From Gaeumannomyces sp. JS-464 (Eukaryota; Ascomycota; Sordariomycetes; Magnaporthales; Magnaporthaceae), in NCBI GenBank assembly GCA_002197995.1, contig NGZR01000001.1:13969501-14033500 (forward strand): 64,000 bases of DNA. The letters are read 5' to 3'. The stretch's first letter is position 1. Every line of letters starts with the position of its first letter. The position numbers and the translations under genes are program-made. The notes under the pieces were generated by a model, which saw nothing but the letters and a program-made list of their open reading frames with translations, was not told where the DNA came from and ran no database searches. Below are positions 1 through 64,000 of this stretch, piece by piece.

Positions 1-1369
1 TGGAGGTTTGATGGGTCCACCAGGGCTGCCGTCGGCTGCGGGAATAGACGGGGACAGCGGCACAGTTCCTCCCGGCCGGACACGTTCCAAGAACCGGGGT
101 TTGCGCAAATCTTCGTCATACTTGGAGTGGTATGTTGTATTCTGCTATCCCCTCCCCTGCTGTGCTCCCCTTTCGCTTGAGATCGATCTTACCTGCACAC
201 ATACTCGTCCACGTAAGAGGATAGGGGGGGGATCCCATCTCGCCAAGAGGGGCGGCCTCGTCTAGATTAGCCCTTGCCCAGCCGCTGGGCGGATGTAGAC
301 GGCCGGGGGGAGATACCCAGATGTACTTTGGGCATCTAGAACGCGACGCCGAGGAAGCGTTTCGTCGAAGGATTCGTCCAGTGGGCCACGAGCCAACCGT
401 TCCGCTGGAGCGAGGGCCCAACGCAGCTGGGATGGAATGGCGAGTTGCCCGACAAGCGGGCAAATCCGCTTTATTCCCGGGGCTGGCCTTCCTGGGCAGT
501 TATCTTCCATCCTGGCTGGGACGTAGCGCCAAGCTCGCCTGTTGAGCTGCGGGTTAGAAAATACAGCCTAGTCGGGAAAGTCGTGCTGAGGCGGTGTACG
601 GAGAATGGAGCATGCAGCGAGGTGAGAGGTGTGATGGTTGGTTCTTCGGAGGACGGGGATGGCAGGCTATCCCAAACCCCTAGCGCCGTCCACCGCGCAC
701 GCCCGAAGCATTCCCGGTTTGAGCACTTGGCTAAGGGACAGCGACAGTGGCTGCCGTCGACCCGAAGTCCGGATAATTCGCCTATTTGAATTCCACTCGG
801 TGAACATTTCCCCTCCCCCTTCCCTGTCCTCTTGGCCGCTCGCAGCATAGCGGGATTAGCACCGGAGAGGCAGCGGGAAAAGCTTGGTGTTGGTGAATTA
901 CAGGGCCGTTTGTGTCGGGCGGGCGGCGACGGCCGTGATTCACGCCTGTGAACCGAAGAGCATGGGCCTATTTTCGATTTTTTTTCGGCTGCGCATTTTG
1001 ACGAAAGCGTCTGTATGGCGAACATTCCAAGCTTGCTGAACTGCGGCGGCTGAAGCCGAGGCTAAATCGAAAGTGCGTGAGGGGACCACCGGGTGCTGTG
1101 GCTTCTGGTCTCTTCAGGGGCAGGCCGCGCTGCCGGTTAAAAGTCGGCCTATGTACAGTAGAGACCCGCGCGCGACTCACTGCAAACTAAAATTCTTGTT
1201 GCCCCACCATCAATGACGACAGACTTGAACAGCCTTGACTCTGACGACGCGCACTGGCGATCAAAAGATTTTATAACAAACGGCGACTGCGTGATTCGAT
1301 TCACGACCTCCGAGCTGGCGAGATAGCCTCGAAATCTACACCGAGAAGCCCCACAAGAGAAGAGGCAAG
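1..1369. other. Gene-free upstream stretch
   Basis: I see no reading frame with recognisable protein features and no RNA gene here. The last ~200 bases are the likely promoter and leader of the PBDC1-like gene that starts at 1370. The end of another gene lying outside the window cannot be excluded. Confidence 0.5.
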
Positions 1370-2218
1370 ATGGTCCAGACGTTCGGCCCTGAGCCGCCAC
1401 CGGGGATGCGCCCCGCGCCCGCAAGCTTCGATGCGGAGAATGCGCCGAACCACGAAGGCGTAAGTCGGCAGCGCGCCCAACCGAACCTCTGGGGAGTGAC
1501 CGTATCTAACGGGCGATAAACAGATTGAGATGGCATTTGCGCAGAAAGGTTCGTTTTCGCATATCTGATACCCTCGATACCTTCCCATTTTGCCCCGCGC
1601 CCAACCAACCCCGCCTTTCGCGACGCGCCGCGCCTGCAACCCGGCTGGATGGTGACAAGGCCGCAAGCTAGGAGGAACACGGGGGTGGCCTAGGGGAGGC
1701 TTCACCTAAAAGACATAGCGGCTGACACGCTTGGTACCTGTCGCGCAGTCATTCAGCACATGGAGACGTACTGGAAGATCCTGAAGAACAAGCGAGGTTC
1801 TCAGCTCCGCCTCACAAAGATGGACGACCAGATATACGAGCACCTCAAGGCCGACTTCCCCGAGCTCGACCCGGCAGAGGACATAGTGGAGGACAAGCTG
1901 AAGAGCAAGGAGGGCAAGGAGAGGTGGCGGAAATTCATGATGGCGTACGAGAAGAAGGTGGAGGATTTCAACTTTGGCACAATGCTGCGTCTCAGCCCCA
2001 AGGATGACGTGGACACGGAGGAGAGGGTCATATTTGGTAGGTTGCCCTCCTATGCCCTTTATCTGGGCGAACAGGTGTGCTGATTCCTCCTCTCCGCCAC
2101 AGTGCCGAGAATGCAGTTCTACGCGTTCGAGATTGCAAGGAACAAAGCCGGGCTCAACGATTGGGTCTACGAGCAAGCACATCCGGAGGAAAAGAAGGAG
2201 GAGAGTGCGAGCAGCTGA
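1370..2218 (+). CDS. PBDC1: PBDC1/Chp1-like protein (eEF1A chaperone family)
   Basis: Four exons with matching phases: 1370-1459, 1524-1548, 1749-2036 and 2103-2218, giving 172 residues with no frame break. All three introns start GT and end AG (GTAAGT, GTTCGT, GTAGGT donors). The protein has the compact acidic-helical form of the PBDC1 (DUF757) family, with a conserved core around METYWKILKNKRGSQLRLT, then a DDQIYEHL/FPELDP segment, a WRKFM segment and FYAFEIARNK near the C-terminus. In yeast the family member Ypl225w/Chp1 is a ribosome-associated chaperone for newly made translation factor eEF1A, so a cytosolic role in eEF1A biogenesis is inferred. The start was chosen because the first 30 codons splice in phase into the conserved core. 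Family assignment is strong; function rests on the yeast work. Confidence 0.85.
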
Positions 2219-3124
2219 GACGAGAGTTCCTAGAAGACAAACAAGATCCATTGTGCATACAACCTTTAGAAAAGCACCATGCGCGCGTATGGCCCGGATG
2301 CCCGTGCCATCACCAATGTGATCCTAGTTTGGGAGCGAGTATGAACAAGCTTGCCCGCCAAGTTTGACAGTCGCCTGTCGGCAGTACCCGGGGCAGGCGT
2401 TCCAGTCGACGCGAGCCTTTATTGTAAAGTACTCTGGATTGTGTTATCTATTTCGGTCATGATAGTCCCGGTTCCAGGAAGATGAACGTCCGCCGAGTTC
2501 TTTCAGACGACCCGACCCATTCACGCCATCCCATGCGGGGTGCAAAGAGATTACCGTGGGTTACGTCCCTGGGCAACACCAAAACACGCTAATCTAAAGG
2601 TGCGGTAGTTTGGTGCATTGGGCTGTTCAATGCTCTTCTTGATTTGGTCGCATCTAATCAAGCACAAGAAAATTGGTAATATTGTTCCTCCACGCCTCCA
2701 CGGCGCCTTCGGTGGACAATACCAAGCAAGATGCAGCCAAAACGAGAACAAAGGCAACACCACCACGAACGGACAAAAACGTTCGGTTGCATGAAGATGT
2801 TTTTTTTTTCCTTGTCATTTTTTCTTCTTTTCCTTTTCTTTTCTGGAATCCGCCTTGATTACCATGCAACTCGTTTCGTGGATCGCCAACCTCCCGCTCT
2901 GGAGCAAAAGTACCGACGGTCAACAATTGATCCTGCTGAGAGGCAGTCTCGACTATTCCTTCTTTGTTCCCCGGCGCATGGAACGCCTGCCGTTCTCGGT
3001 TTCCAAGGAATCTGACGGCTTGCATCCTGTGCCGCCTTGCCGTTTTGGGCCTTTTAAGCTGGTCACCAGGCGCCTCGAGTGAAGCAAGCGCTTTGTCGCC
3101 CCTTCCTTCGATGGTTGATGAAAG
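2219..3124. other. Intergenic region between PBDC1-like gene and Ste6-like gene
   Basis: No supported gene. It contains a T-rich stretch around 2798-2845, typical of a fungal promoter pyrimidine tract, and presumably holds the 3' end of the upstream gene and the promoter of the exporter. Confidence 0.5.
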
Positions 3125-6100
3125 ATGCATGGACCAAAGATCGAAGGCGATCGCGCCAATCCCTCCGTCTTCTCCTCAGAGTCGAGTTTTGACGCAGCAG
3201 AGAAGCCACCAATCCAGAAACCCGACCATCTCAGCGAGGAAGATGCTGGCGCCACCAGGATCGCTTCGACAGATACCAACCCGTGGGACTCGGCAAAGCC
3301 AGCGCTCATAAGCATGGACCGGGCTCAGGAGACCGCAGCAGGCGACGATGGCGGTCCGCCTCCATCGACGTCGCTGGACATCGCGAAGCCAGGCGGTGCC
3401 GAGTGGAAGGACCTCTTTGCCTTCCTCCAGCCGTGGCACTACATCGTCCTGGCGTCCGCCATTGTCTCGACAGCGGCCCAGGTCGGCGCCGAGATCGTGA
3501 CCGTCCTTCTACTCGGAAAAATCTTCGAGGAGCTGGCACGCTTCGCGGCCGACGGACAACACCCGTCCAAGGCGTTTGACAATGTCATGTTCTGGGTCCA
3601 TATCCTGGCCGCTATCGCTGCCGCCCACCTTCTCTCCAGCTTCTGGCTCCTCAAGTCTTGGATCAAGTTTGGCGAGCAGCAGGCCATGGGCGCCCGCCTC
3701 AGACTGTTAAAGTCCATATTGCTCAGGGATATGGCATGGTTCGACTCGTACGGAGACGGCATGTCGACTTTGCTGACCGCGAATGAACGGTATGTACTTC
3801 GCTGGAACCCCCGTCGCTGAGTTCCCCTAATATGACGCCAGGTGCCTTGCCTGAGGTGACTTACCGTTATGCCGAGCGGAGACAGACGCTGACAATAGTA
3901 TAGAAATATACGAGAACTGCAGATCGCAAACAGCCAGGTCATGGGCTTCCTCGCACACGACTTGATGCTGTCCCTGGCTGGAGTGGTCGTCGCCTTCAAG
4001 TACGGCCCCCTCATGACCGCTGTCATAATTGCGTCTATCCCGCTGGCTGTGTTGCCAATGCGAATTCTGGGACAGCGCCTAGAAAAGGAGGTCATCGCGC
4101 AAAAGGCGGAGCAAGTTGGCGCCACCAAGGTTGCGGCCGCGAGCCTCACCGGTATCGATCTGGTCAAGGTCTACAACGCAAAAGAGCACGAGCTGCACAG
4201 CTACAAACAGTCTGTCCGGGCGTCCGGAAAACACGCCCGCATCCAGACACGGTGGAACGCGCTGCAGACGGCGTTCCTCAAGCTCTACATGATCATCATC
4301 TTTGTTGTCGGCTTCTTCTTCGGGGTCTACCAGGTCACTGAGGGAGCCATGCAGGCCGGCGACGTCCTTGTTACTTTCTATGCCGCCCTCACCACCTTCC
4401 AGGGCATCGAGGGGCTGGGGCCTCACATTCTGACCCTCATCAAAGGGAGGGCCGCCGGGAAAGCCTTGAAAGATCATGCGTCCCAGCGTGAGCACCGCAT
4501 GGACGGAGACCAGAAGCCTAGTGAGTTCTTGGGCAAATTCGAGCTCAAAAACGTATGTTGGCACCCGGAACTAGAGAGGCTCTTGTCTGCCCATCTGATA
4601 CTGACAACTCCACCACTATACAGGTCAGTTTCGCGTACCCATCAAATCCGTCAATGCCAGTCTTGAAATCGTTGTCAATGGAGATCAAGCCTGGGCAGAC
4701 GAATTTCATCATCGGACGGAGCGGGTCTGGGAAGAGCACCATCACCAACCTCCTTATGAGGTTCTATGATCCTTCGGCCGGAGACGTGTTCCTAGACGAT
4801 ATCCCTCTCCGCACTCTGAGCGCCTCGTGGTTACGCCGAAACCTCACCCTCGTGCAGCAACAGAGCACGCTCTTCAGCGACACGCTCCGCGCAAACATCA
4901 CACTCGGCCATATTTTCCCCGAGTCTGTACGTCCTGAAGAGGTGAAGGCCGCATGCGAGATGGCACTCTTGCAATCTACTATCCTCAGCCTGCCCGACGG
5001 GCTCGACACTATGGTTGGATCGGGTGGCCACAACCTCAGCGGCGGTCAGAAGCAGCGCGTGGCCTTGGCGCGGGCAAGGCTGCGAAGCGCGCCGTTGCTT
5101 ATTCTGGACGAGATTACCAGCGGCCTGGATCCGAGTTCGAGGCAGATGGTAATGGAGGCCATCAGAGTGTGGCGGGCGGGAAAGACCACGATCATCATCA
5201 CACACGACGTTACACAGGTCGCCGATGAAGACTATGTCTTCATCATGGAAGACGGTGCTGTCAAGGAGTCGGGCATTTGCAAGTATCTCCTCTGTATGGA
5301 AGAGAGCTGCTTCTACCGCATGCGAGCCCTTGGCCAGGTGCCAGATGGCTTTTTGAGCAGACAGACCGACGGTGCGAGAGAGTCCGATGCCAGCTCCTCC
5401 GATGAGGATTTAGAGGACGCATCCAGAGTCCCCAACTTCTTCATGTCTGGGACCGAGGGCAGCGTTTCAACAAAGTCACGTCTCAGCAGAATGACTCTCG
5501 TACCGCCAAGCGGGGGCTCCGGTGCAAGACAGTTTTTTGAGCGACGCCCTATCACGGCTGGTATTTTGCCCAAGGGTGACTTGCTGCCCAAAGGGCCGCT
5601 GCATGACCAACAGTTCTCTCGAAAAACGTTCCAGCCCTCGCACCGTCGCAAGAGCAGCCTGGATATTGTCCAAGAGCAGGGTCTATCAGCACGCGCAGCC
5701 AGGCTGGGGGCCAGCACCCGCATCGAGCCCCTAACCCCGCAGTGGAGGAGTAGTCCCGTGTTTCACGACGACACCACTAAAGAACGCTCTCCTAGTCCAG
5801 CTTTTGCCGACGCGCAGCAAGATGCCGATAAAAAGAAGAGGTCGAGATCAACTGTCCAGGTCTTGAAGACGGTATGGCCTACCCTAGACGGCAGGCACCA
5901 ATTCTATGCCTCTGCCAGCCTTCTGAGCTGCGTGATTGCGGCGGGTTGCAGCCCGGTGTTTGCATATGCCTTTGCAAATCTTCTGCAGGCCTTTTGGGCC
6001 CCAGGAGACAAGCTGAGGATCGGCCTGGAGTGGGCTTTAGTCATGACGGGCGTTGGAATAGTCGATTTTTCAGCCCTCTTCCTCGCGTTCTCCTTTGCTG

Positions 6101-8099
6101 GCGTTGTTGCACAGCAGTGGGTGGACTCTCTCAAGGTCGATGGCTTCTTTCGCATTCTCTGCCAGCCGCGGGCTTGGCATGACAAGTCGGCAAATTCGCC
6201 CGGCCGCATATGCGACATCCTCGACCGTGGCGCAGAGGAGATGAGGAGCATCGTGGCCCAGTTTGTGCCCATTGCCATCATGGTGGTGCTGATGGTCCTG
6301 ACGGGGCTGATCTGGGCCCTCGCCATCTTGTGGAAGCTGGCCTTGGTGGTCGTCGGCATGCTGCTGTTCGCCGCCATGACCGTCTATTCCTCCTCCCGCA
6401 CGAGCGACATATGGGAGACGCGGTGCAACAGCGCCGCTGAGTCTACCGGCTCCTTGTTTGCCGAGGTGGTCAGTAACATCCGCATCGTCCGCGCCTTTTC
6501 GTTGGAGAGACATTTTGCCAAAAGGTTCTCCCAGAGCGCCAGAGACGTGTACGGGTTCGGGAAGCAGCGGGGATGGCTGACCGGCATGTGGTACGGGCTG
6601 CACTGCTCTATCGGCGACTGGATCATCGTCATCATCTTCTCGTACGGTATGTTTCTGGTCACCAACCACGGGGAGGCCTCAGTCAGCTCCGTCATGCAGG
6701 TCGTGAATCTGCTGCTCTTCACAACGGGTAATGCGACTGCGATGCTGGGCAGCATCCCGCAGATTGCAGCCGCGCAAGCCAAGGCGACCCAGATCCTCAA
6801 TTTTGCCAGTCTGCCTCGCGAGTCAACGTTTGAGCAGCAGGGCGAGAAGAGGTTTCTGACGCTATTCCCCATTACATTTCGCGCTTTACGCTTTGCATAC
6901 CCTAGCCGACCTTCCGTTAAGGTCCTACGGAACGTCAACCTCACGATACCAGGCGAAGGGTGCACTGCCATCGTGGGAGCCTCCGGCTGCGGGAAGAGCA
7001 CCATCACATCGTTGATTCTCCGACTTTACGAGCCACAGTATTCTGGGCCATTTGCAGATGAGGCAGCATTGCCGATCGAGGAATCAAGGGAGGCAGCCCT
7101 CCCCCAGTTGTCGCCGAGGTCTGGGTCGCGAAGGGGCTCGGTCGCCTTCAAGTCTGAGCCTCCGCTGGCATTCGCTGGCATCGACGCGCGGGAGATCTCG
7201 ACGAGTGCATTGCGCGCCATGATGGCATATGTGCCGCAAAACCCCTTCTTATATCCCGATACGATCGCAGCAAACATCACATACGGCCTTCCGGAAGATG
7301 ACGCTTTACGGGCGCAGGCCAGCATCGAGGAAGCGGCCCGAGCCGCCGGAATCCACGACTTTATCATCTCGCTCCCCCAAGGCTACAGCACTGTTGTCGG
7401 CGATGGCGGCATCGCTGTGTCCGGTGGTCAGGCACAGCGCCTGTGCATTGCTCGTGCGCTGGTCCGCAAGCCCCGCCTACTGGTCCTTGACGAACCCACC
7501 AGCGCGCTGGATGCCGAGGGCCAAAATTTGGTCCTCGAAACGATATCGAACCTGGTCGGCGGCGCTGGGGTCAGACCCCGGAGCGCCAGCGCCATGGCAG
7601 AGTTTCCAGTGACAAAAGAGAGACCTCGCTCGTCGGGATCGGCCTTCTACTTCAACAGGGCGACAAACCAGCGCCACCAGAAGTACCCGAGCTACGACAG
7701 CAGCCAACCCACTAGCCCCAATGGAACCCCGCGGGGCATGGCAGTTGTGGTAGTCACGCACTCTCGAGAGATGATGAAGATGGCAGACCGCATCATGGTC
7801 GTGACGCAGGATGCGTGGCTGAGGAGGGCACCTACGATGATCTTTTAATATCCCGAGGGAAGTTCGCCGAGCTTCTCGGGGGCTTGACGCGCCCGCCGCC
7901 CGGACCGCAGAGAAGGTCTCTCCAAACCCCCAAGGTACACCTCGAAGGCTATGGTCCCACCTCGCAATTCAGGTTGAGGTCAACAGGAGCCCCGGAGGTC
8001 CGGTCAAATCCCAAAACAAACCCGCTCATGGCCCAGGCTCGCGCAAGGAACCAGTTCTTCGCTGAAGGTGTTAACTGGCGGCAACAAAGCTCGTCTTAG
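3125..8099 (+). CDS. STE6: Ste6-like a-factor pheromone exporter (full-length ABCB transporter)
   Basis: Exons 3125-3789, 3904-4552 and 4624-8099, about 1,596 codons if one missing base is allowed. The order is TMD1-NBD1-TMD2-NBD2. NBD1 shows Walker A GRSGSGKST (~4729), signature LSGGQKQR (~5035) and Walker B LLILDEITSGLD (~5095). NBD2 shows Walker A GASGCGKST (~6976), signature VSGGQAQR (~7417) and Walker B LLVLDEPTSALD (~7480). Long Ser/Arg-rich inserts lie in the linker (~5360-5870), inside NBD2 (~7060-7170) and between its D-loop and H-loop (~7560-7730); such inserts are usual in fungal Ste6 and not in drug-exporting ABCB proteins. Ste6 exports farnesylated a-type mating pheromone through the plasma membrane. 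The frame breaks near 7812: the expected VAEEGTYDDLL tail lies in the next frame, so one base appears to be missing. A different ABCB substrate is possible. Confidence 0.85.
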
Positions 8100-8503
8100 A
8101 GAGACGAGGACTATGACCGACCTCTGGGGCCAGACGAGTCCCCGACCACTATCACGCGCTCGTATCTCTGGCCAAGGGGGCAAGGCGGACCGACGGCGAG
8201 GGGTATGGGAGAAAGAGCTGAGGAATTCAGGTAACGTGTGGTAGGCAAGCACTTTGCTGCTAGGTGTATGGCTTGCCAGCAAGCTCAGGCGTCTTTTCTT
8301 CTTGGTCCATATTTGTGGGGACAAGTGCCGAACGGATGGACATGGTTGTTTTCCTGTCGTCTGGGCCCGCGGCCCATTGCATTATATCTCATACATAAAC
8401 TCTTACGTCATGCTGATCAACAAGGGTCGCATTTGGGGGACAGGTAATGATGAAGGAATGCTTATAATTTTCAAATCGCCGTCTCTGAAGTATCTTCTTT
8501 TAG
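8100..8503. other. Intergenic region between convergent genes
   Basis: 3' regions of the Ste6-like gene (+) and the AA9 gene (-). No gene or RNA signature seen. Confidence 0.5.
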
Positions 8504-9622
8504 CTAGCAGTCTAGACAGTACTTGACGATAGGCGTATCGAACCCCTCCCAGATTGGGCCTCCTGGTATTGTATAGTTCTAAGAAACGAGATCTTGTCAA
8601 TATTTGATGGCTATGCGAGCATGTCGAGCGTGCCGTCATTATCTGTGTCACTGGGTAGGCCAGGAAGACCGACTCACCGTGACACCTTTCATCTCCTCCG
8701 AGTAGATATCGAGCATTAGGGAGGGCTCTGCTTGTCTGTCAGACGGCAACTCGGCTCCGGGAAACGCGATAAGGGCCGGGATCCTGCAAGGCAGGGAGAA
8801 AAACACGCACCGTCGTCATCATAGGCGCCGGGGAAGGGCTTCCAGAACTCGCGCGGCGGGAGGTCGTCGCCGGTGCCCGTGACGTTGAGGTGGGCGCACT
8901 CCGGGTAGAACTGCGGCCTGCCGGCGACGTGCAGGCTGATGATCTCGTGGCGCACCACGTACAGGCCCGGCCTCAGCCGCGGCGGCAGGCGGACCTCCCA
9001 CATGGCGGGCCCCGCGCCGTCCCAGCGCTGAAAGGCCTTTTGGTACCAGGTGCCCGTCTGCAGGTCGCCGCCGCCCTCGCCGTCGAGGAAGCCGGCCTCC
9101 CAGATCTTGAACCAGCGGGCGCCGTCGCGCGGGTCCTCGACGCGCACGTCGCGGCAGTCGCGGCTGCCGGTTAACTCCGGGTCCAGGCAGGGGCTGAGCC
9201 AGACGGTCATGGGCCCCACGGGGTGCAGCCAGTACCAGTAGGCGGCGCCGAGGATGGCGCCGGCCTCGATGGGGATGTAGGACGGGGGCGCGGTGCCCGG
9301 GTCGTTGCAGGATATGAAGGGCGAGGACGGCGTGAAGAGCGGGTCGATGGAGGACCAGAGGCGCTGGACCATCCAGGGGGCGCCTTCTTGGTCCTCGCGG
9401 GGGGAGGTTGGGTCGTAGCTTTGGGGGGGAGGGGGAGGGTGTTGGGTCAGTGTGACGGGTTTTTTTTTTTGTTCGACGATCGGCTAAAAATAGCGAAAGG
9501 CGCTTACCCCCTATACCACGTATCCCCGACGGTGTAATTATTCAGGCCTCCATGTGCGCCAGCGAGGTCGGCGAAGACTGCTAGCCCCACGCGACGGTGG
9601 TGATGGTCTGAAGGGCGGTCAT
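8504..9622 (-). CDS. AA9 lytic polysaccharide monooxygenase (former GH61)
   Basis: Four exons on the minus strand: 9622-9508, 9418-8811, 8727-8678 and 8578-8504, giving ~282 residues. All junctions agree in phase once one base is added in a C-run near 9585 inside the signal peptide. After the signal peptide the mature enzyme would begin with His (HGGLNNYTVGD), the N-terminal copper ligand of AA9. The second copper His sits in VRHEIISLH, and the axial Tyr with its neighbouring Gln in the GRPQFYPECAHLNVTG segment. The C-terminus ends YTIPGGPIWEGF, the usual AA9 ending, with no CBM1 or GPI signal. AA9 enzymes are secreted and oxidatively cleave cellulose and related glucans. Intron 1 contains a T10 run. 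The family call is near certain; regioselectivity and substrate cannot be read. Confidence 0.92.
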
Positions 9623-10168
9623 CAGGGGTAGTAGCCGGTCAGCAGTTAAGCAACGTCGCGACGCATAATGACCGCCTCTTGGAGGGTTTTTGATTGGGCC
9701 GCGAATGGATTTGTGGTGTATCCAAGGGCGAAAAAAAGAAGAAAAGAATGAAGACGGGATCAAGAAAATAAGAAGGACGCGCAAAACGCAGGCCTCCCTC
9801 CCAGCTCCCTCCGCCTCTACCAATATCTTCCACAGCCCCGGGAAATCGGTAGACGCAGCACAGCAACAGCAGAACGGCCAGCCATAAATCATGGGCGGGT
9901 CGTCTCCGTCGAGTGGCCGCCCACGAGAAGCCACTCACGTCGGACGTTGTATATTGCGCGCGGCCGTGGTTCCTCCGCGAGCATTAAGCCACGGGTAAAC
10001 TGGCGCTGGAGGCTCGGCTCGTGACCTCCAAAGTGGCCGGCCGGTGCTGGCCATGGGGGGGTTTAGGAGCAACATGGGCAAAAAGCAAAATCAGGGACGC
10101 CAACAAGTACCAGGCAGGCTACGGCACAAACGATGGATTCTCACACATCACCCATCGCATGCAAAAAT
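9623..10168. other. Promoter-side region of the AA9 gene
   Basis: No gene recognised. It lies between the divergent AA9 start at 9622 and the first tRNA-Val. Confidence 0.45.
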
Positions 10169-10242
10169 TGATTCGACCGAGGCTCGAACTCAGGACCTTG
10201 TGCGTGTGAGGCACACGTGATAACCAACTACACCATCGAACC
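10169..10242 (-). tRNA. tRNA-Val (anticodon CAC)
   Basis: A 74-nt cloverleaf reads on the minus strand. The acceptor strands GGTTCGA and TCGAATC pair with one G-T wobble. The anticodon stem TGTGC/GCACA encloses loop CTCACAC with anticodon CAC, the T-arm is CTGAG/CTCGG around TTCGAGC, and the discriminator is A. No intron. Internal A-box (TGGTGTAGTTGG) and B-box (GTTCGAGCC) are present, and a T-rich terminator-like tract follows the 3' end. It decodes GTG valine codons. Confidence 0.93.
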
Positions 10243-10425
10243 AATTATGCATATGGGCCCAGAAAAGTGACCATAGTGATGCCGACTCCGCATCCGCTCC
10301 ACGAAAAATAAGAAAAGCCCACCGTCAATGACGGAATGCTTGACAACACCATACAATCAACGATTCCCCACAGCGGATCTCGCTAATAATTTATAATAAG
10401 GAGATACAAAAAACGATATTTGGGA

Positions 10426-10499
10426 TGATCGAACCCAGGATCGAACTGAGGACCTTGAGCGTGTTAAGCTCACGTGATAACCAACTACACCATCCGACC
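10426..10499 (-). tRNA. tRNA-Val (anticodon AAC)
   Basis: A second 74-nt cloverleaf on the same strand, 184 bp from the first. The anticodon stem TGAGC/GCTCA encloses loop TTAACAC with anticodon AAC, which becomes IAC and decodes GTT, GTC and GTA. The acceptor GGTCGGA pairs with TTCGATC using two wobbles. The A-box is identical to that of the neighbouring tRNA-Val and the B-box is GTTCGATCC. The shared D-arm suggests an old duplication with anticodon divergence, though valine isoacceptors share the D-arm anyway. Confidence 0.93.
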
Positions 10500-12108
10500 G
10501 AATCGTTGCCGACCCGGCCACTGATTAGTGCCCATATTTCCAAGCCCACCGCCCTCGACCGCGAGGGCCCACCACCGGGGTGCCGTTAGTGTTCTACTCG
10601 GAACCGTGGCGTTGGAATTTTTGCCAGTCGAAGTCGTCGAGAATCGCCAGTTGCATGAACACGTGGCCTGGGGAAACAAGCAGGACGGCTCGAGCTTCTC
10701 CTACCACGTCTTGCCATGTCACTGGTCGAACTGACAAGTTTGGAGCGATTTTATCAACACGGCTTGACGTTTCGCTACGCCAGCCTTCTTTGCCTAATCT
10801 GCTCTCCCGAGTGGCGACACAAGCTGGGTCGGAGGACCCGGGGGCTGGACGATGAGCATGAATTTCCGAATAGGCCTCCAAGGCAAAGCCTGGATGGCGC
10901 AGGCTGTACTCTCGGACTGCATTGTGACAGGTCACCAGGCGGGGAAGTTGCCGGCCCGGATGGCAAGCCGCGGGGCGCCGGCGGCACTCCCGATTGAAGC
11001 CGCAAATAGTGTCGGGCCAAGCCAGACTCTGTAGGCTGCTCGCTGCTGAAAAAAGAAGCAATTCTGACACCATAGCCTGACCATGGGTGATCTAGATTTC
11101 GGTTGGGCAGACGAGGAAGTGTTGCCCTGCGAGTGTCGGAGCGGACGATAACCTGGCCCAACGCTAATTGGAACCCACTGATTGACGCGTAATTACACCA
11201 GGCCGGCAATACTGGAGTTTGGGTTTGAGCACGTTAGTGTCTGGCTATAATCTGTCCAAGGCTTGATGACGTACCAGTGACCGACGCCAAAGTGCTTAGC
11301 AAGCGCAGAATCCTGATCGCAATTAATAAATGCTGCTAACACGGCATCTCTGCCACAGGGTCAGCAACCTACACAGGGCAGAACCAAGCCATCCCTGCTC
11401 TGGTGCTTCAGCTGTGAGTAGTAATCATGTTCATAGCATGGGCCCCTGTTGTGTGACACAACTCCCACTGTTGATTGTCAACTCTCACAACTGACATCTT
11501 TGTTCTCACATTTGACATTTCCTTAAAATCGGACCGGGGAACATCCTTCCCGGAAATTCCCTGAAAATGAGACTCAGCTTTCAGCCCTCATTACCCTTTT
11601 ATTTGCCATCGAATTGCGCATCGTTTCCTCTCTTGGGCCCATGATTCTGGTATTCCTCAGCTTCAATCTGCGTGCCGCCTCCGAGCACAACCGGAGCCAA
11701 CATCCGGTCCATAGACTTGCCAATATTGCCTAGAGGTCACCGTATTTGGACTGCTTCTTTGCAAATACTATCGACCTCTGCTGAAGCTCTGCGCGTCGAC
11801 TATCGAGCGCCCCCTTCCGTGCGGTGCAGCCTATGCCTTGCCGCCCAGCCTCAGGTTCGAGAGCAATGTCAAGAGCAAGTTTGGCAAGGCCAACAGATGT
11901 TGATCCCTCGATACGCCGTGAAATCTCGTGAATATTTAAAGCCCTGGAATCCCTCGGCTCGAGGTTCGAGTTTTGGTGGCCCAGTCTCCATCCCCACCGA
12001 CTCCTCCCCCTTCGACTTCAGACATCCGTCCTCCCTCTCTCGCGGAGACCCCCTAATTTCGGACCGTTCCAACTGCCTCCTTGTGCGCACACCCCCACCA
12101 CCACAGCC
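10500..12108. other. Long intergenic region upstream of the secreted protein gene
   Basis: No protein or RNA gene could be supported. Around 11450-11520 there are imperfect direct repeats of a TGACATTT/TTGACA-like motif. The last few hundred bases are C-rich, like a leader, and run into the start at 12109. Confidence 0.5.
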
Positions 12109-13382
12109 ATGCTCTCCAGCTTGGTCTCGGTCGTCGTCCTGGGCGGCCTCTCCGGCCTTGCGGCCGCGGCTCCCAACCCCATCCCGGCGCCGCAGGCCCT
12201 GCCCAACGGCTGCAGCGCCGACAACTGCCTCCGGGCCATGCGCAACCCCGCCCGGTCGGCCACGGCGGTCTCGTTCTGCAGGGCCTTCATCGGCGTGGCG
12301 GCTGTCGAGACCGTCACCATCGGGACCGTCCTCCCCACCGTGTATGTTTCCCACCCCGCCTTCGTACCATTTGCGTTAAATATGTATTACACGTCCTCGG
12401 CCGACCCCTGAACTAACAACGGCCGCTTCCGAAAGCCGCCTAGCCTCAACCGTCACGAGCGACGAGACGTCCACCCACACGCGCGTCGCGACGGTCACCG
12501 ACGTGTCGGCAGTCCGCGTCGACACGACGGCCACCGTGGTCGTCACCTCGACCACCACGCGCGCCCTCGCCAGGCGCACCGAGGTCCCCGTCCCGGAGTT
12601 CGTCAAGCAGTACCCGGCAGACCGGCTCTCCAGCGCCTGCTCCTGCATGGACCCGCCCAGGGCCACCGAGCGCATCATGTTCACCGCCCCGGCCGTGACC
12701 CGTCGTCTGCCGTGACCGCCTCGGTCGACGTTGTTGTGGTTTGGATCCCCCGTTCTTTCTCCCCGTCCTTTTCCTCCCTTCCCCATTGAAGCAAAGCATG
12801 TTACCAAACAAGATACTAACCTGCAACCTCCAACAGACCACCCGCACGACCACGACAACCTCCATCGCCAACCCGCCCTCCACAACCACCATCCAGGCCC
12901 TCGCCACCGTCGCGCCCGCCGCGCCCGCCACCTTCGTCCTCAAGGGCTCCGGCGGCGGCGTCTCCACCGCAGGGCGCTACCTCAAGCCCGTCGCGCTCGC
13001 CGGCACCAGCGGCGCGCGCACCCTGATCTTCACCACGGCGCGCGCCGAAGCCGGCGTCTTCGCGCTCGGGTCCGACGGCTCCCTGGTCCTGGTCGACCCC
13101 GCGACGGGCAACCGGATGCCGTGCGTCCTGGGCTTCGAGACCAGCGGCGTGCCCGAGTACGGCTTCGCGCTCAAGTTCATGGAGCGCGCCGCCTACGACG
13201 CCTGCCTCGCGGCCCGCACGTGCGCGACGCCCAGGTTCCTGATGCCCGCCGGTGTCGGCGGCGCCCTCGCGCCCGCCAACGCGGGCGGCGCCGGCGCCCT
13301 GGACACGACGTACACCACGTTCAGGGGCTGCCCGGATGGCGCGGTCGTGTACCCGCCCGGCGCTCCCGCCCGCCAGCGCTAG
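12109..13382 (+). CDS. Thr-rich secreted protein, DUF7908-like C-terminal domain
   Basis: Exons 12109-12341, 12436-12694 and 12837-13382 are in phase and give 345 residues. The second donor (GTGACC) was picked by phase and is the least certain boundary. The N-terminus MLSSLVSVVVLGGLSGLAAA is a clear signal peptide. It is followed by a short Cys-containing domain, a Thr/Val-rich linker ending in a TTRTTTTTSI stretch, and a ~150-residue C-terminal domain beginning FVLKGSGGG with a GRYL motif and a VPEYGFALKF segment. That last part resembles the fungal DUF7908 pattern, but this is from memory of the family and not searched. A likely extracellular or wall protein, probably O-mannosylated on the Thr stretch. 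Function unknown. No frame break. Confidence 0.75.
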
Positions 13383-13758
13383 CCGGGCCGGGTGCCTCGT
13401 CATCGGCGTCGTCTCGGAGCCGGCCGCGTGATCTGGGGGCGAAATGATGGTGTGGGGGTTGGTATCACATTGATCAGGGGGTTTCCCGACATGTGGGCGG
13501 CTGCTGATTGCGGAGGTGTGGAAAAGAAGCCGGCAGAATAGAGTCTAATGGGAAAATAGTATGCAGGGGGATATGGCTCAGAGATGGAGTTGGGAGTCGG
13601 AGGGGATGACAAAACGTCGATCACGACATGAACGTTTTTGTTTCGCACGCTCATTGACGGACAGCCCGCTTTTTGTTCAGTTAGTCTTTTTTAATCCTTG
13701 ACTTGTACAGACCTTCGTGTCTATAGCGTCGCGCATTTCTTGCCGTGGCTCGGCTCGA
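13383..13758. other. Convergent 3' regions
   Basis: Space between the stop of the Thr-rich secreted protein and the stop of the Rkm4-type gene. Nothing further seen. Confidence 0.5.
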
Positions 13759-15425
13759 TCAGCCCCGGCGCTGCCTTTTGGCCAACGGCTCATCCAGCTC
13801 CATCCTCTCACCCTGCCCGCCGTCCCCCAGTTTTCCGTCCATCCACGCCCTCGCCTCTCGCAGCAGCTTCTTCTCGCCGATGCGTACCTCCAGCGCCATC
13901 CTGGTCCGCCCAGACGCGCGCTCGCCGAGGCCGGCGACCTTTGCCATATCCTCCTCCAGGCTGGTCCCGTACTCTTTTAGCTTTGCGTCGACGGCATCCC
14001 GGACCGCGCCGAGCGTGATGTTTTCCCTGGCCTTCTTGTCGGCCACGGCCTCGGGCCGCTCCTTCTTCACGGCCTTGAGCACCGCCTTAAGCCGTTCCGT
14101 CAGCTCGTCCGGCAGCTGCGCAAACTTGGGGCTGCCTTGGAGCTGCCCGAGCTCGTCCGGGTCCTCGCAGTCCCTCTCGAGCACGTAGGTGTTCTCGTCG
14201 TCGCCGCCGTCTTCGTCGTCCGAGCCGGCCTCTTCCGCCTTGCGTCGGGCCTCGAGCTTGGTCCACTCGTCCTGCGTCATCTTGACGCGCGACAGGACGC
14301 CGTCGAGGATGGGCTCCCACGCGACCTCGGCCACGTCGTACCTGCTGTGTTTGGGCGTGGTGTAGCCGTATCTCCGGCAGAGCTGGCCGTTGGGCAGGGG
14401 ACCGTAGTAGTTTAGAATCTCCTCGCCCGCCGGGATTTTCCTCAAGGACATGGCGACTAGAGCCTCCTCAGAGTGGTTGATATGGGCCTGTCTCGCAGGG
14501 TGGGCTCCCGAGTCAGAAGGGACAAAAAGCCAAGTCGCGATTCGCGCGCTCTATAGGGGAGGGGCGGCGACAAACATTAAACTCTGCGTCGGCGTTCAGA
14601 ATATCCGCCATGGGCACCATACCCATAACGGTCCTGCCGTCCCTGTCCTCGACCCAGCCGTCGGCGTCGGCGTCGTCCTCATCCACGGCGTCGTCGTCCC
14701 GCTCCAGATCGAAGGCATACGCCATGATGGTGCTGCCCATGCGGTGGGCGAGCGACACGAGCGCCTCGTCCGTCATGGCGGCGGCGGCGCTGCCGCCGAA
14801 GAACAGCGCCTCGTTCTCGCGGACGACGGGCAGGATCCTGGAGCGGATCATGGCGTCGGCCTCGGCGCGGCCGACGCTGGCGACGACGGGGCTGGCCTGC
14901 AGGTCGGCGAGCTCGGCGGCGGACCAGAACATGGGCGTCTCGAAGCGGTCGGGCAGGACGTCCAGGTAGGGGCGCCAGGGCGAGGCGGCGCCGCGCAGGT
15001 GCTCGTGGATCATGACGAGGATGAGGCTCGTCCACGAGTCCTGCGCCCGGCCGTCGTCGCCGTCGCCGCCGCCGTCGGGCATGGGGCCGGCCGCCGACGC
15101 CGGCAAAGACGGCGGGCAGCTTCTGGGCGAGCTCCGAGTTGGCCGGGCAGATGATGTGCTGCCGCGGGATGGTGAACAGGACCGTGTCCGGCTCGATGTC
15201 GGCGGCGGCGACTTTGCCAGGGGTGTTTGTTTTTGATCAGCCGTGAAATAGAGGAAATCTTGGCGTTTGCGAGGAGCATCAAATGTCATAATCACCAATT
15301 CCGCGGCCAGCATTACGCGCGCGCAGGTCTACGATGCTGATGTCATCATGGAAAGTCGCGCCCGGCAGGTTCTTGAACCACGCCAGAAATTCCTGTGATT
15401 TCTTTTCAAAGTCGTCTTCTGCCAT
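13759..15425 (-). CDS. RKM4: SET-domain lysine methyltransferase, Rkm4/SETD6 class
   Basis: Exons 15425-15296, 15211-14576 and 14487-13759, about 497 residues. The N-terminus carries the split-SET opening (FLAWFKNLPG, then RNAGRGIVAAADI and LFTIPRQHI). An inserted helical region follows, then GMVPMADILNADAEFN spliced to AHINHSEEAL and IPAGEEILNYYGPLPNGQL, the cofactor- and substrate-binding end of the SET domain. The C-terminal ~200 residues are charged and helical, as in the Rubisco-LSMT-like substrate-binding domain. Yeast Rkm4 methylates ribosomal protein L42 on lysine, so a ribosome-modifying role is inferred. One frame change lies near 15080-15095 in a G/C-rich stretch; exon 2 is one base too long to match the phases of its neighbours. 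Which Rkm paralogue it is remains less certain. Confidence 0.8.
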
Positions 15426-16538
15426 TTTTCTCGTGTTGTTTTTGTTTGCACCGCCCCGAACTCGGATTTTTGTCCGGCTCGACTCGCATCAGTTCCCGCC
15501 CACCACCCATAGTCAAATTTTTAGTGCGATAGCTGGCCCGTGCGAGAGGCTTAGCCAATCAACAGGCGCAGTCTTCATCGCTGAGTGCCTGCATTCTGCC
15601 CCTGAACCCCTGAAAGGCATGCTCTTGACATCTCTGGGTTGGCTCAGAGGCTACAGCATGTCGGTGCTGGCCGGGAAAGACTGAGCAGTAAGCGCCGGAC
15701 CAGAAGTAACCAGGTAGGTGAGGGCAACAAGCCGAGAAGGAATAAGATGGGATCAAGGATGAAAGGATTGGTTTCGGAGCTGGGATTTGGGTTGAACAAA
15801 TGTGAGATGGCCGCCTGCACCGCCTGCGGAGCCACGCTCTTGGCGGTGAGATTTGTCCATCAACGCCCTCGCACCCTCGATTGCGAGCTGTGCTAGTGCA
15901 TGCACCGCACCACGGGGCACAGGATGTGCGACAAGGCGGGAAATCCGCCGCGGCGTGTGCAATGGATGCCTTTGGGCTGATGCCTTGGGCTGTAGTAATT
16001 TCGCACGCGGCTGTCTGCAAACATCGGCTCTATCGGGCCTGGATTCACTGACCGCGCGGTTGAGGGAGCATGTTGTCCGCCAGGCAGTGGCGTCGGTCCG
16101 GAGCTGCCTGGTGTGGCGGCGTCAGTCCGAGGCCTAGTACAGCCTTCAACCACCTAGGATTTCGGATGGCGACAAGCAGCACACGCCAGGCTTACTGTAG
16201 GCTCTGCGAGCTCCATGTATATCAATCAGGCAGACCGATTGTCAACTCCAGGTCGGATTTGTTGCTATCACCATCACCTACAACATCATCTCCAACACCG
16301 TCTCCAACAGCTCCAACACCACCGTTGATAGCCTCCCCACCAGCCACATCGCCATCGACACCACGTTCGACAACACCACCGTCTGCGACATTACCTACCC
16401 AGCAGCTTCAAAGAACACTATCCGGGCAGTCTTTTTTGATTAACCCCAGAGTTCTTACGCCATCACCGACGCCTTCCCGCCAAGCTAACGCACAGCCTAC
16501 CACACTGACACCACAAGTCCATACACCATACTAACACA
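15426..16538. other. Divergent promoter region and A/C-rich leader
   Basis: Separates the Rkm4-type gene (-) from the peptide-precursor gene (+). From about 16260 to 16500 the plus strand is strongly depleted in G and rich in CCAACA/CACCAT-like words, as expected for an unstructured 5' leader of a strongly translated secreted gene. The Pro/Ser/Thr-rich frame this creates ends at 16534, four bases before the precursor ATG, and is probably not a protein. Confidence 0.5.
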
Positions 16539-17949
16539 ATGAAGTGCCAGACTTTCGGCGCCTTCTTCCTCGCCTTCGCCCTGCCTACTCTGGCGGCGAA
16601 CCTGGAGCAGCCCGCGGCTGAAATCGCCGAAGCCCCCGACGCCGCCGTGCAGGAGCAGAAGGACGACCTGGAGCGCCGCTTCGCCCCCGCGATCCCCATC
16701 ATCACGACCCTTCTCGGCGGGCTCTTCGCCGGCAAGGGGAAGGGCAAGCGCGACCTCGACACCGCCGAGCCCGACACCGCCGATTACGACCTCGAGCGCC
16801 GCTTCGCCCCCGCGATCCCCATCCTCACCACCCTCCTCGGTGGGCTCTTCGCCGGCAAGGGGAAGGGCAAGCGCGACCTCGACGGCTCCAACGATGCCGA
16901 GGCCGTCCTCGCGGAGCTGGCCGACGCCATCGAGCGCGAGTCCCACCTGGACCGCCGTCGCTTCAACCCCATCGTCCCCGGCATCCCCCCGCAGTTCACG
17001 AGGGACTGGATCAACAGGAACAGGAACGGGAACGGCCGCCGCTCCCTGGACGAGGCCGACACCGACGCCATGTACGCCGAGCTGGCCGACATGATCGCCG
17101 CCGACGACGCCGGGTCCGACGCCGCCCTGGAGCGCCGCCAACCCCGCTTCTTTAGCCCCACTGGCTCCTTTGTTCCTTCTCTCGGCCAGTTCCGCCTCCC
17201 GAACCAGCAAAAGAGCAAGAACAGCCGCCGCTCGCTCGACGCCGACGCCGACGCCCACCTAGACCGCCGCTTCCTGCCCATCTTCACTGTCCTCAAGAAC
17301 TTTTTAGGCAAGGGCAAGCGCGATCTCGAGAGCGGCGCCGACGCCGACGCTCACCTGGACCGCCGTTTCCTGCCGATTTTTACAGTCCTCAAGAACTTCC
17401 TGGGCAAGGGCAAGCGTGACCTCGAGAGCGTCGCCGGCGCCGACGCCCACCTGGACCGCCGCTTCCTGCCCATCTTCACCGTCCTCAAGAACTTCCTCGG
17501 CAAGGGCAAGCGCGACCTCGAGAGCGGCGCCGACGCCGACGCCGACGCCGCCCTCGCCGAGCTGGCCGCCGCCATTTCTGCCGCCGGCGATGGTGAGGGC
17601 GAGGGCGGCGCCGCCCTGCAGCGCCGCATCGCGCCCGCCATCCCATCCTCACCACCCTCCTCGGCGGGCTCTTCGCCGGCAAGCAGAGCGGCAAGCGCGA
17701 CCTCGAGGGCATCACCGACCAGGCCGACGTCGAGGCCGCGCTCGCCGAGCTGACCGGCATGATCGAGGCCGACCCCTCGGCCCTGGGCCGCCGCGGCGAC
17801 GGCGAGCCTCGTCGCACCTGTCCAGCGCCGACCTCGCCGACGTCATGGCGCCGGTCTTGGAGCAGGCCGCAGCCGCGGCCGCGGACGAGGCCGAGAAGCG
17901 CGACGAGACGATTGCCCGCATGCGGGTTGCCCGGGGCGTTGTGGTCTAG
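16539..17949 (+). CDS. Secreted multi-copy peptide precursor with dibasic (Kex2-type) sites
   Basis: No intron; about 470 residues if two missing bases are allowed (near 17645 and 17806). Residues 1-19 form a signal peptide ending TLAA. The rest is cut by KR or RR into alternating acidic spacers (e.g. DLESGADADAHLDRR) and basic, hydrophobic cores. Type A, FAPAIPI(I/L)TTLLGGLFAG plus a KGKGKR tail, occurs at residues 48-71 and 89-112, with a variant copy straddling the first frame break. Type D, FLPIFTVLKNFLGKGKR, occurs three times at residues 245-261, 277-293 and 309-325, its first codons at 17271, 17367 and 17463 (96-bp period). Two longer unique segments lie at residues 141-168 and 201-231. 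Such layout marks Kex2-processed repeat proteins, the class that includes pheromone and RiPP precursors. The cores have no Tyr and no UstY-like gene lies nearby, so a linear secreted, perhaps antimicrobial or signalling, peptide is favoured. Function unproven. Confidence 0.85.
17234..17521 (+). repeat. Three tandem 96-bp coding repeats of the type D peptide unit
   Basis: Each unit encodes 15 spacer residues plus the 17-residue FLPIFTVLKNFLGKGKR core. The three cores are identical in protein but differ at several third positions (Pro CCC/CCG, Ile ATC/ATT, Phe TTC/TTT, Thr ACT/ACA/ACC, Leu TTA/CTG/CTC). Confidence 0.9.
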
Positions 17950-18824
17950 GTTCGCCCCGACTCTTCCTTAAACGTCCCTTTTGGATTTCTTCTCTTTGTC
18001 CTTTTACCCCCCTTTCCCCTTCTCGTTTGTGCTTTATGCGTCGGCGTTTAGGCTTGGCGATGGTTTGCTTCTTTTCCATTTTGGATCAGATAACGTGGGA
18101 AGCGAAGGCGTTTTGGTTTTCTTCGGCTGGGTTTGCTTGCATTGCATGTCGTTACCTCTTTTCTCTATCGTTCTCAACACGACATTTGATTTCATGACTC
18201 TACTCCTTATGCGAGACGTGAAGCCCCTTTTATCGGATGACATCCAATGCCAACGGGCGCTTCTACCCATCTTATAAAGTTCTACCATGCCTAGAAGCAA
18301 CTCGTCCCGCGGAATATCTTGTAGATTGTTGACGCATCAGTTATATGTGATTCTCCTGGCACTAACGAGGGATTATAAACTCCATGGGATCGCCCAAGAG
18401 GTAAACTCTTAGCCTGCGCTCACACCCTCTGTCGATCCTTGGCTTTGGTGGATGGCCGGACACCACTGTGCGGCTCCTTGTGTTACCTATGGCGGCCTGT
18501 CCCCTCTTATTGCGGCCCCAGCCCATGCGGTGGTCGCATATAAAACATGCAGGCCTGTCTTGTTTTGTTGGTCGTTGGCGGGATGGTGGAATCAAACCTT
18601 CGCCGATACTGGTCATGCCGTGGCGCGTCTGAGACGGCGCATGTTGTGCTGGCATCCCACAGTCGTGATGGTTAGTTATGTAAGCGAATGTGGCGAAGGA
18701 GAGATGTTGTCTATTAAATAGGTGGTATTTTTTATTATTAGTTTGTATTATAATGATTTGTAACTAAAAGGCTTGTCCTTGCGGGCGCTACATAACCGTC
18801 CGCGACGGGCGACGGCCCCCTCGC
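17950..18824. other. Convergent 3' region
   Basis: 3' sequence of the peptide precursor (+) and of the secreted hydrolase (-). An AT-rich stretch at ~18715-18775 is a plausible transcript end region. No gene seen. Confidence 0.5.
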
Positions 18825-20108
18825 CTATTTCAGGCGCTGAATCCAGCCGTGCAGCAGAGCCTGGATTTGGTTGCTGTTGCGCTCCATGAAGAACATGTGC
18901 CCGTTGCCGTGGATCCCCTTGTCGGCGAGCTCAACGTGCTCCGTCTTGCTGCAGCCGGCCTGCTTCAGGAAGTCGGCGGTGCAGTAGTCGTACGGCATGT
19001 GGTACGACGCCTCGCCCGTCATGATGAGGATGCTCTTGTCAGCCAGGTTGGCCAGGCGGCGCGGCGCGGGGCTTTCGGCCTGCAGGACGCACTGGACCGT
19101 CGCGTTGGCGACGCCGCGGTTGTCGCGCGCGGGGAACACCTTTTGCACTAGATCGGTGGCCGGGTCGGTCACGGGCGGGTCGTAGGCGAGCGGGGCGTCG
19201 GTCAGGCCGTAAGGGCGCGCGGGCTTCTCGCTGAAGACGGCCTCGCGGAAGGGCGGGCCGGTGGGCTCGAGCAGGACCAGGCCGGCGGCAAGGGCCGGGC
19301 GGGCGTCGGCGATCAGGAGCGGCAGGATGCCGCCCTGGCTGTGGCCGACGAGCACGGACGGGCGGCCGATGCGGTCGAGCAGGGCGGCGCCGGCGGCGGC
19401 CATGGTGGACTGCTGCAGGGTGGCGTTGTTGACGAACTGCACGTTGGACGAGTAGAAGGCGTCAAAGACGGGGTCGCCCATGACGCCCGGGCCGGGCCAC
19501 TGCGTGTGGTTGACCGACTGCGGCCAGAGCTTGTACTTCTGCGGCGCCGTGAAGCGCTGCTGCAGCAGCTCGGCCGAGTAGGTCGACGGCGCCGCCGCGC
19601 CGTGCTTGGGTTGCCACGCCGACCGGGCCCGGAGCGTCTGGTCGACGATGTAGACCTCGTAGCCCTGCCGGATGAACTGCGACGCCCAGCCGCGGCCGCC
19701 GTCGGGCTTGTTGAGGAAGTTCTGGCAGCGAAAAAAAAAAAAAAAAGGTTAGTCTCACGATGCCCCGGAGCGGATGTAACGTCACGTGGAGACCTGCGTC
19801 TGCAGAAATCTAGATGCCGGGGCAAGGCGAAATAACGGGAGCGGGGGAGGGAAATGAGCTTACGGTGCCAGTCTGGGCCTGGCCGTGGATGAGGACAACC
19901 GGCGTAGTCCGGGTCACCCCGCCCGCCGGCAGAAGCTTCTCGACGTACATCTGGTCGCGGAAGATCTTGCCGCCGCTCCCATCGTCGACGTACTGCCCTC
20001 CGGCGTAGAAGAAGGTGCGGATGTACGGCACTTCGCCCGTGCAGTTCCTGGCCGAGGCCGACCCGCGAGGGACAGGGCCGCGGTGGTGGCGACGGCGAGG
20101 AAACGCAT
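18825..20108 (-). CDS. Secreted alpha/beta hydrolase, esterase-713-like
   Basis: Exons 20108-19864 and 19721-18825, about 380 residues. The start [15 protein letters not shown] is a signal peptide. Just after it one base is missing in a C-run near 20063, since the conserved [17 protein letters not shown] segment is in the next frame. The oxyanion segment reads [15 protein letters not shown], the nucleophile elbow is VLVGHSQGG (Ser nucleophile), and late [11 protein letters not shown] and [11 protein letters not shown] segments fit the acid and His positions. [37 protein letters not shown] is the pattern of bacterial and fungal esterase-713-like enzymes, whose natural substrates are poorly known. 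The intron ends in a run of 15 or more T just before its 3' site. Confidence 0.82.
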
Positions 20109-21312
20109 CGTGGGCTGTTCGTCCGCCTCGAGCTTCTTTGTCAGACGGATGCTGCTGTTGCTGCCGCTGCTGCTGTCGCTGCTGCTACCGCTAAGCCGGG
20201 ATGGGATTACTCGCCTTGGACGCGGCGCTAGAGCAAACTCAAAGCAGGTGACAGTGAGGGCTGAAACGGGCTTAAGCCGAGTTTGTCCAGGACCGGGGCG
20301 GCACCGACGGCACCGACGGCACCGAGCGACTGGCTTGACTAGGCTGGGGTGGGCGCCAGCAACAACCAACAGACCAGGATGTCCTGTTCGAGACAGGCGC
20401 TGGCGATTCGGCCGTCGAGGAAAAATAAAAAGAGCGACTGCGGTGAGAAGGGTGGTAGCGAACGAAGAGAGCGCCGCGATGTGACTGTGACACTGGTCTG
20501 CTGTGCCGCCCCCGACGATCCGGCGGCGCGCCAGCGGGGGATTTAAGTTCGGCCTCGACAGAGTTCATGCTCCTGCGTCGCACGCGAGCAAGGTGGCGCG
20601 ACGCAATCTCGCGCACCTTGGGTGGACACCGGCTGGGCATATTGCGTTCCCCATCGCACATCTCGCCGGTGTTGGCCGTCGCGGCCAGGGGACCCCCTGC
20701 CCTCCAGACGTGACCGACCTGCTAGCCAAGGTTCGATGGTGGAAACCAAGATTAGAACAGCAGGCCGTTTGGGGCATGAGAAAGGGGCAAGAACATTCGC
20801 AGAAGGCGGGCTGAGGCCAGCCGGCTGGGCTGTTGACTCGCGTGCGGCTCAAAACAAGCCTGGCCCTGGACCCCGGCGCGGAGAAAAAGCCGATTCCCTG
20901 CCCTTGGGCTCTCGTGGCCGCCGCCGCGATGCCCAAAGTAGAGCGTGGGATGCAACCGTGGGACAAAGGCCACCAATGTGAGCCTCCCCCAGTCCCCCAG
21001 TCAGTCGTGTGATTTGTGTCGAGGACCATGTCGGATCAACCTCTGGCCGCATTTCACACTGCCCCCCTCCGACATGGGTGAGTGAGAAGTGCCGGACTAA
21101 GCCTGCCATTGTATATATCTTCCAGAGGGCGGCATGCCGCCTTGTCAGCGTCGCCACCGGTCCTCCACTGTCAATAACGATATCAAACGAGACAGGCGAT
21201 CCGCCAGATATGAGATATTGTTGACAAAGTGCGGGGGACGACGACCAACGGCGACCGAGACCGACACAGGAAAACCCGGGCAGCCGCAGCGCCCATCCCC
21301 AAAGCTGCAGCC
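20109..21312. other. Divergent promoter region
   Basis: 1.2 kb between the hydrolase start (-) and the rhodopsin-domain gene start (+). There are CTG/GCTGCT runs near 20150-20190, probably in the hydrolase 5' leader. No gene supported. Confidence 0.5.
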
Positions 21313-22624
21313 ATGGGCGACCCTACGCTCCTGATCCACTGGCTCTTCAGCTGCCTGGCCCTGCTCATCATCTTCACGCGCCTGCTGTGGCGCAAGGTGG
21401 CCGGCCAGAAGTACAGCACAGGCGACTTCCTGAGCATGGCCGCCGCTGTCTGCGTGCTCGCGCGCATGGCCATCATCCACGTCGTGCTCATCTGGGGCAC
21501 CGCCAACGTCTCCAAGGCATACCGCCAGAACCACGTGTTCGACGCCGGCGAGATCCGCCGCCGCGAGATCGGGAGTCAGCTCGCCCTGGTGAACAGGGTC
21601 TTTTACAACTCTTAGTGAGTGCCGGGCGGGGCCTTCCCCCTCCCCGTGCCAGGGGGAGTGAGACTGATTTGGAGGCTTGGCTAATGCGCAGCACGTTTGC
21701 GATGGGAACCACAGTCTATGGCTGCAGAAGCTCGTCCTCCTCGACGTCTACCGCCGCCTGATTAAAAACCTATGGTACGAGCGCATGTGCATTTACACGT
21801 ATCTGGCCGTCTTCTTCGCCACCTACGTCGCCATCCAAATCACCACCTTTAGCGAGTGCAACCCCGTCCAGCTGTACTGGCAGGTCGTGCCGGACCCGGG
21901 CGAGTGCGCGCGCGCGCAGGTGCAGCTCTTCGTCGTCGGCGTCACCAACGTCGTCACCGACGCCATGCTGCTGGTCCTGCCGCTGCCCATCGTCTTCTCC
22001 ATGCAGTCGGCCTCGTGGCGCCGCCGCGCCCAGCTGCTGGTGCTCTTTGGCCTGGGTATCTTCATCATCCTCATCACCCTCATCCGCCTACCCATCAACT
22101 CCAAGAACGCCGACAGCCAGATCAGCCGCACCACCTGGGCCAGCACCGAGCTGCTGGCCGCCGCCTTCGTCGTCAACGCCCCGACCATCTGGGGTCTGTG
22201 GAACAAGCGGCGCCAGGCAACCGCCTACGCCAAGTCGCTGGGCAAGGCCAGCGGCGGCGGCGGCGGGGCCAGCGCCAACACCACCGGGTCCGGCTCGGCC
22301 CGGAGCAGGCCCGACCGCTCCCTGAACCGGGGCTCCGTGGGGCGGTTCTACGGCCGCGACGCCACCGAGCTGGCCGACCTGGGGGGCACCACCGAGAGCA
22401 GCGAGCTCGTGCTGGGCGTCGGCAACATCTCGACCGTCGCGCGCGGGCCCGACAGGGACGACGACGAGGAGCGCGAGCTCGAGTCCTTCACCACGAGCCC
22501 GGGGCTCCGGCGGCAGCCGTCGGCCAAGGACGGCATCACCCGGACCATGGAGGTCATTGTGACCACCGAGATGGACCAGAGCCTGTCGACCAAGGCCAGC
22601 CAGCAAGATATTATGAAGCGTTGA
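21313..22624 (+). CDS. Fungal rhodopsin-domain integral membrane protein
   Basis: Exons 21313-21614 and 21715-22624, 403 residues, no frame break. The acceptor at 21714 was chosen because it restores NSY-LWLQKLVLLDVYRRL in phase. Seven hydrophobic helices are visible. The diagnostic stretch reads SECNPVQLYWQVVPDPGEC (two Cys, conserved disulphide loop), followed by VTNVVTDAMLLVLPLPIVF and FGLGIFIILITLIRLP, then the last helix WASTELLAAAFVVNAPTIWG. This matches the fungal rhodopsin domain (PF20684) shared by Pth11-like and Sat-type membrane proteins. There is no N-terminal CFEM domain. The cytosolic tail of ~130 residues is Gly/Ser/Arg/Glu-rich. Ligand and role unknown. A paralogue lies at 35104-36962. 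Confidence 0.85.
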
Positions 22625-23422
22625 ATCCGGTTCCCGGCACCTGCTTCTCCCCCGGCGTATTGGTTATAGAATAGATTTGGATAGCAATGATACCCCTTTA
22701 CACACATGCCGGCCGTCAGTTCTATCTCGCCAGACCAACAGCGACACCTGAGTGATACTTCCGAAGCAACCCAATGCCAGCTGCGTCTGTTAGCACGCAG
22801 CGTCCTTGTATGACTCCAGCCCAAGACGACGACCGCCAGTGGTCTGTGGTCTAGTGTGTAATCTCTTCCAATATGCTTAGGCCTGGGTGATGTCCGCTAG
22901 ACGGTGTGCTCCATTCCCACCACGGGCAGCAATACAACGCCTTTTTTTCTTTTTTTCTTTTTTTCCTTATCATCCAACTCCAATCTTGTGCCGCCAGTAC
23001 CCGTCTCGCCGCAGTTTAGCCCGTTGTTCGCTCCTCCCAACAGTTCCTTAGGGGTCCAGCCGCCGTCGCCGCCACCTACGTTATCTCCAACCCAGGGTCC
23101 GAGTCTGGACCCCTAGGATTTTTTCGCCGCAAAGACGTTGCCCAGACGACAAGAGGGGGGAAACTTCCCATCTGCATGACTTGTCTAGAGCTTCTCGTAA
23201 TCTGCACGGCCGCGAGCATATGCTTCAAGCACCCCGTCCCAGCCTTACATCCAGCCGACTGCCCCGCCCCGGCCGCGAGCAGAGAGCTGTGGCGGCAGAT
23301 GTTATGCTTTTCTCTTCTTCGGCCGAGATCACGCCTTTTAGCTTTGCACGCCTTTTCAGTTCCTCCCTTGGCAGTCCTCCGCGAGAGAGTTCGAGGTCGC
23401 AGCCTCGGAAAACCTTTACCTG

Positions 23423-23516
23423 TTTTTTTTTTTTTGTTTTTTTTTTGTTTTTTTTTTTTCTTTCTTTTTTTTTTTGTTTTTTTTTTTTGTTTTTTTTTTT
23501 CTTTCTTTTTTTTTTT
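23423..23516. repeat. Interrupted poly-T tract, partly duplicated
   Basis: 94 bp of T broken only by single G or C bases. The order of interruptions (G, G, C-TTT-C) occurs twice, so the tract looks like a ~45-bp T-rich unit that was duplicated. Confidence 0.9.
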
Positions 23517-24312
23517 AACATGTCTCGACGTACACGAGAGGCGAAAGCTTCGTTTGGCGACCCGACAGGCCCTAGGGGAGAAGGATACGAGAAGCGGGCG
23601 AGGACACAGAAAGCAACTATCAGACACTGTCTGGAGGCCTGGCCAACGAAGCCCACGACAGCCATCCACCACCACCACCATCAGGGGGTGGCGTGTTCAT
23701 ACGTGTCTTCTCTCCCTTGCTGCCATAACCTCACTGTCCATGCGCAGTGGCAAGATGTGGTTGAGCAAAAGTCTGATCTGGGACCATGCACAGAATAGAC
23801 TCCTCCAGCTCCGGCCTCCCTCCCTCCAGCGAGCCCATGTTGCCACGTTGCCAGGTCGGCAAGCTCCGGCATCATTGGCGGGAGGCTGACAGCCGACATG
23901 GTCGGTATTGTGGCATCACGCATCAACAGTTCGGGGCGGGAAAGGATCGGGTTTTACCACGGCAGCTCGGTACCAATATCAGAGCCTAATTATATGCCCC
24001 GGCAGCCTAGGCGCACCTCGTCCTCGGGTCCAAGGGGGACCAGCCGGGTCCGACGAGCAGGGTCCCCTTATTCCAGCCCCAAGCCTCAAGATTATGGAAA
24101 GCATCTGACGGAAAGGGGGTGTGCTGATGTCGTGGCGCGCAGACTCACACTCGGTCTGCAAGACAGCGCATCCAAGTTCCGCCTCTTTCCTGCCTGCCTG
24201 CCGGCGGCACTGCGGGACGACCAGGCCCGGGCATGGTGGGTGTTGCGGTGTACAGGGAGGGGAACGAGGCAGGGCAGCCAACGACAGGGCGGGCCGCGCC
24301 AAGCGTACCAGT

Positions 24313-24331
24313 AAAAAAAAAAAAAAAAAAA
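24313..24331. repeat. Poly-A tract (19 bp)
   Basis: Uninterrupted A run in the gene-free region. A second interrupted A-rich tract is at 24709-24729. Confidence 0.9.
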
Positions 24332-26756
24332 GCCCCGAGGGGGAGCCGGATCAATCGTTTATCGGCATCGCGCGTGTATTACGATCCTCCGAACCCTCCG
24401 CCATACCCGGAAATCGGACCCCAGCGGTTGGTCACGCGTGTAAACGGGAAAAGGGAAAGCAAGCGTCGAGGCAGCAGATCCAGCAGGAAAGGTTGAGGGA
24501 GAGATGCGCTGCCAACAAAGACGTGCAGCGGCAAGACCTAACAGCCCTGCGGGACGAAGGAGCGTAGGTAGGCGTGACATTGCGAGGATCGTGGCTTGTG
24601 GCTCGTGGCTCCTTTGCTCGACAGAAACCGGGTTTCGAAATTTCGTCCTCCTGCAGCGTGCCGGGAAGTTGGCCCGAGGCGTCGGGTAAGGATGGTTCCA
24701 AGGGGAAGAAAAAAAAAAAGAAAAAAAAAGACGGCCACGGTTGGGCAGAAGAAGCTAACGGGATGCTGCATCACGTCGTTATCCAAAGCAAAGCAGGGGC
24801 CGGCCCCAAAAAGACCATGAGGATCGGGATGGAATATGGGGGATCGTTAAAAAGAAATGCATTATATAACACAAAAGCAAGGACGGATCCCGTGGGAGGG
24901 GTTCGGCCCAAGGCCCCCCAGGCCGCAGGTCGTGGTCCCCGCCGCCAATTGGCACGCTCATTTCGTTAGCGCCCAAAAGCGAAGAGCGTGGCTGTTGCGT
25001 GCGGTTTGGTGCATCAATAGCCTCTTCCCCTCCCGCTGCTTAGTGCTCGGCCGGACGTTCTGACGTAGCCCCAGCGCCCTGGGGTCGCAGAGAGAGCTTA
25101 GAGCACAGATAAGTTCGAAGAGCTGTCCGCTTCAGGACTAGATGGGACGGACGGGGCGGTATGACGTCCCATGGGGCCAGGGGAGAGGAAGCGCGCCGCG
25201 GCCACACGATGCAGAAGCCCAGACCGGCAAGCTGCTAGCACTATTTTTCTTCTTTTTTTCTTCTCCCCGCTCTCAAGGGCTGTCAAGATTGGAGGGCGGA
25301 AAATGGCGTCTTCGCGCGGGACGATTCCGTCACCGTCACGTCGGAGGTCCATTCGGGGATTTCGGATGGTGGCGGGGAGGGACTCCAGGCGGAGCCGCCG
25401 TCCCAGCTGCACGGGTCAAATCACCCTTGCTGAAAGGGGTACCTGGAGACAAATGATTGATGCCCCGAGCCGGGCTCAGACCCGAATCCCACCTTGGGGT
25501 GAAGCTCGGGATCGCCCAAGATTGCTCCAGCAAAGACGGACGAAAAAAACAGGACTTGGGACCAACGATGGACGGCCGATCGACCTGTTCCCGATCGCCT
25601 GCATCGCGAACACGCGTCCGATTGCAGGGTGATCTTGTCCCATTTTCACAAGACGAAACGCTGGGGAAACTAGCCGCTTGCCAGACAGGTTTATTGGCAT
25701 GAGATTTCCTACCCATTTTGTCTTCTGGTTGGCCGTGTCTCTGCCCCAATTTTAGGCAGCTTGGAAAAAAAAGAAAAGGAACCGGTCTGTGAAGATCGAC
25801 GTTTTACAGGCGCATCAGAAAATACCGTCGCGATGCGGAAAGATCAGACAGACGGCATTGGGCTTTCCAAGCCGCTAGACTAGGGCATCCGACGTTCCTT
25901 TGGGGTCACTGGGGCGCCACACGGCGCCTCGCTTGAGAGCCACCGAGCTTCCCATTGAGCCATTGAGCCGAACCCTTTCTGGTTCTTGTGGGGTTGTTTC
26001 ACACCGTTTCCTGGAGGAATGCATCCCAATGCTGCCGTTGCCGATCACTCGATGGCCGGAGGTTCTGCTCCTTTTTTCTCCCTGCTCTTGTCCTTTCATT
26101 TTTCCCTTTGTTCGGCTCTGATCGCGATCTCGATTGTCACGGATCTACAGCCGCGGGCCACATGGCGCAAACCGGCCGTATCCCGCCACGCCTTGCTGCC
26201 TGCCCGTTGACACAGCAGGGTCGGATTCTGCGCGCAGAACGCGACGGACATGGCCGAGAGCTCGTGTGCGCTTATTGTAGGCACTACTGGTGTTTCCGGT
26301 TGCCATCGCCGGGTGTGGACGGCGGCAGCACAAAGGCTCCTGGGCCGCCCGTGGCCCCGCGCGGTAGTTGGCATAACCTCGTCGATCACAAAACGAGGCT
26401 AGCCCCGGGCTGGCAGGGCACCCGCCGCAGGTTGATGTCATGTTTCTAGGGTTTTTTGAAGCTCATAGTGTTGGCTGTCGTAGGTATGACGGAAGAGCCA
26501 GCTGAGGATGTGCGATAGGATGAGGAGGGGGCACGCGCTGTGCCGGAAAATAAAATAGCCAACCGACTTTTCCCAACCGCGGACTAAAATTCCCCATTCA
26601 CGCTAAAGATGGGATTCCCAGGGGACCTGACGTTTTGCTGAATCCCTTTTTTGCTCTCTCTCCTTTGTCAGCGGCAAGCCAGCTAATTGGACGGCCGTAG
26701 TCTCTGGATTTCGGCAGGGTGAGGCCCCTGCTGCGTGAGTCGAATTGGCGAGAGAG

Positions 26757-26784
26757 ACAAAATAAAATAAAATAAAATAAAAAG
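26757..26784. repeat. (AAAAT)n microsatellite
   Basis: Four to five copies of a 5-bp AAAAT unit in the gene-free region. Confidence 0.9.
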
Positions 26785-28885
26785 CAGGGAGAGCGCAGGA
26801 CATCGAGGATCAGAATCGCAGGGTTTCTTTCTTCAGCAGCACTCACACGGCCAATCAGCCAGCGACGCCTCCCGAACACGTCCGCCTCAACCGCTTGTGA
26901 CGAAAATGTGGCACAGGACAAGAGGCGGCGAAACAAATGCGCGTCAGTGCTCGCCAAGCGCGGGATGACTTGTGTGGCACCACCACAGAACAGGGGCTTT
27001 GGACAACCCCACCTCCCAGATCGGGGAACTTGTGGCTGGTGACCTCATCTGATTGGGCGTGCCTGCAAGGCCCCTTGTCCAAGGTCAGTCGGGGCCAAGC
27101 TTTTTTTTTTCTTTTTCTTTGCTGGCTGTTAGTGCAGGCTCCTGCGGCTAAGTATCCCTTCCCTTTGCGTCTGGGAGTCTGGCATGCCCGGAGCGTTTGC
27201 TCCGGCCATCGTTCCACCAAAGATGAAAGGGTGCAAGCTGGGAGGAACGCCCCCATTGAAGCCCGAGGTCCCTTACCCAACAAAATGATCACTTTACTAA
27301 CCGTGGCAATATGCGTCTCAGTCATTTCCCCTCCTTTCTGTGACTGTCCGGAAATTGCACGGCGTGGCAGAGTTGTCAGGGTGACGTATGTACGTGGCGT
27401 TTTGTGGCCGGGGCACATTTGTGGACGGTAGGTCAGGGCAGACACCTGGTAGACAGACTCCGCATATACGCACAACTTGCTCGGCTGGCACCAGTTGTTT
27501 GTGTGGTGGTCCGCTCCAGGCCTAGGTATCCAAGGGTCTCACGCAAGGCTAGAATCAAGTACCTATCACGTGCCGACAGAGCAGAGGGTAGTACTTTGTG
27601 GCGGGTCCTGCCTGCTAGACGCCGAAGCTCGGGACTTGGAACAAAGTTGCGGAGAGATGAAGCCTCTCAAGTTACAGTCCGCGGGAAGGACAGCCGGCGG
27701 TGGCTGGGGAAAGCCAACAAGCCCCAATCAGCAGCAGGCGTTCTCAAGCGAGCTCTACTGCGGTGCCACCTCGGTAGCCATCTAGAAACTTTTGCGGCTC
27801 GGCAGGTCTGGTAATTTGTTGTCTGGCCGCGCGTTATAAGCCGCGTCCTGCCCTAGTTTCCTTGCAGCTGGCCAGCACGCTGGGACGGCAGGCTCGGGCT
27901 GCTGCTCACTGGGCGCACAAGGGTCGATGGAACCAGACCTGCCGTGTCTTGTTCCGCACTATGGCTGATGCCTCCTCGAAACCTCATCCTGCGCGCGAGA
28001 TGACCGGTCTGTGCGATCGATGGCAGCTGCGTGGTTCCTCCTCGTTCTCCTCCTTTGTGTTCCTTGCTGAGCACGAGACTTGCTCGTGCAGATTACCATG
28101 TCCTGTTCTGCGCCGTGTGCACAGGACCTGTGTGCTGCAGAGCAGCAGCCCGGTACCTTGGCAGGGCAAGCGAGGGGCTGAGGTTGCCCTGGTCCGATTC
28201 GCTCGGTGACGGATGCTGCACTCCAAGCAATCGCATTGCCGACTCACCCCTTCTCCTCATTCTGTACGGCGCCCAGAACGCCATTGGCTGCCAACTTTCC
28301 TGCTTTCGTTTCATTTGCATCCGGCTACTGAGCGTTTGGGCAGAGGCGGACACCCAAGTCGGATGTCATACTACGCACAAAGTGCAGTACATGTCTCCTG
28401 AACTCTCATCAGCCAGACAGTGGCGAATGGCGGCTGCGAGGTCCATCCTGGGCCGAGACGCTGCAGATGCGCGTGGCTGTACATTTCCTCGGCAACGAAC
28501 ATTCGCCTGCCGTGTCAGTTCACCCGTCGCTGATCTGAGGCTGCCAGGTGGGCTCTCACGCCAGACGGGCCGGAACCGGAGGGACAAAGCTCGCTCGGAA
28601 CCAAAGCTGGGATAAAGCTAGCTGAAGTTTGGCTGTGGCCAGCCAGCCGCCAGCTCCTGAAGAACCAGAATAGCTCAAAGCCAAATTGGGCGGAGAAGGG
28701 GTCCCTCTTGCAGATATGAACATAACACGAGCGAGCGATGGCCCGCGCGATGGCGTGGGTAGAAAACGGGCGAAGCTTGACATGGAATGGCATGTCAAAA
28801 ACACGGCGCTCTGTGAAAGAAACCGAGGCTCGCGCTGTCGAATGGCATCCCGTCTTTTCGCGCGTTTTTTTCTTCTTTTTTTCCT

Positions 28886-28887
<2 letters not shown>

Positions 28888-28916
<29 letters not shown>
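28888..28916. repeat. Poly-T tract (29 bp)
   Basis: Uninterrupted T run preceded by a further T/C-rich stretch from 28865. It lies 71 bp before the paired hairpins at 28988-29032. Confidence 0.9.
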
Positions 28917-28987
28917 CGGTAAGTGGGACCGCCCCGGTGGGGCCCCGGTGGCAGGGCCAGTGGAGACTGCTCTTCTGGCACTTGTAA

Positions 28988-29032
28988 GGACTGATTTGGT
29001 AATCAGTCCACCACGTGACTCTGTCACGTGGT
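28988..29032. other. Two adjacent perfect hairpins
   Basis: 28988-29009 is a 9-bp perfect stem GGACTGATT/AATCAGTCC with loop TGGT. The very next base starts a second 9-bp perfect stem ACCACGTGA/TCACGTGGT (29010-29032) with loop CTCTG. Each arm of the second stem contains CACGTG, the palindromic E-box bound by bHLH factors. Confidence 0.8.
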
Positions 29033-31083
29033 CACCCCCCTCCTAGGGGTCGGTAGCTGCTTGAGGCTAGATTCGTAGATCCCTTCAGGACGAGACAGAA
29101 TCAACAGATCACGCTCTTTTTTGGTAACCCTTAGGCCTTCATGCGCATATCTCTTCATGGGTTGACGGACCTGTTTTACACTCTGCCCCCGCCAGACAGG
29201 CACGGCGAACAGGGTTCAGTCCCGTTCGACATCAGAATGACTTGCTTCACCATCAGCTCCGGTCCCTGGAGGCCCAGATGAATACGCGGAACAGCTCCCG
29301 AACCGACTCGGTCCAAGAGGCGAGCAAGGCAGGAGGTCAACCGCACGGCCCAGCCGTGCCAAGAATATGCCCGTTGGCGTGGGGGAAAACGAGGATAAGG
29401 GTGCGCAAACAAGAGAAAAAACGGCCCTGAGGAGACGAGACCGCGGCAGAACGGAGCACGAAAGCAAGGAGCACGCAATCCGAGGGAGGGGGTCCAAGCG
29501 CTTGACTTTTGTCTGCACCGCATCGGGCCACTCCAGCAGTGGGCTGGCCAGTCGAACCTATCTTGCACGTCTAATCTTATTTTTCATTCGCTGCCCAGTC
29601 GCCACCGTTCGGTTCGTGGATTCATGCTTGCCAACAGGCGCGTTCGCCTTCATAGCTCCTTCCCGGCCGCTCCTACCCCGCCCGCAACTTTGCAGCTTTG
29701 CCAGCGGGCGCGACATCCGATGCGCTAGCAGGCAGACAGCTTCAATTTCTTGGGAGCAGCGGGTATCTTGTGTGGAGCCCCAGCGCACCCATGCCGCTTT
29801 GGGCCAAGCGGCCAGGCGCCCTTAGCCGCTGCCAGGCACTGGCAGTCAATGGGGTAGGGGTGGTACTTGGGCAAGCTCCTCCGTCACAACAACAACCCAC
29901 CCAGGCAGAACGATCGAGATCGATCGACACGGGGTTTATGCCGATGGAGAGCTTTCTCCCACGCCTTTCTCAGAATCGACCTCTCTCGGCCCTTTGCCTC
30001 CTCTGCTGCCACCCCTTGTCCGCATTGGGCTAACCGCCTCGATCAAATGCATTTCCATTGGACTTGATGCCCGGACAGGCAGGTACCTCGGTCGGCGCAG
30101 CCAGCCTGTGTCTCTATTTTATCCATGTTTGTTTTTTGTTTCTTCCACCTCCTCGTGCGCGCGTCCACGGCACACGCCCCCTCCCCTCAGCAGAATGGAA
30201 CGCCCAGCCCGGGTACCAGAGTACCAGGCTCGATGCGGCACCGCGCACCGCGGGCCCCTGCCTGCCCTGTTTCCTCCTGACGTCGCCATACAGCCTCTGC
30301 GCTACAGCAGGGGTGTGCCGGCAATGACCAGCACACCCGCTTCTCGTCTTATATCTATTCACGCCTGCCCTCACCCTGACCTCGCCAGCGCGACGGACAC
30401 GACCTCGCTCGACCCAATTCACTTCAAAAAGTCTTGTCGCCTCCCCACGCGTTCCCACAAAGCCGCACCTCTTCTTAGAGGCCCCTTCCCAGCAGATCTC
30501 GCACTCTTCGGCTGCTATCGACACTAGAACCCTTCCCCGGCCACGCGCGTTCCTCCTTGTACCCTCACAACAATCATCTTGCACGCCGCCCCAACAAGCA
30601 TCCGCAAGGAAACTCAGGGCGCAAAGATTTTACCTCAACGGCTCTGTGGTCCTGGACCCGCTGTTATAGACTCAAAGCCCTAAGCGTTGAAAATCTTGGC
30701 CTCCGCCAGCATCCAAGCCCTCGAAAGTGACTTTTGAGGTTGCCACCCGTTGCCCCTCCAGCCAGTCTTTGTGTCATACTCTTATCGAGGATATAACACG
30801 GGAATCTTCCACCTTCAGGGCTCCAGCAATCTCTTCCCGGTGCTCATCAGAGCGAGCCCTTTACTTGGAGAGGTGGTTTAAGTCATTCGGAATAGCTCCC
30901 TTGTGGAGCGCCTCGCCAGAGCGCCTCATCATCAACCGCTTCTACCCCCCGGGAGTCCCTCCCAGGCTCCGATCCGACAGCCAGGAGGTAGCCGCGGGAG
31001 CTGCCAGTTCGAGCCTCTGCGCTCGACGCTCTCCGCATCCTCTCCGGGGGAGCGAGCAGATTTTTTTTCGCTCAGACTACTTA

Positions 31084-32831
31084 ATGCCTAAACGATATCC
31101 CGATGCCTCAAACGCGATGGCCGTGGACCGGGTCCAAAGAAAGGTATGGCTTTTCAACTCAACTCCTGGCGCGTAAGGGCGGGCGGTGGTGGTACGCACA
31201 GTTTCATTTGGTCTCCTCCAGTAAAATAGATGCTCGAATTTCATGCCTGGCGCATACGTTCAGTCACCCATGTCCCCATGTTTGCCGCCCCGGACTGCAT
31301 GTAATACCTCCCAACATGCTGTTTCGATCTTTGGGGATTTTGCACCGCAGGTTCTGTACCGACCACCTTCCGCCGATGCTTCTGCCCTTGCCACTTTGGT
31401 CGCCAGGAATCATCTCGGCCTGTCCCTTTGCTAACCGAGTTATTACATGCCGCACCACAGACGGAGCGCTCTCACGAGGAGAATCAGGAGCGGGCGTACA
31501 TTGCGGCTTCCCGACGAGCCGATCGTAGTATCGAGGCGCGCGTTCAGTCTGCGCGTATGGCGTCGGACATTCACAAAAGGCGCACTGGCAAGGGATTCAG
31601 GATATCTGAGGAGATTGTCATGAAAGAGGAGATGTACGAGGAGGAGGAGGACGACCTCCCACGCTATCGTACTTTGGCTGCGCTTGCGCAGCATCCTCCG
31701 AGCTCAGCTGACATCCACGAGCGCCTGAGCCAATTTGCCGCCGCCGACATTGGGATCACCAAGCTCGCCCGCATGCGCGAGATCGAACGCCAGTTCGAAG
31801 AGAGCTTCCCAAACGCTGCCCACCTGTCGCAGAGCAGCTACCTGGGACAGGTTGGCCCTCGACAAGCATATCAAAATCATCAGCAGCATCGGCACCATCA
31901 GCACCATCAGCAGTATCAACACCACCAGCAGCAGGAGCCCCCAAACCGCGGGTACTCGCACTCGCCAATGCTTGACTATGCGTCCCAGTACGCTAGGGAG
32001 CGTGCCCAGTCCATCAGCCAAGCATCGGCCGGTCTCGATATGGCGACGCGGCGCCACACAATCGCTGCCGGCATGGTCTCCCACAACCTCCATCCTCAGC
32101 TACAGGCCAGTGGCCTAGGTGATGATACCGGGAGCAGCAGCTTGTCACCTCCCGCCTTGACCCCCGGCGCGGTCGGTAGCAGCGGCAGCAGCAGCAGCGG
32201 TGGCAACGGCATCGAGACCCCCGTGACCACGCAGTACCAACCCAACTTCACGACCTCGACTTCCTTCGCGAGCATTCCTGCGACGACATCCATGGATGGA
32301 TTCGGAACTGTGGTCATATCGTCTGGAGTCAACGGCATACCCTACCTATATCAGCCTCATTCCACCGCCAGCTTCAACTCATCTGAGGCGGAGGGTGAGG
32401 GCGTGGACCAGGTGCTGGGCAGTGGCTGGAACGGCGAGAGCGTCTTCTATCGGGAGCCCGAGATGTACCCCCGCGACATGGACCTGGAGACGAGGGACGC
32501 CTGTGGCGGCTGCTTCGAACAGCGGCCGTCGTCGGCTGCTGGCAGCGTGGGCATGCCGCACCCTCTCAAGGCTCACCACTCCCATAATCAAGCCCCCTTG
32601 GCTGTGAGCAGCGCGGCAGAGGACTATTTTAGTCATGCTGCCACCGTAACCGCTGGTCCTACCCTATCCCGGTTCGAGGCCATGGCCGGTCAGCGCAGCG
32701 CTGCCGTTACGCCTGGCACAGAGGGCATTGATACGTTCTTTGACATGGAGCAGTACTCCCAGTCTGCGGCTGCTGCGGCCGCGGCGGCTGCGGCTACGGC
32801 TGCTGCCTGGGACAACCACAGTCAGGGTTAG
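31084..32831 (+). CDS. Low-complexity regulator-like fungal protein of unknown function
   Basis: Best model: exons 31084-31143, 31351-31398 and 31461-32831, all phase 0, 492 residues. The second intron (62 nt) has a GCTAAC branch site but a weak donor (GTCGCC), so that junction is uncertain. No ATG lies upstream in frame, which supports the start MPKRYPDASNAMAVDRVQRK. The N-terminal third is the conserved-looking part: RRADRSIEARVQSARMAS, IHKRRTGKGFRISEEIVMK, then EEMYEEEEDDLPRYR. I associate this block with uncharacterised fungal proteins but cannot name it. The remainder has a His/Gln run (~31870-31940), Ser/Gly runs and an Ala run near the C-terminus. There is no signal peptide, membrane helix or DNA-binding domain that I can see. 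The very long upstream gene-free region suits a developmentally controlled gene. Confidence 0.65.
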
Positions 32832-35103
32832 ATGGCTCAGAGATATGGGAAGGGCGCGGCAACGCATCTATTCTCTTGGAAATTCTCGCCACTTCTTCCA
32901 CCGACTGTCGTACACACATCAAGCCAAGACCCCGGTTGCCGCGCCGCGCTGTGGGTGCGGAGTCGCGTCCGATGCAGCGATACCCAAAGGCCACGGCGGC
33001 CACAGCGGTTACCCCCAAGTCTAGCACAACATCGGTCGCTATTTGTTCCGCATATCCACGCGCCCGATTTGACATCGGGAGCTCGCGGGTTTGGAGGAAC
33101 ACAACACAACAGCCCTTGATTGAGGAATACAAGCATCTCAACTATCACTTGTGGTTTGCCCCTTCCATTTGTCCTTTCGATTTCCTATCCCAGCAACACC
33201 AATTCGGAGCAGACCAGTACGCGGAGCAACAAGAGAAAAACAGAAAACAGCACAAAATACCCCCTTGATTCAAAAGCACCTTCCACTTGACACACTCCCC
33301 GTGATAGTGTCCGCCGCGACAGAAACATGATCTGTTCAGACGCCATCCTCGCACTCTTTCCGTCAAAGTTTCTTTTGTCTCGACACGTTTTGAGTTTCTG
33401 TGGTATTCTGAGTTTCGAGCACAGTTTTGAGATTTAGATCCTCGTTTTGCGCGAACTTGCTGTCTTGCGTCTTCAAACCAGGCTGCGAATCGATTTTGCA
33501 GCATGTGGCGGAGCGGACGCCGGTCGCTGTCCCATGTCGAGGACGAGGCTGGGTCGGGGTTTAATCAGGTGCCAGCCAAACTCCCGGCGTCTGAGGATTC
33601 TTCAGGGAAAGGGAGGATGGGATTCGGCATTCAGCTTTTCGGTTTATTATCCTTGTTTTCCTCCCTTATTTTTCCTTTGTCTTGCTTTTTGCGTCCCAAG
33701 CGACCAAAACTACACAACACATCCGCAAGGGACCACGGGACGCGCAACGACGAAAACAGCAGGAGGGGAACTGGGAAACACTTTTATGAAGCCATTATAC
33801 ACACAGCATTTTAGTTGGGAACATACCACGGCGCATTTCCCCTTGTTGGCGCAAGGGAGACGGGGGAGTACGTGCGGTTGCACATATACACGGATCGGGC
33901 AGCACACGCATTGGAAGGGGAAGCTTTTCTGGGAGGTTTTTAGTCCATTTCTCGGGAACCTGCGACTTTTTTCCTGTATTTCCTTTTCTTATTTCCATGC
34001 GTCGCGAAACTAGATACCACACGTGCGCTTAGAAGTCGATGTTAATCCTATCAGCAATAATGCCCGCAAAATTCCGCTCCATGTGGGGTCAAATCTGGAT
34101 GTGGTTTGGCGAACTTGGTGGCTGCAGTCGAGGTTGAGTTATGACGACAAGGCTCAAAGGTATCTCAGGGGTAAGGCTGGCTGTCGCCGCCCTGCTCCTG
34201 CGATCAGCTCGGAGATGCCGATGCCCCTTCCAAGGCTCCGTGCACGCCTTAGAGAAACATCCCTGAACAGAGCGCTATCCCTTCAAGTGGTCCCTGCACT
34301 CCCGCGATGCCGTCCTTGAGAGGGGCTTAAAGAAGTCGGATCAGACTTCTGTGCTTGATTCCGTTTTTAGCAGTTTCACGCCTTGCCGAAACCTTCCAGG
34401 GTACGACAAAAAAAAAAAAAAAAAAAAAAACGGTTTCGATCAAAAACGTCGCCAATCCTTTGGTTCGCGGGGCCACGTTTCGTGCGACCGTTGGGACTCC
34501 GGCGATCAGCGGCCGGGCGGGGGAGGTGACGGCGGCGGGTAGCAGCGAAGAGAAAACTCTCCGGCGGGCGGCGGTCGAGATTCCAACCACGACCTCCGGG
34601 GCGGAGCGCCTCTTTGTAGCCCTTTCTTTCGACGACCTGTCTTGAAAGATTGCCCACTTCCATAGTAGTCGCTCGCCTTTTGTTGTTCTTCTGCCTCCTC
34701 TAGGGTGGCGGCCCAAGGAGGGCCTACATCGCGCACCAGTCCGCCAGAGATGACTTGATCGGCAACGCCACCTGGTCGATCTTCCCTTGCCCGGTCAGCC
34801 CTTCTCATTTGCACAGACTGCGAAGCCTCCCCATCCACGCGGACCGCAAACCCCTGGGGTGCAACAACTGTAGGACTCCCCCGCGAAACCGAGGCCGCCT
34901 AGATGGAACTGCCGGTTTAAACAAGCAGACGACGGGATGGTTTGCAAAGCACAAGGTTGCAAAGAACACATATGAATTAAATAAGGTCAAGCAAGGGCTG
35001 GACAGGGCGATGCTTTTTCCTGCAACATGTCGGCCCTGTCAGCCCTGTCAGCCCCAGCCCTTTTTTCAATTAGCCCCCCACGCAGAGCCACCAACGGGCT
35101 CAC
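32832..35103. other. Convergent intergenic region with poly-A tract
   Basis: 2.3 kb between the stops of the regulator-like gene (+) and the second rhodopsin-domain gene (-). It contains a 23-bp poly-A run at 34408-34430. No gene recognised. Confidence 0.5.
34408..34430. repeat. Poly-A tract (23 bp)
   Basis: Uninterrupted A run in gene-free sequence. Confidence 0.9.
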
Positions 35104-36962
35104 CTAAAACATGTCCCTGACGTTCTTCTCCGACGCCTCCTCCACCGAGACCGTGATGTCTGTCGTCCTCGTGATCTGGGGCGTCGACCCCAAGTGAGGG
35201 CGCTCCCCATCCCATTGCATCATCACCTGCTCGTCGCTCGACCGCTCCACCCCCGCCGTAACCGTCGACGACGAACCAGGCGACGCCGGCGATGTGCCGC
35301 CGTGGAACCCGGCCCCGACCGCGCCGCCGCCACCACTACCACCGAAATGGCTAGGGTCACCGGGGGCCGCTTCCTTGTGCAACCCGAAGTCGAAGCCGGG
35401 CCTGTCGCCGCCCCTGCCCAGCGCCGCGGTCTGGGGCATGAACGGAGTTGCGGTCGTTGAGGGTCGCCTTCTTGTACAACTCGAAGGCGAAGTCGGGCCC
35501 GTCGTCGTCCCTGCACAGCGTTGTGGTCTGGGGCATGACGGAGCGGCGTCCCGTGCCGCCGGGGCCCGGGCGCGACGACCCGGAGCGCCCGTACGCGCGG
35601 CGTCCGCCGTCGGCTTGCCGCTGCTGCCGTACCTGCTCGTGCTGGCCAGGATGCGCGAGAAGAGCGGCTTTAGGCACGGGATCGACCCCGCGATGATGGC
35701 GACCGCGATCTCGGCAGTGTACCTGAGACGAAGGGGAGAGAGAGAGAGAAATGTCAGTAGTATGTTCCCCGTGGGAGAGCAGTCAGTCCACCCGGGTTCC
35801 GGACGAAAGGATGCTGCCCGAGAGAGCAAGGGGAGAGGTCCCGTCCATACCAGAGCGTGATGTCGGCGGTGTCCCACATGTAATCCCGCGCCTTCCCCAA
35901 TTCGTTAATGCGATCGTCTTCTTAATGGCCGCGGCTACGGTGCTAAGACGAAAAAAAAAGGAGAAAGGTCAGCAACTGCAGGTGGCGGGTGACGTGAGGA
36001 TATAAAGGTAGGAACCGGGCGGCGGCGGCGGGGCTGTGTACTCACAAAAACCCAAAGGACAGGATGGCGAGGATGGCAGCCTTGACGCGCCAGTTCATCT
36101 GGACGTTCCACAGCATCGGGATCGGCAGCACCGCGAGGCAGAAGTCGGAGACGACGGTGAAGGCCGAGTTGGTCATGGCGCTCGCGACGAGGACGCTGGG
36201 CTGTATGCAGGTGCCGCCTCCGGGCAGGTTCTTGTTCCAGATATACTCCATGGGGAAGCACTGGAGGATTGTTTGGACTTGGGGGAGCGCCAGTTTGCAG
36301 GCCTTGTCAGCATCTGGTTTGTCATGCCGTGGGAGAGCGGACGTCGGGTAGGCTCACGAGAAAACACGATGACTAAAACTATATTCAGGCCAATAAGGAA
36401 CCACAGGAACCATTTATAGCCTCTGGAAGGGGCGAACCGGAGGAGGAAGTGGCAGACGCTAAGCCGGGCCAGCGTCAGCGCGACCAAGCAGGTCGGCTGG
36501 GTGATGAAGTTGAGGCGGGTGGCTTCCATAAAGTCCTGCGGCAAGATGTATTCGATGTGGCGGCCGGCTCCCAGCCTAGCCTCCTCGATGATCACTCCGG
36601 TCATCGCCGTAAGGACGAGCTGTGGTTCGGGTGGGCACCCAAAATGACAATGAGTCAATTTGAGCAGGAAGGAAAGCGAACGGGGGGCTGTAGAGAGGCA
36701 AGAGAGAGAGAGGAACAGAGAGCACATAACCGTCGCAAGTATCATCAGATAGTCGTCCATGGCGAGGGGCGTGGACGAACTTGCAGCGCACCATGACGCG
36801 CAGGGCGACGACGGCCAAGGCGAGAGCGGTCAAGGTGACACATGTCGCCGTTAGCTCGGTCCCACGGTTGTCGTTTGGCCGCTCGCCCGGCACGTAGATT
36901 TTGAAGGGAGGAGGGGCCGCAGTCGCACTCGGAAGCGCCGCGGTCGAGCTGCTGCTGGCCAT
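35104..36962 (-). CDS. Second fungal rhodopsin-domain membrane protein
   Basis: Five exons: 36962-36731, 36619-36368, 36302-36046, 35942-35851 and 35722-35104. The N-terminus is short and extracellular, then helices follow around TATCVTLTALALAVVALRVMV, MDDYLMILAT, TCLVALTLARLSVCHFLLRF, YKWFLWFLIGLNIVLVI, a Cys-containing loop (ILQCFPMEYIWNK and GGGTCIQP), SAFTVVSDFCLAVLPIPMLW, AAILAILSFGFF and EIAVAIIAGSIPCLKPLF. This is the fungal rhodopsin-domain layout, as in the protein at 21313-22624. The ~150-residue tail is low-complexity, ends in an acidic SVEEASEKNVRDMF segment, and contains two similar MPQT(T/A)-type units. Frame breaks: one extra base in the G-run at 36766, one change in the C-run near 35895, and two in the tail (35410-35600). 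Role unknown. Confidence 0.75.
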
Positions 36963-37388
36963 TATGGGTCGCGATGCCAGGCAGGCTTCGTCACCAGCAT
37001 GAGAAGACAGAGAGGGTAACCCAAGCTAGTCCGAGCGTAGGACTCCCCGGGCAGAGAGGTGGCTTTCTGGCAGCCGTTGGACCAGCCTATAATTAAAGGG
37101 GGCGCAGTGCAAAAGGCAACAGACAAAGGCGCCGGTCGGACTGACGCGGAGAGCCGCATGCGTGACTGGGAGTGGGATCGACGCGAGTTGATATACTTAC
37201 TCAATACACTTTCTGCGCAGTGATCCATTAGCATCCCATTCGCCTGCTTAGGTATTTGTCTGCTGGGGGTTACGGTGCTATCGACAGTTCCGCCAGAATG
37301 CGCCTTCCAGGGGTCGCAAACGTTATTTTCTACTGCGTCCTTCCTAATCGGGATTCGTCTAGCAGGTCTGCACCCAAACTGATGATAC
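36963..37388. other. Upstream region of the second rhodopsin-domain gene
   Basis: Probable promoter of the minus-strand gene that starts at 36962. It runs directly into the inverted-repeat element. No gene seen. Confidence 0.45.
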
Positions 37389-37893
37389 TTGCGTGGACTT
37401 AAGACATCTAGCGCTGATACGGCCCTTTGGGGATAAGTGCGGGTCAGCGACTTGTCGTTTTCCAGCGACTTGTCGTTTTCCAGCGACTTGTCGTTTTCCA
37501 GCGACTTGTCGTTTTCCAGCGACTTGTCGTTTTCCAGCGACTTGTCGTTTTTTAGTGACATGCTTTTGCTGCTTAGCTGCTAACAAAAGGATGTAGCCCC
37601 CAAAGCGGTATGGCTTAAAAGTGGCAAGTGCTAATTGGCCCAATTTGAAAGTAAATTGGGGCTAATGGGGAGCGGGCTAAACGACCGCAATGCATTGGTT
37701 TAAAAAAATGGCGACCTATAAAATTGCCTTTCTAGGACACGCTAACCGTATTCGGGGCTACATCAATTCACCGCCAATTTGGGTGGGGGAAAATGTCACA
37801 AAAAACGACAAGTCGCTGGAAAAACGACAAATCGCTGACCCGCGCTTATCCCCAAAGGGCCGTATCAGCGCGAGACGTTTTAAGTCCGCGCAA
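37389..37893. mobile_element. Inverted-repeat element, possible non-autonomous (MITE-like) transposon
   Basis: The left arm (from 37389, TTGCGTGGACTTA) and the right arm (ending 37893, TAAGTCCGCGCAA) are inverted copies of about 70 bp of unique sequence plus an 18-bp tandem unit. The arms hold the same GCTGATACGGCCCTTTGGGG block and the same GCGACTTGTCG unit: six copies on the left, two on the right. Differences between arms are mainly C/T and G/A changes, as mild RIP or age would give. The ~240 bp between the arms is AT-richer and codes for nothing I recognise. I saw no clear target-site duplication at the ends, so the transposon reading is an inference. Confidence 0.6.
37447..37554. repeat. 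18-bp minisatellite, six copies
   Basis: Six head-to-tail copies of GCGACTTGTCGTTTTCCA (the last varies at its end). On the minus strand this reads as repeated SLENDK in an open frame; two inverted copies of the unit occur near 37802-37838. Because 18 is a multiple of three the open frame is expected from the repeat alone. Confidence 0.9.
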
Positions 37894-38935
37894 TGCGGGC
37901 TTGGCCAAGTCCCTTCCCATGTTAGCCTTCCGGTTCTTACATCGGCGTCCACTCTGTCATGGCCCGTCCCCGCTGTGGTTGTCAAAGAGCCCGTGCGGTG
38001 TCATGCATATAAACAACCTGGGGAAGGGTCGCAGCCGTTGCTTTGATTCCCCTGTGGTGTGATAGCCTCGGCTGAACATGTTTGGCAATCCCCGTATAGA
38101 CCGAAGGCGGGCCTGTCAGTCAGTCGTGTCGAAGCATGCGCTCCCGCTCCTGGGATGAGACCCCTGGCTGTGCTAGCCTGCTTGCTTCTACATAGTCGAT
38201 GCTAACGGCACATAGGTGTTGCGCAAACTCGAATGGACCATCATCGCATACCTTGATCCAACACGTCCTTGTTGCGCCCCCGCCACGGTCCTCCCGAGTC
38301 GGCCACATTTCGCGTCCTGTTTTGCTTGCTGACCTGCTGGCCACGGCTGAAACTACTGCGTCGTGACCGAGGGGGGAAGGCGGGGGCCGGTTGCTAGTGT
38401 CGTCGTATTTCCGGCGACCGAGCACGCTCCGCCACCACCTTGCCCTTCCGTTGTTGTTTTTCCCCCGAAGACGTGCATACGCGGCAGATGCGCGCTGCGA
38501 CGGCGACGCAAGCCTTGGCGAGCGGTTGACACATTACGTAGCGCGGGCAAGCGCGATCCACACGGAGGGGCCGGGGCCCTGGTCGGGGGAGCTTGTGATC
38601 CACCTGTCAATTCGAGGTGTGGGTCCCCGTCAGCCGGCCCGAGCGCAACGCAATAAGCGTTGGCGCGATATTGTCCTTTTTAAGTGCCGGCCGCCCGTGG
38701 AGGGCTACAATCGTTTAAAGGGGTAAAGCGCGCCCCCTGCGGACACACTGTTTATTGTTGCAACCTTGTGGGCACGCATCAGGGCTGGGGGTGGCTGCCT
38801 GCATTGCGATGCTGCGCTATGCAATGAGACTAGGCTGATCGGCCTTCGACAAACATCAATGCTCGCAGCCAACGAAGCACGCGCTTCCTGACATGACACC
38901 ACCCTCCTTTCTTTCCATATCATCGAACACGCTCG
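37894..38935. other. Gene-free region beside the inverted-repeat element
   Basis: No gene or RNA recognised between the element and the 3' end of the minus-strand gene at 38936. Confidence 0.5.
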
Positions 38936-41474
38936 CTACTCTGCCGACTGATCCACGGACCGTGCTTGAGGGCTATCGACGCCCGCCGCGTTGGTTGCTT
39001 CTGCCCTTTGCGGTTCGACCGACGTTGCTGTCTCGCTTGTTTTACCCGCGCGGCTGCCTCTGTCCATGCCGTCGCCTTGGAAATTGACCCTCCCATTTCT
39101 CCGACTGCTTGGCCCCGCCTCTCTCGACCCGGCCCGGCCCGAATCGCCGGCGGCGTGCGTCTCATTCCAGTCGTCATGCTCTGGTTCGGGACGGGGCCCG
39201 TCGGCGGGTTCGGATGTCTCGAGAATCGGCGGCAACTCCGCCGACTCTGGCCTGGGGACAGGCGGAGACACAATCGGCTCATCAAAGTACCCACTGTCTC
39301 GGTCGCTTTGCGTCCCTTGCTTCTGCCTGGTTGATTGTCCGGACGAGCGACCTCTCCGCGGCATATAGAATCCCGGCTCTACGCTGCTCTCCACCGACTG
39401 CCGCCGCGTGCCAGGGACAGACGACGGGCCGTACTCGATGAACCCTGCCAGCTCCCGTGGGCCGGCGCGCGCCTCCGAGGAAGGCCGGGAGGCGACCGGC
39501 GTCCTCGCGAGCCGCGGCCGAGGAGCGCCGCTGCCGCCGCCGCCGCTTCCGCCCCTCGACGGCCGTCTCTGCGCGGCGGCGAGGTCTGCGAGCATGTTGT
39601 TCCAGCGGCCCTGGTACTGCCGCACCTGCTCGGCCTCCGTCTCGTAGTGCTGCTTGTCCCACGCCTTGGGCGAGAGCGCGCGCAGGATCATGTACTGCGC
39701 GTACTGCAGCGACGACGAGTTGGGGAACCGGCCGTTGACGAGTATGTCGCGCCGCAGCCGCTCGCGCGCCGCGGCGCCCCTCGCCAGCATGTACTGGAAC
39801 AGGTGCGCCAGCCGTCGGCTGGGCGCGTCGCCCGCCACGGTCCACAGCTCGTGCAGGGCGCGCATGACGTCGTCGGCGTCCTCGGCCCGCTGGTGCATCA
39901 GCTCGTGCAGGCAGCCGGCCTGGACGCGCTGGTCGCCCGTGCCCTCGGCGGCCCGCAGCACCGCCTTCACCGCCTCGACGGTGGCCGCGTCCGGCCGCCT
40001 GCGCAGCGGCTGCCACTCGGGCGCCTCGTCCGACGAGGGGATGTAGATGACGGGCGTGAAAAAGGGGAACAGCTTGGCCGAGACGGCGAAGCTGCCGCGC
40101 GCAGCGTCCCGCTAAAGGTGTACTGGCCCCGGCACTCCCAGCTCCTATAGTCCGTCTTGAAAACGCCCGCCATCACCCAGCGCAGGTACGGCCGCGAGAC
40201 CATGTGCCCTTCGTCCCGCGACGCCAGCTCGGCCGCGTGCCGCCGCGCAACGCCCAGCCACCGCTCGGCCCTCGCGTCGCTGTCCGCCTCTTTCATGGCC
40301 AGCAGGCACAGGGTGGTGGACACGTCGAGCAGCGCGAACAGCGTCGACTCCTCGAGAGACCCCAGGTCGTCGCTGCCGCCGTTCCACCGGCCGAAAAGCT
40401 GCTCGGGGACCCTGTCGCCAATCCTTTGATCGGCCGAGCAGGCGTCGCTGCGCAGGGGTGCCCAGTGCGCAAGCGGAATGCTCTGGACCAGGTCGCGGAA
40501 CTCCCACACCATCCCCTCGTCGACCAGGTGCTCGTATAGGCCGGCCCAGTCGTCGGGCTGAAGCAGCCCACGAACGCGGTGCTCTGGCTGGCAATAGCGC
40601 AGAGGATGTTCATCTCGGTCGAGTCGAGGGCCGGCCACTTGGCGCGCAGCATCACCATGCCGGCCTCCAGGATGTTTCTCTGCTCATCGAGCGGCGGCGT
40701 CTCCACCTCGGCCATCCACTTGAGGAGGCTCCAGCTGATGCCAAGCGCATCCCTCTCGGGCTTCGTCGCCTGCTGTTCCGCCAGCCGACCGAGTTCTCCC
40801 ACCCAGCCGGCCTCAAACAGGCACTGCCCGTACTGGAGCAGCACGTACCTGTTGTCTATGAAGTGGCCCAGCTGCTCCCTCCCAAAGAGCTCGAGGGCGT
40901 CCGAGAAGCGCCCTAGTCTCCGCAGTCTCGAGAACTCCTCCAGCACACCCTCCACGTCATCGCCCACGGGAAGGGACATGTGGACCGTCATATCTTGGGG
41001 CGAGAGCGGATCCAGGTGGAAGATGGCCGACCTCTCGGGGGAAGCAGACGCTCTCTCCTCCCTTTCACCGCCGCCCCCAGCCTGGCTGCTGGAGTCGCTC
41101 TCGCCATCGTAGTCGTACCATTGCTCTTCGTCCTGGTCGTACCTGTAATCGATAGGGCGGGACACGGCCGCGCCTCGGGACGATTTGACACTGCCCAGTA
41201 GATTACTGATCTTTCTAGCGATATCTTCGTGTCGCTGCGGCGGGGGTGCCAACAAGTTGCTGTTGATGCTGTTACCGCTGCGCTCCTGCGGCCATAGGGC
41301 GGTCGTGAGGATCCATGCTGCGGACGAAGGTCGAGCGGCCGCCGACGCCGCTGCCTCATCCTGCGGCGGCGTGCGGCTTGGTGCGCGCCTCCCCTTGATG
41401 GTGATGTGCGTATCGTTTTCCCATGCGGGCGAGGGGCCGGCTCCGCGATGGCATCCTTTCAGGGCTTTGGACAA
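38936..41474 (-). CDS. Large uncharacterised fungal protein
   Basis: Three successive frames (41474 to ~40562, ~40562 to ~40092, then to 38936) join into one ~846-residue protein if one base is added at each of the two breaks; the total then divides exactly by three. The N-terminal ~110 residues are low-complexity. Residues ~110-600 look folded and helical (FSRLRRLGRFSDALELF, FIDNRYVLLQYGQCLFEAGW, then LLQPDDWAGLYEHLVDEGMVWEFRDLVQ). This spacing resembles helical-repeat (TPR/PPR-like) proteins, but no family can be named. The C-terminal ~250 residues are Arg/Ser/Pro/Glu-rich and probably disordered. There is no signal peptide or membrane helix. The start is uncertain because the N-terminus has no recognisable conserved block. 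Confidence 0.6.
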
Positions 41475-42036
41475 ACATGCCTCCGAGTGGCAGGGTCAGC
41501 GGCGAAAAGCGACCTTTTTGCTGATGTTTGGCCCATGGCGGAACGCATTACTGGTCTGGCGCTTCCGCTTCCTTTATCGCCCATTTCTCAATTCTTGTTG
41601 TGTGTGACTGGTGGCCTGAAGGAGTGCGGCTGGCTCAAACCTGCAAGCCAAGCCAAGCCACGCCAGCCCCAGCCCCCCTGAAGGTGGTGTGGAGGCTGCG
41701 CCGCCCGGCTTCAGTGTAAAGCCGGTTCGTAAGCCGTGACGCGAGAGGCCTCTCACCTCGTGAACTGGCGACCAGAGCCTTGCCTCCTTTGGCGGGGGGG
41801 CATAGGAATTCGCCCCTCCTCGCCCGCATTGCAATGCGCCCCCAACTTGTGTAGGTGAAGGCTGACGCTTCGCTTCCCGCATCACCCCGGACTTCTCCTC
41901 CTTCGCTCTTTTATTCTCATTCGCTTTGAGTATGTCTTTGGGCTGTTTTGCTCGACCAGTGCAACGGAGGAACCGGGTTTGGTCCCTTTTCTCCTCCATC
42001 ACCAAACCGAGCCCCCGATAACATAAACACCCCTTA
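41475..42036. other. Divergent intergenic region
   Basis: Between the large uncharacterised gene (-) and the frame-broken gene (+). No further gene seen. Confidence 0.45.
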
Positions 42037-43765
42037 ATGGACGGCCAGCTCACCAATACCCGGGCCCGTCGCCTGCGCCTGGGGCAGCGTGGCGCCAGGG
42101 GCCGGCGATCCGGGTGCGGCGCATGGCCAGAACGACTTCGAGCGGTTCGACGAGGAGACGGCACGGGGCTCCCACCTCTGCGTGGGCCACGAAACCCTCG
42201 GCAAGGTGAACATCGACTGCAAATACCATTGGACGCGGTCCCAATGGGGCGTCCTTAACCGACACCAGAGAAGGATCCCGGCGGGCGTCGTGTACATGGA
42301 CCTCGCCTTCCACCAGCCGGCGGGATACTGGCTCGAGCATGCCACCGTTTACGTTACCTAGGCGAGGACGACATGTCGTCCTACGCGCTCGCCAAGACAG
42401 AAAAAAGGAGGTCGGGCAGCGGGCGCCACGACTCCCAGAGCTCCGAACACGCCGTCCAGATCGCCAGCTGCGGCCCCAGCTTCATTTCCGGCGAGAAGAC
42501 GCACCGTTCCGAGGCTACGACCAACTCCTTCATCCCCACAGTCGGCGCCGCGGGTTCGAGGTTGGCGGAATGGGCCACCAATCCACCTCGTTCCAACACC
42601 ACGCCGGGACTTGACGTTCAGAGGCGCCATCTGCAGGCCCGAGGGCCGGTCGGGCTTCCGGACGCTGCGGTGGGACCTGGCCGAGAACGTGCTCGCGCCG
42701 GACCAGCGCACAGGCAAGAGTACAAAACGGCCTTTGCCTTTGAGCACAGCCGGAGGCCCGTCTACATGCGCGTCGAGATTGAAGGGCGGCTGCGGAGCAG
42801 GAGCCACGGCGCCGCCCACGGCCTCGCCCGCTTCTCGTCCAGCATGATGGCCACAAGGACCACTCGACCCTGACGCACATGGACTTTGGCGGGCGGATGG
42901 TGTCGACGAAGCGGCTCGACGACTCGTCGACGGCCTGGACATGGCGATGCAGATGGAGAACGACAACCCCATCCACGAGGTCAGGGGTCCGACGCAGGCG
43001 CGCTTCTTCCAGGAGCACCAGGGGCTCGGGCCGCCGGCGGCACACCACCTTCTGGGCGGCCAGGACGGGGGAGTGGAAAGCCGCGGCCACGCCAGAGAAA
43101 ACGGGGGCGGGGATGCCTTCTTACTCCGAGCCCTCAGGAGCCCGCTTGACGGCAGCCACCCAGCACCCAGCACGGCCCCCTCGCACCTGGGCTTTTCAGA
43201 GCTTGGTCAGCGGTACCACGCCGAGTCGACCTTTGACGACGAAGCCGAGACGGGAAGCACAACGGTTGTTAACAGCGAGTTCCTCTCCGCCGCCACCCCC
43301 GCCGTGCCCAAGAGCTCGACCCCGTCGTCCTTCGAGGCCCAGCGCGACGAGCTGCTCCAGAACCCGGGTGTCCGGATTCTCGTCCAGCTCATCCTTTGGA
43401 TCTCAAGGGTGGTCGCTTTCGTCAAATGGCTCGTGCAAAACACGTCACTGTCGTGGTCGCCATTGTCATTGCCACCCACAGCAGCAGCGGCTCCGGCAGC
43501 TCCGCAGCCTGACGAGCTGCCGCAGAAGCAGCAGCAGCGGCAGTCGGGACCGAGCGCGCCGTGGAAGCAGGACAGGATGCTGGAGCCTGCACCGCGGCCT
43601 CCGCCGAAGCCCATTTACAAGGCCGAAGCGCCGCCGCCGCCGCTGAGCTTAGGTTCGCTGGGTATGCAGCGGCGGAACGCGTTTGAGCAGAGCCATGTGT
43701 TGAAACGCGCTTTGGATGGCAGTCTGACGCCGGCCTCTGACCCGAGGGGATGGAGCTCGGCTTAG
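42037..43765 (+). CDS. Conserved-looking fungal protein with many frame breaks (possible pseudogene)
   Basis: Protein-like sequence runs through the whole interval but changes frame at least six times, near 42060, 42360, 42550, 42605, 42720, 42860 and 42930. Recognisable blocks in order are GHETLGKVNIDCKYHW, AGVVYMDLAFHQPAGYWLEH, LTFRGAICRPEGRSGFRTLR, AFAFEHSRRPVYMRVEIEG, MDFGGRMVSTK and MAMQMENDNPIHEVRG. A long open C-terminal part follows (42941-43765) with one hydrophobic helix, VRILVQLILWISRVVAFVKW, and Gln/Pro-rich flanks. I cannot name the family. It could be a pseudogene, but since neighbouring housekeeping genes also carry false breaks, an error-dense patch of assembly is at least as likely. 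The start ATG at 42037 is tentative. Confidence 0.5.
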
Positions 43766-44424
43766 GGCTTCAGGGACACATGGCTGGTTCACCGCGCGGG
43801 CGGGTGTTGATTCAGAATTAGTATGTAGAAACATGTATCGCCGATAGTCCTCGAGTGCTGTCGCCCAATGGGCATAAGAGACAAGAAGAAGAAGAACAAA
43901 TCCCCTAGAAAGTCTAGCATCCTCGAATTGGCCAAACCAGGTGTAAAATTTGTACAAATACCCGACGCCGCTACTGCAATCGAGGTGCTCGATTCCGCGG
44001 ACGCCATCTATTATGCCGAGTGGAATTTAGTCATCATCTTTTCTCGTTCGGGTTAAAGTCTAAGCAACAAGTATATAAAAAAAAATATAAAAAAAAGGAT
44101 GCGTGATATATAGCATCTGTCGTACTTTGACTGGATATCCGGCATAACTGTTGGCTCGTTAAAATCGGCTTTACAGCGGGTAACCAAAAGGCGAGCCTAA
44201 CTCCAGCCGGGTAAAGTGCCTATTGTAAAAAGAAAACAGCCGAAAAAGAGGAGGAGACGGACATAAAGCGTAAGAACCACCATCAGGAAGTTCGATTCGT
44301 CGCCCCCGATAGGTGGAGTTGAATAGTCACGATCTCCATAGTAACTTGGTTAAGGAATAATGGGATGCCCGCGCCGCTATCCCCACTCGACCACAACGAG
44401 AATCGTACCAAGGGCACCAAGGGG
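43766..44424. other. Convergent intergenic region
   Basis: 3' ends of the frame-broken gene (+) and the kelch gene (-). AT-rich around 44075-44110. No gene seen. Confidence 0.5.
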
Positions 44425-46423
44425 CTATCGGGATGGCTCAGCGGGAAGCTCATGCGTCACATGTGTCTGCGGGAGCTCGTAAGCCAAGCGTCCATGGGGG
44501 AGTTCGGGGGTTATCCCTTGTTGGGGAAGCTCGTGGGTGGCGAGAAGGGATCGCCGGTCCGCCTTGGGGCTGCTATATCCCAGTGGCTGCTCCTGCTGCC
44601 GCTGCAGTTCGCGTTGTTTCCGGGGCTTGTACCAGCAGAGGTAGCCCAGCAATGCTGCTGCCAGCACCCAAGCCACGACACCTCCGACGACACCGCCCGC
44701 GATGGCCGCGACGGGTGGTCCGCTGCTGGCAGGAGGAGGAGGAGGAGGAGGAGGAGGAGGAGGAGATGTGGCATTGCCATTGTTTGTGTTAGGGTTCTCG
44801 ATAATGTCTGCAAAGAGCTCCCTGGTCGCCGGGTTGTCCCACTTGACTGCCTTGAGGTTTCTATAGGTCTTGCGTCAATTCAATATCCGAAACCCCAAAA
44901 ATGACCGCAAGGCCATGGGAGATTCCAAAAGAGGTGAGATGATCAACATACGAAGTCGTGTGCCAGTCACGAACCATCTGCGGCTGCTGGTAAGGCTTCG
45001 CAGCTGGATCGTATTGGTCGCTCCATTTTATCTCGGTCATGTCTAGGACCTGGAGCCCCTTGACCCAGCGGTCTTCCGTCTTCAAAGGGTCGCCGATGTT
45101 GTAAGAGTCTGTGCCCCCGAAGGCGATCATTTGGCGGCCGCCGGGTCCCGGGGCCACGGCGCACGCGTGGTCACCCCTTCCGGGCGATGACGGGCTGGAA
45201 CTGGATGCCGGCCAAAACCACCGGAAGCCTGGGACCGTCAGCACATGAACGTGGGCCGGGCTGATGTCTGCGCCGCCGTAAAAGAATATCTCGTAGGCCT
45301 TTGTGTCGGGGCTTTTGCCGACGACGGCGCAGGGGACTTGCGCGGGGGTATGTTGTCGCCGTCTGTGGTTTGGGTGTGGAAACTTCCGGAGCCTATGTCA
45401 TAAAAAGAGACCCTGTTCATCGAGATATACCTCTCGCCGCTCGACTCGGACGTGAGGTTGGGCTGGTACCCGCCCAGAAACACCACTATGCCTTCGCCCC
45501 TCGTCCCCAACGTCGGGAGGCACACTGCCGTTCCGCCGAGGTGCGTCCCCTTGGGGGACGCACCAAAGCCCTCTGCTGTTTGGTTAATCCACGTCCCGTC
45601 TGTCATGTTATAAATGAGGAGGCCCGGGAGAGCCGGGTCTCCCACAAGACCGAAAGGGAAGGTCGAATCGGTTCGGTTGGTGGTAAGCCCGCCCAGGTGG
45701 AAGCCAAGGCCGTTGCAGCTGGTCCAGCTGCCAACTGAAGTGCGGTAAATACTCTGGGAAGACCCGCGAGCCGCTGGTCGGTCAGGTGCGGCGGACCAGG
45801 TGCCTCGAGCGCTGCCTGCTGTGTCTGGTGTGAAGCTTCTCAAGCGCGGCTCCCTTACCCAAGCGCCCACGATACCAGTTGCTGCTCCTCCCCAGGTGTA
45901 TAGCTTTTTCCCATCTGCGTCGGGCCACATGGTAATCCAATTTGTTGGCTCGTAGCCATTGTTCTCGGATTCTTCGATAATGACTGTTCTGGCAGTCCAG
46001 GCCGTATTAAGTGGCACCACGCGGGTTTTGTTCTCTGCATTAATAAGTCGGCGCCCTGCCGTTAGCATAAATACAATGAACTGTACAGCAGGTGAAATGG
46101 TATTTTAAATGTGGCGACACCTGGTGGTGGGGAGCAATAAGGAGTTGTTAGGAAAAGGGAGCAAACCGGCTACCCAGTTAGACTGCTGGATGCTTTCACC
46201 GCCTTGGATGTATAGATGCCGGCCAAGGACGGTCACTAAAGTCTTCCTGTATTAGTCGAAGCATTTAAAAGACGCAACGTGCAGCTGATTTCGTCCAGGG
46301 TGCTGGAGTTTACCCACTTGATGGGAATCTGGTCCATTGACAAACAGATAGTGGGACAAGAAAAGCGAGAGTGGCCAAAAAGGCGAGGTGCCGACTTGAC
46401 CCGAATTTCCAGATAGGTGACAT
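44425..46423 (-). CDS. Kelch-repeat cell-surface protein with single transmembrane helix
   Basis: Exons 46423-46314, 46246-46174, 46080-44952 and 44860-44425 give 582 residues. All phases match after adding one base near 45330. A signal peptide (HLAFLATLAFLVPLSVC) precedes a beta-propeller region with kelch-type blades: VTVLGRHLYIQGGE, KKLYTWGGAA, GLGFHLGGL, GIVVFLGGYQPN, a blade with FFYGGAD after the break, and QMIAFGGTDSYN. Next come a Pro run from a GGA repeat (44731-44765), a membrane helix AAIAGGVVGGVVAWVLAAALLGYLCWY split by Gly pairs, a basic stop-transfer KPRKQR, and a short tail with repeated HELP/YELP motifs. Ascomycetes have many such surface kelch proteins of unknown role, distinct from the cytosolic polarity kelch protein Tea1. 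A longer in-frame start at 46516 exists but would bury the signal peptide. Confidence 0.8.
44731..44765. repeat. (GGA)n trinucleotide run
   Basis: About twelve GGA units, coding for the Pro run ahead of the kelch protein's membrane helix. Confidence 0.9.
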
Positions 46424-47799
46424 ACTGCTAGCGTCCAATACGTTGAAAAAAGGGTTGAATTGAGGCAAGGTAAACTGGCGAGAGTTGACAAGCTTATGCT
46501 CCATATGCTGATCCACGCAAAATGTCAGCTCGCAGGAGGTGAGGAAAACGCGCTTTTTAGGCTTAAATTTACCAGCGAAGGGCTGTGTGCCCCCAAAGAG
46601 TCCAGCACACCACCCGAGGAGCCGCCGTGCTTGCGGCTGTTGTGCTAGCGGGCCACCTGGGCAAAACAGCTAGCGGCGGATGTGGTAGGTGTAGTGATAC
46701 GGACCTATAACGTCCTAGGACAGCAACCCAATAAATAAATGTGTTCCACCACATGAAACAGTGGATGAAAAATCGGCCCCCATTTTGCCCTTCTAACTTC
46801 TGAGATGGTGGTCAGCCCCGCTGGCAGCAGCCGCCCCCTTCTCGTGAACCAGGTTTAAAATGCTCTCCAGCCGGGCGTTCATATCAAACCAGCTGTAATT
46901 TTCTATGGGGGCGTTGTTCAGCGTGGTGGCCGTGCTCGAATGTGGCTGGTGGTCCTTGGGACAAATTGAAATTATCACGGCAGCCTGTATGCACGCATGC
47001 GTCCAATAAACTTGTGTTATAGCCTGGCAGCCATAAGCTGTGTTAGCGCTTGGGACAACTGCGCCGACGAAGTTGGAACGTGCAAATTTTATATAGGGGT
47101 ACAACGGTGTATTGCTCGAAGGGGGTCTTCTAGTCTAAGTTGGCCAGCGCGCCCGACGCATGCCCCTTACGAAAATCAAGGCAGGCGAGCAGCACGTCAC
47201 TGTCACTGAATGGACGCCATATGCCTCTTTCGGATTCTGAATGGCCGGTCCCTGGACCATTCTGCCGCCGCGCATATGCAACCACCAAACGTCTTCAGCC
47301 CAGTCGACAACAGGATGGCCAGCCTGCCGGTAACGAGGGGAGCCTGAGCCTTACCGGTGAAGTCAGTCTGCATCTAGAATCCCTACCTGCGGATCCATGG
47401 CAGCAAAAACAGGAGACGAGGCCCAGTCGTGAAATGAAAGAAGAGAGAAGGCGATGCCCAGGGACTCGAAATCATCTTCGTAGGTATCAACCTGCACGGG
47501 TAGCCTGCGCCGTCCATACCAAAAGAACACTGGAAGGGAAAAACAGAGAAGGCATTGCAAGACAATAAAATCCGACACGTGATATCGTAGTTTCGCAAAA
47601 AAAAAAAAAAAAAAAAAACAGTAACAGACAGTAAAGCCGCCCTTTCCTGATGCTGGGGAACAATTGGGAGCCAACCCCGAAACAAGAAGAGAACAAAAAC
47701 AGGCCGCACGCGAGAGGCCAGGGCCAGAGGAGAAAATCCAGCGGAAATAAGCGGGAAATACAACAACTAGGTCATGTAGGATAGGGGTATAAAATGGGC
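46424..47799. other. Gene-free region with poly-A tract
   Basis: No supported gene between the kelch start (-) and the MIF2 stop (-). A 103-codon open frame at 46793-47104 (-) has no signal, domain or neighbour evidence. A 22-bp poly-A run lies at 47597-47618. Confidence 0.5.
47597..47618. repeat. Poly-A tract (22 bp)
   Basis: Uninterrupted A run downstream of MIF2. Confidence 0.9.
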
Positions 47800-50038
47800 T
47801 CATTCTCCGGTTGCTGCTTCCGACTCCTCTTGTGAGGGATCCTTTGTGATTTCGCACGCCTGGGCAAAAAATATCCTTGCGAGCTTGTTGCCCTCGTTTG
47901 CGATGCTGTAGTAGTTGCCTGCGTATTTTCGCAGTTAGCGTAAGCAACGGTCCCAGCAGCAACAGACAGTTGAACAGATCAAACAGATAGCGCCGACATA
48001 CCTCGTGGCACAAACCACATGCCTCCCTTCCCAATCGAAAATGTGCTCTCGTTGACCATGACGGTGACGCGCCCCGTGTGGACAATGAAGGTCATGTGCA
48101 TCTTACGCGAGTTCTTGGCCTTCTTCTCCGAACCCGGGGGCAGGTCCACGACACCCGTACCAAAAAAGGGCAGGCTGAGCGTCTTTGTGAAGCGGAAGGT
48201 CGAGCCGAGGATCTCGCGCGTCTGGATGGCGCGGTTCGAGTAGGCCATGACGTCCTCCTCGACCGCGACCTGGTCGTCGACGCCGGGCGGGTCGAACTCG
48301 TGCTCGGGCTCCCACACCACCACGTTGCCCACCACCTGCCCGCCCTCCTCCTCCCAGGGCTCCTCGTCCGGGTCCTCGCCGTCCGAGTCGTCGGCCGCCC
48401 GGCGCCGCCCGCGCTTGCCGGTCGTTTTCGCGCTGGGGCGGCCGCGGCCCCGCCGGGTGGGCGGGGGCGGCTCCTGCTCGACGCGCACGACCTCCTTGAC
48501 ACTGGGCAGCACGATGCGGCTGCCCTTGCGGCCGGGAGCGTGTCGTCGACCTCGTCCATCTCCGTCTCGACGTGCTCGTTGCGCCACCACGACAGCGGCC
48601 GGAACGAGCTGCGGCCCGAGCGCGTCCGTGTAATTGCGTCCGACTCGCCGGGCACGTCGCGCCGGTTGATGACGAGCCCGCTCCGCTTCGGCAGCGGCGC
48701 GCGCGGCACGATCACCACCGACGTGTCGCCCACGTCGCTGCCAGCTGCGGCCTTCTTCGGTTTCCTCCCCCTCTGTTTTGGCTGAGACGCTGGTGCTGTC
48801 GACGACTCGCCCGCCTCCTCCGCATCCGGTTCTGCAGCAGACGGCTTGGTGACGGCCGGCTTGTGTCTGCGTCCCTTGGGAGCTGGTGCCGCAGCCGCGG
48901 GAGCGATGCGCTGGCGCTTCGCGGCCGGTTCTGGCTCTGGCTCTGGCTCGGGATCCGGTTCGTCGGCGGTGGCGCTGTTCGCCGAGTGACGCCCTGGCGC
49001 CCCTCTCCTGCGCTTCCCCGAATCGGTCTGCTGCTGCTGTTTTGGGGCGCGACCTCCTTCGCTTTACCTTTGGCCGCCGGGCGTCCGCGCTTAGCGGGCG
49101 CCGGCTCCTCCTCCTCCTCCTCCTTCTTCTTCTTCTTCTTCTTCTTCTTCTTCTTCTTCTTCTCTCCTTCTTCCTCCTCCTCCTCTTCGGCCTCTTCTGG
49201 CTCGGGCGCGGCGGGTGGTTCGGGGACGAGCGCTTTTTCCTACCGCGTTTTCTAGGTACTGGCGCTGCGACGACCGGCTTGGTCGCCGTCGCTTTCGCCT
49301 TCCCTGCCGCCTTCTTCGAAACGACAGGCTCCGGCTCCGGCTCGGGTTCCGTCTCGGCGTCGTCTTCTGGTTCGGGCATGTCGTCATCGTCGTCTCCCAC
49401 ATCCAAGATGGCCAAGGACTCCTCAACCACGGCGTCGATATCGTCGTGGTTGGTCGCGCCCTCGTCGTCGTCCGAGGGCGCGCTGCCGTTCTGCATCAGG
49501 GAGGCGCCGGTGGGTTTCGGAAGGCCGTGCTCTGTCGCATCGAAGTTGAGCCGGCGCATCGCTCCCGACTTGAGCTGGGAGGCGGCACCACCGGGGGCGG
49601 GGCGGCGCAGCGGGGAAGACTCGCCGACGCGCATCGGAGGGGACTGCAGGTTCGTGAGAGCCGGGGACCTAGCCCTGGGGATCGGCCGGCGCGCGCTCTG
49701 CTGCTTCTTTAGCAGCGAGCGCGGGTCTGGTCCGGGTGCTGTTTTGCGGTTGCCCGCTGTCAGCATACTGAGCTACCCTGCACGAAACGCACCGATCAGG
49801 CCTTACTGTTCTCAATGTCCATATCCGCCTCATCGCTGTTCTCGTCGTCATCGTCGTCGTCGCTCGAGTTGTCCTTGCCGGGCGAGTCGAAGATGCCCTG
49901 TAGCGGCTCGATGCCGTTCTCGTCACGAACCCCGCTGTCCGGGAGCACCACGCCCGTTTTCCGGCCCTGCTGGCCCAGCGTGAAGACTTGTTCGCTGGCC
50001 AGCGTCCGCCGGCTGGCCCCGTTTGTTCTCGGCGCCAT
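47800..50038 (-). CDS. MIF2: Mif2 / CENP-C, inner kinetochore protein
   Basis: The N-terminal exon (from 50038) reads RKTGVVLPDSGVRDENGIEPL and FDSPGKDNSS, the Mif2 N-terminal region. A second exon starts near 49757 with proline/basic linkers and an acidic stretch (~49350-49470). A basic/acidic coding microsatellite follows (49105-49162), then the CENP-C motif TRTRSGRSSFRPLSWWRNEH (~48560-48625). The C-terminal cupin dimerisation domain comes next (REILGSTFRFTKTLSLPFFG, MHMTFIVHTGRVTVMVNE, FSIGKGGMWFVPRG) and splices from 48002 to the last exon 47918-47800 (GNYYSIANEGNKLARIFFAQ). CENP-C bridges CENP-A nucleosomes to the outer kinetochore. Frame breaks are numerous: near the first donor (~49802), in the repeat (~49160-49230) and near 48535 and 48760. 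The gene is shared-promoter divergent with the RNase H2 gene. Confidence 0.85.
49105..49162. repeat. (CCT)n-(CTT)n microsatellite inside MIF2
   Basis: Six or so CCT units followed by about thirteen CTT units. On the coding strand it gives Glu, Lys or Arg runs depending on frame, so the true frame through it is uncertain. Confidence 0.85.
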
Positions 50039-50665
50039 GGTCGGTTCGATTTTAATGTGGTTGGAGGTGGCTGTCGTCGCGCGACCGCGATCGCGATGGC
50101 GTTGTGGAGGCCAAGGCTTGGGTTTCTTTTTTTTTCCGCTGCAGATTTCCGCAGGTATCGGGATTATTCAAAACAAAACAAACCAATCACCACAAAATCG
50201 CAATGCGACGTCGCGGGACGCAGTCGGTTGCGACGCGCGGAAATAATAATGGAATGCGGGCAGGCGAGTAACGACCGACTGGAGCTCGGGATCAAGCAGC
50301 GAGCAGCCCTGGCTCGATTGTGGGAGGATTGTCGAGAATTGAGGTGTCAATTGTCATGGCATCCTGGGGCTTCTGCCAGAGCCCCTTGTTGTCGTCGCTT
50401 CCAGTCGACGTGAATCTCATTGAATGCGTTGACGCGTCCGTGCCCCAGCGCTCCATCAACGGTCGCCACAAGGCTTGGCCCCTGTCGCTCTGGGGACGCT
50501 GGTCTGCCAATTAACGCGTCTCGAGCAACGACGATCCCCAGCTTCACGCGTCACATTTGCAACCTCCAAAAAGCCGACAGCAGAACCGCCAGACGATTCT
50601 CCTCTCGTCTTCTTACTGTGGCACCAACCCCCAGACTCAATTGGATACCCTGTACTGTCGCCAAA
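50039..50665. promoter_or_regulatory. Bidirectional promoter between MIF2 and RNase H2A
   Basis: 627 bp between two divergent starts. No individual promoter element can be assigned with confidence. Confidence 0.5.
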
Positions 50666-51822
50666 ATGGAAGACACGCAAATGGCCGACGACAACCCGAA
50701 CCTGGCGCTCGAGACACCTGCCGAGGACGTCTTCATGCCGCCCTCCATCAACGAGCCGGCCATCGTAGCGGGCGACTCCTACACCCACTTCTCGCCCGTG
50801 CCCGAGGCACTACTTCCCCCCAAGACATCGACAGCAACAAAAGAAACCACAGACGGCGGCGACAGCAAAGAGGCGCAACAGCAACAACAACAACAACAGC
50901 AACAACAACAACAACAACCCGGCGTCCCCTGCTTCCTCGGCGTCGACGAGGCCGGCCGCGGCCCCGTCCTGGGCCCCATGGTCTACGGCGTCTTCTACCT
51001 CCCGTCGCCGCTGTCGGACCCGCTGCTGCGCGAGACGCACCACTTCGACGACTCCAAGGTCCTCAAGCCCGAGGTCCGCTCCGCCCTGATGGAGGCGCTC
51101 TGCTCGCCCGGCAGCGACCTGCACGCCTCGTGCGGCTGGGCCGTCTCAGCCCTGTCGGCCCGCGACATCGGCGCCAACATGATGCGGCCCGCCGCGGCGG
51201 CGCCCTACAACCTCAACGCCCAGGCCTTTGACGCCACCGTCGCCCTGATCCGCGGCGTCATGGACCGCGGCGTCAACGTCGCCGACATCTACGTCGACAC
51301 GGTCGGGCCCCCGCCACCTACCAGAAGCGCCTCGAGCGCGTCTTCCCCACCGCCCGCATCACCGTCGCCAAGAAGGCCGACAGCCTGTACCCCTGCGTCA
51401 GCGCCGCCAGCGTGTGCGCAAAGGTGACGCGCGACGCCGCCCTCGAGGTCCTGTACAAGGCCATCATGCTAGAGGCAGCGTCAAACGACGAGGGGACGGG
51501 AGGAGAGGACGGTGGCGACGGCGAGCAGTCCAGCTGGGGCTCGGGCTATCCGTCGGACGGCAGGTGCGTGGCCTGGCTGAGGCGGAACATGCACCCCGTC
51601 TTTGGCTGGGGCCCCGAGTGCCGCTTCAGCTGGGGCACCGCCAAGGAGATGCTGGAGCCGACGGGGACCGCAAAGGTGGCCAGCGTCAAGGTCGACTGGC
51701 CGCTCGACGACGACGGCGAGAACAGCCGCATGACCGACTTCCTCGTCGCGAGCGGCAGGGACAAGGACGCCGACGAGCTGGGCACCTGGTTCGGGACCCC
51801 GGCTGACGTGGAGGCCTTTTGA
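50666..51822 (+). CDS. RNH201: Ribonuclease H2 catalytic subunit A
   Basis: A single exon of ~385 residues once one missing base near 51312 is allowed. The catalytic start FLGVDEAGRGPVLGPMVYGV holds the DEAGRG signature with the first two acidic residues. HHFDDSKVLKPEVR follows, then IYVDTVGPP (third Asp region), RITVAKKADSLYPCVSAASV and CAKVTRD (catalytic Asp after the VCAKV block). The ~90-residue N-terminal extension has a Gln run from a CAA/CAG repeat. Substrate-contact sequence GSGYPSD lies at ~51536. The enzyme removes ribonucleotides from DNA and cuts RNA-DNA hybrids in the nucleus, together with the B and C subunits that are not in this window. The start at 50666 was preferred over an in-frame codon at 50420 because of its AAAATGG context and because the upstream part is not conserved-looking. 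Confidence 0.92.
50875..50918 (+). repeat. CAA/CAG repeat coding a Gln run
   Basis: About fourteen CAA/CAG codons in the RNase H2A N-terminal extension. Confidence 0.9.
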
Positions 51823-53355
51823 GCTGCCGCCACGTTTCTTGGGCTTTATATGTATGCATTGACACTAGGTGCGATAAGCGGGTTAGGGTCTAGGGACGGC
51901 GTTGTACGGCACTGGTTAGCATGGCGAGCTGATTACACAAAGCAATGATTTACATTCAGGACGCCAGTCTGCTTGAGGTCTCCACCACCATGTGAGGGAG
52001 CAATTCGTTATGGGCTGTTGCTGCCTCTGCCTAGCCGGCCTAAAAGGAGCGGCTTGCGCTCACTCAGTTCGCCGTCCGCACGATCCCTCCCACGCGCAAC
52101 AGGGGACAGAAAAACAGAATCTTGGAGAGACACCCAGCGAGGCAACGAGCAGGAGCTGCAGCCCCTGCATACTTCGCTCCCTTCCCTCCCCGTTGTGCCT
52201 GCTACTCCTGCCGCCCCTTCCGCGCAAGGCCTGCCTCCCCACCGCACCTGCCCTGCAACCACCCTCTCACGAGCCCAGCCCCCTTAGCCACTTCCCGACG
52301 CCGCCCCTGCCAACAAACCAGGTGGTCAAATCGTCAAGTGGTCGGAGAAAGGAAATAACCCAATTAAAAAAGGCTGATAAAAAAATAAAAAAAAATAAAA
52401 TAAAAATAAAAAGCCTGCAAGAGGTTCAGATTTCGACTCCGGAGAGGGAGCGGACTCTCGGTTTCTGGCGCGCCCAGTACCGATATGGATAGATGGATGG
52501 TGTTTTGCGCAAAAAAAAAAAAAAAGCTCGACACCAAGCGTGCCTCGAGCGTGCCAGCACCATGCCATGCTCTGCCACGGGCGCGTGTTTCCCGCAACAC
52601 CAAATGGATGGGACCAGGCGGAGGCGGACCGGTGGAGGATTGACCATCACCCTTTTTTTTTCCCCTCCCCCTTTCTTGCTATTTTTATAGCAGCGTTAGC
52701 AAAGGGGTTTGAGCGCGTTATCCATTGTTAAATGGAATTTTTTGCCCTAGCCCCTAGCACATAAATTGAACGTTTGAAAGGAAATTGTGCCCCGTTAACT
52801 CTAGGTGACGCTCGAAGCTTACAGCCGAAGAACCGATTTACTCTTTTTAGCAATTTGCAATTTGGTTAGGGCGGCATTCGTTGATCTCGAACCCCTGTGT
52901 AGGTTAACCTGCGGGTAGTTCATGAAATACTTGCCTAATTGGTTGTTAAGGGGTCAGTGACTCCTAGGTACAATAGGGGCGAGGAGGCGGGATACGACAA
53001 GCACAAGCACATCCCGTCATATCCAATTATCACCAGTCTTCCGTCTATAAGTCCATCCCATCCCATCATCTTCCTTCCGCCCTGTTGGCCAACAACAAAT
53101 TATGTGCCAACCGTGCCGAGTGCCCAAGGGGGACATTTAAAGGAGTCTAGTGTTCCATCCTGACCGTCTATACACAAAATGCCTGTCCAGCCCAATAGCC
53201 AGTCGCACAGGCGCCATTATCCATATTCTAACCCCTTCGTTGTCCCCTCGAGGGCCCATTGTGTGCGAGAATAGTGTGTTCCTCGTAAGACTCTTAAATC
53301 GTTGCAGCTCCAGGAAACCCATCGTGCTCGTCATCTCCTTGAATGCTCAAATATC
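51823..53355. other. Convergent gene-free region
   Basis: 1.5 kb between RNase H2A (+) and SEY1 (-) stops. A-rich simple sequence at 52364-52412 and a 15-bp poly-A at 52511-52525. No gene recognised. Confidence 0.5.
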
Positions 53356-56124
53356 CTAAATCTCATCGTCATCGTCGGCCCTTGGCGTCCTCTTCCTTCC
53401 TCTGCTGTCCAGTGAGTCCATCCTGACCGAGTCGCTGTCCATAGCCAGCGCCTGCCTGGCCGTCTCGTTGTTCGCGAGGAACTCCCTAAGCTTCTGCTTG
53501 AAGATCTCGCCTCCCTGGTTGACTGCCGCAGAGCTCATCTGCATCATGGGGCCCAGGAGATTGAGGTTGTAAGCGACGTAAAAGCCGCCAGACAAGATCA
53601 GGATGAGAATGAACAAGACAGGATTGCGTAGAACTAAGAGTGGTTGTCAACTTGTTAGTGTGCGGTTTTTGCTTTCAGTTTGGTGACAGTCAAGAGAAAC
53701 TTACCCATCCAGATCTCGTTCCATCCCAAGACCAGGAGCAGGATGTAAAAGTATAGCGGCACCTGCGTCATACCGCCGAGAGCACCACGCTTGGCTTCGA
53801 CGTAGACGCCGTCCGCCGTCTTCTTGAACCGCACCACCAGGTCCTGACGCTTGCCCTCGCTGAGCACCGTCATCTCCTCTTCGAGGCTCTTGCCCTCATC
53901 CTCGTCAATGCCGCCAATGGGCGTTAGGTCCTCCTCATCCTCGGGCTCTGCCCCGGCTGGCTGATGGCCCACCCATCCGGGAAGGTCCGGCAGCGCCGAC
54001 GTGGCCGAGAGCCGGAATTTCGACAGTAGCGGGATTAGCGTTAGTGTCGACTCGCGCGCGCGTGTGTAGATGCCCTCTATGTCGTCTGTCGGCCGCCAGA
54101 TCCTCGGGACTCCGGCCTCGTCGTACCTAAACTTGTCCTCGAAGTTCTCCCGGAGTTTGAGCAGAATGTTGCCCTCCATGACCTCCTCCTCAATCTTCTC
54201 CCGGAGGGCTATCCAGCTCTTGCGCCGCAGCCGCCACAAGCCGATGTGGACCTCGTCATCGCTAGCCTCGAAGCTCTTGGCCCGGTCCGCAAACCGTTCC
54301 TGCGCCTCCGTGACGACGCCGACAAATACGTTCCAGATGCGGTCCCACAGGTCTTTCTCCGTCGGCTTCTCACCGGTTTCAGGGGCACCTGTTCCCCCGC
54401 GCCCTGAGCCGAGCTTGTTGAACTCCAGCCCGATTGAGTCGCCCAGGCGCGACTTGACCCAGCGCTCTACGCGCGTAGCCAGTCGGCGCATCTCGTCCTT
54501 CCGCAGCCGAGCGCTGACCTCATCCAGCTCCTTCTCAAAGAGCACGTACTGGCTCCTGAAGTTCGTCCAGGGGACGCCCTCGATCAGTAAGCTCTTGGCT
54601 TCCTTCTTGAAGAGCTCGAGAGTCTTCCGCTTCTGCTTATCGACAATCTCGGCAAACTCGTATGAGCCTCCGGACTTCTGTCCAGCCTTGACGGCGTTGG
54701 TAACGGCGTCACTGAAGGCGGCTACTCCGGCCTTGTGGGCCGCCGACACCTGCCCCATGTACAATGCCTTAAGGCGCGTGTCAATCTTGGCCTCAAGCTC
54801 AGCCCCTTTCCTGGCGGCGACACCCTTGTGGTAGCGACACGCCAGCTCCTTGAAGCCCTTAACCGCCTTGGTGCGAGCGGCGCTACCAGTCTTACCAAGG
54901 TCTGGCAGGACCGGACGGCTTGCCTAGACGGACGGCCTCGGCCTGCTCATCCTCGAGCGGTAGGATGGCCTCGTCGAAGGCAATAAGGACCTCCCTCGCG
55001 ATCTCGTCGCAGCGGAACTGGGCGAGCAGCTCCTGCTGCGTGGGCAGGTCCAGGTCCTTGTTGTGCACAATCTGGTCCCAGATTCCCTCGGCGTAAACAG
55101 AAAAGCCGTCGGCCGGGATCCTCGGTGGTACTCGGGCAGAAACACGCCACCCGCGAACTCCTGATCCGGGGTCGACCGATGCCCGGCAACGAACCTCGAT
55201 CCCAGTCTTTGCACTTCCGAAATGAACTTCTCGGGCTGGAGGATCTTGTGGGGGAGGGCGGCGAAGGCAAAGTCGAAGTAGTCCTCGATCTTGGCATGCT
55301 CGAGAGCCTGCGGCTTGGAGATGGTGGACCAGATCTTGGTCAGGTCCTGGATCAGGGTGTCGCGCAGATTGGCAAGCGGGGTATTCCCGATGTGGTCGCG
55401 GATGACGAAGAAGAGCAGCGAGCGCGGGGCCGAGGCCTTGTCCTTGAGGAACAGCTGCAGGTTGACCTCGAACACCGTCTTGAGCAGGCCCATGTTTGCG
55501 CCCTGGTACAGGCCGACCTGGTGCTCCCAGATGTTGACAATGAGGACCTCGCTGGTGGCGAGGGCGAAGAGGGCGCTCTTGCGCTCAAAGTCCTGGTCCT
55601 CACCGCGCTCGCGGCCGTCGGTGCCCTCGACGTCCATAACGAGGATGTTATCGGCCATCTTGACGTCGCCGGTGCCCTCGCGCCTGTTCTTGGACATCCA
55701 GATGCCCTTGGTGGTCTGCCGGCGCTCCGACTCGGACATGACGCTGAACTCGGTGCCGAACAGGTTGTTGAGCAGCGTCGACTTGCCCGTCGACTGGGAG
55801 CCGAAGACGGAGATGAGGTGGTAGTTGAACCCGGCATCGGCCACGTGCGTGTGCTGGAGGTAGTCGTTGACCTTGACGCTGCAGAGCAGGAGGGCAGCGC
55901 GCGGCGCAAACGGTTAGCAAGCTGTCACTGACCGCCGACGGCGACGACCCCTTGTTTTGCTTTCTCTGGTGCCGCCGTCGGAGCACACCCCGCGGGCGAT
56001 CTCTTGCGTGTCTCCACCGCGACGCAACTCACTTAAAGAGCTTGTCCTCGTCTATGACCTGGATGCCATGCTCGAAATCCTGGGCCGTCGGCTCGCTACC
56101 GACGGCGGCGAACTTGCCGTTCAT
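53356..56124 (-). CDS. SEY1: Sey1, atlastin-type dynamin-like GTPase of ER membrane fusion
   Basis: Exons 56124-56033, 55878-53705 and 53633-53356 give ~847 residues. The GTPase core has P-loop [19 protein letters not shown], switch region [14 protein letters not shown]3 motif [19 protein letters not shown] and a later VIRDH segment in the G4 position. A long helical-bundle middle domain follows, with PEYHR and [12 protein letters not shown] segments split across frames. The C-terminus has two adjacent membrane helices ([19 protein letters not shown] and [17 protein letters not shown]), an amphipathic helix and an acidic end. Sey1 shapes tubular ER by homotypic fusion. Two frame changes, near 55122 (a base missing) and 54917 (a base extra), cancel, so the overall phase is right, which argues that the gene is intact. 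The start at 56124 gives [16 protein letters not shown] and splices at a GTGAGT donor. Confidence 0.92.
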
Positions 56125-56874
56125 GATGCGCGGCTCCGCAAAGCGGCAAGCGAGAGGCCACAAGGGATATTGACAAGCAGCAACAAAAGAATTGCTTGAA
56201 CAAAAGGAGTGAAAACGATTCTAGGGAGCGAGGGTGCGAGGTGGTCCATATTTTCTGCGGCGGATTGTCGCGTGGTTGTGCTTTGGAGCGAGCGACTTGT
56301 GCAGCACCTTCTGTTGCTTGGGGCGACTTGTGAAGCTTTGGTGGACGGGTTTTGGGACACTTCATCAAATGTTAAAATGGGCGCCACAGGTCAATGACGG
56401 GGGAGCCGAATCGGGCATGGAGTCGCCAGGGGAGGAGCCACGACTCAGGTGGCGAGCGCTGGATGCAGGAGCGTTTGCGGGAAGTGACATCTGGAAGCAC
56501 ACATTCCATCCGCACACGTTTGCGCTAGACCCAGCCTGGCCGAGGCCCGATGCAGCCCCACCTCGGCAGCCTGCTTGATTGGATGCGCCGCAGCCACGCG
56601 GAGCCATCTCCTGGCTTCAGCATCTGACCAGAGATATTGCCTCGCGCCCCCTATTCTCACAAGGCCAGCCCAGTCAATCGTGCGACGCGTGATGGCCAAA
56701 CTTGGGGCGGAGGATGCGCAGAGTGCGTGGACGAACCATTGGCTCGCAAGAGCAAAGGGAATGCATGTGGCATATGTGGCAGGCCTCCGACTAAAGTTGA
56801 GATTCCATGGCATTGTCCCTTTCAGATATGTTTCTTCACTGGACCGCTGGTCTTCCATTGACCGTCCACCACCC
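56125..56874. other. Intergenic region, SEY1 promoter side
   Basis: Lies between the SEY1 start (-) and the stop of the fructosamine-kinase-like gene (-). No gene recognised. Confidence 0.5.
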
Positions 56875-57977
56875 TCAACCATACTTTGACAACAGTCTCT
56901 TCATGATGGACATGGCGCCTGCCCGATAACCCCCGCCAAAAATTGCAAAATGGTTCAGATGATGATACCTGTGACGGCGAAACGTCAGCCTGGATGAAAC
57001 ATGTGGTATTGAGAATTGCGCAGGGAACCGGACACATACAATTCGTAGAGGGCGACCCTATCCTCGAATTCTTCCACTGGCTTCGACTTGGGCACGAGCT
57101 CCCCGTACTCGCTCCAGAACGCGGCTCCAAACCCGCCAAACATCTTCATGATGCCCAGGTCGTATTCTGAATGTCCGTAAACCGACGAGGGGTCGAACAC
57201 GACCGCCTCTGCCCGTCTCTCTCCCTCGGGCCCGCCAACGACTCTCCCCACGCCCTGGTTCCCGCTCCAGAGGTCGCCGTGGCACACGACGGGGACGACG
57301 CCGCGCAGGTGTCCGTCGCCCAGCAGGCGCGGGACGACCTTGGCCGCGGTGGCCTCGACGGCCCGCTCGAGCTCGGCGTCGGCCCCGTTAGCGCGCACCC
57401 CGGCCCTCAAGACGGCGCGCAGGCGGTTGTCAGCATAAAAGTCGGCCCACGACCCACGCCAGCCGTTCTCCTGCGCCGTCGAGCCGCAGCACGTCGGCAC
57501 GGGGAAGCCGAACATGGCCTGCTGCTGCTGCTGCTGCTGGGCCCCGTCTTCCGCCATCCCCGGCGGCGCGGGCGTCGTGTGCAGCTTCGCCAGCTTGGCC
57601 GCCAGCGACGTGCCCTTCGTCCCGCCGCCGTGGCCATGGCCGCTGCCGAGGTCCAGAAAGTCAGTCGCGAGGAAGAACCTGCCCGGCGACGCGGCCATGG
57701 CGCCGTGCGCGTGCGACCGCGGGCAGAAGCCCGGGACGGCGTCGTGGATGGCGTTGAGCGAGGCGTGCTCGCCGCGGAACATGACCCGCGCGTCGGCGCC
57801 GCTGCCCGTTTTGACGAAGAAGGTCCTTTGTTCCTGCTTCCCATCGCTGCCGGCCGCTGTCCCGACGAGCTTGAACGTCGATGCGAAGCCAGACCCGCCG
57901 TGCGTGGTCATCTTGGCTGTATCAGGGTCCAACTTCAGGGCCTCGACGATGGCTGGATCGACGCCGTTGGACGCCAT
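56875..57977 (-). CDS. Fructosamine-3-kinase / ketosamine-3-kinase family protein
   Basis: Exons 57977-57040 and 56968-56875, 343 residues, no frame break. The FN3K fold shows the ATP-loop region GGSGFASTFKLVG with RTFFVKTGSG (Lys), the catalytic VPVVCHGDLWSGNQG (Asp in HGDLW-GN), the metal-binding VVFDPSSVYGHSEYDLGIMK, and the C-terminal EDRVALYELYHHLNHFAIFGGGYR and MSIMKRLL spliced in phase. The family phosphorylates ketosamines formed by glycation so they fall off proteins; some fungal members have less clear substrates. A Gln run (AEDG then seven Gln, ~57515-57540) is a coding CTG/CAG repeat. The middle insert is Gly/His-rich. Confidence 0.9.
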
Positions 57978-58690
57978 AATTATTTAGAACAACCACGTCG
58001 ACAATAGCTCTTTTCCTATTATTTGTTCGATTTGAGCTGGTCAGAAATCTGCCAACGTTTTTGTGGCGGACTGTTCGACGGCTGTGATGATGACCGTCGT
58101 CTGTCAAATCAAAAAATGACGTCAAATCCACTCAATGTGAGGGTTGTAAGCCACGGAGCAACCAATAGAGCTGTTTGAAGCCCAAAAGTTTCGCTGATCA
58201 GACCACAGACAGCCCACTTCCCATTGTGTGTTGCCTGCTCGGTCTCGATTCTGTAAATGGAGGCTCAGCTTCCTGCTGGTGAATGCTCGATATTTCACAC
58301 TTCAAGTGAGCCCGTGGAGCAGGCGCCCGTGTCGTGCACCTCGTGTGCCCCCAGCCCCGCTAAAAGTCAATTGGCAGTGCATTCGTCGGTGGCGCTTTAG
58401 CGAGATCGTTGACCACAAATTTTAGAGCAGGTGTCATAGAACCAGCGCAGGCTTACCCAAACGCCCACGACATATAAACCCGCAAGGGAAATGCGATATG
58501 TGCAGAGGAGCCACCAAAAACAGTGGAAGATGGATATATGCAATATAACCAGTAGCCAGAGTCTAATTAACACACCCGCGTTCGCAAACCATGATATTGC
58601 CCGCCTTCGTGATGAAAGATGATACACCGGGGAGGAACCAGGGAAGGGGTAACGAAGGAACCGACCAGTCTATAAACCCATTTGCCCACA
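57978..58690. other. Intergenic region
   Basis: Promoter of the FN3K-like gene (-) and 3' region of LSC2 (-). No gene seen. Confidence 0.5.
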
Positions 58691-60288
58691 TTAGATACCC
58701 AGAGTGAACTCGACACCGACGTCGATTTCCCGAGCTGTTAAGCAAGGACGAATAAAGTTAGCCGTTTGGTTCCTGTATTAGAGGGGAGATTTCTAGATTC
58801 GACTCACCCATCTTGACAACCTTAGACAGCTGGACCGACTTCTCGGCAGCGCTCTGCAGGTCGTCAATGGAGAAGATCTTCATGCCGGAGTCGTTGATGA
58901 TCTGGTGGGCCTGTTCCATGTTGGTACCCTGCAGACGAGCGATGATGGGGATCTTGAGGTTGAGCGACTTGACAGTCTGGATCAGACCGTTGGCGATGTG
59001 ATCGCAGCGGACGATACCGCCGAAGATGTTGACAAAGATAGCCGTGACCTTAGGGTCGCTGGTAATGAGCTCAAAGGCCTCCTTGATGGCGGCAGGCGTG
59101 GCACCGCCACCGACGTCGAGGAAGTTGGCCGGGCACCACCGTTCAGCTTGATGATATCCATGGTGGCCATGGCCAGACCAGCACCGTTGACCAGGCAGCC
59201 AATGTCGCCGTCTAGCTTGATGAAGTTCAGACCCGACTCGGCGGCGCGCACCTCATTCAGGGTCCTCCTGGGTGGTGTCGCGCAGCTCAAAGATCTCCTT
59301 CTGGCGGAAGTCGGCGTTGTCGTCGAAGCCGAACTTGGCGTCCATGCACATGACCTTGTGGTCCGACGTCTCAGACAGCGGGTTGATCTCGATCTGGGTC
59401 ATGTCCTTCTCGATGAAGATCTTGTACAGCTTCTGGATGGTGTCCTTGGCCTCTTCAATGCACTGCTCGCTGAAGCCCAGGTTCTGGGCGATGCCGCGCG
59501 CAACATCGTCGGTGACGCCCTTGTTGATGTCGATGTAGGTGGTGGTGATGGCGTCGGGGTTCTCCTTGGCGACACCCTCGATGTCCATACCGCCCTGCGA
59601 CGACGACACGATAACGGGGCCCTGCGAGGCACGGTCCATCAGGACGGCCAGGTAGAACTCGCGGCGGGCAAACTTGCGCTCGCAGATGTAGACGGCATTG
59701 CACAGGCGGCCGCCGGCGCCCGTCTGCTTGGTGATGAGCTTGTGGCCGATCATCTGGTCGGCGAACATCTTGGCCTCGGTGGGCGAGTAGATGACGCGCA
59801 CACCACCCTTCAGCCCGTTGTCGAAGGTGCCCTTGCCACGGCCGCCGGCCAGGACCTGAGCCTTGATGACCATATCATCGCTGCTGATCTCCTTGGCCAC
59901 CTGTTCGGCCTCGGCCGCCGTAGTCGCAACCTTGCCGGCGGGCACAGAGATGCCGTACTGCATGCCAGAAGAGCGTCATTGTCAGTTGCCGACTCGGTGC
60001 GGAGAGGAAGCTCGAATAGCTCTGAGGTCATGGGGTTGCCAGGGTTCAGTGCGTCGTACCTTGCGGAGAAGGTCGGCCGAGAGGTACTCGTGGATGCTCA
60101 GAGCTCTCCGTTGTTGCTGGGCGAGGCCGGGGAGTCTGGAGGAAAGAGCAGGCTAAGCGGGAGGGGTCGCCAGGTCAGCAGTGTGTCCTGGAGCTGGAGC
60201 AGGGTACTTCTGGAAGAAGGAGCTCGCAAGAGGAACAAACCTTGGGCACAGCCGAAGCCAGAACTCTACTGCGAGCGAGCTTGAACAT
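58691..60288 (-). CDS. LSC2: Succinyl-CoA ligase beta subunit, mitochondrial
   Basis: Exons 60288-60241, 60152-60060, 59957-58808 and 58734-58691 give 444 residues, the usual length. A basic N-terminal mitochondrial leader ([16 protein letters not shown]) precedes [23 protein letters not shown]-grasp blocks follow: [46 protein letters not shown], then [15 protein letters not shown], a FLDVGGGAT segment and [18 protein letters not shown]. The enzyme joins succinate and CoA with nucleotide phosphorylation in the TCA cycle, with the alpha subunit not present here. An extra base near 59266 and a missing base near 59133 cancel, so overall phase holds. The second exon acceptor (TTAG at 60153) was chosen by phase over a closer CAG at 60136. 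Confidence 0.93.
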
Positions 60289-62698
60289 TGTGAAGAAAAG
60301 AGGCCGATCAAGCAGCGGAACAAAAAAGAAGGGAACTTCAGAGATAGGACAGACAAGCACCGGGTTGTCTGTGCAATTGGTCTCCTTCAGCGCATCAACT
60401 GACGTCGGGTTTGGCTCCGAGGCTTTTTTCCAGCTTGGTTGCTCAATCGCAATCTGAGAAAATGACCAGTCTGCGATGCACGTTGCACGAGCTTTGCCCG
60501 TCCCGGCGTCACGGGAATTTCCGGTCCAATGGCTGTGCGCCAGACGCTGGTGGGAGAGGGAAGCTGGATTCTGATCTGATTGGCTGGGCACGCCTGCAAG
60601 GTGCGACGTGGGGCTGCGCTCGATGAGCTTTAGTCGGCTAACGGCTGCGAACGAACTAAACCGGAAAATTTCGGGCTCCTGCAGCATGGGAATAGCATCA
60701 AAAAATGCGCATTTTGGAAAATGAGAAAACATAGCAGAACAAAAACTAGAAAAATGTTTTTATAGGTAATAGCAATCTAATCCGGTGATGATCGAGAAAC
60801 TATTTCGGACAGCACCTCCGCCCACTCCATCAACTGTGATTGCTGCGGTTTACACAAACGAGTCAGTCTCGTTCACTTTCGCGATCCAATGGACCGGTCA
60901 AGTATACCCACCAGGTAACTTTGAACCCCATCATGGACGGACAGACACACATATAAAACACAAGACAGGTAATAGTCACGCCTGTGGTTGATTACGAGCT
61001 GCATCCTCGACCGCGTCTCAAGCCCGGGTGTCCAAAGGCCCAGCAGCCGAGGCGCGGGGAGCATTATACAGGCCCAGACAAAAGAACAGATCGACCTAAC
61101 CTGTGCTCCAATGTGGGCTATTCCCTGGCCAAGCAAAAAGCTAGACAGGAAACCAGCGTTCGACACTGAGTGTAAATGCCTGGACAAAGAGCCGAGAGGC
61201 CGTGGCATGCACTCCAGAATACGCATGGCCAGTCCCGGTTACTCTCGGATGCCTTAGCTATCATGCACCTGCCAGGAGACATATGTTTCCGGGGAATGCG
61301 TATGCCAGTATCATCTACTACGAATATCGCTTTATACGTTGGAAGCCTGCCGAGGGGTCCCAGGGGCCCAGGGGTAGGCCACTGCCCCAGTAAGCCACTG
61401 CCTCAACCGGCGACTCCGCTACGGAATTCGCCCCTCGACATTTATAGCAGAAACATCTGCACTTGCAGATTGCTAGGTTCCGCGGAATGTGTCTATAGAA
61501 TCTGGCGGCTTTTCCAGTGGCAGGTAGCAGAGTCGCCGAACCAGTGCATCACATATACGTCGCAATTTGTCTATTAGGAACGCGATCAGGCAAGACTAAC
61601 GACCTCAACATCAGAAATGCTCTAAATCACTTACACAGTCCACTGATTTCTTAGACTGTCGTCGGCTGAGATGTCCATCGTTTAGGCGCCCTACCTCCCC
61701 CACCACAAAAAAAACGAGACTGCAAAAAAAGCGACTTCAGCCCAACATCTTTCTCTTTACTTTGCCAAGGATTTAAGCAAAAAATAAAACATCTAAATTG
61801 GGTATACAATATTATCAGCGGTATATTAATTAAATTCGCACTTTTCCGTGCAAAAAAGCTGCCGTCGTACCTTTTTTTTCCACACGTTGTTCGTTATCGT
61901 CAATGTACCCGACAGCAGTACCTGGGGCTGCAGTCTCGTTTTTTTTTTTTTTGTAGGCGAGCCTGCGTAGCTATTCGCCCTCACATACACCACTTACCAA
62001 CGGAAAGGACGGAGCTTGGCTATTTAGGTCGCTCCCAACAAATTGGAGACCAAACTTGACCTATATCTATCAGTAAAGCACATTGTCAGGATCACCTCTT
62101 CCTTTCTCCTGCATGTATCGCCTCGCACATCGAAGCGACAGTGTTTGGGCCCTCGCCAAAGTTGAGATGAACTCATTTTTATGCACGTCAGAAGCACCCG
62201 CATAGGTGGGCATGCGCACGCGGGCACACGTATGCACATACCTACGTACGTATACCGGGAGGAGCGAGGCGATACGTCAAGGATTAGCTCTCTCCGATAT
62301 TTGTTAGTCCGCAACTGGTAGACCCCATTGGCTGACATAATTCCGTGCGGGGAAGTGACTGCGTTTCGACCGCCTGATGGTGAATGTGCTGTGCCGTATG
62401 TACGCACGCGCGTACGGCAGCTTCGTCCCTCTGCTTGCCGGCAGACTTCCCATTAAAGGTTGTTGAGTGGACCATCTGTGTTGGCGCAACGGATCAGACG
62501 ACCAACACGAATCTCGATCAAAGACCGCGGTTGTGAGTTGGGGTGAGGCGATAAGCATCCATGTTTAGATGTATTTGAGGGGTAGAGCCGCCATCCATAT
62601 CTGTGTATTGTTAGCACCATGTTCATTTTATTCTTTGGTTGCCTGTAAGAGGAACAAGGCTGCAATCGACGAATTCACGTAACGAACGGGCGGTCACG
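60289..62698. other. Gene-free region upstream of the P450
   Basis: 2.4 kb between divergent starts. AT-rich with T- and A-runs around 61700-61955. No protein or RNA gene recognised. Confidence 0.55.
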
Positions 62699-64000
62699 AT
62701 GGCATTGGAAAAACTGGCCATGCACCCAGGCTACCTCATTCTGGGGGCCCTAGTGGTCTTTTCAGTCTATTATGTTGTCCGGAGAACCATGGTCAACCGC
62801 CGAATCCGGCAGCTGGGCGCCGTGAGAGCCCCAAAGCTAGCCAGCAACCCCTTTTCTGGTACGCTTCGCATCCCCTTGGTCGGTATGCTCCGTGCAAGCC
62901 CCTGAATAAAAAGACGGACAAAAAAACAGCACTCGCTTGGTTCATACGAGCCGGCCAGAAGCAGATGAGCAACAACCTGCTCCCCTTCTTCGACAGCATC
63001 TACCAGCGCGCGACTCCCCAGAGCCCCAACTGCGTCGAGATCTCGGTCGGCCCCTCGATGCGCTTCATCCTGACGCGGGAGCCCGAGCACGTCAAGACGA
63101 TGCTGACAGGCAAGTTTGCCGACTTTGGCAAAGGACCCAAGTTCCACGAGGTCTGGTCTCCCTTCCTGGGGGATAGCATCTTTACGACCGATGGCCCGCT
63201 GTGGCATGACAGCAGGGCTCTGATCCGGCCCATGTTTGTGCGTGACCGGGTCCGGGACCTCGACATCTTCGACCGCTGGACAAACGTCCTCATATCCAAG
63301 CTCCCCGCACCGGGCGAGACGGTCGATGTGATGGACCTCTTCTATCGCATGACGCTCGACGTAACCACCGACTTCCTGCTGGGCCATTCGGTCAACTCGC
63401 TGGACAAGTGGGTGGGATCGATTCGAAAGCGCAGCGCGACATGGGAGCAAGATACTAACAAGGGACCTCTTACAACATAGCCCCAAGAACAACTTTGCTC
63501 GGGCCTTTAACGAAGTCCAGCGGATGCAGATGATGTTGACAATCATGGCGCATGTCACTCCTGCTACTCCCGCCGCTTTCAACTCACTGACGCACCGGCC
63601 CCAAGCTAACACCTTAAAATGACCCGCAGGCCACTGAGGGCACTCGTCCCCACGAACAAGTACCACGCCGGGATCAAGGAGATCGAGCAGTTCATAATGC
63701 CCTTCATCGAGCAGACCCTCGCCCTCCCGCCCTGGGAGCTAGAGAAGCCGTCGTTGCCAGACAGCAGCAAGGAGGTCACCTTCCTGCACAGCATCGCGCG
63801 GTACTCGCGCGACCCAAAGGTGATCCGGGACCAGATCATGGCGGTGCTGCTCGCGGGGCGCGACACCACGGCCGCGACGCTGTCGTGGTGCGTCTACGAG
63901 CTGTCGCACAGCCCGGCTACCGTCCGGCGCCTGCGGGCCGAGATCCTCTCCGTCGTGGGCGGCGCCCGCGGCGGTCACCGCCCGACCTACGAGGACCTCA
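62699..64000 (+). CDS. Cytochrome P450, CYP52/CYP539-like (3' end outside window)
   Basis: Exons 62699-62882, 62930-63407, 63481-63549 and 63630 onward, phases consistent, running off the window at ~390 residues. An N-terminal membrane anchor (YLILGALVVFSVYYVV) is followed by RAPKLASNPF and the helix-B/C part FADFGKGPKFHEVWSPFLGD and LWHDSRALIRPMF (conserved W and R contacting haem). Then come NFARAFNEVQRMQMM, LVPTNKYHAGIKEI and the I-helix oxygen-binding motif LLAGRDTTAATLSW. The K-helix ExxR and the haem Cys lie beyond the end. This pattern is that of fungal n-alkane/fatty-acid omega-hydroxylases in the ER membrane. The third intron has a GC donor (GCATGT at 63550) with a GCTAAC branch site; this choice alone keeps the phase. 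Confidence 0.85.

What the first reader, a model, noticed from the sequence alone, without database searches (positions are those of the whole stretch)
16539..17949. Secreted precursor releasing several cationic, helix-like peptides, no recognised family
Seen directly: signal peptide, acidic spacers, dibasic sites on both sides of every core, three identical 17-residue FLPIFTVLKNFLGKGKR copies and two to three copies of a second core beginning FAPAIPI. Known: Kex2 cuts after KR/RR and Kex1 trims C-terminal basic residues; multi-copy precursors of this kind give pheromones, hydrophobic surface peptides and RiPPs. Inference: the 15-residue trimmed core is short, cationic and amphipathic with an N-terminal Phe-Leu-Pro and an internal Gly near the C-end. 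That is the general look of temporin-type antimicrobial peptides of frogs, by convergence. It could be a fungal antimicrobial or signalling peptide not yet described.
Basis: partly seen in the sequence, partly recalled or inferred. Interest (0 to 1): 0.9.

Follow-up and report, generated by a model that had tools for sequence, protein, structure and literature searches.

The report
Fungal multi-peptide precursor with swappable cores
A fungal gene encodes a protein, predicted to be secreted, in which seven positively charged segments alternate with acidic spacers at predicted protease sites; the segments would be released as short peptides that likely act on cell membranes, and a sister gene in the same genome keeps similar ends around unlike segments, much as frog skin defence-peptide genes do.

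Summary
The ORF at 16539-17753 has a signal-like N-terminus and seven cationic cores alternating perfectly with acidic spacers at KR/RR (14 of 14 sign changes; 0 of 20,000 shuffles). The three FLPIFTVLKNFLGKGKR copies differ at 4-8 bases per pair, all synonymous. Three searches of 5.8 billion proteins found one relative, Gaeumannomyces tritici GGTG_10682; 14 of 15 dibasic sites are kept. This is a Kex2-processed repeat protein (KEP), a known class.

Two corrections. The eighth core and C-terminus lie in other frames; two conserved genes in the window break similarly, so assembly indels are likely. 'Temporin-like helix' is weak: 59 of 63 temporins pass a helical-moment shuffle test, but none of ten FLP/FAP/IAP cores passes clearly (best 5.0%). 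FLP cores instead share a hydrophobic N-half.

New: a second precursor on another contig shares the signal peptide and tail but has unlike cores; a third shares the signal peptide. That is a conserved frame with replaced cores. Activity is inferred: likely linear, membrane-acting secreted peptides. No UstYa match lies near.

The parts
16539..17753 (+). ORF of 404 aa, the precursor; in the gene's own frame to about 17642
   Evidence: orthologue P0002
16539..16598 (+). Signal-peptide-like segment MKCQTFGAFFLAFALPTLAA
   Evidence: sequence; 20 of 20 residues identical in P0002; shared with paralogues. No signal-peptide predictor was run
16599..16679 (+). Acidic leader ending LERR
16680..16751 (+). 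Core 1 FAPAIPIITTLLGGLFAGKGKGKR
16752..16802 (+). Acidic spacer
16803..16874 (+). Core 2 FAPAIPILTTLLGGLFAGKGKGKR
16875..16961 (+). Acidic spacer ending DRRR
16962..17042 (+). Core 3 FNPIVPGIPPQFTRDWINRNRNGNGRR (stands where P0002 has an FLP core)
17043..17138 (+). Acidic spacer
17139..17231 (+). Core 4 QPRFFSPTGSFVPSLGQFRLPNQQKSKNSRR
17232..17270 (+). Acidic spacer
17271..17321 (+). Core 5 FLPIFTVLKNFLGKGKR, copy 1
17322..17366 (+). Acidic spacer
17367..17417 (+). Core 6 FLPIFTVLKNFLGKGKR, copy 2
17418..17462 (+). Acidic spacer
17463..17513 (+). Core 7 FLPIFTVLKNFLGKGKR, copy 3
17514..17627 (+). Acidic spacer ending LQRR
17628..17698 (+). Core 8, IAPAIP-type; the reading frame changes inside it
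17636..17806 (+). Piece in a second frame, 70% identical to P0002 residues 374-427
17797..17949 (+). C-terminal tail in the third frame (17797-17946 is 74% identical to P0002 434-480) plus stop codon; related to the tail of the paralogue on contig 31

Best explanation
This gene encodes a repeat protein, predicted to be secreted, in which seven cationic cores alternate with acidic spacers at dibasic sites; Kex2 and Kex1 would cut and trim it into short linear peptides that likely disturb the membranes of competing microbes. Shown by sequence: the architecture, its conservation in Gaeumannomyces tritici, synonymous-only change among the FLP copies, and a paralogous precursor with a related signal peptide and tail but unlike cores. 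Inferred: secretion; cleavage after KR/RR; Kex1 removal of C-terminal K/R, giving FLPIFTVLKNFLGKG and FAPAIPI[IL]TTLLGGLFAGKGKG; acidic spacers that keep the cationic cores soluble and quiet inside the secretory pathway; and membrane action through a hydrophobic N-terminal stretch with a basic C-terminal end. The cores appear to be the part under changing demand, while the secretory frame stays fixed. Confidence is about 0.9 for the Kex2-processed-repeat architecture, 0.7 for a family with a conserved frame and replaced cores, and 0.45 for the whole chain including membrane-directed antagonism.
For: Alternation of charge 14 of 14, 0 of 20,000 shuffles; KR/RR enrichment. FLP copies: 8, 4 and 6 base differences by pair, 0 non-synonymous (chance of all-synonymous 5e-6 to 2.6e-3 under uniform change, 5e-5 to 5.8e-3 with transitions favoured). 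Orthologue: signal 20/20, dibasic sites 14/15, other K/R 4/20, spacers 104/170, cores 65/143 (core figure lowered by unit order). P0002 shows the same alternation through its eight cores. Kex2-type P_proprotein match in the genome. Paralogue K2 on contig 31: first 48 coding bases 88% identical, against 27-43% in the three 30-base windows before the ATG and 33% at +60 to +90; leader match E 0.0028; signal peptides beat 20,000 shuffles in 6 of 6 pairs; K1 and K2 tails beat 5,000 shuffles; no BLASTP match between the K2 core and four K1 core types. FLP cores have a more hydrophobic N-half than 96-99% of shuffles, and core 3 more than 99%. Precedent for a KR-cut polyprotein giving a membrane-damaging peptide whose neighbours prevent aggregation: Ece1/candidalysin (passages of PMC12153327).
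Against: No activity, expression or mass-spectrometry evidence. Helical amphipathicity, a common property of membrane-active peptides, is not a conserved property of the FLP or FAP/IAP cores. For FAP/IAP cores the N-to-C hydrophobicity difference is weak (9-14% of shuffles reach it) and the FFR core of G. tritici shows none (24%). Cores 3 and 4 are not hydrophobic overall (mean -0.12, -0.16). In this assembly the frame is lost before the end of the gene. K2 cores are bounded by a dibasic site on one side only (NQR-D on the other), and K2 fragments with cores, cut at KR/RR, have interior charges of -4 to 0, so the charge alternation of K1 is not shared by K2. For the K1 FAP core, 76 of 2,000 shuffles score as well against the K2 core, so a trace of likeness is not excluded. 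The AlphaFold model is uninformative (mean pLDDT 33.7).
Confidence: 0.45

Rival explanations
1. The cores are surface-active wall or aerial-hypha peptides, like the Ustilago maydis repellents from Rep1 (name recalled), that assemble on the hypha rather than attack other cells.
For: FLP and FAP cores join a hydrophobic stretch to a basic end; KEP precedent in U. maydis (passage; reference titles). Six of six FAP/IAP cores show a weak strand-like moment at 170 degrees (5.5-14% of shuffles reach it).
Against: FLP cores are only 14-15 residues after trimming; core sequence and order differ between the two species compared, odd for a structural coat.
Confidence: 0.2
2. The peptides act on the plant host (a candidalysin-like or effector role) rather than on microbes.
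For: The only named relative is Gaeumannomyces tritici, the wheat take-all fungus (listing); Ece1 parallels; linear KEP peptides are known as plant effectors (passage of PMC7329392).
Against: Species and lifestyle of the window's own genome are unknown; no expression data seen.
Confidence: 0.2
3. A dikaritin-type RiPP precursor whose cores are cyclised by UstYa enzymes.
For: Same precursor plan; UstYa genes exist in the genome (10 exon-level matches).
Against: None of the 10 lies in the window; the nearest on this contig is about 10.3 Mb away. No Tyr in any of the seven cores.
Confidence: 0.04
4. A secreted signal (pheromone-like or self-sensing peptide) with a dedicated receptor.
For: Three identical copies of one core, as in pheromone precursors; fungi use KEPs for this (abstract).
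Against: The cores differ between species and several core types lie in one precursor; spacers begin DL or SL and lack the XA/XP (Ste13) repeats described for pheromone KEPs (passage). FAP cores do begin X-A (then Pro) and the QPR core begins X-P.
Confidence: 0.1
5. The gene is dead or dying in this species.
For: The frame changes twice after about 17642.
Against: Pieces after the breaks are as similar to the orthologue (70%, 74%) as the part before (65%); an RHD3_GTPase (Sey1-type) and an RNase HII gene in the window also jump frame with no room for an intron, which points to assembly indels; seven complete cores precede the break; FLP copies show synonymous change only.
Confidence: 0.12

Closest known systems
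GGTG_10682, Gaeumannomyces tritici R3-111a-1 (hypothetical protein, P0002)
   Same: Orthologue: same signal peptide, dibasic sites, spacers, FLP and FAP/IAP core types, tail
   Different: Eight intact cores in another order (4 IAP, 3 non-identical FLP, 1 FFR); core 3 is FLP-type there and FNP-type here; one open frame
Kex2-processed repeat proteins (KEPs; Le Marquer 2019, Umemura 2020)
   Same: Signal-like segment, repeated peptides between KR/RR
   Different: Acidic spacers between all cores, several core types in one protein, and paralogues with shared ends but unlike cores; Umemura grouped KEPs by BLASTP E < 1e-30 and > 70% coverage, which would not join such paralogues. Whether other KEPs have such spacers was not surveyed here
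Candida albicans Ece1 / candidalysin
   Same: Kex2/Kex1 polyprotein; hydrophobic peptide shielded by neighbours in the precursor (passages)
   Different: Candidalysin is 31 aa, one of eight peptides, amphipathic and helical; sequence not compared with Ece1 here
Temporins and other preprodermaseptin-type frog peptides
   Same: Conserved signal peptide, acidic propiece, dibasic cut, changeable mature peptide, charge balance (passages of PMC10049141 and PMC7106915); FLP start in many; similar length (63 average 13.4)
   Different: Amidated C-end in those described, clear helical amphipathicity (59 of 63); one mature peptide per precursor (recalled); here polar basic C-end and no clear helix signal
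Ustilago maydis Rep1 repellents (name recalled)
   Same: Polyprotein giving amphipathic peptides (passage)
   Different: Surface role; sequence not compared here

Membership tests
Kex2-processed repeat protein (KEP) | N-terminal secretion signal | tested here: met
   By inspection only: 20-residue hydrophobic start ending LAA, identical in the orthologue; no signal-peptide predictor was available
Kex2-processed repeat protein (KEP) | At least 3 repeats of at least 8 aa between KR/KK/RK/RR, none over 100 aa (Umemura) | tested here: met
   Three identical 17-residue copies between RR and KR; the authors' 40-aa seed scan was not rerun
Kex2-processed repeat protein (KEP) | Repeated motif fills at least 15% of the protein (Le Marquer) | tested here: inconclusive
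   FLP motif 51 of 404 residues = 12.6% here; IAP motif 96 of 480 = 20% in P0002 (counted); depends on how motifs are grouped
Kex2-processed repeat protein (KEP) | A Kex2 protease in the genome | tested here: met
   One P_proprotein match, E 8.7e-27
Kex2-processed repeat protein (KEP) | Cleavage in the cell | not testable with these tools
   Needs mass spectrometry
Dikaritin RiPP (ustiloxin type) | UstYa/DUF3328 gene beside the precursor | tested here: not met
   10 UstYa exon-level matches in the genome (a lower bound), none in the window, nearest on C1 about 10.3 Mb away
Dikaritin RiPP (ustiloxin type) | Tyr-bearing core (general rule recalled; EDYXI core) | tested here: not met
   No Tyr in any of seven cores
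Temporin | Amphipathic helix | tested here: not met
   FLP cores: 5.0, 64, 50, 43% of shuffles reach the moment (the first, the window's, is borderline); positive control 59 of 63 temporins at 5% or less
Temporin | C-terminal amidation | tested here: inconclusive
   No Cu2_monoox_C match, but no control genome rang either
Preprodermaseptin-like gene design | Conserved signal peptide with strongly divergent mature peptide among paralogues | tested here: met
   K1 against K2: signal 14/20, tail above all 5,000 shuffles, cores without BLASTP match. Analogy of design, not common descent
Candidalysin | Cytolytic activity, 31-aa amphipathic helix | not tested
   FLP and FAP cores are 15 and 22 aa after trimming; no assay possible
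Alpha-type pheromone precursor | Repeated Ste13 XA/XP dipeptides after the Kex2 site | tested here: not met
   Spacers start DL or SL; single XA/XP starts only in the FAP and QPR cores

The most novel reading that the evidence does not exclude
Fungi of this group run a frog-skin-like peptide arsenal: a dispersed gene family with a fixed signal peptide and tail, into which unrelated core peptides have been swapped, each amplified in tandem between acidic spacers and cut free by Kex2, as a fast-changing set of secreted membrane-acting weapons.
Probability: 0.3. Interest if true: 0.75.

Novelty: new variant of a known kind. Interest (0 to 1): 0.55.

Why it matters
KEPs are common in fungi and the functions of most are unknown. 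Here the signal peptide and tail, which a survey grouped by whole-length similarity would not use as links, tie together precursors with unlike cores. If the pattern is general, some 'stand-alone' KEPs would fall into families that keep the secretory frame and replace the payload, as expected of peptides in an arms race. It also gives short, synthesisable peptides to test directly, in a group that includes the take-all fungus of wheat.

Tried and rejected
Helical-wheel argument: computed with shuffles and a temporin positive control; rejected as a conserved property of FLP and FAP/IAP cores. Amidation by PAM: a Gly stands before KR in the five intact FLP/FAP cores here, but the G. tritici FLP cores end QAKR or QRKR, and the enzyme search was uninformative. 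Structure prediction: no confident fold, mean pLDDT 33.7, so no fold search was run. PDB sequence search: 0 matches at E up to 10. Pfam hits to SLS1_C and opioid neuropeptide are below cut-off. An extra FLPIF pattern match on contig 29 codes Ser-Arg, not a dibasic site, and is at control level (4 hits against 3 and 4 control hits); discarded. The contig 34 signal-like match (3 mismatches) begins ATA and gave no precursor; discarded. K4 on contig 29 has the signal peptide but no repeated cores that I could read; kept as uncertain. A search with the 46-residue tail found only the window gene, not K2. Distant relatives: three protein searches found only G. tritici; only the 7,995 candidates sharing most words were scored, 5,392 candidates with no such cut named. 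I had no protein search left for relatives of K2 or K3 in G. tritici. No paper in the held library names GGTG_10682. Supplementary lists of the KEP surveys were not open to me and may hold it.

Full report
OBSERVATION. The ORF at 16539-17753 (+) encodes 404 residues. After a 20-residue hydrophobic start it divides at KR/RR into a leader, seven cores and seven spacers (a lone Arg at 16959-16961 and the out-of-frame end were left out of the charge counts). Interior charges run -7, +2, -7, +2, -8, +2, -10, +4, -4, +2, -5, +2, -4, +2, -9: 14 of 14 sign changes, reached by 0 of 20,000 shuffles. KR/RR occurs 16 times (one RRR counted twice); 5,000 shuffles average 4.6, maximum 13.

SELECTION. The three FLP copies are identical in protein and differ at 8, 4 and 6 bases by pair, all synonymous. 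For random change the chance is 5e-6 to 2.6e-3 (uniform) or 5e-5 to 5.8e-3 (transitions favoured). The pairs are not independent. FAP copies: 3 synonymous, 1 non-synonymous. The one spacer pair compared: 3 and 2. So the FLP peptide itself is held constant within this gene.

FRAME. The last part is not in the ORF's frame. The orthologue's residues 374-427 and 434-480 match window 17636-17806 and 17797-17946 in two other frames at 70% and 74% identity, against 65% for residues 1-289. As a control, an RHD3_GTPase domain (profile 1-219 in one frame, 218-245 in the next) and an RNase HII domain (1-111, then 109-197) in this window also change frame where the two DNA matches overlap, leaving no room for an intron (overlap computed from its coordinates). 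Indel errors in the assembly are therefore likely, but a real break is not excluded.

RELATIVES. Three protein searches returned one protein, GGTG_10682 of Gaeumannomyces tritici, 480 aa. Over window residues 1-363: signal 20/20, dibasic residues 29/30 (14 of 15 sites), other Lys/Arg 4/20, spacers 104/170, cores 65/143. The core figure is lowered because the order of units differs after about residue 300. Compared unit by unit with flanks, G. tritici FLP units are 63% and IAP units 74-84% identical to the first window copy. P0002 alternates acidic and cationic fragments through its eight cores; two acidic fragments and a short end follow. The family is thus very narrow in the searched data.

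PARALOGUES. P0002 gave a weak extra match on contig 31 (E 0.13), and the window's 47-residue leader matched the same place (E 0.0028). It is a 435-aa ORF (L011:1986-3290, here K2) with MKYQTFGAFLLAVAMP, LERR sites and five repeats of the type KFGRKTNAVNAITNLVGTVLPWLNQ. K3 (contig 29, broken in frame, cores with TNVLNTAFPWVDLVN) came (E 0.105); K4 (contig 29, uncertain) (E 0.073) (read). A pattern then drawn from these four signal peptides finds those four places in 53 Mb, no fifth, and none for the reversed control. The six pairs of signal peptides all beat 20,000 shuffles. K1 (the window gene) and K2 share 88% of the first 48 coding bases, but only 27, 33 and 43% in the three 30-base windows before the ATG and 33% at +60 to +90; BLASTN joins -3 to +106 at 74.5%. 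One exception upstream: 25 of 29 bases match in register at -270 to -241, a C/A-rich stretch; 0 of 796 shifted comparisons reach that. K1 and K2 tails align above all 5,000 shuffles; K3's tail matches G. tritici's (0 of 5,000), but K1's only weakly (207) and not K2's (1,023). K2 cores resemble K3 cores (0 of 2,000 shuffles) but not clearly the K1 cores (76-1,125 of 2,000). A core pattern finds K2 (3 places) and K3 (3) at 0 mismatches and one stray match at 1 mismatch, control 0. Hence fixed ends and a replaced middle. K2 differs in further ways: its cores end NQR-D, a single Arg, and its KR/RR fragments do not alternate in charge.

PEPTIDE PROPERTIES. Trimmed FLP core: 15 residues, +2. Helical moment: 0.42, reached by 5.0% of shuffles; G. 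tritici FLP cores 0.24-0.29, 43-64%; six FAP/IAP cores 22-65%; cores 3 and 4 32% and 59%; the G. tritici FFR core is the exception, 0.7%. The same test passes 59 of 63 temporins (a hand-picked subset of the passages), so it has power. The best temporin alignment of FLP cores beats 98% of full shuffles but only 79-81% of shuffles that keep the first three residues; one FAP core (26 of 1,000), one IAP core (3) and the K2 core (2) do better there. The K2 sub-stretch NAVNAITNLVGTVLPWLN is strongly amphipathic (0.02% of shuffles), though the stretch was chosen by eye and the whole core is not (20%). FLP cores have a hydrophobic N-half: 787, 412, 242 and 249 of 20,000 shuffles reach the difference; core 3 likewise (128); FAP/IAP cores 9-14%, core 4 6%, the FFR core 24%.

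CONTEXT. None of 10 UstYa exon-level matches lies in the window; the nearest on the same contig is about 10.3 Mb away. A Kex2-type P domain is present elsewhere. Of the 139 stop-to-stop ORFs listed I scanned 18 besides the precursor with Pfam; those with domains include an alpha/beta hydrolase, two fungal rhodopsins, an AA9 enzyme, a Rubis-subs-bind protein, ABC transporter parts, a Sey1-type GTPase, RNase HII and a CoA ligase. None of these suggests a biosynthetic cluster. The predicted structure is without confidence.

MECHANISM. Likely steps: the signal peptide leads the chain into the ER; acidic spacers neutralise neighbouring cationic cores; Kex2 cuts after RR and KR in the Golgi; Kex1 trims basic ends; linear peptides leave the cell and meet membranes by a hydrophobic N-terminal stretch with a basic end. 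Published passages support the analogies: Ece1's other peptides are needed to shield hydrophobic candidalysin from aggregating (PMC12153327), and frog precursors keep charge balance between acidic propiece and mature peptide, with a conserved signal peptide (PMC10049141, PMC7106915). Every functional step here is inferred.

LITERATURE SEEN. PMC7329392: abstract, detection and classification methods, passages. PMC6339444: abstract, pipeline, conserved-peptide and discussion sections, passages. PMC12153327, PMC9769878, PMC10049141, PMC7106915, PMC11905480: passages only. Others: search listings.

VERDICT. A genuine KEP, not a new class, with an orphan core set and an unusual family pattern. The antimicrobial label is a hypothesis; the temporin helix is not upheld.

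Noticed in passing
L011:1986-3290 (+), contig 31 of G000: Paralogous precursor, 435 aa, five KFGRKTNAVNAITNLVGTVLPWLNQ-type cores, related signal peptide and tail.
   Followed up: yes
L021, minus strand from 2294 down to about 1178 (contig 29): Third precursor with the same type of signal peptide; GK-rich and poly-Gln cores with TNVLNTAFPWVDLVN; reading frame changes inside.
   Followed up: partly
L022, minus strand from 2406 (contig 29): Same type of signal peptide before a very acidic, frame-broken stretch; perhaps a fourth, divergent member.
   Followed up: partly
window 16269-16297 (+) and the same distance before the ATG of the paralogue in L011: 29-base C/A-rich stretch, 25 of 29 bases identical in register 241-270 bases upstream of both start codons; perhaps a shared 5' element, or simple sequence.
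   Followed up: partly
window 53655-55913 (-) and 50414-51822 (+): RHD3_GTPase/Sey1-type and RNase HII genes change frame where an intron cannot fit, which suggests indel errors in this assembly; gene models here need care.
   Followed up: partly
window 58758-59975 (-): ATP-grasp and CoA-ligase domains (a succinyl-CoA ligase-like gene) lie in two different frames; may be another frame break or an intron.
   Followed up: no
window 21668-22624 (+) and 36173-36829 (-): Two fungal rhodopsin-domain (PF20684) proteins in one window.
   Followed up: no
window 18825-19748 (-): Alpha/beta hydrolase about 0.9 kb downstream of the precursor, on the opposite strand.
   Followed up: no
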